Shown here piece after piece: positions 1 through 57,213 of a stretch of DNA of 57,213 bases. Position 1 is the stretch's first letter, and each line of letters begins with the position of its first letter. The DNA lies in NCBI GenBank assembly GCA_028867785.1, contig JAGWFS010000014.1, positions 1 to 57,213 on the forward strand, given 5' to 3'. The DNA comes from Nitrososphaerota archaeon (GTDB lineage Archaea; Thermoproteota; Nitrososphaeria; Nitrososphaerales; Nitrosopumilaceae). The position numbers were made by a program, and so were the translations under genes. Below the pieces are notes generated by a model that worked only from the letters and a program-made list of their open reading frames with translations, was not told where the DNA came from and searched no databases.

Positions 1-171
1 TTTGATTCAAAGTCCATGTTACATTCTGCACATCTGATCTTGTTCTCTTTCCTTATGCTATCCATGAATTACGTTATCCTAGGTCCGATAAAAATAAACT
101 CTAACAGTTCAATTTTTAATTCGACAATTTGGAAAAATCTATTTAACATATGGTTTGGAACTGTTAAAACC

Positions 172-909
172 ATGGCGATGGAAGCTGTTCAATATCCAAA
201 GAAAGTTGCGCTGGGAGCCGGAATAATAGGAGGAATCGCAGGTGGGGCTGTAATGTATGGAATAATGAGTATAGTGATGACACAGATAGGAATGGGAGCA
301 AATTGTTTTGCTATTATAATGGGTCTTGTCACTGGAGAATCCTATGAAAATGCGCTAGGTCCTGGAATTACAGCACACTTTCTCACAAGCATTGCAATAG
401 GTGTAGCATTTGGTGCAATAATTACTACCAAGAAATTTCAGATTAGAGGGTTTGGCAAGGGAATAGGTTTAGGAGTTGCTACTGGCGTTATTGCCTATGT
501 CGTAATCTTTCTACCAATTGCCATGACAGCCCTTCCGCCACACATGATGGATATAATGAAGATGATGCCTATGGGAAACATGGAAGGCAGTATGCAAGGA
601 AGCATGCAAAGTAATTCCATGAATGAACAATCATCTATGCAAGGTAATTCAATGAGCCGAGGACAGATGAGTAATAATTCAGAGATGAATCAGCAAGGAA
701 CAATGGCAGGAAATAATATGCAAGGCAAAGGTGTCATGGATGAAAAGATGAAGATGGAACAAATGGACAAGATGATTACAGAACAGACTCAAAAACTATT
801 TCCAATGATCTTGGCAGGATCGCTTGTATCGCATATTGCTTTTGGTGCTGCACTTGGAGCAGTAGTTACACCCATAGTGAAAAGAACAGCACAAAGATCT
901 GGAAGATAA
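172..909 (+). CDS. Membrane protein with methionine-rich loop
   Basis: Unrecognised integral membrane protein. I prefer the ATG at 172, about 30 bases after a TATA-like CTATTTAAC; an in-frame ATG at 16 would add about 50 residues. Three or four glycine-rich hydrophobic segments are visible, for example around AGIIGGIAGGAVMYG and GVATGVIAYVVIFLP, with a last one near the C-terminus. Between the last two lies a loop of about 90 residues dominated by Met, Gln, Asn and Ser (MMPMGNMEGSMQGSM, EKMKMEQMDKM). Spaced methionines of this type bind Cu(I) in known copper proteins, so a metal role is inferred, not shown. It is followed by a convergent HxlR regulator and a redox gene set. Confidence 0.6.
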   Translation: MAMEAVQYPKKVALGAGIIGGIAGGAVMYGIMSIVMTQIGMGANCFAIIMGLVTGESYENALGPGITAHFLTSIAIGVAFGAIITTKKFQIRGFGKGIGLGVATGVIAYVVIFLPIAMTALPPHMMDIMKMMPMGNMEGSMQGSMQSNSMNEQSSMQGNSMSRGQMSNNSEMNQQGTMAGNNMQGKGVMDEKMKMEQMDKMITEQTQKLFPMILAGSLVSHIAFGAALGAVVTPIVKRTAQRSGR

Positions 910-923
910 ATATCATACAAATT

Positions 924-1280
924 TTATCGCTTTGCCTTACATGAGCATTCTGTGACAACCGCGCCTCTTCTTGATGCAGCCCACTGCAATAATGGAATTA
1001 TCAAATGATATAGTCTGTCCCCTTCATCAGTAAGCCTGTATTCAATTCTTGGAAGTTTTTCGTCAAAGATCTTTCTATTTATCAACCCATTTGATTGCAA
1101 TTCGTTTAAGGTATTTGTAAGAGATTTTGCAGTGATTCCCTTCAACTCTCTTCTTAGTTCGTTGAACCTGATGCTTTTGTGATTGCCTATTTCGTTTATC
1201 ACAAGCAAAGACCATTTTTTACTTATTATGTCAATGACTCCTTGTAGGGGACAGAATAGAACGATGCTTTCCTTTTTCAT
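924..1280 (-). CDS. HxlR-family winged-helix regulator 1
   Basis: HxlR/DUF24 transcription factor of about 118 residues; the ATG at 1280 fits the family better than an upstream TTG at 1295. The core matches the family: CPLQGVIDIISKKWSLLVI, then a recognition-helix region (ITAKSLTNTLNELQ) and a wing ending in PRIEYRLTDEG. An N-terminal Cys just before PLQG and a C-terminal CSC motif are shared with the second HxlR protein at 3252. Conserved N-terminal Cys residues act as redox sensors in several HxlR proteins (YodB, HypR), so thiol sensing is plausible. It is divergent from the thioredoxin-fold gene at 1338 and probably controls it from the short shared promoter. Confidence 0.85.
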   Translation of the reverse strand: MKKESIVLFCPLQGVIDIISKKWSLLVINEIGNHKSIRFNELRRELKGITAKSLTNTLNELQSNGLINRKIFDEKLPRIEYRLTDEGDRLYHLIIPLLQWAASRRGAVVTECSCKAKR

Positions 1281-1297
1281 ACTGGTATCGTACAATA

Positions 1298-1315
1298 TAC
1301 TTCACAACTTAAGTA
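1298..1315. promoter_or_regulatory. Candidate HxlR operator (TACTT-N8-AAGTA)
   Basis: Perfect inverted repeat TACTT/AAGTA with an 8-base spacer in the intergenic region between the divergent HxlR gene and the thioredoxin-fold gene. HxlR-family operators often carry TACT...AGTA half-sites (known for YodB), so the match is suggestive. No binding data. Confidence 0.4.
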
Positions 1316-1337
1316 GTTTCTTTTGTATACTAATAAC

Positions 1338-1607
1338 ATGACAGAAAATCATACATTTGAAATATTCTCCGCAAACTGTCCGCTGTGCAGAAATATTGAG
1401 ATTAGAACGCATGAAGGATGCAACCAGACAACCTATGATGTGAACAACATGACTGCAGAAATCAGAGAAAAGATGGAAAAGTATGGGATAAAGGCTGTTC
1501 CTACCACAGTTATAGACGGCAAGTACAAGATAGTAGGAACACCTGATTTTCCTCTAGCATGCGGTGAAGATCTGTTCAAAAAGCTTCAAAAAGAATATTC
1601 TCTATGA
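1338..1607 (+). CDS. Thioredoxin/glutaredoxin-fold protein (CPLC)
   Basis: Small thioredoxin-fold protein of about 89 residues (ATG at 1338; an in-frame TTG at 1323 is possible). It has the redox motif CPLC near the N-terminus, a second Cys in HEGC, and the cis-proline region AVPTTVIDGKYKIVG that marks thioredoxin-like folds. Length and motif resemble the small glutaredoxin-like proteins of archaea. It is divergent from HxlR regulator 1 and lies upstream of a Cys-bearing membrane protein, so it likely reduces thiols or metal-bound cysteines in the same module. The substrate is unknown. Confidence 0.75.
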   Translation: MTENHTFEIFSANCPLCRNIEIRTHEGCNQTTYDVNNMTAEIREKMEKYGIKAVPTTVIDGKYKIVGTPDFPLACGEDLFKKLQKEYSL

Positions 1608-1644
1608 CTACAGGAATATGAGATAGAGGATCTAGGATGCCATC

Positions 1645-2073
1645 TTGAGAAACTTTCGAAGTACGTGTGCCTGTGCCTCTGGTGGAATAGGAATATGTCT
1701 TTGTACAATTTTCATGAGCTTTGGTATAGTTAGTTCTGCTGTAGTAGGAGCAGCAAAAAATGCTAATGATATATCCAATATGGGAAATATGGCTGGCATG
1801 ACTACGGTATCACAGAATATCATCGTGACATTCTTCTCTGGCTTCTGGGGAGAAGTAATTTTGCTGCTTTCATTTGGTACAATGTTTGCTGGAATATGGT
1901 TTAGTGGTAACAGAAAGATTCTACCAGTTTCAGTTGTTGGTGTTATAACACTATATGTTAGCATGTATGCATATTTTTCAATTAGTCTAGAAATTATTGG
2001 CGGTATCGTGTTGGCTTTTGCATACGCATCAGCTTACAGTAGAAGAGTTGCAAGGACACTAAAACTAGCATAA
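1645..2073 (+). CDS. Small Cys-bearing integral membrane protein
   Basis: Hypothetical membrane protein of 142 residues beginning with TTG; the frame is closed just upstream by TAG at 1633, so no earlier start exists. The N-terminus has Cys in TCACASGGIGICLC at the beginning of a hydrophobic segment; three further hydrophobic segments follow (FFSGFWGEVILLLSFGTMF, ILPVSVVGVITLYVSMYAY, IIGGIVLAFAYASAY). The loop has a short Met/Asn patch (NMGNMAGM). Paired Cys in the first helix recall small metal-transport membrane proteins (MerT/MerC type), but I see no decisive family match. It follows the CPLC protein by 37 bases and may be cotranscribed. Confidence 0.55.
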   Translation: MRNFRSTCACASGGIGICLCTIFMSFGIVSSAVVGAAKNANDISNMGNMAGMTTVSQNIIVTFFSGFWGEVILLLSFGTMFAGIWFSGNRKILPVSVVGVITLYVSMYAYFSISLEIIGGIVLAFAYASAYSRRVARTLKLA

Positions 2074-2174
2074 GCTTCAAAATTATTTAGTTAAGGTAAC
2101 CTCTAGATACGAATGAAAACAACAATATTGCGTGATTTGTAGGGATTAATTTCTTGTCATGTCAATTGATTATT

Positions 2175-2657
2175 CTACATTTTACATGCAATCTTGACAT
2201 TCTTTGAGGTATAATACAATGAAATCCCCAAGGCAACAATTGCAGCTAACTTTAATTCTAATCCCTGAAAAGGAAATAATGCTAATGCTCCTCCCAAACC
2301 AAAGACGCCAAGGAGAGGGGCAGTACAAACAGGGCATCCTGACGCTACTACACCAGTGAATGCACTACATGCACTAGAACCTGCACCCTTTTTGAAACCC
2401 AGACTCCCTGTCATTTGTTTTCTGCAAAGAATCAATGCTGTGTTTAATCCTGTTAGTATTGCTATGATAAATCCCATGGTAACGGTAGTGACAGTGAAAG
2501 GCACTCCATACATTTGGATGTATTTTGGCAATGGAGTAGGCGTAAAATCAAATGTAAGTGACCAAAACAGTGCACCTAGTGCTATTGAAATTATTACAAA
2601 CGTTGTAGCGAACATCGGTTTTCTTAACACTTTGCCAACAGGACTCATCGTACTCAT
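2175..2657 (-). CDS. Membrane protein with GCPVCTAP motif
   Basis: Integral membrane protein of 160 residues; the start at 2657 overlaps the stop of the upstream thioredoxin gene as ATGA, which supports it over the longer reading to 2702. Hydrophobic segments lie at FATTFVIISIALGALFW, FTVTTVTMGFIIAIL, and two near the C-terminus. Cys residues are concentrated in the middle: LCRKQ, SACSAF and VASGCPVCTAPLLG, the last inside or next to a helix. A CPxC pair in a membrane setting next to a thioredoxin suggests disulfide relay or metal transport, as in CcdA- or Mer-like systems; this is inference. Operon with 2654-3031 and 3032-3193. Confidence 0.65.
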   Translation of the reverse strand: MSTMSPVGKVLRKPMFATTFVIISIALGALFWSLTFDFTPTPLPKYIQMYGVPFTVTTVTMGFIIAILTGLNTALILCRKQMTGSLGFKKGAGSSACSAFTGVVASGCPVCTAPLLGVFGLGGALALFPFQGLELKLAAIVALGISLYYTSKNVKIACKM

Positions 2658-3031
2658 TTTACTGACACTTCCTTTGATAATGATGAGCTTTGTTGAATAC
2701 AAGCAGGAATAGCGGCTAGCATCTTGTCTAATTCTGAGACAAGTTTTTCCTTTGTCATGTATCCGACAAGTTCTCCTATGTTTCTACCGTCACAGAACAT
2801 CTTAAGAACTGGAATGCCCATAACACCATTTGTCTGTGCAATATCCTCATGTTCTTCAACATTTACCTTGGCAAACACTAACTTTCCTTCATACTGTTTT
2901 GAAACTTCTTCAAATACAGGCATTAGTTTCATGCACCAAGGGCACCAGGGAGCCCAGAACTCAACTATTACAGGATTTTTTGATGATATTACTTTGTCCT
3001 GCCAGTCATCTGAAATCTCAATCGTTGTCAA
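2654..3031 (-). CDS. Thioredoxin (WCPWC active site)
   Basis: Thioredoxin of about 125 residues. The active site is WAPWCPWCMKLMPVF rather than the usual WCGPC, and the cis-Pro region is GVMGIPVLKMFCDG. The start is a TTG immediately after the TAA of the upstream Cys-rich miniprotein, in the same frame. The last residues overlap the start of the GCPVC membrane protein by four bases. The C-terminal end adds a Cys (IPACIQQ). The tight coupling suggests the three genes act together in a thiol-transfer chain. Confidence 0.88.
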   Translation of the reverse strand: MTTIEISDDWQDKVISSKNPVIVEFWAPWCPWCMKLMPVFEEVSKQYEGKLVFAKVNVEEHEDIAQTNGVMGIPVLKMFCDGRNIGELVGYMTKEKLVSELDKMLAAIPACIQQSSSLSKEVSVK

Positions 3032-3193
3032 TTAACAACACCTCACGGCATGTTTTGTAATCTCTCTTGAGCAGCTCTGGTGTTTGTTGCAGTAATCCTC
3101 GCATTGTTGTGCTAATTTAGGATCCTTGTATCCAAAGCCACATGCATCACACAGATACAATTTCTGATCTGATTCTGTTAATTCTTTTACCAT
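3032..3193 (-). CDS. Cys-rich miniprotein (CDACG)
   Basis: Protein of about 53 residues (ATG at 3193). It has CDACGFGY followed by QQCEDYCNKHQSCS and a terminal CC, six to seven cysteines in all, likely a zinc-binding or metal-binding unit. Reading runs directly into the thioredoxin gene: the TAA stop is followed without a gap by the in-frame TTG start. First gene of the minus-strand trio, divergent from HxlR regulator 2. I do not recognise a named family with certainty. Confidence 0.65.
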   Translation of the reverse strand: MVKELTESDQKLYLCDACGFGYKDPKLAQQCEDYCNKHQSCSREITKHAVRCC

Positions 3194-3239
3194 GTTATCA
3201 CTATAAAATTCAAAGTATTTAAAATACAAAGTTCGTAGT

Positions 3240-3253
3240 ATAGTAGTTACTAT
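3240..3253. promoter_or_regulatory. Palindrome at start of HxlR regulator 2
   Basis: Perfect inverted repeat ATAGTA-GT-TACTAT whose right arm overlaps the ATG of the HxlR gene (3252). The position between two divergent genes suggests an autoregulatory operator controlling the thioredoxin operon as well. The half-site resembles the TACT/AGTA type seen upstream of HxlR regulator 1. Confidence 0.45.
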
Positions 3254-3611
3254 GAAACACCAAAGTAATGCAATCTGTTTGTGTCCTCTAGATGGTGTGA
3301 TAGATACAATTGGAAAAAAATGGGGTTTATTGATAATAAACGAAATTGGTAATCACGGAAAACTTAGATACAATGAATTAATGTCAGAGCTGAAAGGAAT
3401 AAGCCCTTCAACTCTTGCTTCAATGCTAAAGGATTTGGAAAAAGAAGATCTTATCCAAAAAGAAGTTTTCAGAGAGATTCCTCCAAGAGTAGAATATTCA
3501 TTATCAAGTAGGGGCAGGGAACTCAGAGAAGCAATCATTCCTTTACTAAAATGGGCAACAAAAAAAGGCAATTACAAAGTACACTGCACTTGCAGTCTTG
3601 TTAAAATATAG
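3252..3611 (+). CDS. HxlR-family winged-helix regulator 2
   Basis: HxlR-type regulator of 119 residues, a paralog of the one at 924-1280: CPLDGVIDTIGKKWGLLII, ISPSTLASMLKDLEKEDL and PRVEYSLSSRGREL match the same segments. It also keeps the N-terminal Cys and a C-terminal CTC motif. It is divergent from the Cys-rich/thioredoxin/membrane operon with a palindrome over its start codon, so it most likely senses thiol or metal stress and controls that operon and itself. Confidence 0.85.
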   Translation: MKHQSNAICLCPLDGVIDTIGKKWGLLIINEIGNHGKLRYNELMSELKGISPSTLASMLKDLEKEDLIQKEVFREIPPRVEYSLSSRGRELREAIIPLLKWATKKGNYKVHCTCSLVKI

Positions 3612-3728
3612 CATAAACTGATTCTAACGAATAAACTAAGGCCCAAAATTGTACCAGGTTATGGTGTTTGTTCACCTAGATTAATCACTTCCACCTTAGT
3701 TCTTTTTAAGACATGTTTCATTTCAAGC

Positions 3729-6212
3729 ATGGAGTCAGGACGGTCTGCCATTACAGTACTTGGATTTGATGACAACGGAAGAGCAGTAGGCATACCAAGA
3801 GAGGACCAGATACACACAGGAATCTTCGGCGAGGTAGGATCTGGAAAAAGTACTGTAGATACAATCATGATAAACCAGAACATAAACCGGGAAGAAGGAT
3901 TTCTTGTCCTTGACCCACACGGCTCGCTTGCACAGGACATCTTGCGGATGATTCCTGATTCCAAAAAGGATCGTGTAATCTACATAAGTCTTGATGCTGT
4001 AAGACAGTGGGGCAAAACTGTAAAGATAAACCCGCTTGAGGTCAAGGGAGATGACCGGTACGTTGTTGTAATGAACCTTGTAAACGCACTTCGAAACATT
4101 TACCGGGATTCCTGGGGTCCGCAGCTTGAGGCATTGCTAAGAAATGGTGCAAACGCACTGGTTGAGATTGAAGGTTCCACCCTCAGAGACCTAGTAAAGA
4201 TAATAACAGATGACAGGATGCGTTCTATTTTTCTCTCCAAGGTTGCAAACCGTGACGTGAGACACTTTTGGAACGTGCTTTTTCCACAACAATACCAAAG
4301 GGATGCGGGACGCTCTGCATACAACAAGCTTGACAAGATCCTGTCAACCCCGCAGGTTGCAGCGATGCTGGACGCATCCCAGTCCACGATTGACTTTGCT
4401 GATATAATGGAATCTGGCAAGTGGGTGATAATTGATTTGTCAAGCGGCGGCTCCGACGACGTGATATCGTTTGTTGGAACCATACTTATCAACATGGTCT
4501 ACGTGGAAGCAAAAAAGAGATTTGGCAGAACTGATTGTATCCAAAAACCATTCTTCATGTATGTAGACGAGGCCCATCTCTTTGCACCCTTTGCCCTCCG
4601 AGAATTACTAAACACAATGAGGAAGGCAAACGTCAAGGTTACAATCACATCGCAGACTATCAACACGTTCCCGCGCGAGTTTGCAAAGGAGATATCCGCG
4701 CTTGTGCGGACAATTGTCTGCTTCAAGGTTGATACGGAAACTGCAACCATGTTCAAGACCGTGATGCCTGTACCGGTAGAAACCCTGACATCCATGACAC
4801 ACGGAAGATTTGCATTTTATTCACAGGGACACACACCGCTGTCTGGACTACTCAGAGTATTTCCAATAGTTGACAGGAAAAGGGACTGGAGGGGGCTTGC
4901 AAGATATAGTGTTGAAAAATATGGCGAGTCTACATCGCTTGAGAAATACATCGTACCTACAAAGACACAAAATGACGCACCGCAAGTAACTCCTCTTGAA
5001 GCTACAATCTTGCTTTTGTTGTACAACGAAAATAGGGATATGACAAAAGATGAGATCTACGATCTCATTTCTAAAATGTTTCAGGTAGAAAAGCGAGTTG
5101 TGTTTGAAAAGCTCGACGATATTTTGGTAAACCAATTGAGGCTAGTTGAACGAAAAAATATTACAATATCTGACGGGGATGAAAAACTTGACACACGTTA
5201 TGTATTATCAGGTCTTGCATACAACAGCTTTTTCTCACAGGCTGCAGTGGGAAGGCGAGCAGGCTCTCCCCTGCACCTTGGTACCATATTTATGATAATG
5301 AGATTGCAGCAAAAGGCATTCAAGTTCTGCATTCCAGACCTTGGAGAACGAGGAGCACAAAGACCGGATCTTTTGATCTTTGAGCCACAGAGCACAGAGG
5401 AGCAAAGCAAGAAAACATCGTACGACCCTCTGTACTGGTCTGAAAAGATAATTGCAGTAGAGGTAGAGACAGATCCGACAAAACACGAATCGCAGCTAGT
5501 TGAAAATTTTAGAAAAAATTTCGAGCTTGGCTACGACGTATGGTTTGTAGTGTTTTCTCAAAAGCATAAACAGTACATCATGGATACGATGAACAAAAAT
5601 GGAATTGCCAAACAGTTCTACAATATAACACTTGTTCCACAGGAATCAGTAGAGCGCCTCTCCAACGTACAGAACAACTCTGTTGTCAATCTCACAAGAG
5701 AGGAACTTGAGGTATACAATGCTCTCAAAGATGGGGGAACGGTACCATGGATTGCGGAAAAAACACGTTTTTCGTCATATGATGTAATGGGCATACTGTG
5801 GAAGCTTGAACAAAAACAAGTGGTTGAACGTGGATATGCTGAGACAAAGAACACAGAATATAATTTTGTATCAGGAAGGAAAGTAACGGAGAACAAAAGG
5901 GAGGAATATTTTGTACCAACAGAAGAAGGTAGAAAACTTGTAGAGTCATCGCAAAGATCTGAAAGTGTGACAGATAACATGGCAGAAACTCGAGAAAATA
6001 AAGAATTGATGGTAGCAGAAAATAACAAAAACGTCGTGGAGAAACCCATCTTACAGGAAGGATTTGACCTTTCCATCCTTAACGATCAAGGATTACGAGA
6101 TCTTGTTTTGCATCCAAAGTATGGAAGTTTTGCAAAAAAACTTCTTGAAAACCGTGGATATTATGTCTCAATAAAGAATGGAGAAGTAAGACTGAGAAAG
6201 AAGCAGTTTTGA
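3729..6212 (+). CDS. VirD4/HerA-like ATPase with C-terminal nuclease-like domain
   Basis: Large ATPase of 827 residues related to TraG/VirD4 coupling proteins and HerA. Walker A GEVGSGKST is at residues 34-42, Walker B FMYVDEAH near 277, and a sensor-like TSQT follows. The N-terminus lacks membrane segments. After about residue 420 come winged-helix-like segments, then RPDLLIF (about 545) and IAVEVETD (about 576), spacing and residues that resemble a PD-(D/E)xK nuclease core of the ExE type or the related Replic_Relax fold. The far C-terminus has another winged-helix-like stretch. The neighbouring integrase suggests a DNA-transfer or maintenance role in an integrated element. The nuclease call is inference. 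Confidence 0.75.
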   Translation: MESGRSAITVLGFDDNGRAVGIPREDQIHTGIFGEVGSGKSTVDTIMINQNINREEGFLVLDPHGSLAQDILRMIPDSKKDRVIYISLDAVRQWGKTVKINPLEVKGDDRYVVVMNLVNALRNIYRDSWGPQLEALLRNGANALVEIEGSTLRDLVKIITDDRMRSIFLSKVANRDVRHFWNVLFPQQYQRDAGRSAYNKLDKILSTPQVAAMLDASQSTIDFADIMESGKWVIIDLSSGGSDDVISFVGTILINMVYVEAKKRFGRTDCIQKPFFMYVDEAHLFAPFALRELLNTMRKANVKVTITSQTINTFPREFAKEISALVRTIVCFKVDTETATMFKTVMPVPVETLTSMTHGRFAFYSQGHTPLSGLLRVFPIVDRKRDWRGLARYSVEKYGESTSLEKYIVPTKTQNDAPQVTPLEATILLLLYNENRDMTKDEIYDLISKMFQVEKRVVFEKLDDILVNQLRLVERKNITISDGDEKLDTRYVLSGLAYNSFFSQAAVGRRAGSPLHLGTIFMIMRLQQKAFKFCIPDLGERGAQRPDLLIFEPQSTEEQSKKTSYDPLYWSEKIIAVEVETDPTKHESQLVENFRKNFELGYDVWFVVFSQKHKQYIMDTMNKNGIAKQFYNITLVPQESVERLSNVQNNSVVNLTREELEVYNALKDGGTVPWIAEKTRFSSYDVMGILWKLEQKQVVERGYAETKNTEYNFVSGRKVTENKREEYFVPTEEGRKLVESSQRSESVTDNMAETRENKELMVAENNKNVVEKPILQEGFDLSILNDQGLRDLVLHPKYGSFAKKLLENRGYYVSIKNGEVRLRKKQF

Positions 6213-6250
6213 GATCGGGGGCTTAAATTCGCTGCTAATTTTGTATAACA

Positions 6251-6487
6251 GTGCATACAGCAAAACATCCAACAAAGATAACAGGTGGTATCACAAGTCT
6301 TGCAGATTTGAAGAGTATGGCCACAAGGCTGCTGCCAGCAACCAGTGCATTGCGAATGTTGATACTATCAGAGCCCGACATCTTGCCCCGAAGTGAAGTA
6401 ATGGCAAAGCTTGAGATCTTTTTAAGACTGCTTTACCAGGAACTGGCAGACGGTTATACTGTACGACTGACCAATATCATGAATTGA
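6251..6487 (+). CDS. Small hypothetical protein
   Basis: Protein of 78 residues starting with GTG, 38 bases after the ATPase gene on the same strand. No recognised motif; the sequence is mostly helical in character (LKSMATRLLPATSALRMLIL, MAKLEIFLRLLYQELADGY). Position suggests a partner of the ATPase, but no function can be assigned. Confidence 0.5.
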   Translation: MHTAKHPTKITGGITSLADLKSMATRLLPATSALRMLILSEPDILPRSEVMAKLEIFLRLLYQELADGYTVRLTNIMN

Positions 6488-6563
6488 TTTGGTAATGCGC
6501 TTGCCAAAAGTTGTGAGGAATCAATCTGGAAAAACTATGATAACTTTTTATCTGAAAATGACG

Positions 6564-6659
6564 TAATGGGCTCAGTTGTCACGATATTCATCATCGTGAC
6601 ACTCAGAACAGGATTGTATAGCCCGTTCTGTATTCCTTTTTTCTCATCATGGCCCATTA
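6564..6659. repeat. Nested inverted repeats between convergent genes
   Basis: Outer arms TAATGGGC (6564-6571) and GCCCATTA (6652-6659); inner perfect hairpin GTCACGAT (6578-6585) / ATCGTGAC (6593-6600) with a 7-base loop, flanked on both sides by CTCAG. Lies between the ATPase/small-protein end and the integrase end. It could be a bidirectional terminator or a recombination/transfer site. Confidence 0.5.
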
Positions 6660-7952
6660 TTACAACAACGGCAGTTTTATGATGGCCTCATCAGGTGGAA
6701 GAGGGGACACAAACTCCCAGCCTTGATTGAGCCATCCCTTCACTTCCTGCATTGAGACTACCTTCTGCCTGTTCCCGTTGAGCCCAAGTGCCTCTGCTGA
6801 CTTTTTCTTGAGAAGTTCCTGAATCTGTTCGACCGAGAATTTTGAGAGATCACCAAATTTTTCGATCTCCTCCTTTGTGTATCCGGCAATTGTAAGAAAT
6901 TGCAGGTTGAAGGTTTCAAGCACCCTGTCGTGGCTTGATGTCCCGTTGCCAGATGTAACTAGATTTTTTGAACCCTTGGCATATGATGCCCGCATCCTTT
7001 CAACAATATCAGGCGGCAATCCCTTGTTTACGGTATAAACATGCTCAATGTCGCCAGTGTGACCCATCCAGAAAACTCGCCAGTCACGAATTACAAGACC
7101 CTCGCTTTCAGCAACCATCAATCTGGTATCAAAATATCTTCGAAAGACATATGGTCGCCACTCAAAGCCGGCATTTCGTATTGCTTTTCTCATCAGGTCA
7201 CCTACGTTGGTTGATCTAATATGGCGGCCCACCTTCCAGGGATTGGAATCATGGGCAGTGATGATGGGAGAGTCGGAAGTTATCTTCTGTCCTTCCCTAA
7301 TTCTCTGTTCAAGATATTGTGCAAGGTAGTCGCATCCTTGCTTGGCAAGAAAGTTGGAATACTGGTGTCCTGCCTTTGAAAGATTTCTTCTAACTATTAC
7401 TATAGTTGGGACAGTCTCAAACTCTACTGTATCATTATTGATCCGCATCTCAGGAATATCACGCACCTTGAGTCCATCACGCCCAAGAAAATCGCCAAGC
7501 ACATGTATCCTAAAGCCACAGAATGCGACAAGAGTGAGTGCAACCTTTGCCCTGATGTCTGCTACATCAAGAATCTTGGCAAGCTCCTCCTGTGTGGGAA
7601 CGCGTTCGTTCTCGTATTTTGTATTGTGATTTGCGCCAGCAATCCTGATGCGTTTTGTGATTTCAATATCATTAAAGGACCACCAGCTCTTCAGCGCCAT
7701 GACATACTTTTCGATGTTGGTGCCAGCACTGTTCTTTGATTCAAAATGCGAGATGATGTCAAGCAAAAAGTTGGTAGCCGTTTTTACATCCATCTGCGCA
7801 AGTTCTGCAGGCGTGGTACCAAAATTTTTGCAGACGTGTCCGACCCGCCTGTAGCACTCTGATGCATTGGCTATGCTTCCGCGCTCGATATTTTCCACCC
7901 ACCGTCGGTACTGCATGTCGTCTAGCAGGTGCCTGTAAGGTGAGCGTTTCAT
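6660..7952 (-). CDS. Tyrosine recombinase (integrase) of the left element
   Basis: Tyrosine integrase of about 430 residues; ATG at 7952 preferred over TTG at 7964. The N-terminal SAM-like domain is followed by the catalytic domain: Arg in FCGFRIHVLG, box II YVFRRYFDTR (Tyr in place of the usual His of HxxR), FWMGHTG, and the nucleophile Tyr in HVYTVNK. The gene lies just downstream of the 3' end of tRNA-Leu on the same strand, the usual arrangement for elements inserted in a tRNA gene. The element therefore extends leftward and probably includes the ATPase gene and perhaps the thiol module. Confidence 0.88.
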   Translation of the reverse strand: MKRSPYRHLLDDMQYRRWVENIERGSIANASECYRRVGHVCKNFGTTPAELAQMDVKTATNFLLDIISHFESKNSAGTNIEKYVMALKSWWSFNDIEITKRIRIAGANHNTKYENERVPTQEELAKILDVADIRAKVALTLVAFCGFRIHVLGDFLGRDGLKVRDIPEMRINNDTVEFETVPTIVIVRRNLSKAGHQYSNFLAKQGCDYLAQYLEQRIREGQKITSDSPIITAHDSNPWKVGRHIRSTNVGDLMRKAIRNAGFEWRPYVFRRYFDTRLMVAESEGLVIRDWRVFWMGHTGDIEHVYTVNKGLPPDIVERMRASYAKGSKNLVTSGNGTSSHDRVLETFNLQFLTIAGYTKEEIEKFGDLSKFSVEQIQELLKKKSAEALGLNGNRQKVVSMQEVKGWLNQGWEFVSPLPPDEAIIKLPLL

Positions 7953-7964
7953 GGAGAGTATCAA

Positions 7965-7988
7965 GATCGCAAACCCCCTTTTGCGATC
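7965..7988. promoter_or_regulatory. 24-bp perfect palindrome upstream of integrase
   Basis: GATCGCAAA and TTTGCGATC with a 6-base C-rich spacer, directly upstream of the integrase start. Likely operator or promoter-proximal control site for integrase expression. The arm (9) and spacer (6) lengths equal those of the palindrome in the right element. Confidence 0.55.
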
Positions 7989-8005
7989 GTCCTAGGCACG
8001 AAATT

Positions 8006-8092
8006 ATTTAGACCCGTTCGCATGTGCATTCTCACCTGTTTGCCTCCGCTAGCAAAATTTGTCTTCCAAATAAGGCGGGATTTAGACCCGTT
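8006..8092. repeat. 13-bp direct repeat near tRNA-Leu
   Basis: ATTTAGACCCGTT occurs at 8006-8018 and 8080-8092, 74 bases apart, between the integrase start and the tRNA-Leu 3' end. Such repeats beside an attachment site may be integrase arm-binding sites; inference only. Confidence 0.45.
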
Positions 8093-8098
8093 TTACAG

Positions 8099-8198
8099 TG
8101 CAGAGGGAGGGATTTGAACCCCCGAACCCCTGAGGGAAAGGATTTCCTATGCCATGATCTTGAGTCCTTCTCGGTTGGCCGGGCTTCGATACCTCTGC
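8099..8198 (-). tRNA. tRNA-Leu(CAA) with 15-nt intron
   Basis: Full cloverleaf on the minus strand: acceptor GCAGAGG/CCTCTGC with discriminator A, anticodon stem AAGGA/TCCTT, class II variable arm (TCCCTCAGGGGTTC) and T-arm GGGGG-TTCAAAT-CCCTC. The anticodon loop reads CTCAAG...A, anticodon CAA. A 15-base intron (8144-8158) lies at the canonical position between 37 and 38. The 3' end abuts the left integrated element and is the probable attachment site. Confidence 0.92.
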
Positions 8199-8255
8199 AA
8201 CGAGAGATTTAACCGCTGAATATATAAACTGAAAATTTTGAATTCTAGACCGTTT

Positions 8256-8405
8256 TTATTTTTCGATTATCATCTTTTGAGATATCGCAGGCATTGTGTA
8301 GAAAAACTCGTCTTCAAAGGCAAAGTCCTGCTTTCCCTGCTTTCTCAACGAATCAAAGTACTTCATACAGTCTGCATAAAAGTTTCCCGATTGGCTCTGA
8401 GACAT
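8256..8405 (-). CDS. Small acidic-aromatic protein downstream of sufC
   Basis: Open frame of 49 residues beginning MSQSQSGNFYADCMKYFDSL and ending in KMIIEK, 54 bases downstream of sufC on the same strand. Composition is protein-like (aromatic and charged alternation), and the frame fills most of an otherwise empty 260-base gap. One Cys. No recognised family; may be cotranscribed with sufC. Confidence 0.5.
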   Translation of the reverse strand: MSQSQSGNFYADCMKYFDSLRKQGKQDFAFEDEFFYTMPAISQKMIIEK

Positions 8406-8458
8406 GCTGCAATACTTTCAGAAACAGGGTTTCTTTTGATATGTAAGAAAATTTAGAC

Positions 8459-9247
8459 CTAGGAGCTTGTCTGGTCTGACGCGTCCTGGATTCCAAGCCA
8501 CGCGTATCCCTTTTGCTCAAGCTCGTCTGCGAGCTCTTTTGGACCCTCTTTTATCATCTTTCCCTGCGCCATGACGTGCACATAGTCAAGCTTGTCAAGG
8601 AACTTGAGAATCCTTGCATAGTGGGTGATTACAATTACAGTTGCATCCTTTCTTGAGACCTGGCTTATCGCCTTTGCAACTGCCTGGACTGCATCGATGT
8701 CAAGTCCCGAGTCGGGCTCGTCAAGTATAGATACCTTTGGCTGCAGCACTGCCATCTGCAGAACCTCCGACCTCTTCTTTTCGCCGCCGGAGAATCCCTC
8801 ATTGAGATATCTTGAGAGAAAGTCCTGCCTTAGACCTACCTGATCCAGGTTTTTTTTCAGATAATTTTGAAACTCTCTTACTGTAAGGAAGACTTCGCGG
8901 TTCTGGTCACCAAGCGACTTGCTTAGCGCATTGTATGCAGTTCTTAGAAAATGCGAGTATCCTACGCCTGATACCTCTGTTGGATACTGGAATGCAAGAA
9001 ATAGCCCCTTCTTTGACCTCTCATCTGCAGACATGTCAAGTATGCTCTGTCCGTCAAGCAGAATGTCGCCGCTTGTTACCTCGTATTTTGGATGGCCCAG
9101 AATTGTGTATGCCAGTGTGCTCTTCCCGGATCCGTTCGGACCCATGATTGCATGGACCTCGCCTGTGCCTGTCTTGAGGTTTACTCCCCTGAGTATCTCC
9201 TTTCCTTCCCTCTGCGCATGAAGGTCTTTGATTTCAAGTATTGCCAT
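8459..9247 (-). CDS. sufC: Fe-S cluster assembly ATPase SufC
   Basis: Cytosolic ABC ATPase of 262 residues that powers the SufBCD scaffold for Fe-S cluster assembly. Walker A GPNGSGKS at residues 36-43, signature FSGGEKKRSE near 150, Walker B SILDEPDSGLD near 175, all typical of SufC. The start at 9247 (MAILEIKDLHA) matches the family; the longer frame adds an unsupported extension. sufB and sufD are not adjacent here. Confidence 0.93.
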   Translation of the reverse strand: MAILEIKDLHAQREGKEILRGVNLKTGTGEVHAIMGPNGSGKSTLAYTILGHPKYEVTSGDILLDGQSILDMSADERSKKGLFLAFQYPTEVSGVGYSHFLRTAYNALSKSLGDQNREVFLTVREFQNYLKKNLDQVGLRQDFLSRYLNEGFSGGEKKRSEVLQMAVLQPKVSILDEPDSGLDIDAVQAVAKAISQVSRKDATVIVITHYARILKFLDKLDYVHVMAQGKMIKEGPKELADELEQKGYAWLGIQDASDQTSS

Positions 9248-9381
9248 GCGTACTTTCCACCGCCTTTTCGATATATAATCCAACAAAAAATTAGATCAAG
9301 CTAACTGACATTTCACGGTTCTGGAATGTGCCAAAAGCAGCAGTCTGCTTGGCACGAAAAACAAACAAAAAGGAAAAGGGG

Positions 9382-10341
9382 TTAGTTTTTGGCTAACGCT
9401 GGTTTTAGGATGACCTTGATCTTGTAGGCTGTCAGAATTTCCTTGCACCTGTTTCGTATGGTAACCTCTGTGATTCCTGCCACGCTTGAGACGTCCCTCT
9501 GCAAGATGCTCTGCCCAAGAAGCGTCGATGCTATGTAAAGGTAGGCAGCAGCAAGTCCGTTTGGTGCCTTTCCGTCGGCCAGGTTGTGGTCGTCTGTCTT
9601 TTCTGCAATCTCCGCGGCAAGCCTTTCCACTCTGACTTCTAGCTTTGCCAGATTTGCAATCTTTGATATGTATTTCTCAAGGGTTACTACTGGTGCTGTC
9701 TTTGACCCAAGCTCCATCACGAGCATTCTGTAATATTTTGCAGTCAATTTCACGTTCATCTTCTCATCTTTCGTACTTCCGGTTGCAGAGCAAATCTCGT
9801 CAAGCGATCTTACCACGTCGCACTGCTTGCATGCCATGTATATTGTTGCGGCAGACATGCAGGCAACTGATTTGCCTTTTGCTTCCGCCTGACCTTCAAA
9901 GTTTCTGTATATCATTGAGGCGCTCTCGATTACGTTTCTTGGCAGTGCTAGCGATTGGCAAGTCTCTCCTATCTTTGACAGGATGTTTGCAAGTCGGCGC
10001 TCCCTTGGGGACGAGACCCTGATTCTTGTCTGCCACTTTCTCAGATTGTACATCTGAAGCGCCATGTCGCTTGAAATTGTTTTTCCGCTAAAGTCTCTTG
10101 TTCCTATTGCTATCTCTGTTCTGATTCCAAGGTCATGCTGTGAGTAGGTCGTCTGACCTGTTGCTCTTGCAGTTTTCATTTTTTCTTCCGGATTTGTTGC
10201 TCTTGATTCTGGGCCATAGTCTGACATCTGCTCCATTGCTACCAGTCCGCAGCCAGAACAAATTTTTTCTCCACTGTGAATGTCGTCAATTAACACTGAA
10301 CGACATTCTGGACAGTTGGTTTGTAGTTCTGTTACGTTCAT
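9382..10341 (-). CDS. tfb: Transcription initiation factor TFB
   Basis: Archaeal TFIIB homolog of 319 residues that bridges TBP-bound promoter DNA and RNA polymerase. N-terminal zinc ribbon CPEC...CSGCG (about residues 10-37), a B-reader region, then two cyclin-like repeats (the second around ADGKAPNGLAAAYLYIA) and a HTH near the C-terminus (ITEVTIRNRCKEI). It starts in an ATGA overlap with gar1, a pairing conserved in archaea. Thaumarchaea usually carry several TFBs; this one sits in the conserved gar1-tfb context. Confidence 0.95.
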   Translation of the reverse strand: MNVTELQTNCPECRSVLIDDIHSGEKICSGCGLVAMEQMSDYGPESRATNPEEKMKTARATGQTTYSQHDLGIRTEIAIGTRDFSGKTISSDMALQMYNLRKWQTRIRVSSPRERRLANILSKIGETCQSLALPRNVIESASMIYRNFEGQAEAKGKSVACMSAATIYMACKQCDVVRSLDEICSATGSTKDEKMNVKLTAKYYRMLVMELGSKTAPVVTLEKYISKIANLAKLEVRVERLAAEIAEKTDDHNLADGKAPNGLAAAYLYIASTLLGQSILQRDVSSVAGITEVTIRNRCKEILTAYKIKVILKPALAKN

Positions 10342-10607
10342 CTTCTATTTCCTCTGAATCTTTTTGGTTTCATTGCAGGAGACTCCTCGGCTACGTAGAC
10401 ACGCTGCCCGATGTGCCTTTTGATGTTGTTTGTAAGCGGAACTGCTGATGCAAACGGTGCATCTACAGGACCTATCATTTCTGAAACTTTGGCGACTTTG
10501 GTTCCTGATCTATCTACAATTATTTGACCATCGTGTAACGGTTTAGAAAGTCTAATCAAGACTCTACCGCTACTAGCTAGATGCAATACCTCGCCTACCT
10601 CCTGCAA
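10338..10607 (-). CDS. gar1: H/ACA RNP protein Gar1
   Basis: Gar1 of 89 residues, subunit of the H/ACA ribonucleoprotein that makes pseudouridines in RNA. The six-stranded barrel core is visible in GEVLHLASSGRVLIRL, KVAKVSEMIGPVDAPFASA and GQRVYVAE; the tail is basic (KPKRFRGNRR). Start is TTG at 10607. Its stop overlaps the tfb start by four bases, so the two are translated from one message. Confidence 0.9.
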   Translation of the reverse strand: MQEVGEVLHLASSGRVLIRLSKPLHDGQIIVDRSGTKVAKVSEMIGPVDAPFASAVPLTNNIKRHIGQRVYVAEESPAMKPKRFRGNRR

Positions 10608-10681
10608 TTAAGGAATCAATCTAATACTGTTATCAATAGAGTTCTGTCAAAATTACTTTAGCTCTAAGCTAGAATGGCTCT

Positions 10682-10981
10682 TTACTTGGTCTGTTTGGCT
10701 CGCCGCGACGTAATCTTGTCCGCAATCGCGGAAATCATCTTGGCCTTTGGCTGTCCTTTTGAAAGGATGATGTAGCCGGACCGTACATATGGCCTCCTTG
10801 GAAACCTTGCCTGGTCGTTGGTCTCCGTTGGAGCATAGCCTGCCGCCTTGGCAGCATCAACTAGTTCTTTGAGCGAAGGATCAAAAACACTTTTTTCGCG
10901 GGAAACGCGCCTCCCCATTTTTTTTGGAAGCGTCTTGTTGAAATAATCAAGCCAGACTACGACATGTTCGTAATCTTTCAT
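10682..10981 (-). CDS. srp19: Signal recognition particle protein SRP19
   Basis: SRP19 of 99 residues. It binds the tips of helices 6 and 8 of 7S RNA so SRP54 can bind. Recognisable features are VVVWLDYFNKTLPKKMGRR near the N-terminus and PRRPYVRSGYIIL. It lies seven bases after S8e on the same strand. Its functional partner SRP54 is also in this window (16199-17524). Confidence 0.92.
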   Translation of the reverse strand: MKDYEHVVVWLDYFNKTLPKKMGRRVSREKSVFDPSLKELVDAAKAAGYAPTETNDQARFPRRPYVRSGYIILSKGQPKAKMISAIADKITSRRAKQTK

Positions 10982-10988
10982 TTTGTAA

Positions 10989-11369
10989 TCACTTTATCAA
11001 AATTGCATTTACTGCGCCGTCTTGGCCGGGTCTTGAAACTACCCTGCACTGGCCGTCCTCTGTTTCCAAAATTGCGCCCTTTGAAATCACACCGCGTCTT
11101 TCATAATCACTGCTTGCATGGTTTTTCACAACCTTGATGATCTTGACTCTTTTTACCTTACCGTCTGGGATGGACAGGTTTACAAAATCCGTAGTCTTGA
11201 GCGAGGTCTTGCTGTTTTTACCACGAACTTTTCTTGTGACAGTAACATGCGGGCCTGATATTGCCTCTACTGAGTATCTATCGATTTCATACTTTCTTCT
11301 TGTTCTAAGGGGATATCTTCTGCCTCCTGTGATCTTGCTTGTGGCAAGATTCTCTACAGACTTCTTCAT
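10989..11369 (-). CDS. rps8e: Ribosomal protein S8e
   Basis: Small-subunit ribosomal protein S8e, 126 residues, the short archaeal form. It shows the family signature KITGGRRYPLRTRRKYE and the conserved SDYERRGVISKGA stretch. Basic throughout. Upstream of and probably cotranscribed with srp19. Confidence 0.95.
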   Translation of the reverse strand: MKKSVENLATSKITGGRRYPLRTRRKYEIDRYSVEAISGPHVTVTRKVRGKNSKTSLKTTDFVNLSIPDGKVKRVKIIKVVKNHASSDYERRGVISKGAILETEDGQCRVVSRPGQDGAVNAILIK

Positions 11370-11427
11370 AGGCAGACCATCAAGTTACTCTAATTTATAC
11401 CATTTAGAATAAAATTTGCTTCCTGTG

Positions 11428-12027
11428 TTACTGGGTTGGCTGCGGGATTGTCTCTGGAGCAGGTTCTGACTGCGACACCTGAGCTTGGTTCTGGTTGCTC
11501 GAGTTTGAAGACCTGACTTTGGTGAAAAGCTTTTGCTTTAGCAAGTCCTTGTCTCCCTGAATTCCGAAATATTTCTGGAACTTTTCTGTGGTGTTGTATA
11601 TCTTGAGCCTTCCGACATTTTGGTGCTCGATGTATGCAAGCTGTTCCAGCAGTTTGAGGTGCATGTATACTCCGGAACCACGGACCTCGACCAATCTTTT
11701 TGACGAGACTGGCTGCATATATGCAATGTAGGACAGCGTCTTTAGTGTGGCGGTCGGAAGCAGGGGTTTTGATGCATATTTTCTTATCACTGTATTGTAT
11801 TCTGGTTTTAGCTGAAATACATACGAGCCGTCTGGAAGTGCCGCAATCTCAAGCGCCCTGAATGCAGATTTTGTCTTTTTCACTATTCCTGTCATGAGCG
11901 CAAGGGTCTTGGTTCTTGATTCCGTGCCTGAGGCCTTTATCAACTCCTCTATAGTAAGAGGCCTTCCAGCAGAATATAGTGCAGCCTCTAGCCTTGCAAC
12001 TGCCTCATCGTCTTCCACCTTTCCCAT
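11428..12027 (-). CDS. scpB: Segregation and condensation protein ScpB
   Basis: ScpB of 199 residues, a winged-helix subunit that with ScpA regulates SMC condensin. Conserved segments are RLEAALYSAGRPLTIEEL, LPTATLKTLSYIAYMQPV and VEVRGSGVYMHLKLL. The C-terminal 30 residues are a Ser/Gln/Pro-rich tail. It follows scpA on the same strand with a gap of about 70 bases. Confidence 0.9.
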   Translation of the reverse strand: MGKVEDDEAVARLEAALYSAGRPLTIEELIKASGTESRTKTLALMTGIVKKTKSAFRALEIAALPDGSYVFQLKPEYNTVIRKYASKPLLPTATLKTLSYIAYMQPVSSKRLVEVRGSGVYMHLKLLEQLAYIEHQNVGRLKIYNTTEKFQKYFGIQGDKDLLKQKLFTKVRSSNSSNQNQAQVSQSEPAPETIPQPTQ

Positions 12028-12096
12028 TTATACAAAATAGAGGCTGGAAGATACTTAAATCAAATTCCTACTGACAGTTGATCTGCTTGTAAACTT

Positions 12097-12756
12097 CTAC
12101 TTTGCAATTGAAACCATGATGTCGTCCTCTGTCTGCTCTAGATCAACCTTGAGGTCCCTTGCAAGAAATAGTATTGCAAAGAAACACCTGATTAGGTCTA
12201 TCAGTTCAAGCCCGGAGGTGATGTTCTTAAACGAGCCTGACCCTGTAGGCCTTATCTTGTTCATTATCAGTTCCTCGTACTGGCCGATTATCTTCTCAAG
12301 AGATATGAAATAATCGTCAAAGTTTGGCACCTGGACTGGCTCAAACTCCATCTGCCTTCTGCTTGAACGCGGGTTTGCTATGGTTCCAATGAGGTTCTCA
12401 AGCACAGAAAGCAGCTCGTCTAGCGTGACAGGATATGTTGATTCATGCCTGTATGGCATGTTGATTATCTCAATGTCAACGTCTTCCCTCTGGCTGAGCG
12501 GCTTTTTCTCCATTGCAGCCTTTTGCAGCGCAAATATGCTTTCGACTTTCATCCTGTGAATCATTGCAGATGAAAGGGCGGCAATTCCTGCCACGCGCAG
12601 ATCCTTCTTGTCTGTCTGGTTCAGTATGGAAATCAGCATCTCAAGTATGCGGGTAATGTCGATGCTCCAGACATCCCTTTTTGATATGTCAAGAGGCGTA
12701 AAGAGAACGTTAACCGGCGGCTGGGCAAGTCCCGTGTTGGTATTTTCCTCAGTCAC
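12097..12756 (-). CDS. scpA: Segregation and condensation protein ScpA
   Basis: Kleisin ScpA, bridging the SMC heads. Family features: VNVLFTPLDISKRDVWSIDITRILEML at the N-terminus, then the central helices and a C-terminal winged helix (LELIDLIRCFFAILFLARD, VDLEQTEDDIMVS). I chose GTG at 12756: a clear TATA box lies about 25 bases upstream, so a leaderless message would begin here. The longer frame from 12822 would start upstream of the TATA box. Shorter than bacterial ScpA. Confidence 0.82.
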   Translation of the reverse strand: MTEENTNTGLAQPPVNVLFTPLDISKRDVWSIDITRILEMLISILNQTDKKDLRVAGIAALSSAMIHRMKVESIFALQKAAMEKKPLSQREDVDIEIINMPYRHESTYPVTLDELLSVLENLIGTIANPRSSRRQMEFEPVQVPNFDDYFISLEKIIGQYEELIMNKIRPTGSGSFKNITSGLELIDLIRCFFAILFLARDLKVDLEQTEDDIMVSIAK

Positions 12757-12777
12757 TGGAATACATACGGTTTTTGT

Positions 12778-12785
12778 CTTTATAA
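12778..12785 (-). promoter_or_regulatory. TATA box of scpA
   Basis: TTATAAAG on the minus strand, centred about 25 bases before the GTG at 12756. This is the archaeal TATA-to-start distance for leaderless mRNA and decides the scpA start. Confidence 0.6.
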
Positions 12786-12872
12786 TATCTGTATGATCCG
12801 CTCTTTTGGTTACACAAGTCAAGAATTTTACCGTGACATCAAAAAATATAATCTTGTACCGTATGTCTTGAT

Positions 12873-13393
12873 GTGGATAAAGATCTTGAAAGGTTTGATC
12901 TGACTTGCACCTATCTGAAAAACGATCAAAACATCTCGGCGTATAACATGTTCATGGATCTGGCGCAAAAGGAGATGAAAAAGGAAAGCATCAGGGCAGG
13001 AGTCTATCTTATTCTTGCCTCCGAGTGCAAGTCAAAGCACGGAAAGGACAACAAGGAAGAGTTTGACATGGCTGCCAAGTACTATCTCAAGCTGGCAAAA
13101 AAATAAGGCACAGACTCGCCCTACGCGTACCAGTGCGCCGCAAGGTGCTTTCTCAAGTCTGGGCAGGTAGACAAGGCAATGAAGATATCAGAGGAGGCAA
13201 AAAAATACGTCCCAAAGATTGTTGAAGAGAAAAGGCCAGACCTGTCGATAATCCTGATAACCGCAGATGAGAAAAGTGATCCAAATGTGAGAAAGACAAT
13301 TGGGTTTGGCTCCGCCGCTTCATTCAAAAGCCATTTACAATAAACGAGCTAAAAAATGCACTTGACACTATAGAACAAAACAAGATCAGGTAA
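12873..13393 (+). pseudogene. Broken TPR-like protein
   Basis: Starts at GTG 25 bases after a TATA box (AAATATAA, 12844). The frame encodes helical repeat-like sequence (SAYNMFMDLAQKEMKKESI, FDMAAKYYLKLAKK) but meets TAA at 13104-13106. Coding sequence continues in the same frame after the stop (SPYAYQCAARCFLKSGQ, KAMKISEEAKKYVPK) to about 13327, where a one-base loss in the CAAAAG run shifts the frame; the next frame then continues as PFTINELKNALDTIEQ to TAA at 13391. So one nonsense change and one frameshift break an otherwise intact gene of about 170 codons. The repeats resemble a SNAP/TPR fold. Sequencing error is an alternative. Confidence 0.7.
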
Positions 13394-13892
13394 GCAGTAC
13401 AAGTGACATGTTGAGAAGATTTACATCCTTTATCTGAATTCCGCTTATCCTGTAATCTGAAACCTGATCGGAAAATTTTTCAACTATCTTTGATGTTGGA
13501 TTTTTCTCAGCCACGTCAAGTCTCATGACTACTATCATGTTCCAGTCGCCGTCAAGCGTTGCAACAAAAAGGTAATTTGGAAAAGTCCTTGCAAATTCTT
13601 TCACGGCTTCGACCTGTGTTCCAATGGAACGCGCAATCTTTAATTTTAAAAACAGCGCCACAAACTCGTCTGTTGCGGAAACTCCGCTGAGCACTGCCTT
13701 GTATCCTTTTATGATTCCGCTTTTTTCCAGCCGCTAGATTCTTTTTCTGATGGTCCTGTCTGATACGTCCATCCCTGAATTTCTAAGCTCTGACGCAATA
13801 TCTTTTGAGGGAGTCCTTGCATTCTTGTTTAAAATTGCGATAATTTTCTGATCTACTTCATCTAGCGCCGACCAACCCTAGTCCTCCGACAT
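13386..13892 (-). pseudogene. Lrp/AsnC-family regulator with two amber codons
   Basis: Intact reading of 168 codons apart from two in-frame TAG codons. From the ATG at 13892: a TAG at codon 5 (13878-13880), then a classic Lrp HTH (DQKIIAILNKNARTPSKDI, SDRTIRKRI), a TAG at 13734-13736 where family members have Glu or Gln before RLEKSGIIKGY, then the RAM ligand-binding domain to 13386. Without suppression only the C-terminal half could be made. It converges on and overlaps the broken TPR-like gene, so both were probably lost in this strain. Confidence 0.72.
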
Positions 13893-13937
13893 CTCTAGTA
13901 CTAGTAAATTCATTCTTTTTGAATATTATGATGATGG

Positions 13938-14057
13938 TCCCACGCGCAGGATTCGAACTTGCGACACTCCGGTTTCTGTAAGCCTGATAGGCTGATGACG
14001 GTTAGCCGATAGCCAACCACTACAGCCGGAAGCTCTACCAGGCTGAGCTAGCGTGGG
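13938..14057 (-). tRNA. tRNA-Tyr(GTA) with 46-nt intron
   Basis: Minus-strand tRNA: acceptor CCCACGC/GCGTGGG, discriminator A, followed by genome-encoded CCA (13935-13937). D-stem GCTC/GAGC, anticodon stem TCCGG/CCGGA, loop CTGTAG...A giving anticodon GTA. A 46-base intron (13974-14019) sits between 37 and 38 and folds into two hairpins, one of 8 bp (GGTTGGCT/GGCTAACC) and one of 4 bp (GCCT/AGGC). The T-stem has one A-C mismatch (52-62). Confidence 0.9.
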
Positions 14058-14168
14058 ACTCGAATCTCATCCCGTTTGTTCGTATTAAATAATTATCGAT
14101 AGGAAAAATACCTGCATATTTTCCAAAGTATGAAATTGATCGCAGAGATCTTGACCCGATCAAACTAC

Positions 14169-14174
14169 ATATAA
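14169..14174 (+). promoter_or_regulatory. TATA box of 14198 gene
   Basis: ATATAA about 26 bases before the GTG at 14198, consistent with a leaderless start there. Confidence 0.5.
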
Positions 14175-14197
14175 GAAAGCAGATTGATCCAGATCGC

Positions 14198-14809
14198 GTG
14201 TCTGGTTCGGGGGCTGCAGAGGGAGGATATGTATGCGCACCTTATCTGCACAATACGTCCTCTTCGAAACTGAAAGAATCACTTGAAAAATCCGAACATG
14301 TAGACGAGATGTATTTTGTTACGGCGACATTCTCAGAAGACGGCAACGCATACTTTCCATCGCACACAAACACGTACCTGCTTGCAAGATTCAAGGACCA
14401 GGGACTTGCACTAGAACAAGTCGACAGGTACAAGCAGGAAAGTACCACGTTTGTATTCTCGAAATATGACGAGTTCTTTGAAAGGTTCAATGGCCAAAAG
14501 CTAAACTTGGTATCTATTTACTATCTCGACCATGGACACTCTGAATCTGATCTAAATGATCTTGCGCTGATTGTTGCAAAACGCAACAGGGTAAAGCGTG
14601 CAGAGTGCGGAAGCCTGCGCATGACATCTACTGAAACTCCCAAGTTTACATTTCCATATGGAGATAACTTGGTCGTCTTTGAAGTGTCAAGTGACAACAC
14701 ACACCAGAGTGACAACAAGTATTGCGAAAAAACAAGAAAGGAAGTTGCAAGAAAAGGAATCCGGCTGACCAGTCTACTGAACCTTTCCGTCATAGAAAAA
14801 ATAAAATAA
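14198..14809 (+). CDS. Conserved-looking hypothetical protein
   Basis: Soluble protein of 203 residues starting with GTG. No family recognised. It has alternating strands and helices (EMYFVTATFSEDGNAYFPS, KLNLVSIYYLDHGHSES, LVVFEVSSDNTH) and no membrane segment. It lies between tRNA-Tyr and aIF5A with its own promoter; function unknown. Confidence 0.65.
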   Translation: MSGSGAAEGGYVCAPYLHNTSSSKLKESLEKSEHVDEMYFVTATFSEDGNAYFPSHTNTYLLARFKDQGLALEQVDRYKQESTTFVFSKYDEFFERFNGQKLNLVSIYYLDHGHSESDLNDLALIVAKRNRVKRAECGSLRMTSTETPKFTFPYGDNLVVFEVSSDNTHQSDNKYCEKTRKEVARKGIRLTSLLNLSVIEKIK

Positions 14810-14841
14810 AAAAGTTATATACTCTGCCAAATTCTGTTTGA

Positions 14842-15252
14842 GTGATGAGCAAGCCTTCTGAACTTGGTTCACTTAAGATTGGCTCTTACATATTGTTGCC
14901 AGTTGACAGTCCAAATCAAGAACCGTGCAAAATAGTGGAATATGACACCAGCAAACCAGGAAAACACGGGGCTGCAAAAGCAAGAATTGTTGCAGTCGGC
15001 ATATTTGACAAGAAAAAATATCCTCACGTCTCTCCTGTCAGCGCACAGGTTCAGGTGCCGCTAATTGACAAGAGGGTAGGCTCTGTAATATCCAAGACAG
15101 ACTCGATTGTTCAGGTAATGGACTCTGAGAGCTTTGAGGTCTTTGACGTCTCACAGATAGAAGAGGAGGTAGCAGACAAGATTACACAAGGACAGGACGT
15201 CGAGTACTGGAAAGTCATGGATAGAACTATTATAGTCCGAATCAAGAGCTAG
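14842..15252 (+). CDS. eif5A: Translation factor aIF5A
   Basis: Archaeal IF5A, 136 residues (GTG at 14842 about 24 bases after TTATATA; ATG at 14845 also possible). The factor relieves ribosome stalling. The modification loop is KPGKHGAAKARI, where the Lys between Gly and His is the deoxyhypusine/hypusine site. N-terminal SH3-like and C-terminal OB-like domains match the family length. A C/D box sRNA begins five bases after its stop codon, probably processed from the same transcript. Confidence 0.95.
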   Translation: MMSKPSELGSLKIGSYILLPVDSPNQEPCKIVEYDTSKPGKHGAAKARIVAVGIFDKKKYPHVSPVSAQVQVPLIDKRVGSVISKTDSIVQVMDSESFEVFDVSQIEEEVADKITQGQDVEYWKVMDRTIIVRIKS

Positions 15253-15256
15253 ATTC

Positions 15257-15323
15257 GGATGCTGATGATGACGAGAAAAGCCATCTGATCTTATGATGAA
15301 GATTATGAGTAATTGAGGCATCC
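15257..15323 (+). ncRNA. C/D box sRNA (2'-O-methylation guide)
   Basis: All elements are in order: terminal stem GGATGC (15257-15262) / GCATCC (15318-15323), box C ATGATGA (15265-15271), D' box CTGA (15285-15288), C' box ATGATGA (15293-15299), and a D box variant TTGA (15313-15316). The two guide regions are 13 bases each. By the N+5 rule the D' guide (ending AGCCAT) would target the C in ATGGC and the D guide (ending AGTAAT) the U in TTACT. Targets were not identified. Confidence 0.65.
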
Positions 15324-15343
15324 AAGGCTTTCTCTCAAATGCG

Positions 15344-15349
15344 TTTATA
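15344..15349 (+). promoter_or_regulatory. TATA box of zinc microprotein gene
   Basis: TTTATA about 27 bases before the GTG at 15374. Confidence 0.45.
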
Positions 15350-15373
15350 CGCAATGACATTGCTATACAAACC

Positions 15374-15487
15374 GTGAAAGGCCTGTGTCATGTCTGCCTT
15401 GCATCAAATGTGGAAATTACAATGAAGGACCATCTTGCACTGTGCCCCACATGTCTGAAAAACGTGGCCCACTTGGAAAAAAATTAA
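15374..15487 (+). CDS. Zinc-ribbon microprotein (37 aa)
   Basis: Tiny protein starting with GTG: MKGLCHVCLASNVEI...LALCPTCLKNVAHLEKN. Two CxxC pairs 19 residues apart form a typical treble-clef/zinc-ribbon spacing. It has its own TATA box and fills the gap between the sRNA and dph6. Likely a structural zinc protein; role unknown. Confidence 0.65.
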   Translation: MKGLCHVCLASNVEITMKDHLALCPTCLKNVAHLEKN

Positions 15488-15503
15488 TTGAAACAGGCTG
15501 CCA

Positions 15504-16205
15504 TTGAAAAACCAGTTGAAACTTGCATCGCTTTTCTCCGGTGGAAAGGACAGTACATTTGCCATCTACAAAGCCAGATCCAACGGCCATTTCATATCGT
15601 GTCTTGTTACTGTATTTCCAATGTCTGAGGAGAGCCACCTTTTGCACCATCCAAACATATCGATGACAAGGCTGCAGGCAGACCTGATGGGCATACCGCA
15701 GATCACAGTGCGCGCATGCTCTAACAAGACAGAAGCCGAGCTTGACGAGATAAAAAACGCACTGGCTGTGGCAAAAAAGCAGTATGGCATAGAAGGGGTG
15801 GTGCATGGAGGCATAAGAAGCGCGTTTCAGAAAAAAAACTTTGAGGCAGTCTGCACAGATCTCGGGCTGGATGTTGTTGCGCCGCTCTGGAATGTTGACG
15901 AAAAGTCTTACCTGCGGGAACTTGTCGCGTCTGGATTTTGTTTTGTCATTACAAGTGTAACCTCGGAGGGCCTTGACGGTTCGTGGCTTGGAAAAGAAAT
16001 AACAATGCAGGACGTGGAAAAATTAATTGCAATCTCGAAAAAATTTGGCTTCAACGCATCATTTGAGGGGGGAGAAGCAGAGACTTTTGTGATTCGTTGT
16101 CCTGTATTTTCAGGAAGGATCAAGATAACAAAATCAAGCAAGACCTGGGATGGATATAGAGGAAGGTTTGAAATAACCGAGGCAGGTTTGGAAGAACAAT
16201 GTTAG
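15504..16205 (+). CDS. dph6: Diphthine-ammonia ligase Dph6
   Basis: PP-loop ATPase of 233 residues that performs the last step of diphthamide formation on elongation factor 2. PP-loop FSGGKDST at residues 12-19; the C-terminal family signature FEGGEAETFVIRCPVF is clear. Start TTG at 15504. It overlaps the srp54 start by seven bases, so the two are translationally linked. Confidence 0.9.
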   Translation: MKNQLKLASLFSGGKDSTFAIYKARSNGHFISCLVTVFPMSEESHLLHHPNISMTRLQADLMGIPQITVRACSNKTEAELDEIKNALAVAKKQYGIEGVVHGGIRSAFQKKNFEAVCTDLGLDVVAPLWNVDEKSYLRELVASGFCFVITSVTSEGLDGSWLGKEITMQDVEKLIAISKKFGFNASFEGGEAETFVIRCPVFSGRIKITKSSKTWDGYRGRFEITEAGLEEQC

Positions 16206-17524
16206 ATGGCCTCAAGACAGGGCTCAGGGCAGCGCTGAAAAAAATAGTAAACTCCTCTGCAATAGACGAGGCACTGATCAAGGAACTGTCAAAAGATATC
16301 CAGAAGGCCCTCCTGCAGTCAGACGTAAACGTAAAACTTGTCTTTCAAATAACACAAAACCTGCAGGAGCGTTCACTCAAGGAGACTCCGCCTCCCGGGC
16401 TGTCAAGAAAGGATCACATTGTAAAAATTCTGTATGACGAGCTCTCAAAATTGCTTGGAACAGAAAACGAATATGTATTCCAACCAGGGAAGATGAACCG
16501 CGTACTGATGCTTGGAATCCAGGGAAGCGGCAAGACCACAATAACTTCCAAGCTTGCAAAATATCTGACAAAGCAAGGGTACAGGGTGTGCGTCATAGGT
16601 GCCGATACATACAGGCCGGGAGCCCTGACGCAGCTCAAGACAATGTGTGAAAAGGCAAACGTCGAAGTATATGGAGAAGAGGGAAACAAGGATTCGCCAG
16701 ACATTGTAAAAAACGGACTGAAACATTTTGAGGGGAAAAATTTTGATGTCATATTGATTGATACTGCGGGACGGCACAAGGAAGAAAAAGATCTTCTCGA
16801 TGAAATGACGAGAATAGGAAAGGTCTCAAACCCCGACTTGGCGCTACTTGTAATTGACGGCACGATAGGGCAGCAGTGTTACAACCAGGCCGAGGCATTC
16901 CACAAGACAGTTCCGGTGGGAGGGATAATAATAACAAAACTTGATTCAAGCGCAAAGGGAGGAGGCGCACTTGCTGCCGCCGCTGCGACCGGTGCAAGAA
17001 TCATGTATATTGGAACAGGGGAGAGAATAGACGACCTGGAAAAGTTTTCGCCGACAAGATTTGTCGGAAGGATGCTTGGCATGGGAGACATTCAGGCACT
17101 GCTTGACATGGCAAAAAGGCTTGAGACTGAAGGAAACGAGGAGAGGCTCAAGCGCATATCGCACGGAAAGATGAACATGGAGGACTTTTACTTTCAAATT
17201 GAAGAGGCAACAAAGGCCGGAGGGCTGAGAAGCATAATGGAGAACATGCCGGGGTTTTCCGGAATGGTAAAAGAAGACCAGCTAGACCAGCAGGAACAGC
17301 GCATGGAACGATGGAGGTTTGTCATCCAGTCCATGACCAAAGAGGAAAAGGCTGACCCTGACCTGATAAACGCGTCAAGAGTAAAACGCATTGCACGCGG
17401 CTCTGGGTGGCCAGAACACGAGGTAAAGGAGCTGCTCAAGGCATACAAGAACTCAAAGACCATGATGAAGGCATCAAAGGGCAGGCAGATGCAGGGAATG
17501 CTGCGCAAGATGGGTCTTGGATAG
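16199..17524 (+). CDS. srp54: Signal recognition particle GTPase SRP54
   Basis: SRP54 of 441 residues; binds signal sequences on the ribosome with 7S RNA. N domain (1-95), G domain with GIQGSGKTT at 106-114, DTAGRH and TKLDSSAKGG, and a Met-rich M domain from about 300 to the end (MENMPGFSGM, MMKASKGRQMQGMLRKMG). Full family length. Confidence 0.96.
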   Translation: MLDGLKTGLRAALKKIVNSSAIDEALIKELSKDIQKALLQSDVNVKLVFQITQNLQERSLKETPPPGLSRKDHIVKILYDELSKLLGTENEYVFQPGKMNRVLMLGIQGSGKTTITSKLAKYLTKQGYRVCVIGADTYRPGALTQLKTMCEKANVEVYGEEGNKDSPDIVKNGLKHFEGKNFDVILIDTAGRHKEEKDLLDEMTRIGKVSNPDLALLVIDGTIGQQCYNQAEAFHKTVPVGGIIITKLDSSAKGGGALAAAAATGARIMYIGTGERIDDLEKFSPTRFVGRMLGMGDIQALLDMAKRLETEGNEERLKRISHGKMNMEDFYFQIEEATKAGGLRSIMENMPGFSGMVKEDQLDQQEQRMERWRFVIQSMTKEEKADPDLINASRVKRIARGSGWPEHEVKELLKAYKNSKTMMKASKGRQMQGMLRKMGLG

Positions 17525-17581
17525 GCTACAAAGCAACACGTATGAAATTCGGGAAAAGCTGGAAAAAGCAATTAAACTAGT

Positions 17582-18274
17582 TTGCCCAAACAATATGTGT
17601 TGAATAGCTACCAGTGTTACCAGGTGCTAGGCCTGCAGGATGATGCGACAATGAAGGATGTCAAGTCGGCATACAGAAAACTTGTACTAAAGTATCATCC
17701 TGACAAGAACAAAGATCAGGAGGACGGAAAAAAATTCAGAATAATCTCAGAGGCCTACCAGACACTGCGTGCAGATTACAAGAAAAACATTGGCACAAGC
17801 CATGATCACACAAAGCATGACAGGAAAAACAACAAGCATGACTTTGGATCGAAAAAATATTCTTGGGGAGCGCGGGACTCTGACAAGACTCCGCAGGAAG
17901 ACTGGACACGATACACAAAATACGCAGAGAATGCATACCAGGACTTTTGGAAGCAGTATGAGCAGGCATTCTGGGACTATTATGAAAGGGTGAGGGCAGA
18001 GGTAAATGTCGACACTGAACCAATTAGGGTAGAGCAGGAAATCCCGGTATCAGTACGAGTTGATCCGGAAAGATGCATTGCATGCTGTAGCTGCGAAACC
18101 ATTGCTCCCAAAGTATTTCACGTGGAAAAAAACGTGCGCGTCAATCCCAAATCCAAAGTAATCAATGAAGAAGGTGCCAGGTCACAGAAGATTCTTGACG
18201 CTGCGCATACATGCCCTACAAAGGCAATCAGCGTAACGCACAAGGACACGCAGCAAAGACTGTACCCGTATTAG
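17582..18274 (+). CDS. J-domain/ferredoxin fusion (DnaJ-Fer)
   Basis: Protein of 230 residues (TTG at 17582). Residues 8-75 are a J-domain with HPD at 39-41 (YHPDKNKDQEDGKKF), which stimulates Hsp70 ATPase. After a charged, aromatic linker, a ferredoxin domain of Fer4_13 type spans about 155-225: CIACCSC then CPTKAI, four ligands for one 4Fe-4S cluster. Such DnaJ-Fer fusions are described only in Thaumarchaeota and green plants and are thought to have been transferred. It may deliver Hsp70 to Fe-S assembly or sense redox state. Confidence 0.9.
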   Translation: MPKQYVLNSYQCYQVLGLQDDATMKDVKSAYRKLVLKYHPDKNKDQEDGKKFRIISEAYQTLRADYKKNIGTSHDHTKHDRKNNKHDFGSKKYSWGARDSDKTPQEDWTRYTKYAENAYQDFWKQYEQAFWDYYERVRAEVNVDTEPIRVEQEIPVSVRVDPERCIACCSCETIAPKVFHVEKNVRVNPKSKVINEEGARSQKILDAAHTCPTKAISVTHKDTQQRLYPY

Positions 18275-18331
18275 ACTGGAAGCCTCGATTCTATTGATTA
18301 GGAATAATACATACCACATTTACGATATCCC

Positions 18332-19495
18332 GTGGACAGGAAAAAACTGGCTGCAGTAACGGAGCACACTAGAGGAATTTTAAAAGAGCATCCGCTGTGC
18401 GACAACTGCCTTGGCAGGATGTTTGCAGGAAAACTTGGCGTGCTGTCGCACAAAAGACTGGGAAATAAAATCAGGAACAAGCTAAAACAGAAACCTCCGC
18501 CAACTTGTTACATCTGTAAAAACCTAATGTCAAACCTTGACACGCAAGTAAAAAAAATGGTAGAGATTTCAAAAGAGTACCAGTTTTCCACGTTTCTAAT
18601 AGGTGCAATATTGCAGCCGTCAATACATGACAGGGATGATGTGATACGCTCCAAGTTCAAGCTTCGCGGAATAGCAAGCATCAAAAGTGACGTGACAAGG
18701 GAGCTTGGCAAGTCATTCTCACGTAAGACAAGAACAGTAGTGGATTACCAGAACCCTGATCTTGTGTTTACAATCGATTTCAAAAAAGAATACTGTGAGA
18801 TAAAACCAAAAGCCCTGTTGTTGCAGGCAAGATACACAAAAGAGGTCAGGGGGCTACCGCAAAAACAAAAGCCATGTGACCAGTGCGATGGGAGGGGATG
18901 CTTTGTATGCGACTTTCATGGAATTCGGGAATTTAACAGCGTTGAAGGAAAGATAGCCAAGTTTCTGATTGAGAAATTCGGGGCACAGCAGGCAAAGATG
19001 ACCTGGCTTGGAAGCGAGGATGAGTCAAGCCTTGTACTGGGAAATGGGAGGCCGTTTTTTGTAAAACTTGTAAACCCACACAAAAGACGCATCTCCGTTG
19101 CAAAAAAAATTGAACTGGATGGAGTTTCAATACTGGGACTGCGAGTCATGGCAAAAATTCCGTCAGATCCTGTAAGGTTTAGAACCCGAGTCAAAATGGA
19201 GATAGAGGCAGAAGATGACGTGTCTGCAAGCATGCTTGAGGAATTAAAAAAACTCGAGGCACAGCACGTGGTTTTGTACGAAAACTCTGGTCACAAACAC
19301 AAAAAAACCATCTACAACATACGATTCAAAAGCGTATCTGGCAGGTCATTTAGCATGATGATGGAGTCTGACGGCGGAATACCGTTGAAAAGATTTGTTA
19401 CGGGACAAGACGTGGAGCCGAGCATATCGTCAATGCTTGAAACAAACTGCAGGTGCACATTGTTCGACTTTCGCAAGATAATCGTCACAAGATGA
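18332..19495 (+). CDS. pus10: tRNA pseudouridine synthase Pus10
   Basis: Pus10 of 387 residues, which makes pseudouridine 54/55 in archaeal tRNA. N-terminal zinc-binding THUMP-like part: CDNCLGRMF, CYICKNL; then CDQCDGRGCFVCDFHG, followed by the catalytic domain with LGNGRPFFVKLVNPHKR and KRFVTGQDVEPSISSML. The segment before LGNGRPF reads WLGSEDESSLV, which departs from the GREDVDVR type I recall for this family. Start GTG. Confidence 0.9.
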   Translation: MDRKKLAAVTEHTRGILKEHPLCDNCLGRMFAGKLGVLSHKRLGNKIRNKLKQKPPPTCYICKNLMSNLDTQVKKMVEISKEYQFSTFLIGAILQPSIHDRDDVIRSKFKLRGIASIKSDVTRELGKSFSRKTRTVVDYQNPDLVFTIDFKKEYCEIKPKALLLQARYTKEVRGLPQKQKPCDQCDGRGCFVCDFHGIREFNSVEGKIAKFLIEKFGAQQAKMTWLGSEDESSLVLGNGRPFFVKLVNPHKRRISVAKKIELDGVSILGLRVMAKIPSDPVRFRTRVKMEIEAEDDVSASMLEELKKLEAQHVVLYENSGHKHKKTIYNIRFKSVSGRSFSMMMESDGGIPLKRFVTGQDVEPSISSMLETNCRCTLFDFRKIIVTR

Positions 19496-19592
19496 CCGTC
19501 TGTAATTTATGATGTAATTACTATGTCTTAATCGGACATTATGGGTTCCATAGTGACACTGATAGCCAAGTCGGGACTGCGACCCGAAGTGT

Positions 19593-20051
19593 TTGGAAAC
19601 TATAACGCAACAGACGGAACAAAAAACAAGGTTTAAAGTAAATCTCACAAATCCAGTAGCGTTGGACTCTGTTACAGAAACATGCATAGTACCGGAATCA
19701 AAAGATAAAGTATTCCAGTTCCTCTCTGACATTGAAAACCTGCCAAAGTGGAGCACGCAATTTGTAAAGGAATTGGTTGTTGTACAAGGCAAACAAAAGG
19801 CAATTACACCCATAGGGGAGGTTTTCCTGAGATATGAATCAGACCAAAAATCCGGCCTGATTGATATCTATGCCGGGGTAGAAGAGCAACAGATGACCCC
19901 TGCATATTTGAGAGTTATACCTTTTTCAGCCAACTCCACCGGAGTCATGTTTACATTTTTCAAATGGGATAACACAGATGACATGACTTGGAAGATCTTT
20001 TGCAAATGGATAAAAATCGAGGTTGGAAATATCAAAAAACGCTTTTCCTAG
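19593..20051 (+). CDS. SRPBCC (START-like) family protein
   Basis: Protein of 152 residues (TTG start) with the SRPBCC pattern: VPESKDKVFQFLSDIENLPKW near residue 40, then antiparallel strands and a long C-terminal helix (WKIFCKWIKIEVGNIKKR). These helix-grip folds bind hydrophobic ligands; the ligand is unknown. Confidence 0.75.
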   Translation: METITQQTEQKTRFKVNLTNPVALDSVTETCIVPESKDKVFQFLSDIENLPKWSTQFVKELVVVQGKQKAITPIGEVFLRYESDQKSGLIDIYAGVEEQQMTPAYLRVIPFSANSTGVMFTFFKWDNTDDMTWKIFCKWIKIEVGNIKKRFS

Positions 20052-20115
20052 GTGCGATGAAAGTTATCATGCATAAATAAATATCCGATATAATGTACGG
20101 GACTAGGGAGTATTA

Positions 20116-20580
20116 ATGGTAGTGAATTGTCCTGACTGTAAAAAAATACTTGTGGAGTTTGATCAAGGATCTGGTAACTACCACTGCTCAAATCCCTCTT
20201 GCAATTTTCAGTATCTTGAGTTGATGACGGGAAAACAGCATCGGAAGGAGGCTAAGATCGAGGAACACAAGACCGCTGTTTCAATCGGCAACTTGGACAA
20301 AAAACCGAAACGAATTCTTGTAGGGCTTGCAATAGAAAGTACCCTGCTTAGCATGGGGTACTCTATATTTGACAAGGTAACTACAAAATTGCGGGATGAG
20401 TATGGGGCCAACGTGTTTGACTGCCTTGAAAATCCAAAATATCTGAAAAAAATCCTGGAAAGGAATTTTGACAAGAAAGTTCAAAATGTAATAACCAAAT
20501 CAATCCATGCCATTCTAGGCGAGTTTGCTTACTATGAGTCCGTGAGGGAATTTTTAGAGGAGCTTGACGGAAAGTCATGA
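20116..20580 (+). CDS. Zinc ribbon with NitrOD5-like domain
   Basis: 154 residues. N-terminal zinc ribbon CPDC...CSNPSC, then a C-terminal helical domain (LLSMGYSIFDKVTTKLRDEY, YLKKILERNFDKKVQNVITK) that resembles the thaumarchaeal NitrOD5 output domain. The same domain type occurs in the protein at 26005. Likely a regulator specific to this lineage; the ligand or target is unknown. Confidence 0.6.
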   Translation: MVVNCPDCKKILVEFDQGSGNYHCSNPSCNFQYLELMTGKQHRKEAKIEEHKTAVSIGNLDKKPKRILVGLAIESTLLSMGYSIFDKVTTKLRDEYGANVFDCLENPKYLKKILERNFDKKVQNVITKSIHAILGEFAYYESVREFLEELDGKS

Positions 20581-20666
20581 TCCGCGAAACTGGGAAATGC
20601 GATCACATATTGTCATTACATGAATCCGGTACAAATTGTTTTTATACTGATTGGCTGTGTTCATGA

Positions 20667-20933
20667 ATGACGTTGTCTGAAAATGAATTTGCAGAATATA
20701 GTCGCCTGTCATTTGGCAGAAACGCCAGGCACACAGTAAAAACAAGAGACAAAAGCTCAGTTATTGATCTGATACCTACGCTATTTGATATGGCAAAAAC
20801 AACGATGAATATACGGTGTGATCTAGACAAGGCAAACGTGGATTATAAAATACTGGAAGATCTTTCCAGGCTGGAATCTGCAATAGTGAAGATGACTAGT
20901 GATATTGAGCACATGCGAAGAAAGGGACAGTAA
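20667..20933 (+). CDS. Hypothetical protein (88 aa)
   Basis: Soluble helical protein with no recognised family (LSENEFAEYSRLSFGRNARH, LIPTLFDMAKTTMNIRC). The C-terminal part looks like a short coiled coil (DLSRLESAIVKMTSDIEHMR). ATG at 20667. Confidence 0.55.
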   Translation: MTLSENEFAEYSRLSFGRNARHTVKTRDKSSVIDLIPTLFDMAKTTMNIRCDLDKANVDYKILEDLSRLESAIVKMTSDIEHMRRKGQ

Positions 20934-21017
20934 AAACCTACGCTGATTTTGCTCTTATTTCCATTGAAGAGAAAACACAGCAAGAAATTTCTATAAAATT
21001 TCTACGAATGCTTTATC

Positions 21018-21194
21018 ATGTGGTGTTTTAACCGTATATTGTTGCCTAGAAAAGAATACAAGACAATCACCGTAAAAGAGCAGTCATTTGTAAAATTCCT
21101 CAAAGCTGTACACGAGGCAAAAAAATCAAATCCTGACCTTGACAACAGTCTCTTTCTTGAAAAACTGCTAGATTCGTATAAAAAGAAAGGATAG
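21018..21194 (+). CDS. Small RHH-like protein (51-58 aa)
   Basis: Open frame of 58 codons from ATG 21018; the core may begin at TTG 21042 (MLPRKEYKTITVKEQ). A single strand (YKTITV) followed by two helices (QSFVKFLKAVHEAKK, SLFLEKLLDSYKKK) gives the look of a ribbon-helix-helix or CopG-like protein. Function unknown. Confidence 0.5.
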   Translation: MWCFNRILLPRKEYKTITVKEQSFVKFLKAVHEAKKSNPDLDNSLFLEKLLDSYKKKG

Positions 21195-21309
21195 GAAAAA
21201 ACCTACCGCGTACTGCATGAAAAATATCTATTTTTAGGTTTTGTTTAAGAAAATTAAAGTGATATTTAACATCAAGGTTTTATTATAGTCAGATTCAATC
21301 TTTTTTTGA

Positions 21310-22014
21310 TTGGATCCGCTGCTAAAGGTAAACGATTCCCACAAAAGTGGAATTTTGTCTGACAAGGTTCACTCGCTAATCATAGAGAGATTTGGCCTAG
21401 TACTTGAGGGGATAGACAGAATAGAAAAGGCATCGGGAATCAACTATCCTCTGGCATACATCGAGCCCTCAGTAGTGGTATCACAGCCTGCTGGATCGTT
21501 TGACTATGGGATCTTTTTTGCAAGGACACTTCCAGTGGTTGTACACGACAATGTGGAGATAATAATACAGATTACTGCGCCTCTTGTTGCCTACGGGCTG
21601 AAGGGCACCATACATGCCATACTTGCACACGAGTTTTTGCACTATCTGGAACTTGTCAAAAGAATGTCCAAGATGGAGATAGTCTCAGACGAAATATCTG
21701 GAAACCTCTTTGAGAGCATGTATGCTGATACGACCCGGCTGTTTGAGCCCAAGGCGGTATTTGATGATAAAACACTGCTACTGCATATAACAAAGAAATT
21801 CCCTGCGGGATTCAGGGACTATAAATTGGAAGACAAGGTTCTAAAAAACTGGATTCAGAAAAAATTACCGATGATCAACATGGCACTAGACAGCAACACT
21901 GTAAAAATTCCTGCAGACATTCTGGCAAAGACCAAGATAGACCCGCCCCTGATCCAGAAGCTAGATCTAATAGAGCAGAAAATCTCTAAACTGCGAAAAA
22001 GAAAACTGTACTGA
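21310..22014 (+). CDS. HExxH-containing metalloprotease-like protein
   Basis: Protein of 234 residues (TTG start, TATA-like TTTATTATAG about 25 bases upstream). It contains a HEFLH motif in GTIHAILAHEFLHYLELV, the zinc-peptidase HExxH signature. No signal peptide. The third ligand is not obvious. Family not recognised; it may be a cytosolic metallopeptidase or an inactive relative. Convergent with S27ae. Confidence 0.6.
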   Translation: MDPLLKVNDSHKSGILSDKVHSLIIERFGLVLEGIDRIEKASGINYPLAYIEPSVVVSQPAGSFDYGIFFARTLPVVVHDNVEIIIQITAPLVAYGLKGTIHAILAHEFLHYLELVKRMSKMEIVSDEISGNLFESMYADTTRLFEPKAVFDDKTLLLHITKKFPAGFRDYKLEDKVLKNWIQKKLPMINMALDSNTVKIPADILAKTKIDPPLIQKLDLIEQKISKLRKRKLY

Positions 22015-22188
22015 TTACTTTGTAAATTCTGTATACCCGCATTTGCCGCATGTTCGTCTGTCTTTGTGGTCTGACATGAAAACGCCCTTGCCACATCTGG
22101 AGCATTCTTTCTTGGCTTTTTCTGCCTTGTCTCCCTTTATTTTATAATACTTGTAAACTGAAGGGCTTGAACCTTTCTTGCCTGCCAT
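22015..22188 (-). CDS. rps27ae: Ribosomal protein S27ae
   Basis: Ribosomal zinc protein of 57 residues: CSRCGKGVFMSDHKDRRTC, then CGKCGYTEF; the two CxxC pairs bind zinc. N-terminus MAGKKGSSPSVYKYYKIKG matches the family. It starts in a TAATG overlap with S24e, an arrangement conserved in archaea. One base separates its stop from that of the convergent 21310 gene. Confidence 0.92.
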   Translation of the reverse strand: MAGKKGSSPSVYKYYKIKGDKAEKAKKECSRCGKGVFMSDHKDRRTCGKCGYTEFTK

Positions 22189-22553
22189 TACTTCGACTCT
22201 TCCTTCTTTTCTTCAGCAGGGGCGGCCTCTGCTGGTGCTGCAACAGCCTCGCCTTCTGGCTTTGCTGCGGTCTTGGCCTTTTCGATTCTCTTGAACACTG
22301 CTGCCTTTAGATGCTCCTTTGCAAGTTTCTCGTCTTCATATACGTAGAACGTACCGGAGAGCAAAGGTCTGCCTGTGTCGTTTTTGAGATTTATTGGAAT
22401 TACAATTTTGCCTTCAAGCTTGAATTGCTTTGATATCATCTCTGCCGCTTCTAGTCTCTTCAGCTTGCCTGCAAGTCCTTTGAATGTACATGTAATCTCT
22501 CTTCTTGAGAGCAGAGGATTCTTTACATCACGTGTTACTTCAATCATGGACAT
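22188..22553 (-). CDS. rps24e: Ribosomal protein S24e
   Basis: S24e of 121 residues: VTRDVKNPLLSRREITCTF and the GTFYVYEDEKLAKE helix region match the family. The C-terminal 25 residues are an Ala/Glu/Lys-rich tail (APAEAAPAEEKKEES) not in short archaeal homologs. Overlaps S27ae. Confidence 0.93.
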   Translation of the reverse strand: MSMIEVTRDVKNPLLSRREITCTFKGLAGKLKRLEAAEMISKQFKLEGKIVIPINLKNDTGRPLLSGTFYVYEDEKLAKEHLKAAVFKRIEKAKTAAKPEGEAVAAPAEAAPAEEKKEESK

Positions 22554-22637
22554 GTATTGTGAGTCCTTTTAATAGTTCATATAAATCTTAACGGCAAAAT
22601 AGCTAACAATTTTAAGAAATTGCAGTATCGATAGAAC

Positions 22638-23198
22638 GTGGATCGTTTCATGGTTCATCTAAAGAACTCGGGCTACCTGCCGCATGATGCTTCGGTATTG
22701 CTGAAAAAGGCAGATGACTTGACTGGAGATTTGGATGCTCTTGTACGAGACACTCGCGTGTCAGAAAAATACTTGGAGTTTGACGTATCAGTTGCAAAAG
22801 AACATCTTGATCTGCTAGTTGAGAAACTTGCGCCGCTTGGAAATTTGGATCACGCCAGACACCTTGTTGAAGAAAAGATAGAAAAGGACGAGGCATTGGA
22901 CAATGCAGTATTTTATTTCAACAACGAAAGATTCTGGGAATGTCACGAGGTTCTTGAAAGCGTGTGGAAGGCAACATATGAGGGAGAAAAGGATCTTGTG
23001 CAGGGAATAATTCTTGTTGCTGCTGCGTTTGTTCACTATCAGAAAGACGAAAATGATATCTGCCTTTCTATCATGAAACGTGCAATGGAAAAACTCGTCA
23101 ACTCCACAGGAAAATATCACGACATTGACATTGATGCATTCAAAAAGAAAGTTGCTGACATGATAAAAACTGGAATTATCCGTATCTTTACTATTTGA
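22638..23198 (+). CDS. DUF309 protein
   Basis: 186 residues (GTG start). The C-terminal half carries the DUF309 signature FNNERFWECHEVLESVW and DLVQGIILVAAAFVHYQ; the N-terminal half is an uncharacterised extension. DUF309 proteins are helical and of unknown function. Its end overlaps apgM by eight bases, convergent. Confidence 0.8.
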   Translation: MDRFMVHLKNSGYLPHDASVLLKKADDLTGDLDALVRDTRVSEKYLEFDVSVAKEHLDLLVEKLAPLGNLDHARHLVEEKIEKDEALDNAVFYFNNERFWECHEVLESVWKATYEGEKDLVQGIILVAAAFVHYQKDENDICLSIMKRAMEKLVNSTGKYHDIDIDAFKKKVADMIKTGIIRIFTI

Positions 23199-24486
23199 TG
23201 AGGCTGATTGCTGTCTTGATAACTTCGGCGCCGGCAAGCATGCCTACACTTCCTTTCTTTGCCTGATCTTCTGTAAATCTGGTCGTTCCGTCCTTTTTGA
23301 CCGAGTCACCTGAGATCAATACTGGAACGGGATCATCACTATGACCTTTGTTTATGCAAGGCGTGGAATGATCCCCTGATATCACTACTGACACCTTTGA
23401 AGTGTCTATGATGCCAAGCAGGGTACCGAAAAACCTCTTGTCAATCTCCTCTATGTTGTTCATTTTTCCTATGGCGTCTCCGTCATGGCCAAATTCGTCT
23501 GGTCCTTTGATGTGTACGTAAATGGCATTCTGTGTCTCCATTGCCTTTGCTGCAACGCGTGCCTTTTCTTCGTAATCTGTGAGGCCTCCGGCGCTAAATG
23601 TCTGCATCTTTAACACATTTGCAATTCCAATCTCAACAGGCATGTCTACAATGCATGAAAACTTCATCCCGTGTAGCTGGTTTATCGGTGAAACGTCTGG
23701 AAACTTGTTGCCAGCATCGCGCAACAATATGGAGTTCAAAAGTTTCTTGCCTTGTGCGGCGCGCCTCTTGTTTACTTCGCTATTTTTCATAATGGCAAGC
23801 GACTGGTCTGTAAATTCGTTTATCAAAGTTGCAGAAAGTTTTGCTCCTGCAGACTCGTTTAGTGGAAGGGATTTTTCAATTTTCAGGTAATCGCCAACTG
23901 CCTTTGCGACACCCATGCCGTCAATTCTTGCATATGCGGGGTCTGTATTGCTTACGTCTGGAGACAATGTCTCTCCGTCACATCTTATCCTGACTATGAC
24001 CCTGTGGCCTATGGTTGGGGAGACTGCAACAGATGCCTTTGGGTTTGAGAATCTGATCTTCTGTTCAAGCTCACGAGAGATGGCAACTGCGTCCTCTTTC
24101 TCGATCTTTCTGCCTGCCCTCCTGTCAGTTATGACACGCTCGTCATTTACTGTGGAAAAGTTTCCACGCAGTGCAAGGTCTCCATTTTTGAAATCAATCC
24201 CGATTCCAATTGATTCTATCACTCCCCTCCCCACATATTCGGAATTTGCAAACTTGTAGCCTAGCATGTTAAAGACTGCAATATCTGACTGGGGAGCTAT
24301 TCCCTTGCCTACTGAAATGACCTCGCCTATTGCTCCGTTTCTTGCAAGTCTGTCAAGGTTTGGAGTCTTGGCATAGCTTAGCGGAGTCATGCCTTTCAGG
24401 TCTGGATGCGGCAGGTCTCCTATCCCATCAAGCAGTACGTATATCATGTGAACTTGAGAATTGTCTGTAATTTTTATCAGCCCCAT
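23191..24486 (-). CDS. apgM: Cofactor-independent phosphoglycerate mutase (archaeal)
   Basis: ApgM, alkaline-phosphatase superfamily, interconverts 3- and 2-phosphoglycerate in glycolysis/gluconeogenesis. IYVLLDGIGDLPHP at the N-terminus holds the first metal ligand, PQSDIAVFNMLGY the likely phospho-Ser, and SGDHSTPCINKGHSDDPVPVL the C-terminal metal ligands. The true start may be MIYVLLDG at 24447; the frame from 24486 adds 13 residues. Confidence 0.93.
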   Translation of the reverse strand: MGLIKITDNSQVHMIYVLLDGIGDLPHPDLKGMTPLSYAKTPNLDRLARNGAIGEVISVGKGIAPQSDIAVFNMLGYKFANSEYVGRGVIESIGIGIDFKNGDLALRGNFSTVNDERVITDRRAGRKIEKEDAVAISRELEQKIRFSNPKASVAVSPTIGHRVIVRIRCDGETLSPDVSNTDPAYARIDGMGVAKAVGDYLKIEKSLPLNESAGAKLSATLINEFTDQSLAIMKNSEVNKRRAAQGKKLLNSILLRDAGNKFPDVSPINQLHGMKFSCIVDMPVEIGIANVLKMQTFSAGGLTDYEEKARVAAKAMETQNAIYVHIKGPDEFGHDGDAIGKMNNIEEIDKRFFGTLLGIIDTSKVSVVISGDHSTPCINKGHSDDPVPVLISGDSVKKDGTTRFTEDQAKKGSVGMLAGAEVIKTAISLIK

Positions 24487-24593
24487 CTTCCGGATTTTTC
24501 ATATATTACATAAACCTTGATTTTCCAAGTAGATCGCAATTTCTTTTTCATTCCATGTAATACTGAAAACATTTCTTGTTTTGGGTAGAAAGA

Positions 24594-25031
24594 TCAGGTA
24601 GATTTTGCTATCTCTCTGAGTTTTATCTTAAAGTTCAGGGTTTTTCCTGCTAGCGGATGGTTCAGGTCTACCGTGATTGTTCCCTCGTCTACCGCAGTAA
24701 TCATTGCAGGCACTTTCTCGCCTGTTGGAAGACCTGCCTCAAAGAGCAAGCCTGCCACAATCTGAGAATCCTGTGGAAATACTTCTCTTGGAACCTTTTG
24801 CACCAAGGTTGGGTCGTGCTGTCCATATGCATCGGCAGGGGATATCTTGAATTCTTTTTCATCTCCCTCGCTCATTCCAAGAACGGCGTCATCAAATCCC
24901 TTTATCACGTGCCCCGATCCGACTTGAAACTCTAGGGGCTTTTCGTGATTTTCTGAACTGTCAAAAACTGATCCGTCATCAAGCTTTCCAACATACTCTA
25001 CTTTTATTTTATCTCCATTTTTTACTGCCAA
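24594..25031 (-). CDS. FKBP-type prolyl isomerase (SlyD-like)
   Basis: 145-residue FKBP: KVEYVGKLDDGSVFDSS, QVGSGHVIKGFDDAVLGM and a C-terminal LNHPLAGKTLNFKIKL. The insert-in-flap chaperone domain lies between (VPREVFPQDSQIV). Cytosolic protein-folding catalyst and chaperone, without the His-rich tail of bacterial SlyD. Confidence 0.92.
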   Translation of the reverse strand: MAVKNGDKIKVEYVGKLDDGSVFDSSENHEKPLEFQVGSGHVIKGFDDAVLGMSEGDEKEFKISPADAYGQHDPTLVQKVPREVFPQDSQIVAGLLFEAGLPTGEKVPAMITAVDEGTITVDLNHPLAGKTLNFKIKLREIAKST

Positions 25032-25127
25032 GTCAAAACAACTCTATTTTATCTGCAAAAGAAATTTTCATGTATTTCAGAGAAGAAGATGGTAAAAAAA
25101 TCATTTGGTTATTCCACGTCATTGTAA

Positions 25128-25691
25128 TTATGTCTGGCCTTCTTTCATGGGAAACTGTCTTGCAAGATCTTCTGCAAGCTTCTCGTAAGATTCCCTTGTC
25201 TTACCAAGCTCCTTGAGCTTTTCTGCCTCCACGTTTGAAAGCTCTTGATTTACCCTTTCGACGTCGTTTCGCAGTGCCATCTCTGCCATCTCAAACAACC
25301 TGTTGTTCTCCTTCCAAATGTGTTGGACAAGATGGTTGATGTACTCTTGCATGTCTGTGACAAGCTGCTTGGAATCTCCTGTCTTCACATATGTCTTGGA
25401 AGACTCTTCCATTCTTGCAGCCAGTTTTCTTGTCAGTGCATGTTCCATCAACATTATTGCTATCGGGCCGCTCTCCTTTGACATTCCTTTCTTTTCAAGC
25501 TCTGGAAAGAGTGAACCTTCTTCCTTTCCGTGATGACATAGGTCGGTAAAGTTTTTTGTAAAGTCGATGACTTGGGATATTACGGGCTCTGGAATCGTCT
25601 TGCCGCTCTGCAGGAGGGGAATTGTTGCCCACATTGCCTTGAGGACTTTCTCAATCAGGGCGTGATCTTGTCTTAGTGATTCTGTAGACAT
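25128..25691 (-). CDS. Hemerythrin-domain protein
   Basis: 187 residues forming a four-helix bundle with the iron-ligand pattern: DHALIEKV, CHHGKEEGSLFPELEK, MEHALTRK and HLVQHIWKENNRLFEMAE. Likely binds a di-iron centre and oxygen or nitric oxide, as in other DUF/hemerythrin HHE proteins. The last 35 residues are a charged helical tail. Confidence 0.88.
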   Translation of the reverse strand: MSTESLRQDHALIEKVLKAMWATIPLLQSGKTIPEPVISQVIDFTKNFTDLCHHGKEEGSLFPELEKKGMSKESGPIAIMLMEHALTRKLAARMEESSKTYVKTGDSKQLVTDMQEYINHLVQHIWKENNRLFEMAEMALRNDVERVNQELSNVEAEKLKELGKTRESYEKLAEDLARQFPMKEGQT

Positions 25692-25814
25692 GGTAATTTT
25701 TGAGAAATTTTATTCCAATTTAAGCGTAATTTTCGCTAAACCTGGCGGCTTGATAGCCTACGGTACGTTTGTTTGTACAGCACGAACGGCATTATATCAA
25801 CGATCAGGCGGTAA

Positions 25815-26015
25815 ATACGTGATGTATCAAACCATGCCATTCCAAAAGACAAATGGTATCCAGTCTACGGAATATTTTGCAAATCCGGCCCGCTCTATAC
25901 ATCTGCTCATACTGCTTCCCACTATGCCATACTGGCTGAACATGGTGATTGCATCAGATGCAAAAATTTACTGAAAAAGAATCTACTAGATGTAAAAGAT
26001 ATGGATGCGATATGA
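25815..26015 (+). pseudogene. Cys-bearing small protein lacking a start codon
   Basis: An open frame with strong coding character (KDKWYPVYGIFCKSGPLY, HYAILAEHGDCIRCKNLLKK) runs to TGA at 26013, but has no ATG, GTG or TTG after the TAA at 25812. A TATA box (TTATATC, 25792) predicts transcription from the GTG/ATG at 25819-25824, which is in another frame. One base lost in ATG(G)TATC would explain this: the gene would then start MVSNHAIPKDKW. Could be a frameshifted gene or a sequence error. Confidence 0.4.
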
Positions 26016-26307
26016 AATAATGACCTGTGACGATCTTGCAATAAAGAAAAACCTTGTTTTTTTGGCAATTGGAAAAACTCTAATCGATATAGATTCCAGG
26101 CGATACTCTGAAGTTGCAAAACTTCTCCACGAAAAATATGGCACGGATCTCTCTGATTGCTATGAACATCCTGTACACCTACGGGAAGTGTTGAAAGAAC
26201 TCTACGGAAGCTCGTACAAGTTTTTGGTAGACTCGATTAGAGAAAAACTGTCTGATTTTCCTGATCACTTGGAGATTGCAAAATTTCTTGATGCACTGTA
26301 TGCATGA
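26005..26307 (+). CDS. NitrOD5-like small protein
   Basis: 100 residues (ATG 26005, or MTCDDLAIKK at 26020). Single helical domain: LAIGKTLIDIDSRRYSEVAK, LHEKYGTDLSDCYEHP, LREVLKELYGSSYKFLVDSI. Similar in outline to the C-terminal domain of the 20116 protein and to the thaumarchaeal NitrOD5 output domain. Stand-alone form; role unknown. Confidence 0.6.
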   Translation: MRYEIMTCDDLAIKKNLVFLAIGKTLIDIDSRRYSEVAKLLHEKYGTDLSDCYEHPVHLREVLKELYGSSYKFLVDSIREKLSDFPDHLEIAKFLDALYA

Positions 26308-26414
26308 AATATTTCCAGTCAAAAGATATTTTCATGTTTTAGCGATGAAATGTTGTCTTACTGCATCCGATCATTGAAAAGGTTTTAAATTGGCAGATCG
26401 GGAATCTAGCAGAT

Positions 26415-27431
26415 ATGGGAGATCTTAGAAAAGACTATGTCGTTGACAGGTTTGTAATTGTCTCCCCAGATGATAAAACCTCTCTTGATTCCAAGAAATG
26501 TCCCTACTGTCCCGGAAACGAATCCATGACAAATCCGTCTGCATTGTCGCTTGTTGCAAAAGATGGAATGTTGCAAAGACTTCAAGATACTGAAGATTAC
26601 TATGTGGAAGGCTGGTCTGTCAGAGTTTTTGAAAGCAAAAACCCGGTGGTTGCAACCACCTCGGAAAATTCCTATAGCGACAGGCCGCTTTACAGCGAAC
26701 CAGCCTATGGCTATCATTACGTCGTAGTTGCGTCTGAAAAACACAAAGAATCTCTTGCCAGCATATCTGTTGAACAATGGTCTAACGTTCTAGTTGTAAT
26801 TCAGGATAGGCTCAGATGGCTGTACACGCAAAGAGGAGTCACGTACGTCTCAGTCTATGTAAATCACGGAAAAGAAGCTGGCGGTCCTGTGATACATCCG
26901 CATCTCAACGTGGTCACATTCTCTACAATTCCACCTGTGATAGAGCAAGAGGCAGAAGCCGCGCACAAAATCCTAAACGAGAAGGGAATATGTCCAATGT
27001 GCCAGACTGTAAGCACTGAAACTGGCGGACCAAGGCAGATACTGCAGACTGAAGGATTCATTGCATTCTGTCCGTGGGCTCCGTCACATCCATACGAGTT
27101 CTGGATCTATCCAAAGAAACACATCACAAGCTTTTCAAAAATAACTCAAAAGGAAATAAACGACCTGTCACTAATACTGAGGGCAACGCTTGGAGGTCTT
27201 GCCAACACCACAAAGAATGGCTCATACAACATGGTCTTCCATCTTTCGCCTGAAAAGAAAAACAACAGACAGATTCACTGGCACATCGAAGTCTATCCAC
27301 AGTCTGGTTCTTGGTCTGGTCTTGAAAGAGGGTATGGAGTTTTCCTAAACAAAATAACTCCGGAAAAAGCAGCAGAAGAGCTTGGCTCATCATGCAGAAA
27401 AGAACTTGCAGGTCTAGTTGGAATCGTATAA
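26415..27431 (+). CDS. galT: Galactose-1-phosphate uridylyltransferase family
   Basis: 338 residues with two HIT-like halves. CPYCPGNESM near residue 30 and CPMCQTV near 200 bind zinc; VIHPHLNVVTF and the active site HWHIEVYPQSG match GalT. It transfers UMP between glucose and galactose phosphates, or another sugar phosphate. TATA-like TTTTAAAT lies 30 bases upstream. No galK or galE next to it. Confidence 0.88.
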   Translation: MGDLRKDYVVDRFVIVSPDDKTSLDSKKCPYCPGNESMTNPSALSLVAKDGMLQRLQDTEDYYVEGWSVRVFESKNPVVATTSENSYSDRPLYSEPAYGYHYVVVASEKHKESLASISVEQWSNVLVVIQDRLRWLYTQRGVTYVSVYVNHGKEAGGPVIHPHLNVVTFSTIPPVIEQEAEAAHKILNEKGICPMCQTVSTETGGPRQILQTEGFIAFCPWAPSHPYEFWIYPKKHITSFSKITQKEINDLSLILRATLGGLANTTKNGSYNMVFHLSPEKKNNRQIHWHIEVYPQSGSWSGLERGYGVFLNKITPEKAAEELGSSCRKELAGLVGIV

Positions 27432-27476
27432 AGAATGATCATTTGGTTTATTTATTGACTGTAATCAAGAATAACT

Positions 27477-27905
27477 GTGGCAGTTGAACAGTGGGTAGCT
27501 CTGGCGAGCTTGGGAATGTTTGTCATGTTCACAGTGCAATTGGTATCAATGTCAGATTTTTTAAAAAATCCGTCATATGACATCGACCCGTCATCTACCA
27601 TGAGGGAATTTCTCTCAATCAGTGGAGGACCTGCGTTGATACTTGCGGGCTCGTCGTTTTTGTTGGCAAGAAGATATGGTTCCAGACTCTGCGGCTCTCT
27701 TATCATCGGAGGGGGACTTGTGACTCTGATTGGAATGAATTATGTCAACACAATACTGCCGCACATACCACAACTGTATATGGTGACAGAACTTCAGCTC
27801 GTACCGACAATATTCATGGCAGTGTCAATACCCGTCATGATAGTAGGTGCGCTTCTCTTCCGCCTCAAGCCAAGGCCTAAAAGAGATTATGTCTTTGACC
27901 GATGA
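27477..27905 (+). CDS. Four-helix membrane protein
   Basis: 142 residues, GTG start. Four hydrophobic segments: VALASLGMFVMFTVQLVSM, GGPALILAGSSFLLA, SLIIGGGLVTLIGM and IFMAVSIPVMIVGALLF; charged C-terminus (RLKPRPKRDY). No family recognised. Convergent with and overlapping the next gene by 19 bases. Confidence 0.6.
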   Translation: MAVEQWVALASLGMFVMFTVQLVSMSDFLKNPSYDIDPSSTMREFLSISGGPALILAGSSFLLARRYGSRLCGSLIIGGGLVTLIGMNYVNTILPHIPQLYMVTELQLVPTIFMAVSIPVMIVGALLFRLKPRPKRDYVFDR

Positions 27906-28333
27906 TCAAATCTCATTGCGTTAGAATATTTCTTGAATCCTAGTTTTTCGTAAAACGGTATCAGGTCGTCTGAGCAATCAAGGATTGTTTTGTAGCACCC
28001 CTTTTTCTCTGCATGTTCTAATAGTGCTTGTACAACCTTCTGGCCAATTCCCTTTCCTTGGAACTCCTTTGCCACTACCACGTCCTCTATGTGACCTGCC
28101 TTTCCGCCCTTGTGGATGAACTTTTGCTCAATTATTATGCTTGCCGCACCCACTACTTTGGAGCCTATGGCTGCAACATAGACTGCCTCGTTTGGGTCTG
28201 AAGATATACTCTCAAATATGGCCCGGGCCTTTCCTGGGCTCAGATCGCTTGCTTTCCTAAGCGAGTCAAGCGAATGCAGGAATCCATTGGCAAGGTCTTT
28301 TTTCTGAAGTTTGCGTATCTTGATTTCAGTCAT
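27887..28333 (-). CDS. GNAT acetyltransferase (GNA1-like)
   Basis: 148 residues; GNAT fold with IEDVVVAKEFQGKGIGQKVV (acetyl-CoA loop) and the GNA1-like segments KFIHKGGKAGHIEDVVV and CYKTILDCSDDLIPFYEKLGF. These match glucosamine-6-phosphate N-acetyltransferases of eukaryotic type. Next to a sugar nucleotidyltransferase, consistent with UDP-GlcNAc synthesis. Confidence 0.82.
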   Translation of the reverse strand: MTEIKIRKLQKKDLANGFLHSLDSLRKASDLSPGKARAIFESISSDPNEAVYVAAIGSKVVGAASIIIEQKFIHKGGKAGHIEDVVVAKEFQGKGIGQKVVQALLEHAEKKGCYKTILDCSDDLIPFYEKLGFKKYSNAMRFDHRSKT

Positions 28334-28342
28334 GGCCTGGGC

Positions 28343-29044
28343 CTAGATCTGGCCGAGTTTTTCCAGATAGTGCTGGTATGCACGGCGATAGGATGCCTTA
28401 TCTCCTATGTCAAGAAAGCCTTTTTTGATTGGATATCCGCTTACCCTGTTTTTCTTGGACAAGGCACTGCGAATAACAATGTCCATTCCATACGGCTTGT
28501 TTTCTGGGATGAGATCCAAAACTTGCGGTTCCATGACGTAACATCCTATGTTGATGTTTCCCTTCACATCTGGCTTTTCTTTCCATTCCTTGACCCTGTT
28601 TGTCTTGTCGGTCTCTATGAATCCGTACGGGAGCTTGGTTTTGTATTCGTAGAGGCCCATTGTAACAAAGGCTTTTTTCTTTTTGTGATAGCCAATCATG
28701 TTTTTTAAGTTAAAATCAAAAATCGAGTCTCCGTATACGCAAACAAAAGTGTCATCAATAAACTCTCGAGCAGTCTTCAGCTGACCTGCTGTTGCAAGAG
28801 GTCTGTTTGCAATCGCATACTCTATCTTTACCCCAAATCTGCTTCCGTCCTCAAAATAGTCCTCGATTGTTTTTCTCAAGTAGCTTACACACAGTACGAA
28901 AGAATCGACCCCGTTGTTCTTTATCCATTCGATCAAATGTTCCAAAAGCGGCTTGTCTCCCAGAGGTAGCATCGCTTTTGGAAGGAACGTAGTGTAAGGT
29001 TGAAGTCTTGTACCAAGACCTCCTGCCAAAATTACTGCCTTCAT
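28343..29044 (-). CDS. Sugar-1-phosphate nucleotidyltransferase
   Basis: 233 residues. N-terminal LAGGLGTRLQPYT nucleotide-binding signature and CVYGDSIFDFN metal-binding Asp. Belongs to the glucose-1-phosphate/mannose-1-phosphate nucleotidyltransferase family, which builds activated sugars for glycans; the exact sugar cannot be read. It ends ten bases before the GNA1-like gene starts, same strand. Confidence 0.85.
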   Translation of the reverse strand: MKAVILAGGLGTRLQPYTTFLPKAMLPLGDKPLLEHLIEWIKNNGVDSFVLCVSYLRKTIEDYFEDGSRFGVKIEYAIANRPLATAGQLKTAREFIDDTFVCVYGDSIFDFNLKNMIGYHKKKKAFVTMGLYEYKTKLPYGFIETDKTNRVKEWKEKPDVKGNINIGCYVMEPQVLDLIPENKPYGMDIVIRSALSKKNRVSGYPIKKGFLDIGDKASYRRAYQHYLEKLGQI

Positions 29045-29091
29045 GAGATGTAGTCTAAGAATGTAGTATTTATTCTGGAGGATAAATTATT

Positions 29092-30393
29092 CTATCTAAT
29101 TTTAGCAAGCTTTATCAGGACATCTCTTGGGGTTTTGCCAAAAAGCAAGATCATGGGTTCCTTTCCCAAGTCTCCAGTATGGTATATCATGTCTGGAGAA
29201 TTCTTTATGTTCTCGATGGCAGTCTTGATTCCCCATGAAACCGTCTTGCCTTCTGCATTCTTGTTGCTGCGTGGTTCTAGTGTCCTGTCGTAGCGCAGTA
29301 TTTGAAATCTTTCTGCAGTTGCTTTCTTGATTGTCGTGTTGCCGTAGCGTATGTTTACAGCAGACCTTGTGGAGGGAAATCTTTTTGCTACCTCCAAGAC
29401 CGCACTTGCCACATGTCTAGAGCCGCCATACTTGAGCGTGCCTGCAACCATGACCGAGCTTCCTGCCTTGACAATACGGCCCTCGAGTCCAAGTATGTCA
29501 AAAATGGACTTTGGGTTGGGCTTGGCATAGACGAAATTTGTCTGTACCTCTGGTATGTATTTGTGGATTCCATTGATGGAAACAAATTGTCCTATGGCAC
29601 CTGCAAGCTCTTCCTCAACAGTATCTGTATTTTTCTGTCTTGCAATGGCAATGCCCTTTCCAATTGCTGATGCATTCTTGATGGATTCAAACGAGATGCT
29701 CTGGGCAAGTCTGACAGACTCTGGAACGCTTGTACCCTTGGCTATGCTGACACACAGAGCAGCGGAAAAGATGCACCCTCCACCATGGTTGTCCCTTGAA
29801 AGCCTTTTTTGTGAAAACGTGTAAAACTTTTTGCCTGCAAGCAGAAGATCTGTGACACCGTCGCCTCTCATGTGTCCTCCCTTTATCACCACGTTTTTTG
29901 CACCCATTGAATTTATTTTCAATGCGGCCTTTCTTGCATCGCTCTGAGATCTTACCTTCATTCCAGTGATTTTTTCTGACTCGGGAACATTTGGAGTGAT
30001 TACGTACACAAGAGGCAAGAGAAGTTTTTTAAAGTCTTCATAGGCGTCTGCCTGCAGCAAGACTCCGCCAGTGGTTGACTGGAAGACAGGATCAAGCACA
30101 ATTGGAATCCTGATATTTTTTAATTCGTCATAAATTGTCTTTATTGTTTTTTTGTCGTAGACCATTCCTATCTTGATTGCACTCACCTCAAAATCCAAAA
30201 GAACTGATCTTATCTGGCTCCTTACCGCGTCAGGCGATACTGGTTCTGACATGAAAAACTTGGAAGAGTTTTGACTTGTCAGTGCAGTGATTGCACTGAA
30301 TCCGTATGCTCCGAGAGCCGAGAATGTCTTTATATCTCCTTGAATGCCTGCGCCAGAAGACGGATCAGATCCTGCTATGGTCAGCACATTCAT
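29092..30393 (-). CDS. thiD: ThiD-ThiN fusion, HMP(-P) kinase / thiamine phosphate synthase
   Basis: 433 residues from ATG 30393. Residues 1-255 are ThiD (MNVLTIAGSDPSSGAG, GVSDLLLAG-type loops, DNHGGGCIFSAA), which phosphorylates hydroxymethylpyrimidine. The rest is ThiN, the archaeal thiamine phosphate synthase domain (YAKPNPKSIFDILGLEGRI, GSSVMVAGTLKYGGSRHVAS, DLGKEPMILLFGKTP). Divergent from thiC, with a palindrome in the shared promoter. Confidence 0.9.
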   Translation of the reverse strand: MNVLTIAGSDPSSGAGIQGDIKTFSALGAYGFSAITALTSQNSSKFFMSEPVSPDAVRSQIRSVLLDFEVSAIKIGMVYDKKTIKTIYDELKNIRIPIVLDPVFQSTTGGVLLQADAYEDFKKLLLPLVYVITPNVPESEKITGMKVRSQSDARKAALKINSMGAKNVVIKGGHMRGDGVTDLLLAGKKFYTFSQKRLSRDNHGGGCIFSAALCVSIAKGTSVPESVRLAQSISFESIKNASAIGKGIAIARQKNTDTVEEELAGAIGQFVSINGIHKYIPEVQTNFVYAKPNPKSIFDILGLEGRIVKAGSSVMVAGTLKYGGSRHVASAVLEVAKRFPSTRSAVNIRYGNTTIKKATAERFQILRYDRTLEPRSNKNAEGKTVSWGIKTAIENIKNSPDMIYHTGDLGKEPMILLFGKTPRDVLIKLAKIR

Positions 30394-30395
30394 GA

Positions 30396-30438
30396 TTGGT
30401 ACCAAGGGAAACTCACGTTTAAATTCAATCGATTGGTA
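30396..30438. promoter_or_regulatory. Shared thiDN/thiC promoter motifs
   Basis: Palindrome TTGGTACCAA (30396-30405) just before the thiDN start, and the octamer GATTGGTA at 30394 and again at 30431. Between the divergent genes also lies a TTTAAA, a possible TATA for thiDN. Candidate operator for thiamine control. Confidence 0.35.
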
Positions 30439-30461
30439 AAAAGAGTAAATTGGGAACACAA

Positions 30462-31790
30462 ATGAGCGCAGCCCGCAGGGGTGTTGCCACGGAAGAGATG
30501 AAGACTGTGGCAAAAGACGAGGACGTGTCTTTGGACTGGCTCATTCCAAAAGTGGCAAATGGCTCGATTATAATTCCACATAACAACGCAAGACCGCAGA
30601 AGATTCACGTGGTTGGAATTGGAAGGGGGATGAAAACCAAAGTCAATGTCAACATTGGAAACTCGACCCTGAATCAGAATCTTGATGATGAGGTGAAAAA
30701 AGCCAAGGTTGCTGTAAAATATCACTCTGACACCATAATGGACCTAAGCGATGGAGGGGACGTGGGACTCTTTCGAAGAACGCTGCTTGAGGCAGCCCCA
30801 ATAACATTTGGCACGGTACCGGTATACGAGGCTTACAATTACGGTGTTGAAAAACACAAGAACCCTCTTGACATAACAGAAGACGACTATCTCAACGCGT
30901 TTGAGCGCAACATAAAAGACGGTGTGGACTATACCACAATACATTCTGGGATTACAAAAGACATTGCAAAACGAATCTTGGCAGTAAAAAGACATGGAGG
31001 CATAGTGAGCAAGGGAGGAACAATTACTGCAGCATGGATGCTAAAATATGACAAGGAAAATCCGTACTATGAACACTTTGACTATCTGATAGAACTTGCA
31101 AGGCAGTATGACGTTACTTTTAGCTTGGGTGACGCACTAAGGCCGGGCTCCATACTTGATTCTCATGATGAGCTGCAGGTGCAGGAGATGATAAACATCT
31201 CGCGCCTGACAAAGAGGGCACATGAGAAAGATGTGCAGGTAATGGTGGAAGGTCCAGGACACGTGCCGCTAAACGAGGTTGCCGCAAATGTCAGGCTGGC
31301 AAAGTCTTTGATTGGCGAGGTTCCGTATTACGTGCTCGGGCCTCTTGTAACCGACGTGGCGTCAGGCCATGATCACATTGCAAGCGCAATCGGTGCAGCG
31401 GTGTCTGCAAGCGAGGGAGTGGACCTGCTCTGCTATCTTACACCGGCAGAACATCTTGCCCTACCAAATGCTGAAGAGGTAAAGGCAGGGCTGATTGCAT
31501 ACAGGATTGCCGCACACGCTGCAGACTTGGTCAAGCTGCGTGACAAGGCAATAAAATGGGACATGGAAATGACAGAAGCCAGAAGGACACTCAACTGGGA
31601 AAAACAGATTGCACTCTCAATTGATCCTGAGGAAGCTGCAAGAATACATGCAAGAACAGGCCAACTCAAGGGAAACACGGTACCGTGTACAATGTGTGGG
31701 GGTGCATGTGTCTACATCATGCTGCCGCAGCAGCGTTATGCCTCGCCTGAGGAAGCAAAGAAAGAAGAAAAACTACCGCAGGCTAGCTAG
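30462..31790 (+). CDS. thiC: Phosphomethylpyrimidine synthase ThiC
   Basis: 442 residues (ATG 30462; an upstream TTG is possible). Radical-SAM enzyme that converts AIR to HMP phosphate. Conserved VEGPGHVPLNEV, GPLVTDVASGHDHI and, at the C-terminus, CTMCGGACVYIM carrying the cluster cysteines. It supplies the substrate of ThiD in the divergent gene. Its end overlaps the NUDIX gene by 18 bases. Confidence 0.95.
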   Translation: MSAARRGVATEEMKTVAKDEDVSLDWLIPKVANGSIIIPHNNARPQKIHVVGIGRGMKTKVNVNIGNSTLNQNLDDEVKKAKVAVKYHSDTIMDLSDGGDVGLFRRTLLEAAPITFGTVPVYEAYNYGVEKHKNPLDITEDDYLNAFERNIKDGVDYTTIHSGITKDIAKRILAVKRHGGIVSKGGTITAAWMLKYDKENPYYEHFDYLIELARQYDVTFSLGDALRPGSILDSHDELQVQEMINISRLTKRAHEKDVQVMVEGPGHVPLNEVAANVRLAKSLIGEVPYYVLGPLVTDVASGHDHIASAIGAAVSASEGVDLLCYLTPAEHLALPNAEEVKAGLIAYRIAAHAADLVKLRDKAIKWDMEMTEARRTLNWEKQIALSIDPEEAARIHARTGQLKGNTVPCTMCGGACVYIMLPQQRYASPEEAKKEEKLPQAS

Positions 31791-32177
31791 AACCTTGTCA
31801 AGACTTGGAACGGTCTGATATTGTGAAAGATCTGACACGCTTATCCATGCATATTCATTGTTCTCCCAGTTAAGGGTGATTGCAGTATTCTTTACAGCAA
31901 ACAAAAACGGATGAATCAACCACTCGTGGTTTGCATACTGGGATTCGACATGCATCTGCTGTCCTGACCTGAGTAGGCTCAGCTTGTCTTCTGTTATGCC
32001 AGCTTCTTCGAATATTTCCCGCTTTGCCCTGTAAAGCGGCTCTTCGCTTCCCTCTATGATTCCTGATATTCCGGCCCACAGGCCCCTCATTGATCTTACC
32101 TTGTCGCTTCGTTTCAGGATGAGATATTTGTCGTTGTGAGTTAAAAAGGCGGTAACAATGCTAGTAGAGTTCAACAC
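31773..32177 (-). CDS. NUDIX hydrolase
   Basis: 134 residues. NUDIX box GIIEGSEEPLYRAKREIFEE with AGI following. GTG start overlaps the tyrA stop, so it is translated with the aromatic operon. Substrate unknown; may clean a nucleotide or activated intermediate. Confidence 0.85.
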   Translation of the reverse strand: MLNSTSIVTAFLTHNDKYLILKRSDKVRSMRGLWAGISGIIEGSEEPLYRAKREIFEEAGITEDKLSLLRSGQQMHVESQYANHEWLIHPFLFAVKNTAITLNWENNEYAWISVSDLSQYQTVPSLDKVLASLR

Positions 32178-33031
32178 TATTTTTCAACAGCATTTACCAT
32201 GGAGACTAGTTTCTTGTATGCGTCTTCCATGTCGACATTCTTTGCAAGTCTTTCTTTTGCGCTTCCAACATACTTGAGAATCTCCTCCGTCCGGTTTTCC
32301 TGAACAAGAATGAGCATCCTGCCAATGTCCTTCCAGAATTCCTCTGCATATCTTCTGATCTCGGGATTTGCAATTATTGTCTCGATAAGTTCTGGGGACT
32401 CGGTCATTATTCCTGCAGTGAGAAGCTTTTGCGCCTTGAACGTGGTACCTGCCATCTTTTCAACCAGAGTAAAGTTTTCTTCCTTTGCAAGTATGTTTGC
32501 AAGTGCTAGGTTAACCAGATGCGTCATGCCAAGAATTATTGCAATCTTTTTGTCATGCTCTGCAGCATCTATCTGGACAAAGCTTGCCTCAGGGAAGAGG
32601 GATTTTGCAACGGTGAGCTCCTTTCTTGCATCGCGAATAGGTATTGAGATCACGTTCTGGCCCTTTAGCTTCTTTGTTCCGGGGCCAAACATGGGATGGA
32701 TACAAACCGGGTTTACCTTGTCTGGAATCTTTGATAATGCAGCCGCAGTTTTTAGCTTGAGGGATGAAATATCGATGAGATAGGAATCTCTTTTCATTTC
32801 TTTTGCAATCAGCCTTATTGTTTCAGGAGTGCGCTTGACTGGAATGCAAAGTATGACGTAATCGACGGAAAGTATTGCTCCTACGAGGGACTGCGCCTTT
32901 GTGATGGACTTGTTCAGGATTTCTTTTTCTGCGTCGTATCCTACGACTTCAAAGTCTTTTTCAAGAAAATACTTTGTGAACCACTTGCCCATCTGGCCCT
33001 CTGAGCCGATTATTGCTATTTTTTTCTTCAT
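32177..33031 (-). CDS. tyrA: Prephenate dehydrogenase TyrA
   Basis: 284 residues. Rossmann GSEGQMGKWF at the N-terminus, then PVKRTPETI, HPMFGPGTKKLKGQ and a C-terminal helical dimer domain. Converts prephenate to hydroxyphenylpyruvate with NAD(P). Starts in an ATGA overlap with the upstream chorismate mutase/aminotransferase. Confidence 0.9.
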   Translation of the reverse strand: MKKKIAIIGSEGQMGKWFTKYFLEKDFEVVGYDAEKEILNKSITKAQSLVGAILSVDYVILCIPVKRTPETIRLIAKEMKRDSYLIDISSLKLKTAAALSKIPDKVNPVCIHPMFGPGTKKLKGQNVISIPIRDARKELTVAKSLFPEASFVQIDAAEHDKKIAIILGMTHLVNLALANILAKEENFTLVEKMAGTTFKAQKLLTAGIMTESPELIETIIANPEIRRYAEEFWKDIGRMLILVQENRTEEILKYVGSAKERLAKNVDMEDAYKKLVSMVNAVEK

Positions 33032-34398
33032 TTTTCTTTCCTCATCACTTCTTCTATTACCTTCATTCCGTGGTTAAGTGTTTCTTCTGGCTGGCAGGCA
33101 GATATTCTGACAAATCCCTGATAGTTTCCAAATCCTTCACCAGGTGCTATGGCCACACCATAATCTAAAAGCTTGTTTGTAAACTCGATCGAGTCAAAAT
33201 GGAGGCCTTTTACTTTTGCAAAAAGGTACATTGCCCCGTCCGGCTCTGAAAAATCAAGCCCTATTTCCCTTGCTCTTCTTACCACATGTTCTAGTCTGGA
33301 TTTGATGGTTTTAGTATTATCGGTTGTGTCAGATTCTAGTGCTTTCATGGCTACATACTGGATTGGCTCTGACACATTTGTCATGGCCAGTGCCTGCAGC
33401 CTTGACATCCTGTCTACTATCTCTGGATTTGAAATTGTGTATCCTATCCTAAACCCTGTCATGGCGTGAGACTTGGAAAAAGACTGGGTGACAATTGATT
33501 TGTTGTACCCATAAGATAGCACACTCTTCCAATTTTTGAACGCATATGAGGAATAGATCTCATCGCTTAGCACATATAGGTCATTTTTTATCGAGATTTC
33601 CATTATCTGGTCAAGCAGTTTTTCAGGCAGTATCTTTCCTGTCGGGTTGTTTGGATAGTTTAGTACTATCATCTTTGTGTTCTGGTTTATCGCATCCTTG
33701 ACATCATCAATTTTGGGCTCCCATCTATTTTCTAAACTGGTGTGGACTGTTCTTATCTTGACCCCGGAGTTTAGCGCGTTGTCTCTATACGCAGGCCATG
33801 CGGGCTCGATTATTATTATTTCGTTTCCGGGATTTAGCAGGGTGGAGATTGCAAGAAATACCGAGAACCTAGCGCCTGGGGACACAAGTATGTTTTGAGG
33901 ATCTGTTTTTGTGCCAAATGTTCTGAAAACGTAATCTGCTAGGGCCTGGCGAAACTCTGCCATTCCTTTGGAATCGCCATATTTTGTGTATCCCATGTCG
34001 TATACCTGACCAAGTGCGCCCCTGACTGTCTCCGGAGGAAAAAAGTCCGGTTCTCCCACTTCCATGTGGATTATTTTCTTTCCCTGTCTTTCCAGCTCCT
34101 TTGCCTTCAGGAAGACTGAAAGATGGGTTGGCTTGTTTGTAGACTGGACCTTGACTGACTCATTTAGTAGAAAGTTCAGCGCTGTTAGGCCAGTTTTTTC
34201 GTCAAGGCCAATGTCTTTGCATAGCATCGAAACCTTGCTTCGAAGCTGGTTCTCCCTTTCCTCGTTTGTAACTCCAAGACCGAGATTGTTTTTAAGGTTG
34301 CCGATTTCTTTTGCAGTGTCGTTTCTTTCTTTTAATAATTTCAGGATGTCAAATGTGATTCTGTCCATCTTGTCGCGCAGCTTGTCAATGTCTGACAT
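33028..34398 (-). CDS. Chorismate mutase / aminotransferase fusion
   Basis: 456 residues. Residues 1-90 are an AroQ chorismate mutase (IDKLRDKMDRITFDILKLLK, RNDTAKEIGNLK). Residues from about 95 are a class I PLP aminotransferase: NYPNNPTGKI, the Schiff-base Lys in VTQSFSKSHAM, and GFRIGYTIS. It makes prephenate and transaminates it or the keto-acid. Between aroC and tyrA, consistent with Phe and Tyr synthesis. Confidence 0.92.
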   Translation of the reverse strand: MSDIDKLRDKMDRITFDILKLLKERNDTAKEIGNLKNNLGLGVTNEERENQLRSKVSMLCKDIGLDEKTGLTALNFLLNESVKVQSTNKPTHLSVFLKAKELERQGKKIIHMEVGEPDFFPPETVRGALGQVYDMGYTKYGDSKGMAEFRQALADYVFRTFGTKTDPQNILVSPGARFSVFLAISTLLNPGNEIIIIEPAWPAYRDNALNSGVKIRTVHTSLENRWEPKIDDVKDAINQNTKMIVLNYPNNPTGKILPEKLLDQIMEISIKNDLYVLSDEIYSSYAFKNWKSVLSYGYNKSIVTQSFSKSHAMTGFRIGYTISNPEIVDRMSRLQALAMTNVSEPIQYVAMKALESDTTDNTKTIKSRLEHVVRRAREIGLDFSEPDGAMYLFAKVKGLHFDSIEFTNKLLDYGVAIAPGEGFGNYQGFVRISACQPEETLNHGMKVIEEVMRKEK

Positions 34399-34404
34399 CT
34401 CTTA

Positions 34405-35499
34405 TCAAATCACTGGCAAAATGAGGCCTGCCCTTAGTGCATGATCTGCAAGTACTATTGAAACTAGTGAATCAACTACAGGTGGGGCTCGCGGAACAAC
34501 ACATGGGTCGTGTCTACCCTGAACTATCAAAGAGACAGGCTTTTTTGTTTTGACGTCTACTGTGTGCTGTTTTTTTGCAATTGACGATGCTGGCTTGAAG
34601 GCAACCCGAAGTACCAGGGGCATTCCGGTAGATATGCCGCCAAGTATTCCTCCAGCATTGTTTGTCTTGGTTGCAATTTTTCCGTTTTTGATTATGAATT
34701 CGTCATTGTTCTCTGAGCCATGAAGGGCAGAACCGTAAAAGCCAGATCCAAACTCAACGCCCTTTACTGCTGGAATCGAGAAGAGAGCCCTGCTCAGGTC
34801 AGACTCTAAGGAGCCAAAGATTGGCTCGCCCAGCCCCACTGGAATGTTTGTGGTGATTGACTCTATGACTCCACCCACGGAATCGCCGCTTCTTCTTGCT
34901 GCAAGTATTGTTGCACGCATCTTTTCTGCAGTCTTTGTGTCAGGGCATCTCACTTCGTTTTTGTAAATGGAATTCTTCATATTTGACGTGGCCTGGCCGT
35001 TCATCTTTACCTTGCCCACCTGGCAGGTGTAGGAATAGGTGTCAACCTTGAGAGTTTGAGCAAGAAGTTTTCTTGCAATAGCTCCTGCCATGACAAATGT
35101 TGCGGTAAGTCTACCGGAAAATCTTCCCCCGCCCCTGTAGTCGTTGAATCCGTTGTATTTGATGTAAGCTGGATAATCGGAATGTCCGGGCCTTGGCTTT
35201 AGTGATAAATTTTCATAATCTCGCGAACGCTGGTCTTGGTTCCAAATTACCATTGCAATTGGAGCTCCAGTTGTGTGTCCACGGAACACGCCTGAGAGAA
35301 TCTCTACCTTGTCTTCCTCTTTTCTTTGAGTTGTTATGATTGACTGTCCCGGCTTGCGTAGGTCGAGCATTTTTTGAATGTCCTTCTCCTCAAGCTCCAG
35401 CCCTGCTGGGCAGCCGTCTACCACTGCTCCTATGCATCTGCCATGACTCTCACCAAAACTGGTAAAGACGTAGCGCTGACCGATGGAACTTGAAGACAT
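34405..35499 (-). CDS. aroC: Chorismate synthase
   Basis: 364 residues. FGESHGRCIGAVVDGCPAG near the N-terminus and RGGGRFSGRLTATFV are the family signatures; RHDPCVVPRAPPV near the C-terminus. FMN-dependent elimination giving chorismate, the last shared step. Six bases upstream of the chorismate mutase fusion. Confidence 0.95.
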   Translation of the reverse strand: MSSSSIGQRYVFTSFGESHGRCIGAVVDGCPAGLELEEKDIQKMLDLRKPGQSIITTQRKEEDKVEILSGVFRGHTTGAPIAMVIWNQDQRSRDYENLSLKPRPGHSDYPAYIKYNGFNDYRGGGRFSGRLTATFVMAGAIARKLLAQTLKVDTYSYTCQVGKVKMNGQATSNMKNSIYKNEVRCPDTKTAEKMRATILAARRSGDSVGGVIESITTNIPVGLGEPIFGSLESDLSRALFSIPAVKGVEFGSGFYGSALHGSENNDEFIIKNGKIATKTNNAGGILGGISTGMPLVLRVAFKPASSIAKKQHTVDVKTKKPVSLIVQGRHDPCVVPRAPPVVDSLVSIVLADHALRAGLILPVI

Positions 35500-35605
35500 G
35501 ATGAAATTTTCATTTAGATGCTTATAATCTTTAGAATTTTGCCTGAAATCTTTGAGACAGTCTGGTGGACAAGGTTAGATAATTGGGAGCCACAAGTGTG
35601 AGTGT

Positions 35606-36409
35606 ATGATGAAAATACGAAACGCAAAAGAGGGTGACAAATCACATGTCTTGGAATTCTGCAAGGATACGTTTTCGTGGGGTGACTATATCGCCGACGT
35701 GTGGGACACATGGAAGTCAAAGGGTCATCTGTATGTGGCAGAACAGGATGGTCTCGTAGTTGGGATGTACAACATATCGTTTTTTGCAAAAGAAGCATGG
35801 CTTGAGGGAATGAGGGTGCGGCCACAGTATAGAAAGAAAGGGCTTGGAACAAAGATGATGTCCCATGCAGAGTCTGTCATACAAAACGGCACGGTCCGAC
35901 TGATAATTGAAAGTGAGAACAGCCCATCGATAAGACTTGTCGAGTCTGTGGGATATGGAATCGAGGAAGAGTGGAGGCTTTATTCTACGGTTCCGGAAAA
36001 ACAAGAATCAAGCGCTATGGTTGCAAAATCATCTGATGGCCTTGATGATCTTGTCTGCTCATCTACATATGCAGACTCGTGGAAGTGGCTTCCTCTTGAC
36101 AGTGAGGAGATTGGCAAACTTTTGCGTCAGGACAGAATCGTAACATTAACTGAAAAAGAAAAAACATCTGCTGTTGGAATCTGGAACAGATCAAATGATT
36201 TTCCCGAGATATTCCAGCTTGGATTTGTAAACGGTACAAGATACGGGATGGCGCAGATTGTATTATATGCAAAAAACAAGGCGCGCGAGCTTGGCTGTCA
36301 AAGAATCCAGATATTTGCACAAGAAAAAATTTCACTAGAGGCAGGTTTTTTGGAAAAAAAATCCCTGTTTTATTTGATGAAAAAAGAACTGGGCGGGAAA
36401 AATCTATAA
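35606..36409 (+). CDS. GNAT acetyltransferase
   Basis: 267 residues (ATG 35606). N-terminal GNAT domain with VRPQYRKKGLGTKMMSHAE (acetyl-CoA loop) and NSPSIRLVESVGY; the C-terminal half looks like a second, degenerate GNAT unit. Substrate unknown; it stands alone on the plus strand among aromatic genes. Confidence 0.8.
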   Translation: MMKIRNAKEGDKSHVLEFCKDTFSWGDYIADVWDTWKSKGHLYVAEQDGLVVGMYNISFFAKEAWLEGMRVRPQYRKKGLGTKMMSHAESVIQNGTVRLIIESENSPSIRLVESVGYGIEEEWRLYSTVPEKQESSAMVAKSSDGLDDLVCSSTYADSWKWLPLDSEEIGKLLRQDRIVTLTEKEKTSAVGIWNRSNDFPEIFQLGFVNGTRYGMAQIVLYAKNKARELGCQRIQIFAQEKISLEAGFLEKKSLFYLMKKELGGKNL

Positions 36410-36431
36410 TCCACAAACTTGACACAATGTC

Positions 36432-36839
36432 ATGAAATATTGGCTTGTAAAGCAAGAGCCTTCCGTATACAATTACGCAGCCCTTGAAAAGGAAAAAAAG
36501 ACCGTCTGGGACGACGTACACAACAACCTGGCACTAAAGCACATGCGTGCCATGAAAAAGGGGGACAGGGCGCTGTTCTATCACACAGGCGATGAGAGGC
36601 AGGCTGTAGGAATAATAGAGATAACAAGCAATCCATATCCAAACCCAAAGGAAGAAGATGAGAGGTTTGTCGTAATGGATGTAAAGCCAGTCTCCAAACT
36701 GAAGCGGCCTGTCACGCTAGACGAGATAAAAAAGGACACCAAATTCGAAAACTGGGAACTGCTCAGGATATCGAGGCTTTCCGTGATGCCCGTTCCAAAG
36801 AACCTCTGGGACGAGATTGTAAAAAAATCAAATAGCTAG
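36432..36839 (+). CDS. EVE-domain protein
   Basis: 135 residues: MKYWLVKQEPSVYNY, VWDDVHNNLALKHMRAMKKG, ALFYHTGDERQAVGI, ENWELLRISRLSVMPVP. This is the EVE/thymocyte nuclear protein fold, related to PUA and YTH domains, binding modified bases. It follows the GNAT gene by 22 bases. Confidence 0.9.
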   Translation: MKYWLVKQEPSVYNYAALEKEKKTVWDDVHNNLALKHMRAMKKGDRALFYHTGDERQAVGIIEITSNPYPNPKEEDERFVVMDVKPVSKLKRPVTLDEIKKDTKFENWELLRISRLSVMPVPKNLWDEIVKKSNS

Positions 36840-38098
36840 ACTGTAATCCTGGCCCCTATCCTGTTCATCTCCTTGATGAAATCAGGATAAGAGACGTCCA
36901 CAGACTCTGGGTCTGTCACCGTGCAGTCTCCAACAAACATTCCTGCAATGCAAAACGCCATGAAAAGCCTGTGGTCGTCTGCAGAGTCAAGCTCTGCACC
37001 CTCGAGCGATTTGGAAGACTCTAGGATCAGGCCGTCCTCTTTTTCCGTGACGCCAAGCCCAATTTTAGCAAGCTCTCTTGCCAAAATTGCAATCCTGTCA
37101 GTCTCCTTGAACCTTGCGTGTCTTACATTGTAAATCTCGACTGGGTCTGATGCTCGAAGTGCAAGTATTGCCATGGGTGGAAGGAGGTCTGGAGTGTTTG
37201 AAAGATCAAATCTTCCTCCAGAAATCTTGGCAGGTATTGTAACCCGCACGGTATCTCCTAGGGAAATCTTGACGCCCATCTTTTCCAGATGCGATATCAT
37301 TTCCCTGTCTCCCTGCGGAAGATCTCCTATGGGGGCGGAAATTTCCATGTTGTTTCCTACAAGCACTGCTGCAGAAAGAAGAAGCGCCATGCTTGAAAAG
37401 TCTGCGGGAACTGTAAAGTCTGCTGGAGTATAGTCCTGTTTTCGTATGCTGTATTTTTTGTATGGCATCACGACATCTACACTGGCACCAAATTTTTTCA
37501 TTGTTGCAATTGTTGCATCAAGATACGGCTTTGAGACCAAGTCGCCCTCTATCTCCAAAGTAATGCCCTTCTCAGTCTTGGGTGCTGCAATCAAAAGTGC
37601 AGATATGAACTGGCTTGAAACGGAGCCTGATATTGAGGTGCTGCCTCCGAGAATCCTGCCAGTCACGGTAAGCGGGGGAGTTCCGTTATCCGACGTACAC
37701 CTTGCTCCAAGTTTAACAAGGGCGTCAAGGAGAGGCTGCATGGGCCTCTTTTTCAGGCTGGCGTCTCCTGACAGAGTTATCTTGGTATCTGCAAGGGATG
37801 CGATTGCAGCTGATATTCTGATTGTCGTGCCAGAGTTTGAGGCGTCAACTTCTGTTCCCGTGGGAGAGATGTTTCCGGTGCTTTCCACCATGATGGTAGA
37901 GCCGTCTGCTGTTATCTTGGAGCCGAAAATTCTGCATGCATTGATTGTTGCAATTGTATCGCGGGAAAGAAGTACATTCCTGATCATGCTGCTTCCTTTT
38001 GCAAGCGACGCCAGAAAGACTGCCCTATGCGTATAGCTCTTGTTTGGAGGGCAGGCTATGGTGCCAGACAGCGTTGACTTTTCTACCCTACACTTCAT
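36836..38098 (-). CDS. aroA: EPSP synthase
   Basis: 420 residues; 3-phosphoshikimate 1-carboxyvinyltransferase. N-terminal IACPPNKSYTHRAVFLASLA, central SGSVSSQFISALLIAAP and RHARFKETDRIAILARELAKIG near the C-terminus. Overlaps the shikimate kinase end by 11 bases; same operon. Confidence 0.94.
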   Translation of the reverse strand: MKCRVEKSTLSGTIACPPNKSYTHRAVFLASLAKGSSMIRNVLLSRDTIATINACRIFGSKITADGSTIMVESTGNISPTGTEVDASNSGTTIRISAAIASLADTKITLSGDASLKKRPMQPLLDALVKLGARCTSDNGTPPLTVTGRILGGSTSISGSVSSQFISALLIAAPKTEKGITLEIEGDLVSKPYLDATIATMKKFGASVDVVMPYKKYSIRKQDYTPADFTVPADFSSMALLLSAAVLVGNNMEISAPIGDLPQGDREMISHLEKMGVKISLGDTVRVTIPAKISGGRFDLSNTPDLLPPMAILALRASDPVEIYNVRHARFKETDRIAILARELAKIGLGVTEKEDGLILESSKSLEGAELDSADDHRLFMAFCIAGMFVGDCTVTDPESVDVSYPDFIKEMNRIGARITV

Positions 38099-38942
38099 GG
38101 ACTTCAGCCTTTTGGTTGTTAATGGGAGATATCATGGAAGACCCGTCAAGCGATGAAAACACTTTCTTTACTGACGATACCCTGTCGTTTTTTGCAACGG
38201 CAGCTATGGCAGGGCCATTTCCTGACACCGATGCACCGAGAGCCCCGCTTTCCATCAACTCGGTCAGGATTCTCGGATCGGAACCCAATATGGAAGAGGT
38301 TGCAAGTCCATTAAGTGTCATGGCGTTCCAATAGTCTGAATTGCTTGCAAGGCTCCATGCTTGGGCAAACACGTTGTGCAAGATTTTCAGTTTCTTGACG
38401 TTTCCCCTCTTGCGAGACTTGGGAATGAATATTATTGCAGAAAGGTCCTCTGGCGCCTTTTCTATTTTTATTATCTTGATGTTTGTATTGTCAGTCACAG
38501 CAAATCCTCCAAAGTAGCATCCACAAGCATCGTCAAACGCTCCTGTGATGCTGACCTTTGACTTGATTGATGCCTGCACCCCATCCCTTAGTATCTCGCT
38601 GTCAGTTGCCTTTGGCTTGAAAATTTTTGCGCATGCAAGCGAGATAACCGATGATATGGCACTTGAGCTCTTCAGTCCATATCCAGACGGTATCTCGGTG
38701 TTGACGGTGATTCTCATCTTGTTTTTTTCTAATTCCTGTCTTGGCACTGACGTTTCTATGACGGCCCTTATCAGGCGAGCGCTGAGGTTTGATTCCTTGT
38801 TCTCAAAAATTATTCCTCTGCCGGATACTGCCTCCACCACAGCCTCGATTCCAAGAGATATGCCAAGTGTCGCGCCCCTGCCGGTGGCAATTGCATTTAC
38901 TATGGAGACTGCACCGTGCATGCTTGACATGACCAGAACCAT
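38088..38942 (-). CDS. aroK: Shikimate kinase, archaeal GHMP type
   Basis: 284 residues from ATG 38942, two bases after the aroE stop. HGAVSIVNAIATGRGATLGI, IPSGYGLKSSSAISSVISLAC (the GHMP ATP loop) and GALGASVSGNGPAIAAV are the family signatures. It is unrelated to the bacterial AroK fold. A longer frame to 39005 would overlap aroE by 60 bases. Confidence 0.93.
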   Translation of the reverse strand: MVLVMSSMHGAVSIVNAIATGRGATLGISLGIEAVVEAVSGRGIIFENKESNLSARLIRAVIETSVPRQELEKNKMRITVNTEIPSGYGLKSSSAISSVISLACAKIFKPKATDSEILRDGVQASIKSKVSITGAFDDACGCYFGGFAVTDNTNIKIIKIEKAPEDLSAIIFIPKSRKRGNVKKLKILHNVFAQAWSLASNSDYWNAMTLNGLATSSILGSDPRILTELMESGALGASVSGNGPAIAAVAKNDRVSSVKKVFSSLDGSSMISPINNQKAEVHEV

Positions 38943-38944
38943 AT

Positions 38945-39766
38945 CTAGAACCTCCCAAGCAATGTCAATTTCATTGCTTCGTATGGCGCCGGTCTGCCAA
39001 TCCATATTTCAAAAGACTTCATTGCCTGGGCAAGTAGCATTTCCCATCCGTATATGATGGTCGCTCCCTGCTCCTTTGCCTGCTGGATGAGCGGGGTCTC
39101 AACAGGCATGTACACTATATCGTAAACTATGGAATTTTTTGTCATGTTCTTGGTAGAGATGGGAAGGCCTATTCCCTTGAGCCCGACAGAAGTTGCGTTT
39201 ACTATAAACTTGAAACTCGACGCAATGTCTCCTGCTCTTGCCAGGTCTACATATTCTGATTCTGCTCCGATCTGCCTTGCAAATTTTACCATGTTTTCTG
39301 CATTTTCCTGCGTCCTGTTTGTGATCGTTATCTTGCGCACCTTTTCCTTTGCAAATCCTGCAACAACTGCCCTTGCTGCTCCCCCGGAACCTATTACCAA
39401 CACGTCCGAGTCCTTGCAGTCTATGTTTTTTTTCCTAATTGGATCAAGGAATCCTTCCACGTCAGTATTGTATCCCTTTAGGCGCCCGTCAGTATTGACA
39501 ACTGTGTTTGTAGCCCCAACTGTTTTGCACTCGCCGTCCGCTTCGTCAAGCAGCCTCATCATGTCAACCTTGTGCGGTATCGTAACGTTAAAGCCTGCAA
39601 TACCTATTTTTTTCAGATCTGCAATGCTTGCATCAAGCTCGCCCTTTGGTATTCTGTACGCTATATAGGTGCAGTCAAGCCTGAGAAACCCAAACGACGC
39701 ATTGTGAAGTGCTGGTGACAGGGAATGATCAATTGGATCTCCTATGACTGCAAAAGTTCTTGTCAT
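38945..39766 (-). CDS. aroE: Shikimate dehydrogenase
   Basis: 273 residues. IGDPIDHSLSPALHNASF binds the substrate, NVTIPHKVDMM carries the catalytic Lys, and VIGSGGAARAVVAGFAKE is the NADP-binding loop. Followed directly by shikimate kinase. Confidence 0.95.
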   Translation of the reverse strand: MTRTFAVIGDPIDHSLSPALHNASFGFLRLDCTYIAYRIPKGELDASIADLKKIGIAGFNVTIPHKVDMMRLLDEADGECKTVGATNTVVNTDGRLKGYNTDVEGFLDPIRKKNIDCKDSDVLVIGSGGAARAVVAGFAKEKVRKITITNRTQENAENMVKFARQIGAESEYVDLARAGDIASSFKFIVNATSVGLKGIGLPISTKNMTKNSIVYDIVYMPVETPLIQQAKEQGATIIYGWEMLLAQAMKSFEIWIGRPAPYEAMKLTLLGRF

Positions 39767-39820
39767 CGAAAACTAATTTCTCCATATCATGATTTAAGCA
39801 TAGTTTTGCAATGTGACAGC

Positions 39821-40105
39821 TCAAACGCCGTAGCTGCTTGTCCTAGAGTATAGTTTTTTCAACTTGGAGCCACACTTGGGACAGGCATTCAACGTGTGTA
39901 TTGTGGCACAGTCGAGACAGACAAAACTTGTACCCGTGTTTTTAGACGACCTGTACTGGTATATTGCAATGTATGTCAGGGCAACAACCCACACAAGTAT
40001 CAGCAGTGGAATCAGTCGAAACATTCCAAGCACTACAGTCACTCCAATGGCAAGTATTGTAACATTCCTTGGAACATTGTTGAAAAACTGACCAGCCTCC
40101 ATCAT
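39821..40105 (-). CDS. Membrane-anchored zinc-ribbon protein
   Basis: 94 residues. Two adjacent hydrophobic segments (VTILAIGVTVVLGMF, IPLLILVWVVALTYIAIY) then a cytosolic-looking zinc ribbon, CLDC...CPKCGSKLK. No family name is certain. Upstream of aroE on the same strand. Confidence 0.65.
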   Translation of the reverse strand: MMEAGQFFNNVPRNVTILAIGVTVVLGMFRLIPLLILVWVVALTYIAIYQYRSSKNTGTSFVCLDCATIHTLNACPKCGSKLKKLYSRTSSYGV

Positions 40106-40191
40106 ATTGTATTGTTTTATCTTTTATAATAAGGCTGGGTAGGCAACTTTTCCGTGAGATGTCTTGATGGATCAGTTAATTAATCCAAAAT

Positions 40192-40443
40192 GTGCCTAAT
40201 ATTGTGTTGGAATCAGACGATTTGAAGGACATTGCGGAAGAATGCAGCAAGATACTAGATGAGAGCATGAGCATACTTGCTGATGTAGAGTTTGAAATTG
40301 ATTCTGCAAAGGAAGATGTTGTTACGCCATCGATGACAAAAAGGGAACTTGTCGACATGGCGCACGAAGTGTCTGATTCAGTCAGGATAAAAAAGGCCGA
40401 ATCGTCATTTGTCAGAAGACACTTTGACAGCTCAAACTCCTGA
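40192..40443 (+). CDS. Small acidic helical protein
   Basis: 83 residues, GTG start, strongly acidic N-terminal half with coiled-coil character (DDLKDIAEECSKILDESMSI), then a basic end. No recognised family. Confidence 0.5.
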   Translation: MPNIVLESDDLKDIAEECSKILDESMSILADVEFEIDSAKEDVVTPSMTKRELVDMAHEVSDSVRIKKAESSFVRRHFDSSNS

Positions 40444-40460
40444 TATTTTCTACAGCAAAA

Positions 40461-41135
40461 CTATTTCTGTAACTTGAATATCGATCTCATTTCATCTAGG
40501 CTGAACTGTCCGGGAGCGATAGGCTTGCCAAGGGATACATACGTGAACGGGCTGCCAAGTTTTGTGCAGAGAATGCGTGACATCCTTCCATAGTCTCCCA
40601 TTGCAAAGGCAATCATGTTTGATCTGTGAAACATGCCCTTGTACAATGCAAGGACTCGTAGCGTATCGCCTATTGTACTTGCAGTTGTCACTATCTTGAT
40701 GTTTTTTGAAAATGCTGACATTTTCTTTGCCATTGCCTTCAGGGACTTCTCGCTTGGAGTCTTTGCAAAGTCATGCCATGACACCAGGACATCTGTACCC
40801 GCACGCTTGAGATACTGACGCAATCCGTTATTTTTTCTCAACGTGTTATACTCTACGTCAAGAAGATACGGGTTGAACTCTGCAATTAATTTCAGTATTG
40901 ATATTCTCTCCTTCTCGCTGCCTTGGAATTTTCCTCCCTCTGATTTTGGCCTGAGAGTGCAGACGCATCTGTCAAGATATGGTCTTGCAAGACCTAGGCA
41001 TTTTGGAACATGGGACGGATTTAGAAAATCAAGTCTGATCTCGACGTAATCAGATTTGCGAAGAGCCTTTTTCATATCTGAGACGAGCTTTGCTACGCTA
41101 AACACGCCAATTGATACGCAGGTTTTGCTGGCCAA
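40461..41135 (-). CDS. aroD: 3-dehydroquinate dehydratase, type I
   Basis: 224 residues (TTG start). YVEIRLDFLNP, CVCTLRPKSEGGKFQGSE and the Schiff-base Lys in NIKIVTTASTIGDTLRVL; the His is in VLVSWHDFAKTPS. Converts dehydroquinate to dehydroshikimate. Archaeal type I enzymes are this short. Confidence 0.92.
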   Translation of the reverse strand: MASKTCVSIGVFSVAKLVSDMKKALRKSDYVEIRLDFLNPSHVPKCLGLARPYLDRCVCTLRPKSEGGKFQGSEKERISILKLIAEFNPYLLDVEYNTLRKNNGLRQYLKRAGTDVLVSWHDFAKTPSEKSLKAMAKKMSAFSKNIKIVTTASTIGDTLRVLALYKGMFHRSNMIAFAMGDYGRMSRILCTKLGSPFTYVSLGKPIAPGQFSLDEMRSIFKLQK

Positions 41136-41158
41136 TTCTTAGTTGCGGTACTGGTTTT

Positions 41159-41458
41159 CTAACTTGTTTTGGTTTGACCCGGCATGCAAGCTTCCCACTG
41201 CTTCAATTGAGAGCATTCACCCGGATTGCGTTGTGCAGCTCCTAATGATTGCTTCATTGCTGACCATTCTTGTGGTGTGCACAGGTGGTCTCCGCATACA
41301 TGCTGTCCGCCTGGGAATCTGTCCGTCTTGTGGTTGTCATTTAGGTACTGAAAGTCTCTTGGTGTCAATGCGCTTGCAGATGGTACTGCAACTGCATAGA
41401 TCACAAGGACCGACAATGCCACTGCGGTCAATCCAAATCGTAGTTTTTGATTTAGCAT
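41159..41458 (-). CDS. Secreted small protein with VCGDHLC motif
   Basis: 99 residues with a clear signal peptide (LRFGLTAVALSVLVIYAVAV, cleavage likely after SASA). The mature part has HVCGDHLCTPQEW and two further Cys (GECSQ, EACMP), suggesting two disulfides or a metal site outside the cell. I recall similar small VCGDH proteins in ammonia-oxidizing archaea but cannot name a function. Confidence 0.7.
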   Translation of the reverse strand: MLNQKLRFGLTAVALSVLVIYAVAVPSASALTPRDFQYLNDNHKTDRFPGGQHVCGDHLCTPQEWSAMKQSLGAAQRNPGECSQLKQWEACMPGQTKTS

Positions 41459-41607
41459 CTAACGGCTTGTATATCTAACTAGTATATTTACATTAGCATA
41501 CAATGATACTTGATTACAAGATGTAAAATTATGTAACTTGGCTGCTTTTCTGCCCCCTTCTGGCATCAAAGAAACTTTTATGAAACGATCAAGTCCATGG
41601 AAAGGGC

Positions 41608-41904
41608 ATGAGCACAGAGAATAGACCAGAAGCAAAAGATACAGTCTTCATAGGAAAGAAGCCTTTGATGGCATATGTGACATCAGCGCTCATACAGCTT
41701 GCTAACCAGCCCCGAGTCCTGATAAAGGCAAGAGGGCTTAGCATAGGTAGAGCTGTGGACGTGGCACAAATAGTCGCTAGAAGGACAGAAGGTTCAGGGT
41801 ATTCTGTAGGGGAGATAAGGATAAGCTCTGAACAACTTCAATCCCAAGATGGACGCTCTAGGAATGTTTCTACTATAGAGATAGAAATAAAGAGAAAATC
41901 CTAA
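41608..41904 (+). CDS. albA: Alba DNA/RNA-binding protein
   Basis: 98 residues. FIGKKPLMAYVTSALIQLAN is the Alba signature with the DNA-binding Lys; KARGLSIGRAVDVAQIVARR and a C-terminal strand IEIEIKRK complete the fold. Chromatin and RNA protein of archaea. Confidence 0.95.
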   Translation: MSTENRPEAKDTVFIGKKPLMAYVTSALIQLANQPRVLIKARGLSIGRAVDVAQIVARRTEGSGYSVGEIRISSEQLQSQDGRSRNVSTIEIEIKRKS

Positions 41905-41915
41905 AGAAACTGTCT

Positions 41916-41970
41916 AAAACATGTTTTGTAAAAAAACATGTTTTAACTGATTTTTCTTTGATTTTTATTT
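41916..41970 (+). terminator. Tandem palindrome and T-rich terminator after albA
   Basis: AAAACATGTTTT occurs twice (41916-41927 and 41933-41944), each self-complementary, so the two copies can also pair as a 12-bp hairpin. T-rich tracts follow. Position just after albA suggests transcription termination; a protein-binding pair is the alternative. Confidence 0.5.
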
Positions 41971-42031
41971 TGGAAATCCGCGGTATGATTTTTTTACAAA
42001 TAATAAATACTGAATCGCTTTAGGAAGATGG

Positions 42032-42877
42032 TTGTGGAAACCAAACTGTATAGCTGTAGGTGATTCTAGGGATCTTTCTAAAATTGAAAAAAATTCCGTG
42101 TCGCTTACCGTTACATCCCCACCATATCACAATGCCATAAACTATGACGAACACCAGTCGAGCCAAAAGTGGTACCGAGGCAACGTCGGAGCTCCGGTAG
42201 ATACGTGGGTTGAGGAAATGCGCCAGGTCTTTTCCCAGGTGTACCAAGTGACCAAGCCGGGTGGATACTGCTGCATAGTCATTGGAAACGAGATAGTGGA
42301 AGAAAAAAACAAGCTTCCCCTGCCTGCAATGCTCTCAGTTGAGCTCACAAAAGAAGAGATTGGATGGAAGTTCTTTGAGGAAATCATATGGAACAAGGTG
42401 ACTGGGGGGAAAAAGAGGTTCCGAGTTACCGTGCAGCACCCGTATCCTACATATTACTATCCGAACATCATGCATGAGCAGATTATAATACTGCGAAAGA
42501 AGCCGTTTCACAACGTAAAAGACAGGAAAAGCAAGCTTGTGATAGGCAACCTGATGAAAAAAGAGATGGCAAACTCGGTGTGGCATATAGCGCCTGTCCC
42601 TCCAAGTTACCGAAAGTACCATCCTGCGGCCTTTCCAGAGGAGATTCCGTACAGGCTTGTGCAGCTTTACAGCAACGTGGGTGATCTGGTCCTTGACCCC
42701 TTTGTGGGAAGCGGACAGACAACGAAGATGGCCAAGTTTTTGAAGCGAAGATACATAGGAGTTGACAAGTCGGAAAAATATGTCGAGGTTGCAACAAGGA
42801 GGACTGCAGAACCCTCGCTGCTACGCAGGATGCAGCTTGTGCCAAACTGGAAATTGCCGGCGCCACTTGATTCATAG
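42032..42877 (+). CDS. DNA methyltransferase, beta class (TSPPY)
   Basis: 281 residues (TTG start). Motif IV TSPPYHN at about 28-34 precedes motif I DPFVGSGQTT at about 225, the order of beta-class amino-methyltransferases; SPPY is usual for N4-cytosine enzymes. No restriction gene is adjacent, so it may be an orphan methylase. Recognition sequence unknown. Confidence 0.88.
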   Translation: MWKPNCIAVGDSRDLSKIEKNSVSLTVTSPPYHNAINYDEHQSSQKWYRGNVGAPVDTWVEEMRQVFSQVYQVTKPGGYCCIVIGNEIVEEKNKLPLPAMLSVELTKEEIGWKFFEEIIWNKVTGGKKRFRVTVQHPYPTYYYPNIMHEQIIILRKKPFHNVKDRKSKLVIGNLMKKEMANSVWHIAPVPPSYRKYHPAAFPEEIPYRLVQLYSNVGDLVLDPFVGSGQTTKMAKFLKRRYIGVDKSEKYVEVATRRTAEPSLLRRMQLVPNWKLPAPLDS

Positions 42878-42931
42878 CTATGCATAAAACAAGATCGTAA
42901 AGGTTATCTATCAAGTCTAGTCAAACAAGCC

Positions 42932-43135
42932 ATGGTAAGCACTAACAGCAAGTCGTATTTTCGAGAGGTAGAAAAAAGCCATCGAACCTACAATGCTGCA
43001 CTGAAGAGGGCGGGATCCAGGCAATCCATGATGAATCTTTTCTGGAGACACAAGAGACAGCACGAGGCCCTCCTAAGAAAACATCTCAAAGACGAGATGT
43101 TGCAAGTAATTCAACTAAAAAAGAAATTCAAATAA
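42932..43135 (+). CDS. Small basic protein
   Basis: 67 residues, very basic and helical (FREVEKSHRTYNAALKRAG, LFWRHKRQHEALLRKHL). ATG 42932. Probable nucleic acid binder by charge; no family recognised. Confidence 0.5.
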   Translation: MVSTNSKSYFREVEKSHRTYNAALKRAGSRQSMMNLFWRHKRQHEALLRKHLKDEMLQVIQLKKKFK

Positions 43136-43169
43136 TTTCTTCTTTTTCTTTGATTGCTCTGAACACTGT

Positions 43170-43340
43170 CTAATTGTTGCTAAAAGAACTCTGCCACACT
43201 TTTACAACGCTTGCATCAGAGCCCTTTTCGCTTCTCTTGGCAATCTTTGCCTTGTTCTCAATGTGTTGCGGGGTGTTTACGTGGCTTTCTGTCTCCTTTT
43301 CATCTATGTCCTGCAGACAGATGTTGCAACGTATGGACAT
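43170..43340 (-). CDS. C2H2-like zinc-finger miniprotein
   Basis: 56 residues from ATG 43340. Single finger CNICLQDIDEKETESHVNTP with the second His in QHIE: C-x2-C then two His. Basic tail. Stand-alone fingers of this kind recur in this window (also 53542 and 53694). Confidence 0.6.
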   Translation of the reverse strand: MSIRCNICLQDIDEKETESHVNTPQHIENKAKIAKRSEKGSDASVVKVWQSSFSNN

Positions 43341-43531
43341 GTAATCAAGGAAGAAAAAGTTCTCTATAATAACATGGTGATTGGAAATCAGATTTATTGT
43401 ATTACATCTCAGAGCGATAATTGTAGGAAGGAAGTAACGATCACCGTCGCAAACTTTGATGATCAATTTTTTAGAAATTTTAGAGCGCTAATGTTATATC
43501 CATGTTGATTTACTGGTATTGATAATTACTT

Positions 43532-43592
43532 GTCAAGGGGACATGGAACTGATTTTCACGCAAACGGGGAGTACGCGTGACGCCCCCTTGAC
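43532..43592. ncRNA. Candidate structured RNA
   Basis: A 9-bp stem GTCAAGGGG (43532-43540) / CCCCTTGAC (43584-43592) encloses an asymmetric internal loop and a 6-bp stem TCACGC (43556-43561) / GCGTGA (43575-43580) with a 13-base loop. The sequence ACA follows the basal stem on either strand, recalling H/ACA guide RNAs. It lies in a 374-base gap without genes. Strand not settled; a TATA-like AAATATCAT at about 43611-43620 favours minus. Confidence 0.4.
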
Positions 43593-43714
43593 ATTGCGAT
43601 CTTGATCGGACTATGATATTTAGATTTATCTACTGTTTTATGCGTGCTGTACGCCTAGATGCCTATTTTTACGGCAAAAATGTAACGATGCTTCTTTTTG
43701 CAAAATGAGGTGAC

Positions 43715-44770
43715 TTATTTTTCTACAATGTACTCGTCATCAACTTCCATGCCGAAATGCCTTCCAGTAGCTGACTTGGCATGTGCAAGTACCATGTCAC
43801 CCCTCTTGAGGTGTGTTACAGATACCAGGTGGCCGTTTGGACGAACAAATCGAATCGTCTCAGCATTTTGTGCAATGATGCCGCCTACCTCGCCGCCGAC
43901 TTGAGCTTTGATCATCAGCATCGGCCTGCTTTCTATCTTTGAACGGCCGACAGTGGCTCGTCTTGCTCTTCCATGCGAATCAGTCACCAGTACCTCAGAT
44001 CCTGTTTCAAGTTCTGAAAGGTATTTCGTAGTTCCGTCAGGCGACAGGGTGTAGCAGTGGACTGCCCCCGCATTTACTCGAAACGGCCTTGGCGATGTAA
44101 AAGAAGAGCCGACTGACTCGTTGTGTACTAAAAACAAAAAGTTTGACCTGCTTCCTATGAGCATCCCCTCGCCTCTTCCAAGCATCGATGCAGTGTCGAC
44201 GCAGACACGCTCTCCGTTTCCGACCTCTTTTATCTCAAGAATCTTTGCGGGTCTGAGCTCAAAGCTTCTTGTCCCAAGGTAGACAAGCGCCTCCTTTACC
44301 TCGTTGAGCGAACCTGTGGAAAATATGACGCCGTCTACTCCGATCTCAAGTATGGAGAACATCTTTCGGACCTCTTCTGGGGAATTGGCAATGGCAAATA
44401 TTTTTGTGTGAATCTTGTGCAGCTTTGCAATGATGTTCTCAAGCGGGATTATCTTCCAGTCCTTTACCTCCACTACGACAAAGTCAAGTCCCTCCTTTGA
44501 TGCCTGCAGTATCTTTTCAATGTCTGCGTTTGAAAGCACCTTGAACTTCATGCCTGTCTTTCTCCTGCTCCCCTTTACGGCCTTGTCCACTATTACGTAA
44601 TCTGCATTCTGGGACGTGTGGATTGTAGCAAGTCTTGTCTTGAGCCCCTTGAGAGAAGAGGGGTCTACGTTGACAATCTTGATTCCCTCCTTTCCTATCT
44701 CTGTTAAAAATCTGGCAAGCTGGCCCCGAGGTACTTTTGGGGCAATGACTAGTTCCCTATTTTTTGCCAA
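43715..44770 (-). CDS. aroB': 3-dehydroquinate synthase II (archaeal AroB')
   Basis: 351 residues. Archaeal enzyme that makes dehydroquinate from the aldolase product: SEVLVTDSHGRARRATVGRS, KSRPMLMIKAQVGGE-like run and FRVNAGAVHCYTLSPDG. TTG start overlaps the aroA' end by 14 bases, the usual pairing. Confidence 0.94.
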   Translation of the reverse strand: MAKNRELVIAPKVPRGQLARFLTEIGKEGIKIVNVDPSSLKGLKTRLATIHTSQNADYVIVDKAVKGSRRKTGMKFKVLSNADIEKILQASKEGLDFVVVEVKDWKIIPLENIIAKLHKIHTKIFAIANSPEEVRKMFSILEIGVDGVIFSTGSLNEVKEALVYLGTRSFELRPAKILEIKEVGNGERVCVDTASMLGRGEGMLIGSRSNFLFLVHNESVGSSFTSPRPFRVNAGAVHCYTLSPDGTTKYLSELETGSEVLVTDSHGRARRATVGRSKIESRPMLMIKAQVGGEVGGIIAQNAETIRFVRPNGHLVSVTHLKRGDMVLAHAKSATGRHFGMEVDDEYIVEK

Positions 44771-45545
44771 GATATTTTGCAGCTTCCTTTGCAGTCTCTT
44801 TTCTAAATATTATTGCAGCAAGGGCATGTGTCATGCCTGCGGGATTTGCATGCTCAAAGATGTTTCTGCCGTACGTTACTCCCTTGGCGCCTGCCTGCAT
44901 TGCTTCTTCCGTCATTTGCAAAATGTCCCTGTCTGTTTTTGCCTTGGGGCCTCCTGCAATTACTACTGGAACTGGGGTGCTCTTGACTATCTTTGAAAAC
45001 GAGTCAACGTCTCCCGTGTAAAGCGTCTTGACAATGTCTGCTCCGCACTCGGCACCAATTCTTGCCACGTGCCCGACTATTGCCGGATCATGCGGGTTCT
45101 TTACATTCTCTCCTCTTGGATACATCATTGCAAGCAGAGGCATGCTCCATTTGTGGCAGTCGTCTGCAATTCTGCCAAGCTGCTCTAGCATCTCTGGCTC
45201 TTCTTTTCCGCCAATGTTGATGTGCAGAGACACTCCGTCAGCGCCAAGTCGCATGGCCTCTTCGACAGAACCGGTGAGCATCTTTCTGTTTGGAGACATG
45301 GAAAGTGATGTGCTTGCAGAATAGTGCACAAGCAATCCAATCTTTGTCGGCCTGGGGAGATTCTTGAAAATTCCCTTGTTGATTATGACCGATGTTAATC
45401 CGAAATTCTGGCATGTGTATATCAATGGATAAGGATCCTCTATTCCCTTCATTGGGCCGCTTGATATTCCGTGGTCCATCGGGATGCAGAGCATCTTGCC
45501 GTTTCGTAGTATGCGATTCATTCGAATCTGGAAACCGCTAACCAT
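44757..45545 (-). CDS. aroA': ADTH synthase (archaeal AroA')
   Basis: 262 residues. Class I aldolase family; MDHGISSGPMKG near the N-terminus, GADGVSLHINIGG, and the Schiff-base Lys region ECGADIVKTLYTGD. It makes 2-amino-3,7-dideoxy-D-threo-hept-6-ulosonate, the entry to the archaeal shikimate pathway. With AroB', D, E, K, A and C the route to chorismate is complete in this window. Confidence 0.94.
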   Translation of the reverse strand: MVSGFQIRMNRILRNGKMLCIPMDHGISSGPMKGIEDPYPLIYTCQNFGLTSVIINKGIFKNLPRPTKIGLLVHYSASTSLSMSPNRKMLTGSVEEAMRLGADGVSLHINIGGKEEPEMLEQLGRIADDCHKWSMPLLAMMYPRGENVKNPHDPAIVGHVARIGAECGADIVKTLYTGDVDSFSKIVKSTPVPVVIAGGPKAKTDRDILQMTEEAMQAGAKGVTYGRNIFEHANPAGMTHALAAIIFRKETAKEAAKYLGKK

Positions 45546-45699
45546 TGGAGTTAATCGTTGGTGAGCCCTACTTAAAAATAGCGGGTTTTGTTGGACGATT
45601 CAACATTGCATGAGATGGTTTCGTATGGATTTTACCCCGTGCGGTTTTCGTTTTTCTCTTCAGTACCATTAAATACAATACAGGAAGATCAAAAACCAA

Positions 45700-46818
45700 T
45701 TGAGCCAGCTAACCCAGCAGCTTCATAGATCAGAAATAGGAGATGTCTTGGAAAATTCTCTTGCCGGTACAAGGCCGGGACATGACGAATGCCTGAGACT
45801 TTTGGAATCTGACGACGTTCACCTGATGGGTCTTGTTGGTGGATATCTTACACGCAAAAAGTTTGGCAAGACAGCCTCTTTTGTAAACAACATGATACTA
45901 AATTACACCAACGTATGCATTACTGATTGCAAATTCTGTGCATTTTACAGACCGCCGGGACACGACGAGTCCTATACTGCATCCCTTGAGCAGGTGGAGG
46001 CAAGGATGAAAGCTGCGTGGGACATGTTTGGAATAACACAAGTGATGTTTCAGGGAGGACACAATCCAAAACTCAAGATTGAATACTATGAAGATGCGTT
46101 TAGGATGATTCGCTCCAAGTTTCCCAAAGTCGGAGTTCACGCACTTTCCGCATCTGAAATCGACATGATATCAAAAGTGGAGCATACAAGCACAAAGGAA
46201 GTTCTTGCAAGACTAAAAGATGCAGGACTGCAGTCGGTGCCAGGTGCAGGTGCCGAGATCCTAGTTGACAGCGTAAAACAGGTAATCAGCCCTAAAAAGA
46301 TCTCAAGTGACACATGGCTTAGAATAATGGAGGAGGCTCACGCACTTGACATTCCATCCTCTGCCACGATGATGTACGGACATGTGGAGACAAAAAAAGA
46401 TATTGCAGAGCACTTTGTAAAGATTGCAAAGCTGCAGGAAAAGAGCCGCGGGTTCATGGCGTTCATCCCGTGGAGTTTTGAGCCAAACAATACGCAGATG
46501 CAAAAAGACGAGACAGTAAAGTATTCTGCGGGGGGAACCGAGCTGTTGAAGATGATTGCAATATCCCGGATAATGTATGACGGGCTGATACCTCACATCC
46601 AGTCGTCCTGGCTTACTAACGGCATTGCTATGGCACAGATGGCGCTGCAGTATGGCGCAGACGACTTTGGTGGAACGCTCTTGGGCGAGGAGGTCGTGTC
46701 ATGCACGGGCGCAAGGTCGACTGAGCTTACCGCACCAAAAATCATCGAGTCTGTAAAGCAGATAGGATATAACGTAGAAGAGCGCGACAACTTTTACAAC
46801 GTCGTAAAGACGCACTAG
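45700..46818 (+). CDS. mqnC: Radical SAM enzyme, MqnC/CofH family
   Basis: 372 residues (TTG start). Radical SAM motif CITDCKFCAFYRPPGHDE (CxxxCxxC) near residue 74. CofH (F420) and MqnC (futalosine menaquinone) are close relatives. PPGHDE after the cluster motif and the adjacent UbiD decarboxylase favour MqnC; CofH is the alternative. Convergent with ubiD, four-base overlap. Confidence 0.8.
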   Translation: MSQLTQQLHRSEIGDVLENSLAGTRPGHDECLRLLESDDVHLMGLVGGYLTRKKFGKTASFVNNMILNYTNVCITDCKFCAFYRPPGHDESYTASLEQVEARMKAAWDMFGITQVMFQGGHNPKLKIEYYEDAFRMIRSKFPKVGVHALSASEIDMISKVEHTSTKEVLARLKDAGLQSVPGAGAEILVDSVKQVISPKKISSDTWLRIMEEAHALDIPSSATMMYGHVETKKDIAEHFVKIAKLQEKSRGFMAFIPWSFEPNNTQMQKDETVKYSAGGTELLKMIAISRIMYDGLIPHIQSSWLTNGIAMAQMALQYGADDFGGTLLGEEVVSCTGARSTELTAPKIIESVKQIGYNVEERDNFYNVVKTH

Positions 46819-48257
46819 ATGCCGTAGCCTGACCACTTGGAATCTACAAGTTTTCTTGTATCTTCGTCTGACTTGACAAGTTCCTGTATCTCCCTCTGGT
46901 ATCCTTCCTCCTTTGTCTTTTGGGTTGCATCTATTCCAAGCTTAGAGCCGAGGTTGACAAGGGGGGATGCCGGGTCAAGCGTATCGGTTGGAGTGTTGCT
47001 GATTATGGCAACATCCCTTGCAGCGTCTGCACGAGTTGTGATTGCCCAGATTACATCGTTCATGTCGTGAACGTTGACGTCTTCGTCGACTACGACGAAT
47101 ATTTTTGTCAGCGAGAGCTGGCCCATGCCCCACAGGCCCATCATCACTTTTTTTGCCTGCCCGGGGTATCTCTTTTTGATTGAAATTATCGCCATCCCTT
47201 GGAACCATCCTGCTGCAGGCATTGCAAAGTCTACCACTTCTGGATGGAACATCCTGACAAGCGGAAGAAACGAGCGCTCGATTACCTTTCCAATGTATGC
47301 ATCCTCAAGTATGGGTTTGCCGACTATGGTGGTAAGATAAATTGGTTTTTCCCTTCGCATTATTCCAGTCAGCGTAAATGCCGGGTAAGGCTCGGGAGGG
47401 GTATAGTATCCAGTATGATCACCAAACGGCCCCTCTGTTCTAATGTCTGAAGGGTCTACGTATCCCTCAAGTACAATCTCTGCATTTGCGGGAACCTCAA
47501 GGTCCACCGTTCTGCACTTGACTGTCTTGATTCCTGTCTTTCGCGTAATTCCGGCAAAAACATACTTGTCCAGTCCCTCCGGTACCGGTGCAACCGCAGA
47601 AAATACTGTCGCAGGGTCTGCGCCAATTATTACTGCTACCTCTATCTTATCTCCTGCATCCTTTTTGATGTCGGCATGGTGTGCACCACGCTTGTGTTTC
47701 TGCCAGTGCATGAGAGCATGTGTCCTGTCAATTACCTGCATCCTGTATACGCCAAGGTTTCGAACCCCGGTCTCTGGATGCTTTGTCGCAACAAGGCCAA
47801 ACGTGATGAATCTTCCCGCATCTTTTGGCCACGTCTTCAAGATTGGAATTTTATCAAGTGACGGCGAGTCTTCGAACACCTCGGTCACAGGCCCGCTCTT
47901 TTGCAGTTTTGGAGCAATGTCTGTTATCTTTGAGAGTTCTGGAAGTTTTCTTAATTTGTCAAAGAGTCCTGTCGGAACTTCCATGCGGGTCATGTCAACA
48001 ATTCTCTGACCAATCTCTGTAAAGTCAGAATTTTCAAGGCCAATCTCGAGTCGCTTCATGGAGCCAAACGCATTTCCCAAAACAGGCATGTCGTGATTTT
48101 TTACATTTTCAAAAAGAACTGCAGGTCCGTTTGAGTACATGACTCGGCTGAGAATCTCCGAAATCTCGAGATTTGAATCAACCTGTGTCCTTACTCTTTT
48201 TAGTTCTCCTGCTTTTTCCAGCTTGTCTACAAATTCTGGAAGATCCTCAATCGGCAC
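46815..48257 (-). CDS. UbiD-family decarboxylase
   Basis: 480 residues (GTG start). UbiD signatures: PILKTWPKDAGRFITFG, DIRTEGPFGDHTGYYTPPEP and YIGKVIERSFLPLVRM with the conserved Glu/Arg/Glu network. These enzymes use prenylated FMN to decarboxylate aromatic acids. Beside MqnC-like it may serve late menaquinone synthesis. Confidence 0.9.
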   Translation of the reverse strand: MPIEDLPEFVDKLEKAGELKRVRTQVDSNLEISEILSRVMYSNGPAVLFENVKNHDMPVLGNAFGSMKRLEIGLENSDFTEIGQRIVDMTRMEVPTGLFDKLRKLPELSKITDIAPKLQKSGPVTEVFEDSPSLDKIPILKTWPKDAGRFITFGLVATKHPETGVRNLGVYRMQVIDRTHALMHWQKHKRGAHHADIKKDAGDKIEVAVIIGADPATVFSAVAPVPEGLDKYVFAGITRKTGIKTVKCRTVDLEVPANAEIVLEGYVDPSDIRTEGPFGDHTGYYTPPEPYPAFTLTGIMRREKPIYLTTIVGKPILEDAYIGKVIERSFLPLVRMFHPEVVDFAMPAAGWFQGMAIISIKKRYPGQAKKVMMGLWGMGQLSLTKIFVVVDEDVNVHDMNDVIWAITTRADAARDVAIISNTPTDTLDPASPLVNLGSKLGIDATQKTKEEGYQREIQELVKSDEDTRKLVDSKWSGYGI

Positions 48258-48366
48258 ACGTCTACTGACTTCGTATCCAGTATAAGCTTAACTGGTTTTG
48301 CACGTGGGTGACTGCGAGCACTTGCGACAAAAGGACTTTAATTATGCCGCGCGAAAATGGCTCTAG

Positions 48367-48597
48367 TTGTCGGGCCAAAAATGTGCCGTCTGCGGTGGAG
48401 GGGGAAAGATTGTCCTCTTGGATACTGTATGTTCATTTTGCAACGGGACGGGAGAGTCAAGCAAGACTGCGGAGAGCTACATGAAGTCCCACATCTGCCA
48501 GTGCATATTTCTTGACCGGATAACGTGCCCGCTCTGCGGAAAAAAATGCCATCATGATACTCCAAACAAACCCAAAGTTCTGATTGGACCGGTCTAG
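48367..48597 (+). CDS. DnaJ-type zinc-finger small protein
   Basis: 76 residues (TTG start). CAVCGGGGK and CSFCNGTGE repeat the CxxCxGxG form of DnaJ zinc centres; CPLCGKKCHH adds another zinc site. No J-domain. Possibly a chaperone-like or RNA-linked zinc protein. Convergent and overlapping the next gene by four bases. Confidence 0.7.
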   Translation: MSGQKCAVCGGGGKIVLLDTVCSFCNGTGESSKTAESYMKSHICQCIFLDRITCPLCGKKCHHDTPNKPKVLIGPV

Positions 48598-49031
48598 ATT
48601 ATTGGCGGCAATTCGTTTTTCTTGTCGTGTCCGCCGGAACCGAACCTGCAGTAAAAGCACTGGTCTGACTGCATGTACTTTAGCTTCTCTACCTTGATTG
48701 CTCCAATCTTGAGTGCAATCTTTGTAAGCATCCTGTACTTGAAAGGCATTGACGGGATTACCTCATTTAGGTAGACGCGATAGTGGTCGGGGCAGAACTT
48801 TAGAGTTACATTGCTTGCCTCCCTTGCGGTCTCGCCCACTGTCTTTGCCACGTTTATCTGCTCTCTGATGTATTCGTGCTTTGGGCAAGGACAGTTCCTT
48901 CCTCCCGGATGCTTGTATGCAGGAGTGTTTTTCCAGTCAAATTCGGGGTATTCCTTCTCAAAGTCGTCCAATGCGTAAGATCGGGCTTTGCATCTTATAA
49001 AACTTCTAGAACCTGCTCCTTCGCTGATCAA
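48594..49031 (-). CDS. Cys-rich hypothetical protein
   Basis: 145 residues (TTG start). Cys clusters: NCPCPKHEYI, KFCPDHYRVY and, at the end, QCFYCRFGSGGHD. Probably binds zinc or a cluster. Family not recognised. Confidence 0.65.
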   Translation of the reverse strand: MISEGAGSRSFIRCKARSYALDDFEKEYPEFDWKNTPAYKHPGGRNCPCPKHEYIREQINVAKTVGETAREASNVTLKFCPDHYRVYLNEVIPSMPFKYRMLTKIALKIGAIKVEKLKYMQSDQCFYCRFGSGGHDKKNELPPII

Positions 49032-49067
49032 AATGTAAATAAACTACTTCAATCAGAGATTTAGCAC

Positions 49068-49589
49068 ATGTCCAAAGAAACCAAGCCAAAAAGAACACGT
49101 TCTACTAAAAAAGTTTCAGGGGGGGATTCTCCTCATACTGCCGAATTGGAGGCAAAAATAGCAGAGCTTGAAGCCAAGCTTGCTAACCTGTCTTCACAGG
49201 TAAAGCCAGCGGAACACAAGCCTGCTCATACTTCACCACCGCCGGCTCCAAAACCAGAGCCAGCAAAACCAAGACCTGCCGCATCAGGTCCGACACACGG
49301 CACTCTGCCAGCTGGAATGAAACCGACACCACCACCGGCTCCAAAACCCGAGCCAAAATATGAGAGTCACTCTGCTCCAAAAGTGGGAGAGGTTGCACCG
49401 GCGTATGCACAGATTAGCTCTACAGGCTATACCGGAAACAAATACTATGCAACAAGAACAAGATTATCGTATCATCCTGCAAACAAACAGTTCAAGGGTG
49501 CGCCGTCAAGCACAACTGCACCGCCCGCTCCGGAACCGGCCAAACCAAAAGCACAGCGTGGTACGCTGCCGGCAGGCTACAAGCCTTAA
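49068..49589 (+). CDS. Pro/Ala-rich protein with short coiled coil
   Basis: 173 residues. Basic start (KETKPKRTRSTKK), a coiled coil (ELEAKIAELEAKLANLSSQV), then Pro/Ala/Lys-rich linkers with repeated PPAPKPEPAKP and GTLPAG(M/Y)KP units (at about 85 and at the end). No domain recognised; possibly a scaffold. Overlaps the bcp end. Confidence 0.6.
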   Translation: MSKETKPKRTRSTKKVSGGDSPHTAELEAKIAELEAKLANLSSQVKPAEHKPAHTSPPPAPKPEPAKPRPAASGPTHGTLPAGMKPTPPPAPKPEPKYESHSAPKVGEVAPAYAQISSTGYTGNKYYATRTRLSYHPANKQFKGAPSSTTAPPAPEPAKPKAQRGTLPAGYKP

Positions 49590-50044
49590 TTCTTAAAGGC
49601 TTCGAAAACTTCTTGCGCGTGTCCTGCAGGTTTTACTTTTTCAAAAACCTTCAACACCTTTCCTTTTTCGTCAACTAGGAAGGTTGTCCTGTTTACTCCC
49701 ATGTATTCACGTCCCATGAACTGCTTCTTTCCCCAGACGCCAAATTTCTTTGCAACATCCTTTTCAGTATCTGCAAGAAGTATGAATGGAACGCTCATCT
49801 TTTCACCAAACTTTTTGTGGGATTCCTCGTCATCCGGGCTGACACCTACTATCTCAATTCCTGCACTCTGAAATTTCTTGTAATCCCGGGCAAACTCGGC
49901 TGCCTCGGTCGTGCATCCGGGTGTGAAATCCTTTGGGTAAAAATAAACTACGTATCTTTTTCCCTTGAGGTCTGACTTTTTGACTAGTTTTCCCTCGGAA
50001 TCCCTGAGGGCAAAATCAGGGACTGTATCCCCTTCGGACAGCAT
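49586..50044 (-). CDS. bcp: Peroxiredoxin (Bcp/PrxQ), 1-Cys form
   Basis: 152 residues. Peroxidatic Cys in DFTPGCTTEAAEF. The second Cys usually five residues later in Bcp (CTTEAC) is Ala here, so this looks like a 1-Cys form needing an external thiol. VSPDDEESHKKF and NRTTFLVDEKGKV fit the family. Confidence 0.93.
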   Translation of the reverse strand: MLSEGDTVPDFALRDSEGKLVKKSDLKGKRYVVYFYPKDFTPGCTTEAAEFARDYKKFQSAGIEIVGVSPDDEESHKKFGEKMSVPFILLADTEKDVAKKFGVWGKKQFMGREYMGVNRTTFLVDEKGKVLKVFEKVKPAGHAQEVFEAFKN

Positions 50045-50131
50045 GAGAGAAAGTGTGGACTTGTCCCTACTTAATTTTTGTCACGATTTTCGAATCTTTT
50101 ATATGGTATTTCACAAGGCTAGACCTTTGTA

Positions 50132-50842
50132 ATGATAAATCCACGTGCATGGTTTGCAGAATCGATAGGAACGTTCTGTCTTGTGTTCTTTGGTCCAGTT
50201 GCCATCACTTTGTCAGTTATAGTATTTGGAAATGGAACTCTTACCCCCGAGTCACTGCTTGTTATCGCATTTGCTCACGGTGCTGCAATAGGGTTAATGG
50301 TGTATACATTTGGGCATGTCTCAGGCGGACACTTTAACCCTGCAATTACATTGTCTTTTCTTGCTACAAAGAGAATCAATGTAAAGAACGCCATAGGATA
50401 CATCGGATGCCAACTTATCGGTGCCGTGATTGCCGCTGCTGCAAACAAGGTTATACTTCCTGCAAGCGAGAAGGTAAAATATGGAGTCCAGACAGGTCCT
50501 AGCGCTCTGATTGGAAACAGTGTTACTGCAGGATTTACAGTTGAAGCTATACTGACGTTCTTCTTGGTTACTACTGTATTCATGACGGTACTGCACAAAA
50601 AGGCAGCAGCCGGGCTGTATGGATTTACAATAGGCGGAATGATATTTCTAGATCACATTGTGGGCGTACCGCTTACTGGTGCAAGCATGAACCCTGCAAG
50701 AACATTTGGTCCGGCATTGATATCAGGATACTGGGATTATCACTGGATGTACTGGGCAGGACCAATAGTTGGCGGAGTAATTGCAGGACTGATCATGAAC
50801 TATGTGTTCGTAAAAAAGTCAGAGCAAGAAGCTTCTGTATAG
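50132..50842 (+). CDS. Aquaporin (MIP family)
   Basis: 236 residues, six membrane helices. NPA motifs in GHFNPAITLS and ASMNPARTFGP with the Arg of the selectivity filter following the second. Carries water, possibly also ammonia or small solutes. Just upstream of tRNA-Arg. Confidence 0.94.
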   Translation: MINPRAWFAESIGTFCLVFFGPVAITLSVIVFGNGTLTPESLLVIAFAHGAAIGLMVYTFGHVSGGHFNPAITLSFLATKRINVKNAIGYIGCQLIGAVIAAAANKVILPASEKVKYGVQTGPSALIGNSVTAGFTVEAILTFFLVTTVFMTVLHKKAAAGLYGFTIGGMIFLDHIVGVPLTGASMNPARTFGPALISGYWDYHWMYWAGPIVGGVIAGLIMNYVFVKKSEQEASV

Positions 50843-50893
50843 GTTTTTACTCTCTGAAATGATTATAACGGGATGTCTGGCAGGTTTCTTTGT

Positions 50894-50968
50894 GGACCCG
50901 TAGCACAGCTTGGATAGTGCGGCCGCTTGCGGAGCGGCAGGTCGTGGGTTCGAGTCCCCCCGGGCCCG
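50894..50968 (+). tRNA. tRNA-Arg(GCG), attachment site of right element
   Basis: Cloverleaf: acceptor GGACCCG/CGGGCCC, D-stem GCAC/GTGC, anticodon stem GCCGC/GCGGC with loop TTGCGGA (anticodon GCG), T-loop TTCGAGT. Two mismatches: A3-C70 (50896/50965) and T50-C64 (50945/50959). Both involve the 3' strand from 50956 on. An integrase gene begins 45 bases downstream on the same strand, so the 3' end is probably the attachment site. Confidence 0.9.
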
Positions 50969-51013
50969 CTTCAATATTGAGATTTATTAGGATTCCATCC
51001 TATAACATCCCCA

Positions 51014-52306
51014 TTGGCAATCAAGCTTACTAAGGAAGAGGTACAAAAGACCACAAAGGATCCTTTGGCATTATTCCGAAGTGGCATAAAATCAAAAGTC
51101 ACCTTTGTCAAGTATGAAAGAAAACTAAAGATCTTTTTGTGTCATACGCTAGAAGAGCATTTGACTGGTAATCCAATTCTTAGAGAAGAGCAACGAAAGA
51201 AACGATTGACTACTGGAAACAAAAATGAAATAGAGGATTTTTTGGATGCTGACTTTGAAGACAGGGTAAGAGAGTTTGTAGATAAGGCAAGAAAGGAACC
51301 TGCATGGACCGAGGATGTATTATTGGCATATTCTGCCAAACTCAAGGAAAGAACCCAGTTACCCGAAGAGGATGCTGATTATCTCAATCCGCAAAGCTTT
51401 AGCAATTACTTCAAAGCACAAAAGAAACTTTTCAAAATGAATGGTATACATTTTGTCTGGGATAGAATCAACTCTACTTTTCCGGAACTAGATAATAACA
51501 ATGAAACGAGAGGATATGAAAGAGATGAGATTAAGGAAATTTTGAATTTTGCAAATCCAATGGAGAAAGCAATCGTGTTGATTGCCGCTTCATCAGGAAT
51601 GAGAAGAGGTGGATTTGCTTTTACGTGGGATTGCATTGTACCAATTTACAGAAGAAATGAGGACCTGATTATGGGTAGATTTGATGACGAAGATGATTCA
51701 GACCTTGTATGCGGCATGATCACGGTATACAAAAAATCATCAGAACAATATTTTGCGTTCTTTACACCTGAAGCCTGGAAAGCCATTAGGATCTACAAAC
51801 AAAAATGGCTGGATGATATTACGCATAATCCAAAAGACAAGGATTTCTTTATGAAGAAAGCAGGACCTTTTGTAGAATCCCTTAGTACTGATGCCGTTGC
51901 AAATAGACTATCAAAAGTATTGAAACGTGCAAACATCAGGGATATTTTGACACATGGAAAAAGAAGACATACAGTCCCGGTATTGAATGGATTCAGGCGG
52001 TTCTTCAACAAGATCAACAAGGAAACTCTATCGAAAGACTCCCCACTTGCAGCCTTGATCAAAAAGGAAATGATGCTAAGCCATACCGGATTAATCAAAC
52101 TGGATAAGAATTACTTTAAGACGCATTGGAAAGAATTGGTAGAAGAATATCTTCAAGCTGTTCCCTCACTGACTATCTCCAATGAGGAACGACAAAAGAT
52201 AACGATAACTCGCCTCAGAAAAGAAAAATCAGAACTTGAAGAGAAGACCAACAGGATAGATGATCTCGAAAGAAGATTGCGAATAATGGAAAAAACGAAA
52301 ACGTGA
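51014..52306 (+). CDS. Tyrosine recombinase (integrase) of right element
   Basis: 430 residues, ATP-independent integrase. Arg in ASSGMRRGGFAFTW, box II VLNGFRRFFNKI (Asn in the His place), LSHTGLI and Tyr in KNYFKTHW. C-terminal coiled coil (LEEKTNRIDDLERRLRIMEK). Start is TTG 51014. A coiled-coil continuation (VYDELEKRIRMLEK) lies in another frame downstream to 52382, so the original protein may have been about 25 residues longer; an A6 run at 52290-52295 is the probable slip site. Confidence 0.88.
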   Translation: MAIKLTKEEVQKTTKDPLALFRSGIKSKVTFVKYERKLKIFLCHTLEEHLTGNPILREEQRKKRLTTGNKNEIEDFLDADFEDRVREFVDKARKEPAWTEDVLLAYSAKLKERTQLPEEDADYLNPQSFSNYFKAQKKLFKMNGIHFVWDRINSTFPELDNNNETRGYERDEIKEILNFANPMEKAIVLIAASSGMRRGGFAFTWDCIVPIYRRNEDLIMGRFDDEDDSDLVCGMITVYKKSSEQYFAFFTPEAWKAIRIYKQKWLDDITHNPKDKDFFMKKAGPFVESLSTDAVANRLSKVLKRANIRDILTHGKRRHTVPVLNGFRRFFNKINKETLSKDSPLAALIKKEMMLSHTGLIKLDKNYFKTHWKELVEEYLQAVPSLTISNEERQKITITRLRKEKSELEEKTNRIDDLERRLRIMEKTKT

Positions 52307-52385
52307 AGAAGATAAAAGTGTGTATGATGAATTAGAAAAGAGAATCAGGATGCTAGAAAAAACAAATCTTAAAAAAGAATGAACA

Positions 52386-53027
52386 TTATTTCGAGTCCTT
52401 TTCTAACAAATCAATTACGTCAGCATATCTAGAAGATAAATCACTATACATATGCTCTAATTTTAATTTGGTTTTATGATTGGCCTTTATCATCTTATTT
52501 ACCTTCTTGAAAACCTCATCAAAATCATATCGTGATATCAGAAGACTAAATTCTGTTTGAAAGACATCTTTGCTAAATAAATTAGAAATAAGTACGTCTA
52601 ATACTGTTTTAGCAAGCTCTTCAGAATTAAAACCTCTAAACCAATTTTGTCCGGTCTTCATACCTTTAACTAATGCAAATAGAAAATATGGTGCAGTCAT
52701 ATTTTCAACAGCTTTAAAAATTTCATTTGTAGTTTCATATTTGTTTAATGATGTAGTGTTAGAGAGTCTATCATTAAAAAACAAAGAAAATTTTTCTATT
52801 TTTCTATCATTGTTTTCAAGAAATTTTTTATTTAATACATAATGCTTCTCTCTCCCTTTTTTGATAAAATTAATTGCGCCATCTTCTGTTAATATTGCTA
52901 GATAATCAGACAAAACCGGTTTTGATATTCCTAGCTTGTTTTCAAAATCAGTAAACCGCATTTTCTCATGTTTTATCAGCAAGCTGAATATTCTATAAGT
53001 AATGGTACTAGTTGGCTTAGCTCGCAT
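52386..53027 (-). CDS. Winged-helix regulator of right element
   Basis: 213 residues. N-terminal winged helix (RFTDFENKLGISKPVLSDYL, EDGAINFIKKGREKHYVL) and a helical C-terminal domain. AT-rich compared with the core genes. Divergent from the RHH gene at 53138 over a 110-base region with palindromes; probably the switch that keeps the element silent. Confidence 0.75.
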   Translation of the reverse strand: MRAKPTSTITYRIFSLLIKHEKMRFTDFENKLGISKPVLSDYLAILTEDGAINFIKKGREKHYVLNKKFLENNDRKIEKFSLFFNDRLSNTTSLNKYETTNEIFKAVENMTAPYFLFALVKGMKTGQNWFRGFNSEELAKTVLDVLISNLFSKDVFQTEFSLLISRYDFDEVFKKVNKMIKANHKTKLKLEHMYSDLSSRYADVIDLLEKDSK

Positions 53028-53062
53028 TTTACTAATTCAAAATATAAAATCATGTTATTAAA

Positions 53063-53138
53063 GGTTAGATAAGCTAACCCATTGTAAAATTAATTTTATA
53101 ACAATGTATATCAATAGTTAGGTTTCCTTACCTAACTA
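53063..53138. promoter_or_regulatory. Palindromic operators between divergent regulators
   Basis: GGTTAG-ATAAG-CTAACC at 53063-53079 and the perfect TAGTTAGGT-TTCCTT-ACCTAACTA at 53115-53138, whose last base is the first base of the RHH start codon. Both share a GTTAG core. Likely binding sites for the winged-helix or RHH protein. Confidence 0.6.
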
Positions 53139-53320
53139 TGGTCAAGGTTCAAATGAATGTGAAAATAGAACGAGGCGACTTACAATTAGCACAGAAAATA
53201 TCCGACATGAGAGGAGAGGGTTTAGCTGATTTTGTAAGATTATCTATGAGAAGAGAGTTTGCAAGACTTGGTTTCTTGAATAAACAAGAATCCAAAGCCT
53301 TGGAGGTTCAATCAAATTGA
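53138..53320 (+). CDS. RHH/CopG-like regulator
   Basis: 60 residues. Strand MVKVQMNVKIER followed by two helices (LQLAQKISDMRGEGLADFVR, LSMRREFARLGFL), the ribbon-helix-helix pattern of plasmid CopG-type repressors. A perfect palindrome overlaps its start, suggesting autoregulation and control of the replication operon that follows. Confidence 0.7.
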   Translation: MVKVQMNVKIERGDLQLAQKISDMRGEGLADFVRLSMRREFARLGFLNKQESKALEVQSN

Positions 53321-53541
53321 ATCGTTCTTGTGCTGATAACAATCCAAAAGTTGTAACAAGAATTTACAACTGGGACGGTAAACTAGTAGAAATTAATCTT
53401 TGCAAAGATCATTTGAACGATACTGATTTTCAGGATTTTATCAAAGAGTTTCCGCTGAATCAGATTATAAAAAAAGACGCTGAAGGGAGTAGGTTCCAAA
53501 CTAGTCCTTCAGGTGATTCCATTGCCACGGAGGCAACATGA
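53317..53541 (+). CDS. Small Cys/His protein
   Basis: 74 residues, TTG start inside the end of the RHH gene. NRSCADNN and INLCKDHLND give a possible zinc site similar in outline to the protein at 55918 (RCGAEDC and PLCKLH). Function unknown. Third link of an operon of overlapping small genes. Confidence 0.55.
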   Translation: MNRSCADNNPKVVTRIYNWDGKLVEINLCKDHLNDTDFQDFIKEFPLNQIIKKDAEGSRFQTSPSGDSIATEAT

Positions 53542-53697
53542 TTGAGTAACAAGATCCTACCATTAAACTATGTCAAAGATTTCATGCTTTGTACTCATTG
53601 CATACGAATCAAGGGTAGGTCTAGAAAGTTCTACACATCTCATGCCTTGAAATGGCATATCACCAACCAGCATAAAGACGAGGCAAAAATGACATGA
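53542..53697 (+). CDS. C2H2 zinc-finger miniprotein
   Basis: 51 residues; TTG start immediately after the previous stop. MLCTHCIRIKGRSRKF...HALKWHITNQHKDE gives a C-x2-C...H-x3-4-H finger. Stop overlaps the next ATG (ATGA). Confidence 0.65.
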   Translation: MSNKILPLNYVKDFMLCTHCIRIKGRSRKFYTSHALKWHITNQHKDEAKMT

Positions 53698-53927
53698 GTA
53701 AGACGTTTGCCGTCATATGCATTGTCCTAGGTTGTAAGAAATGTGACAAGATATTGTATTCTGACTTGGAATTCCTCAAGAAGCATCTCAGGACGCACAA
53801 CCATAACGAGTTGCATAATACTGCAGTTAAACTTGGTATTATCGAATCCTCATACTTTACAGGATATGACTTTCTGTTTGACAGAATACTCGAGTTTTGC
53901 ATAATACGGGAGGACCTTGTGGCATGA
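53694..53927 (+). CDS. C2H2-type zinc-finger protein
   Basis: 77 residues. CKKCDKILYSDLEFLKKHLRT then HNHNE: a C2H2 finger, followed by a helical tail. It is the second finger protein in a row, in an ATGA overlap with the one before; its stop overlaps the ATG of the replication ATPase. Confidence 0.7.
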   Translation: MSKTFAVICIVLGCKKCDKILYSDLEFLKKHLRTHNHNELHNTAVKLGIIESSYFTGYDFLFDRILEFCIIREDLVA

Positions 53928-55918
53928 CACATTATCAATGTACTAACTGCTATAAAGAAGGCAAGACGCTTGAAGAACTTCGTGCCAACGGCTGCAATTG
54001 CAGGTCTGAAAAGCTAAAGATGATTGACGGTAATGAAGAAGCAGAAAAAATCATAGATGCTGCAAAGAAGAAACAAAAGGAAGACGACGAGAGGTCCACT
54101 TCCAAGAAAATCTACGACTTTGCAATGTCAAGGATCAAGAAGATCGTTATAGCAGAAAACGACTCCGACGGTGCATATGCGATTGTGGAAAACAACAGCC
54201 ATCTGGAGCCAATCAATCTGACATCAAAGCGATTTAGACAATGGTTACGTGACTTGTACTCAAGGAATGTTGAATCAAACGACATCCATGGCGATGATGT
54301 ATTCAAAAATGTAGCAGATGAGATAATCGCAAGAGCCCAGATGAACGGAACCGCGCGGGTAAGAATTTACATCAGGATAGCACAGCTAGAAAACCAGATC
54401 TTGTATGATCTTGGCACGCCAGATTGGAAGCTAATCAAGATAACGCCTGATAAAATAGAGACCGTAATCTTTGACACGTCATTGCCGGTCTTTCAGAGAA
54501 GACAGTCTTTGCAGGCACAAGTAATACCAAAGGAAGGCGATGGTGAGGAATTAAAAAGATTTGCAGAGTTGCTTCGCATTTCAGACGATGACAAGCTTGT
54601 TTTCATAGTACATCTGATCTGCATGTTTCTTGAGTCGTGTCCAATACCAATTATGGTATTTGATGGAAGTGCGGGAAGTCTCAAGACGACTGCAACTGCT
54701 GCAATAAAGATGGTGGTGGACCCAAGCGGCAAAAAGATAGAGGATAATGTCTCAGCTATGGCAGAAAAAGACGGCGATCTAGGAATACAGCTCAACAACA
54801 GATATCTTGTAAGTTTTGACAACGTTACATCAATAGACAATGACATTTCTGATGTACTATGCAGAGCCGTAACAGGCGGTAGTAACACAAGGCGCAGGAA
54901 ATATAGTGACGATGACGAGGTCATACACAGCTTCAAGAGAAAAATAGTTCTTAATGGAATATTTCCTAGCTTGGACTATCCAGACTTGCAGACAAGGGTC
55001 TTGAATTATGCAAGAAATCCAGTGGATGACAACAACAGGATTACGGAACAGGAATTTATTGAAAAACTTGAGCAACTACTACCAGGTCTGCTTGCAAAGA
55101 TCTTTATCACTTTGAGCAAGGCATTAAAGTCATATCCTGACCTCAAGACCAAAATCAGGCCAAAGACTAGAATGGCAGATTTTGAGATATGGGGAGAGAT
55201 AATCTCGCGTGTTCTGGGTTACGATGCAAACAGTTTTCTTGACTCGTATCATCGCAAACTGACCGAGGGCCAGATCTCACTTATTGATTCACATCCAGCA
55301 GTTGGATTGATCCAGTCCTTGATGGAAAACAGGGAACAATATGAGAATACAATCAGTCATTTGCACCAAGAAATCACAGGTATAGCTGTAAAGTCTGGAA
55401 TCGAGATCAATTCCAAATACATAAGATTTCCAAAAACTCCAAGCTACCTCAAGAAAGAACTCAAGATTGTAGAGCCTCTCATCAAAACAATAGGATTTGT
55501 TGTAGAGACATACCATTATACCAAAAACGACGGCAGGTTTACGAAGAATTCCTCAATTGTAAGGATATCCAGAAGGGCAGTACAGTCCACCCTAGATGTT
55601 TCCGAAATAGCCTCACTAGCCTCACCGATGGACATTCTAGGCACGAAAACCGGTGAGGCTATTGGTGAGGGCACAACCAACGCGCCCTCACCGGAAAAGC
55701 CTGAATTTACGCACAAATCAGATACCGGTGAGGCCAGTGAGGGCGGTGAGGGCATTCCGGAAACATCCCACGGAAGGCAGTTCCTCTGCAGGACCTGCAA
55801 CGCCGGCCCCTGGCCGGTAGATGCCATTGGACACAACAGGACGAAGATAATGGACTGGCACAAGGGACACGAGATTGAATTCATGGATCAGGAACAGCCT
55901 AAAGGAGAAAACCGGTAA
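53924..55918 (+). CDS. SF3/P4-type replication ATPase with zinc modules
   Basis: 664 residues from ATG 53924 (ATGA overlap). Zinc motif CTNCYKEG...CNC at the N-terminus. ATPase with Walker A GSAGSLKTT near 247, Walker B VSFDN near 296, and the family run DVLCRAVTGGSNTRRRKYS, IVLNGI, RMADFEIW. This matches the ATP-binding proteins of bacterial plasmids and phages that act as replicative helicases. C-terminal zinc motif CRTCNAG...HNRTKIMDWHKGH. Between them is a Gly/Glu-rich linker whose DNA contains repeated GGTGAGG. Likely the replication protein of the element. Confidence 0.8.
   Translation: MTHYQCTNCYKEGKTLEELRANGCNCRSEKLKMIDGNEEAEKIIDAAKKKQKEDDERSTSKKIYDFAMSRIKKIVIAENDSDGAYAIVENNSHLEPINLTSKRFRQWLRDLYSRNVESNDIHGDDVFKNVADEIIARAQMNGTARVRIYIRIAQLENQILYDLGTPDWKLIKITPDKIETVIFDTSLPVFQRRQSLQAQVIPKEGDGEELKRFAELLRISDDDKLVFIVHLICMFLESCPIPIMVFDGSAGSLKTTATAAIKMVVDPSGKKIEDNVSAMAEKDGDLGIQLNNRYLVSFDNVTSIDNDISDVLCRAVTGGSNTRRRKYSDDDEVIHSFKRKIVLNGIFPSLDYPDLQTRVLNYARNPVDDNNRITEQEFIEKLEQLLPGLLAKIFITLSKALKSYPDLKTKIRPKTRMADFEIWGEIISRVLGYDANSFLDSYHRKLTEGQISLIDSHPAVGLIQSLMENREQYENTISHLHQEITGIAVKSGIEINSKYIRFPKTPSYLKKELKIVEPLIKTIGFVVETYHYTKNDGRFTKNSSIVRISRRAVQSTLDVSEIASLASPMDILGTKTGEAIGEGTTNAPSPEKPEFTHKSDTGEASEGGEGIPETSHGRQFLCRTCNAGPWPVDAIGHNRTKIMDWHKGHEIEFMDQEQPKGENR
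55611..55751. repeat. GGTGAGG iteron-like cluster
   Basis: Six exact copies of GGTGAGG or its complement (55620, 55652, 55664, 55686, 55727, 55745) plus two with one change (55611, 55737) in 141 bases. An 11-base unit ACCGGTGAGGC occurs at 55649 and 55724. Lies in the coding sequence of the replication ATPase. Possible replication origin with binding sites for the element's own protein. Confidence 0.6.
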
Positions 55919-56133
55919 TGAAAAAGACAAGATGTGGTGCAGAAGACTGCAGAGAGACCGCGGCCTTCTTTTATGTAACCCGGATCCAAATCATAGGCAA
56001 ATCGGCTGCAGCAGGCCAGAAAGTGATTATGCAGGTTCCTTTATGCAAGCTTCATGCCATGCTATTTGATGTAGCACAGGAATTAATTGAATCTGATTTT
56101 AGTGTTATTCAGATGAGGGAGATACCAGTATAG
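55918..56133 (+). CDS. Small Cys protein after replication gene
   Basis: 71 residues; ATG overlaps the ATPase stop (TAATG). RCGAEDCRETAAFFYV and VPLCKLHAMLF form a likely zinc site. Helical end. Operon with the ATPase and the next recombinase (two-base gap). Confidence 0.6.
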   Translation: MKKTRCGAEDCRETAAFFYVTRIQIIGKSAAAGQKVIMQVPLCKLHAMLFDVAQELIESDFSVIQMREIPV

Positions 56134-56135
56134 GA

Positions 56136-57080
56136 ATGACCAAGACAGATTCTGAAAAACTAGACGAGATACTTGTCAGAGTGGCAAGGATAGAGAAGGC
56201 CCTCAACATAGTACCAGACAGGGAATCAGAAGTATCAGATACAAGCCAGAGCATCCAGACGTACGAGTTATTCGCAAAAGAAGATCTAGGCCTTGAGGAA
56301 AACACCATACAGAACCAAAAGTCAGTCATACAATCCTTCCTGCATAATTCTGGAGGCATGATCAACGAACAATCAGTCAAGGCATATCTTGATACAAATC
56401 CCTCTCCTGCATGGAAGACAAACCAGCTAAAGGCGCTGAGGCGCTACATACGCGACTTTCTCAAGCTTGGAAACTGGATAGAGGGGTTCGAGTTTACAAG
56501 GGTCCGTCCGAGGATACACAAGGAGTATCCAAGCAATGTGGAGCTTGCAGAGTTTTTCTATGTCCTGCCTGCCGACTCGCAGGTCATATTTCTGGTACTG
56601 CTAAGCTCCGGCCTGAGGCCAGGCGAGGTTCTCGGTCTGAGGATGAAAGACGTGAATTTTGATGACGGCATAAACATGGTGGATGCATCAGGTATCCATC
56701 AAGGAAAGACCAAGTATTCTTGGATGAGTTTTATCACTGGCGAGGCTGTAAAAGTCCTACTGGAATACCTGTTCGGTAGGGGGATTCTCTCAAGCCCAGA
56801 ATCTACGATATTCTCACTTCCCATGCGTACCCTTCAGGAACACTTTAGGGATGCGTCTGAAAATACAGGGATTGATGTTACTCCCAAGCTTCTCAGGAAG
56901 GTATTTGCAGATAGGTGCGAGAGGGCCGGAATCAGTAAAAAGTACATAGACGCCTTCTGTGGCAGAACTCCAAGAGGGGTGCTTGAGAGCCACTATACTG
57001 ACTATTCTCCCTCTAGGATGAGAGAGGAATACAACAAGGTAGAACCGCTCCTTGCCCTTGGAATAGAACAGGATCCGTAA
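56136..57080 (+). CDS. Second tyrosine recombinase (XerC/D-like)
   Basis: 314 residues. N-terminal SAM-like domain (ELFAKEDLGLEENTIQNQKS), Arg in LSSGLRPGEVLGLRMKDV, box II TPKLLRKVFADRC (Lys in the His place) and Tyr in ESHYTDYSPSRM. Smaller than the tRNA-adjacent integrase; may resolve dimers or excise the element. An N-terminal acidic coiled segment (KLDEILVRVARIEKALN) is extra. Confidence 0.82.
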   Translation: MTKTDSEKLDEILVRVARIEKALNIVPDRESEVSDTSQSIQTYELFAKEDLGLEENTIQNQKSVIQSFLHNSGGMINEQSVKAYLDTNPSPAWKTNQLKALRRYIRDFLKLGNWIEGFEFTRVRPRIHKEYPSNVELAEFFYVLPADSQVIFLVLLSSGLRPGEVLGLRMKDVNFDDGINMVDASGIHQGKTKYSWMSFITGEAVKVLLEYLFGRGILSSPESTIFSLPMRTLQEHFRDASENTGIDVTPKLLRKVFADRCERAGISKKYIDAFCGRTPRGVLESHYTDYSPSRMREEYNKVEPLLALGIEQDP

Positions 57081-57115
57081 TCGAAGATCAAGAACCATCT
57101 CATTATCAGTGGTCA

Positions 57116-57161
57116 TATTGCGCCATCCTAAACCAGAAACGCGCAATAGATTCGCGCAATA
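57116..57161. repeat. GCGCAATA repeats at the window edge
   Basis: TATTGCGC at 57116-57123 faces two direct copies of GCGCAATA at 57141-57148 and 57154-57161. Just behind the second recombinase gene; could be its core or arm sites, or iterons. The window ends soon after. Confidence 0.45.
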
Positions 57162-57213
57162 TTATGCAAAAAAGGGTTACTAAAATTCAGTCATAGTTCA
57201 TGCCTAGAATCAT

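Follow-up and report, generated by a model that had tools for sequence, protein, structure and literature searches.

A cluster of short repeats in both orientations is located within the 3' part of a helicase gene, which belongs to a mobile element integrated in the genome of an ammonia-oxidising archaeon (Nitrosopumilaceae). The cluster keeps its position and layout at the DNA level while its word changes in a concerted manner, and it is associated with one family of helicases. It is probably the iteron-type replication origin of the element, placed inside the gene of the element's own SF3 initiator helicase. Because relatives keep the place of the cluster while its sequence and the encoded protein change, it is very probably a site where replication starts. 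The window analysed here is a single stretch of 57,213 nucleotides, and its features are collected in Table 1.

The word GGTGAGG is found in six exact copies in the cluster, at 55620(-), 55652(+), 55664(+), 55686(-), 55727(+) and 55745(+), and only two exact copies occur elsewhere in the 57-kb window. Two further copies with one mismatch, at 55611(-) and 55736(+), retain the core GTGAGG/CCTCAC, giving eight 7-mers in both orientations between 55611 and 55751. The first-pass annotation, made from the letters alone, had reported these eight near-identical 7-mers, six of them exact, together with an 11-mer repeated at a distance of 75 bases. Exact listing confirms both, the 11-mer being ACCGGTGAGGC at positions 55649 and 55724. 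The spacing from copy to copy is 9-33-12-21-42-9-9. Since all of these spacings are multiples of 3, each orientation has a single codon phase, GGT GAG for the forward copies and CC TCA CC for the reverse copies. The third position of the left set, which is present in the relatives L004, L060 and L084, is degenerate in the window (ATGGACATT). The gaps between the sets have GC contents of 0.48 and 0.38, compared with 0.41 for the locus.

The score of the cluster was reached by 0 of 200 dinucleotide shuffles, and the 300-bp segment at the cluster outscores all segments outside its neighbourhood within the 4.8-kb locus. When synonymous codons were drawn from the rest of the gene, the maximum was 11 inverted 7-mer pairs, while 38 are observed (0 of 2000 resamples). 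Permutation of the codons within the linker likewise reached the observed value in 0 of 2000 trials. The earlier statements that the cluster is far beyond chance, shown here at the local scale, and more regular than codon use would give, therefore both hold.

Table 1. Positions of the element's genes, the domains of the helicase and the parts of the putative origin in the window.
Feature	Position	Strand	Remark
tRNA-Arg(GCG)	50894..50969	+	probable target of integration; immediately precedes integrase 1
Putative tyrosine recombinase 1 (integrase 1)	51014..52306	+	related to integrase 2
RHH-like small protein	53138..53320	+	weak Pfam match
SF3/D5-type helicase, putative initiator	53924..55918	+	ATG start codon, shared with the L004 relative
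Winged-helix-like domain, residues about 470-553	55331..55582	+	from the model; aligned in cluster-bearing relatives; proposed repeat reader
Disordered linker, residues 554-616	55583..55771	+	pLDDT about 31; its coding sequence is the repeat cluster
Whole putative origin	55595..55767	.	inverted repeat (81%) between the outer arms, 55595-55625 and 55737-55767
Left set	55611..55626	-	two reverse copies, 9-bp spacing, CCTCAC TAG CCTCACC
Second conserved box GGCACGAAAA	55640..55649	+	between left set and middle pair; invariant AGGCAC.AAAA
Middle forward copy 1, GGTGAGG	55652..55658	+	
Middle forward copy 2, GGTGAGG	55664..55670	+	12 bp after copy 1
Single reverse copy, CCTCACC	55686..55692	-	
Degenerate second box copy (ACGCACAAAT)	55709..55718	+	L060 has TAGGCACGAAAA at the same place
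Right triplet	55727..55751	+	forward copies, 9-bp spacing, GGTGAGG / AGTGAGG / GGTGAGG
C-terminal Zn-binding-like module (Cys/His)	55772..55891	+	
Tyrosine recombinase 2 (integrase 2)	56136..57080	+	downstream of helicase

The helicase reading frame has no match in Pfam, NCBIfam or PHROG. A structure model was built on 24 relatives (mean pLDDT 78.6). The best solved structures found with Foldseek are ASFV PrimPol (3e-9), SaPI5 (7ola, 3e-8), NrS-1 and MPXV E5, and the top PDB fold matches are all primase-helicases of the SF3/D5 kind. Judged by the fold of the model, the gene product is an SF3/D5-type helicase, and a hexameric ATP-dependent helicase activity is inferred. The modelled domains follow in the order ATPase core, winged-helix-like domain, disordered linker and small Cys/His module, and the stretch of low confidence, 55583-55771, coincides with the repeat cluster. 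The cluster had been assigned earlier to a linker between the ATPase core and the zinc module. It does encode the linker before that module, but the winged-helix-like domain intervenes after the core. In every pair compared, identity is lower in the winged helix than in the core, with no clean sorting by word. The same genome contains two further helicases of this kind, L002/L004 (71%) and L003/L005 (49%, N-terminally extended). L003/L005 is PrimPol-like, by inspection only.

The part of the window from 50894 to 57213 contains two different tyrosine recombinase genes, one beside the tRNA-Arg gene and the other after the helicase, and the contig ends 133 bp past the second of them. In a search of Rfam, the tRNA was the sole known RNA element found. 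A second att copy was sought with the exact 20-mer of the tRNA-Arg 3' end, which was not found again in the fragmented assembly. The excised circular forms suggested as a check on the origin were not detected either. Between the helicase and integrase 2 of the L004 relative there is a reading frame of 115 amino acid residues (1577-1924, reverse strand) that looks DUF5615/PIN-like, from its appearance only. Its counterpart in the window is a Cys-containing reading frame of 71 residues.

It is useful to compare the window locus (L001) with L004, the co-resident 71% paralogue. The spacing of the copies in L004 is 9-33-12-21-42-9-9, identical to that in the window. GGTGAGG is absent from the L004 linker, and GGTGGAG is found instead in all eight comparable copies, in both orientations and at the same positions. 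The linker of L004 therefore reads GGGSGG/PPPS where the window protein has GEAIGE/ASPM, that is, GG/PP in place of GE/SP. The first-pass annotation had asked whether homologues keep spacing and orientation, and had named as its refutation a Gly/Glu repeat that survives without the DNA repeats. Spacing and orientation are kept here while words and amino acids change, which is the opposite of the refuting case.

Among other close relatives, L060 has the word GGTGAGG, and L061, L083 and L084 have CAGTGAG. Two features are the same in all sequences of a six-way alignment, namely the box AGGCAC.AAAA and, in the forward copies that are shared, the GTG. The 9-mer form of the box, GGCACGAAA (with no more than one mismatch), occurs 2.65 times per kb inside clusters and 0.14 times per kb outside them, a density about 19-fold higher. 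Synonymous nulls gave 0 of 2000 for L001, L004 and L060 each. One element (L014/L059/L080) has an early stop codon in its helicase gene, and half of the GTGAGG cluster is located beyond it. Wholly non-coding clusters, with the words GACAGCT, TTGACAAC, TTGACAG and GACGGTG, are found 3' of the stop codon in L074, L075, L076, L077, L078 and L071, where the sets are again spaced by 8-9 bp and inverted. The clear cases have inverted sets, and an AT-rich centre is clear in L074, L075, L076, L072 and L089. In several non-coding versions the DNA between the sets is AT-rich, with a GC content of, for example, 0.23 compared with 0.36 for the locus. The cluster is thus maintained at the DNA level, with concerted change of the word. 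The layout in homologues and the non-coding clusters after earlier stops support the original suggestion that this is a replication origin of a thaumarchaeal element, although binding and origin activity remain inferred.

The association of the cluster with the 3' end of the helicase gene was assessed over many loci. Among 35 helicase loci with 3' sequence, the segment near the 3' end scores above every far segment in 17, while 2.0 would be expected. With the score fixed, the same result was obtained in 11 of 25 new loci held out for this purpose (1.9 expected, P about 8e-7). It was also obtained in 7 of 14 replicons, 13 named plasmids and one phage, against 1.3 expected; the near zone was slightly wider in this last comparison than in the others. 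The score received its 9-bp term only once clade A had been seen; a score free of spacing ranked the 3' segment first in 12 of 34 loci of the first set. The P values overstate independence because the loci are related. About half of the helicase loci, including L005 of the same genome, have no clear cluster by the score used.

In a tree of the helicase core, the words group in clades of the GTGAGG, TTGACAG, GACGRT and CAGCTA types. Three elements have the cluster displaced by 1-2 kb downstream, still with the word of the sister element. In one locus (L079) a transposase-like reading frame is found at 9063-9674, between the helicase and the displaced cluster. The match of word and clade is consistent with a reader inherited together with the helicase gene; it would also follow from common descent alone.

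Distant homologues extend beyond the Thaumarchaeota. Three GC-rich IMG/VR contigs (L153-L155) have coding clusters with TGGACGCTG-type and related words, and the synonymous null is 0 of 1000 for each. The circular methanogen plasmid pH6Ac has a coding cluster within its 3.4-kb reading frame. In this Methanothrix plasmid (L221, 4296-4650), CGCCTCC/GGAGGCG and TGGAGTACA repeats are found inside the frame, which is unannotated and is probably the rep gene. The clusters in plasmids of Streptomyces, Actinacidiphila and Chlorohelix are non-coding, located just after the gene and in many cases lacking the 9-bp tandem. Of all clusters on the 375-kb Chlorohelix plasmid, the highest-ranking is located 3' of the homologous helicase. 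A search of viral contigs with the single protein gave no close relatives. A change of GC skew at the cluster, which the first-pass annotation had proposed to look for, receives no support from two plasmids with homologous helicases, since the extremum of cumulative skew is not at the helicase-linked cluster in either the 375-kb Chlorohelix plasmid or the 12-kb pH6Ac.

The inverted sets could also be explained by a stem-loop origin of the pRN1 type, where a cruciform or hairpin is conserved and not a word read by a protein. The single-strand DNA fold of 55590-55772 has a z value of -6.2, the outer arms of the cluster pair at 81%, and pRN1 provides a precedent, with an origin that conserves a stem-loop but little of its sequence (PMC4234260). 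However, the spacer bases between the inverted triplets match no better in the hairpin register (32 of 69, 0.46) than out of it (30 of 48, 0.62), so that the words alone appear to be kept. Although this sample is small, the compensatory change expected of a conserved stem is not seen, and a stem would require neither the extra copies in the same orientation at 12-bp spacing nor the single reverse copies. A hairpin as the conserved object is not supported and seems unlikely. A low-complexity repeat of the protein, with a Gly/Glu or Ser/Pro linker written in biased codons and the DNA pattern as a by-product, would account for the disordered linker and for the fixed codon phase of all copies. The synonymous resampling argues against this, as do the amino acids that change with the DNA word under an unchanged layout and the occurrence of the same layout in non-coding DNA of relatives. 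Codon bias or a protein repeat is consequently rejected as the cause, with practically no doubt.

Two further explanations assign the repeats to other proteins of the element. The heptads could be a partition or operator site, used in segregation or regulation and bound by a DNA-binding protein such as an RHH protein of the omega, ParR or CopG type. The element does encode an RHH-like protein, and omega of pSM19035 is an RHH protein that binds arrays of short heptads in both orientations. However, the search gave RHH homologues in 3 loci only, while the cluster is far more widespread and follows the 3' end of the helicase gene. Unrelated RHH families could have been missed, but a cognate RHH gene does not generally accompany the cluster, and this explanation is very unlikely; the RHH protein, put forward earlier as a possible binder, is likewise an improbable one. 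Alternatively, the repeats could be arm-type sites of the tyrosine recombinases. The arm sites of lambda Int are short tandem repeats, the triplets at about 10 bp resemble the lambda P' arm sites, and in the window, as in several clade A relatives, integrase 2 directly follows the helicase. Against this, the cluster in L074, L075, L076, L077 and L080 is at the 3' end of the helicase and kilobases from the integrase gene, and pH6Ac has a cluster but no integrase in its incomplete annotation. The position of the cluster does not support arm sites, and there is little reason to retain them.

The origin within the helicase gene thus remains the preferred explanation, and a mechanism can be proposed for it. 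Binding by the helicase, origin activity, the opening site and plasmid-like replication are all inferred, in the absence of binding, replication, excision or att data. The helicase would bind the short repeats through its C-terminal winged-helix domain. The inverted sets of three copies, spaced by about 9 bp, would place subunits to either side of the region that is to open, and the hexameric ATPase would melt the DNA between the sets. Host enzymes might then prime and replicate the excised circle. Because the repeats encode an unstructured linker, its amino acids would be free to follow the DNA word, and this freedom would allow the word to change from element to element. Such change would keep co-resident elements independent.

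Several known systems share parts of this arrangement. The Rep of SaPI and Cch2 of SCCmec recognise, through their C-terminal domains, iterons directly 3' of their genes (PMC7581432, PMC6092414). The SaPI/PICI origin and the window cluster have in common short iterons at the 3' end of a rep helicase gene and a helicase with a C-terminal DNA-binding domain, here the winged-helix-like domain with inferred binding; the SaPI5 primase-helicase is also among the best fold matches. However, the SaPI/PICI and SCCmec sites are downstream of the gene, while the window cluster is inside it, in an archaeal host and with triplets at 9 bp. In addition, the two sets of SaPI/PICI flank AT-rich DNA, and the interval in the window is not clearly AT-rich. 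As this centre is unclear and binding data are lacking, the cluster is not classed as a PICI origin. Among the few genes in this part of the window, none stood out as a phage interference or packaging gene of the kind carried by phage-inducible satellites, and the element is not classed as a PICI either.

An origin within the coding sequence of its own initiator is known from gene O of lambda (PMC4488673, PMC7466680) and from the rep genes of pSK41/pT181, where the encoded stretch of protein is dispensable for replication (PMC5703833). Lambda O, however, is an unrelated initiator that recruits a helicase and is not itself one, while the candidate in the window is a helicase; the iterons of lambda, unlike the window cluster, form a single block of four 19-bp repeats. 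The Sulfolobus plasmid pRN1 (orf56/orf904 and a stem-loop) is archaeal and has an SF3 helicase with a C-terminal winged helix and a cis-acting origin just 3' of the rep gene (PMC4234260). Its origin sequence is not conserved between plasmids, which is also the case here. The pRN1 origin is a stem-loop reported without iterons, while each element here keeps its word from copy to copy and the spacer bases show no stem covariation. The initiator helicase alpha of phage P4 binds origin repeats through a winged helix (PMC4234260) but, unlike the window helicase, has a TOPRIM-type primase. Classical iteron plasmids (Rep_3 and similar) have a non-helicase Rep and direct iterons of about 17-22 bp, while the window has an SF3 helicase candidate and 7-mers at 9 bp in both orientations. 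By analogy, the best reading of these variant features is a SaPI/PICI-like working with a lambda-like placement inside the initiator gene.

The first-pass annotation called such a site hardly known. For the Thaumarchaeota this is correct, but bacteria offer close parallels in function (SaPI/PICI, lambda). Replication proteins, and no origins, are named in the main survey of mobile elements in Thaumarchaeota (PMC6563490), and the literature searched, mostly without subscription papers, contained no earlier description of origins like these in the elements concerned. The PICI origin plan has been described as common to no other bacterial replicon (PMC6092414), and a plan like it would now extend to archaea. 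Replicons are wanted as genetic tools for the abundant ammonia oxidisers (PMC6563490); a defined stretch of about 170 bp is available to clone and test, with dozens of comparable sites. The linker, GE/SP or GG/PP according to the origin word, is a clean case of a DNA-level function overwriting protein sequence. We suggest, with slightly less than even confidence, that these elements represent a new class of SF3-helicase replicons, probably one that crosses domains. Their initiator would read a fast-changing word of 7-9 bp in inverted triplets just past the region coding for the winged helix. The rep frame would run through the origin in several lineages (Nitrosopumilaceae, Nitrososphaeraceae-like relatives, the methanogen plasmid and GC-rich phage-like contigs), so that the origin word dictates part of the protein, and the word would be the incompatibility determinant of co-resident elements.

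Some minor sites should also be mentioned. In the third co-resident helicase element, L005, the stop codon is followed by an eroded cluster at best (CCTCACC, GGTGGTGAG; 10807-11200 in helicase orientation), and the element may have lost its origin. The pattern GTGAGGNNNGTGAGG gave many isolated single matches in 250 genomes and is therefore not diagnostic alone; the loci with three occurrences are three helicase loci. A short intergenic stretch of genome G391 (L106, 1433-1510) contains CCTCACTATCCTCACC and an inverted GGTGAGG, with no helicase in the 3-kb stretch; it may be what is left of a cluster, or the word may have a separate user there. Helicase homologues from other families of the phylum, L144 (5176-5640) and L149 (2976-3400), have less pronounced repeats (ACGCCC, ATGACG) at the 3' end of the gene. 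The second-best cluster with both orientations in the Chlorohelix plasmid (GTGGTA, 4+5 copies; L226 around 2.5 kb, NZ_CP128401.1 202501-202800) closely follows the 3' end of a replication gene annotated as CyRepA1, and the minimum of cumulative GC skew, at 197.9 kb, is about 5 kb away.
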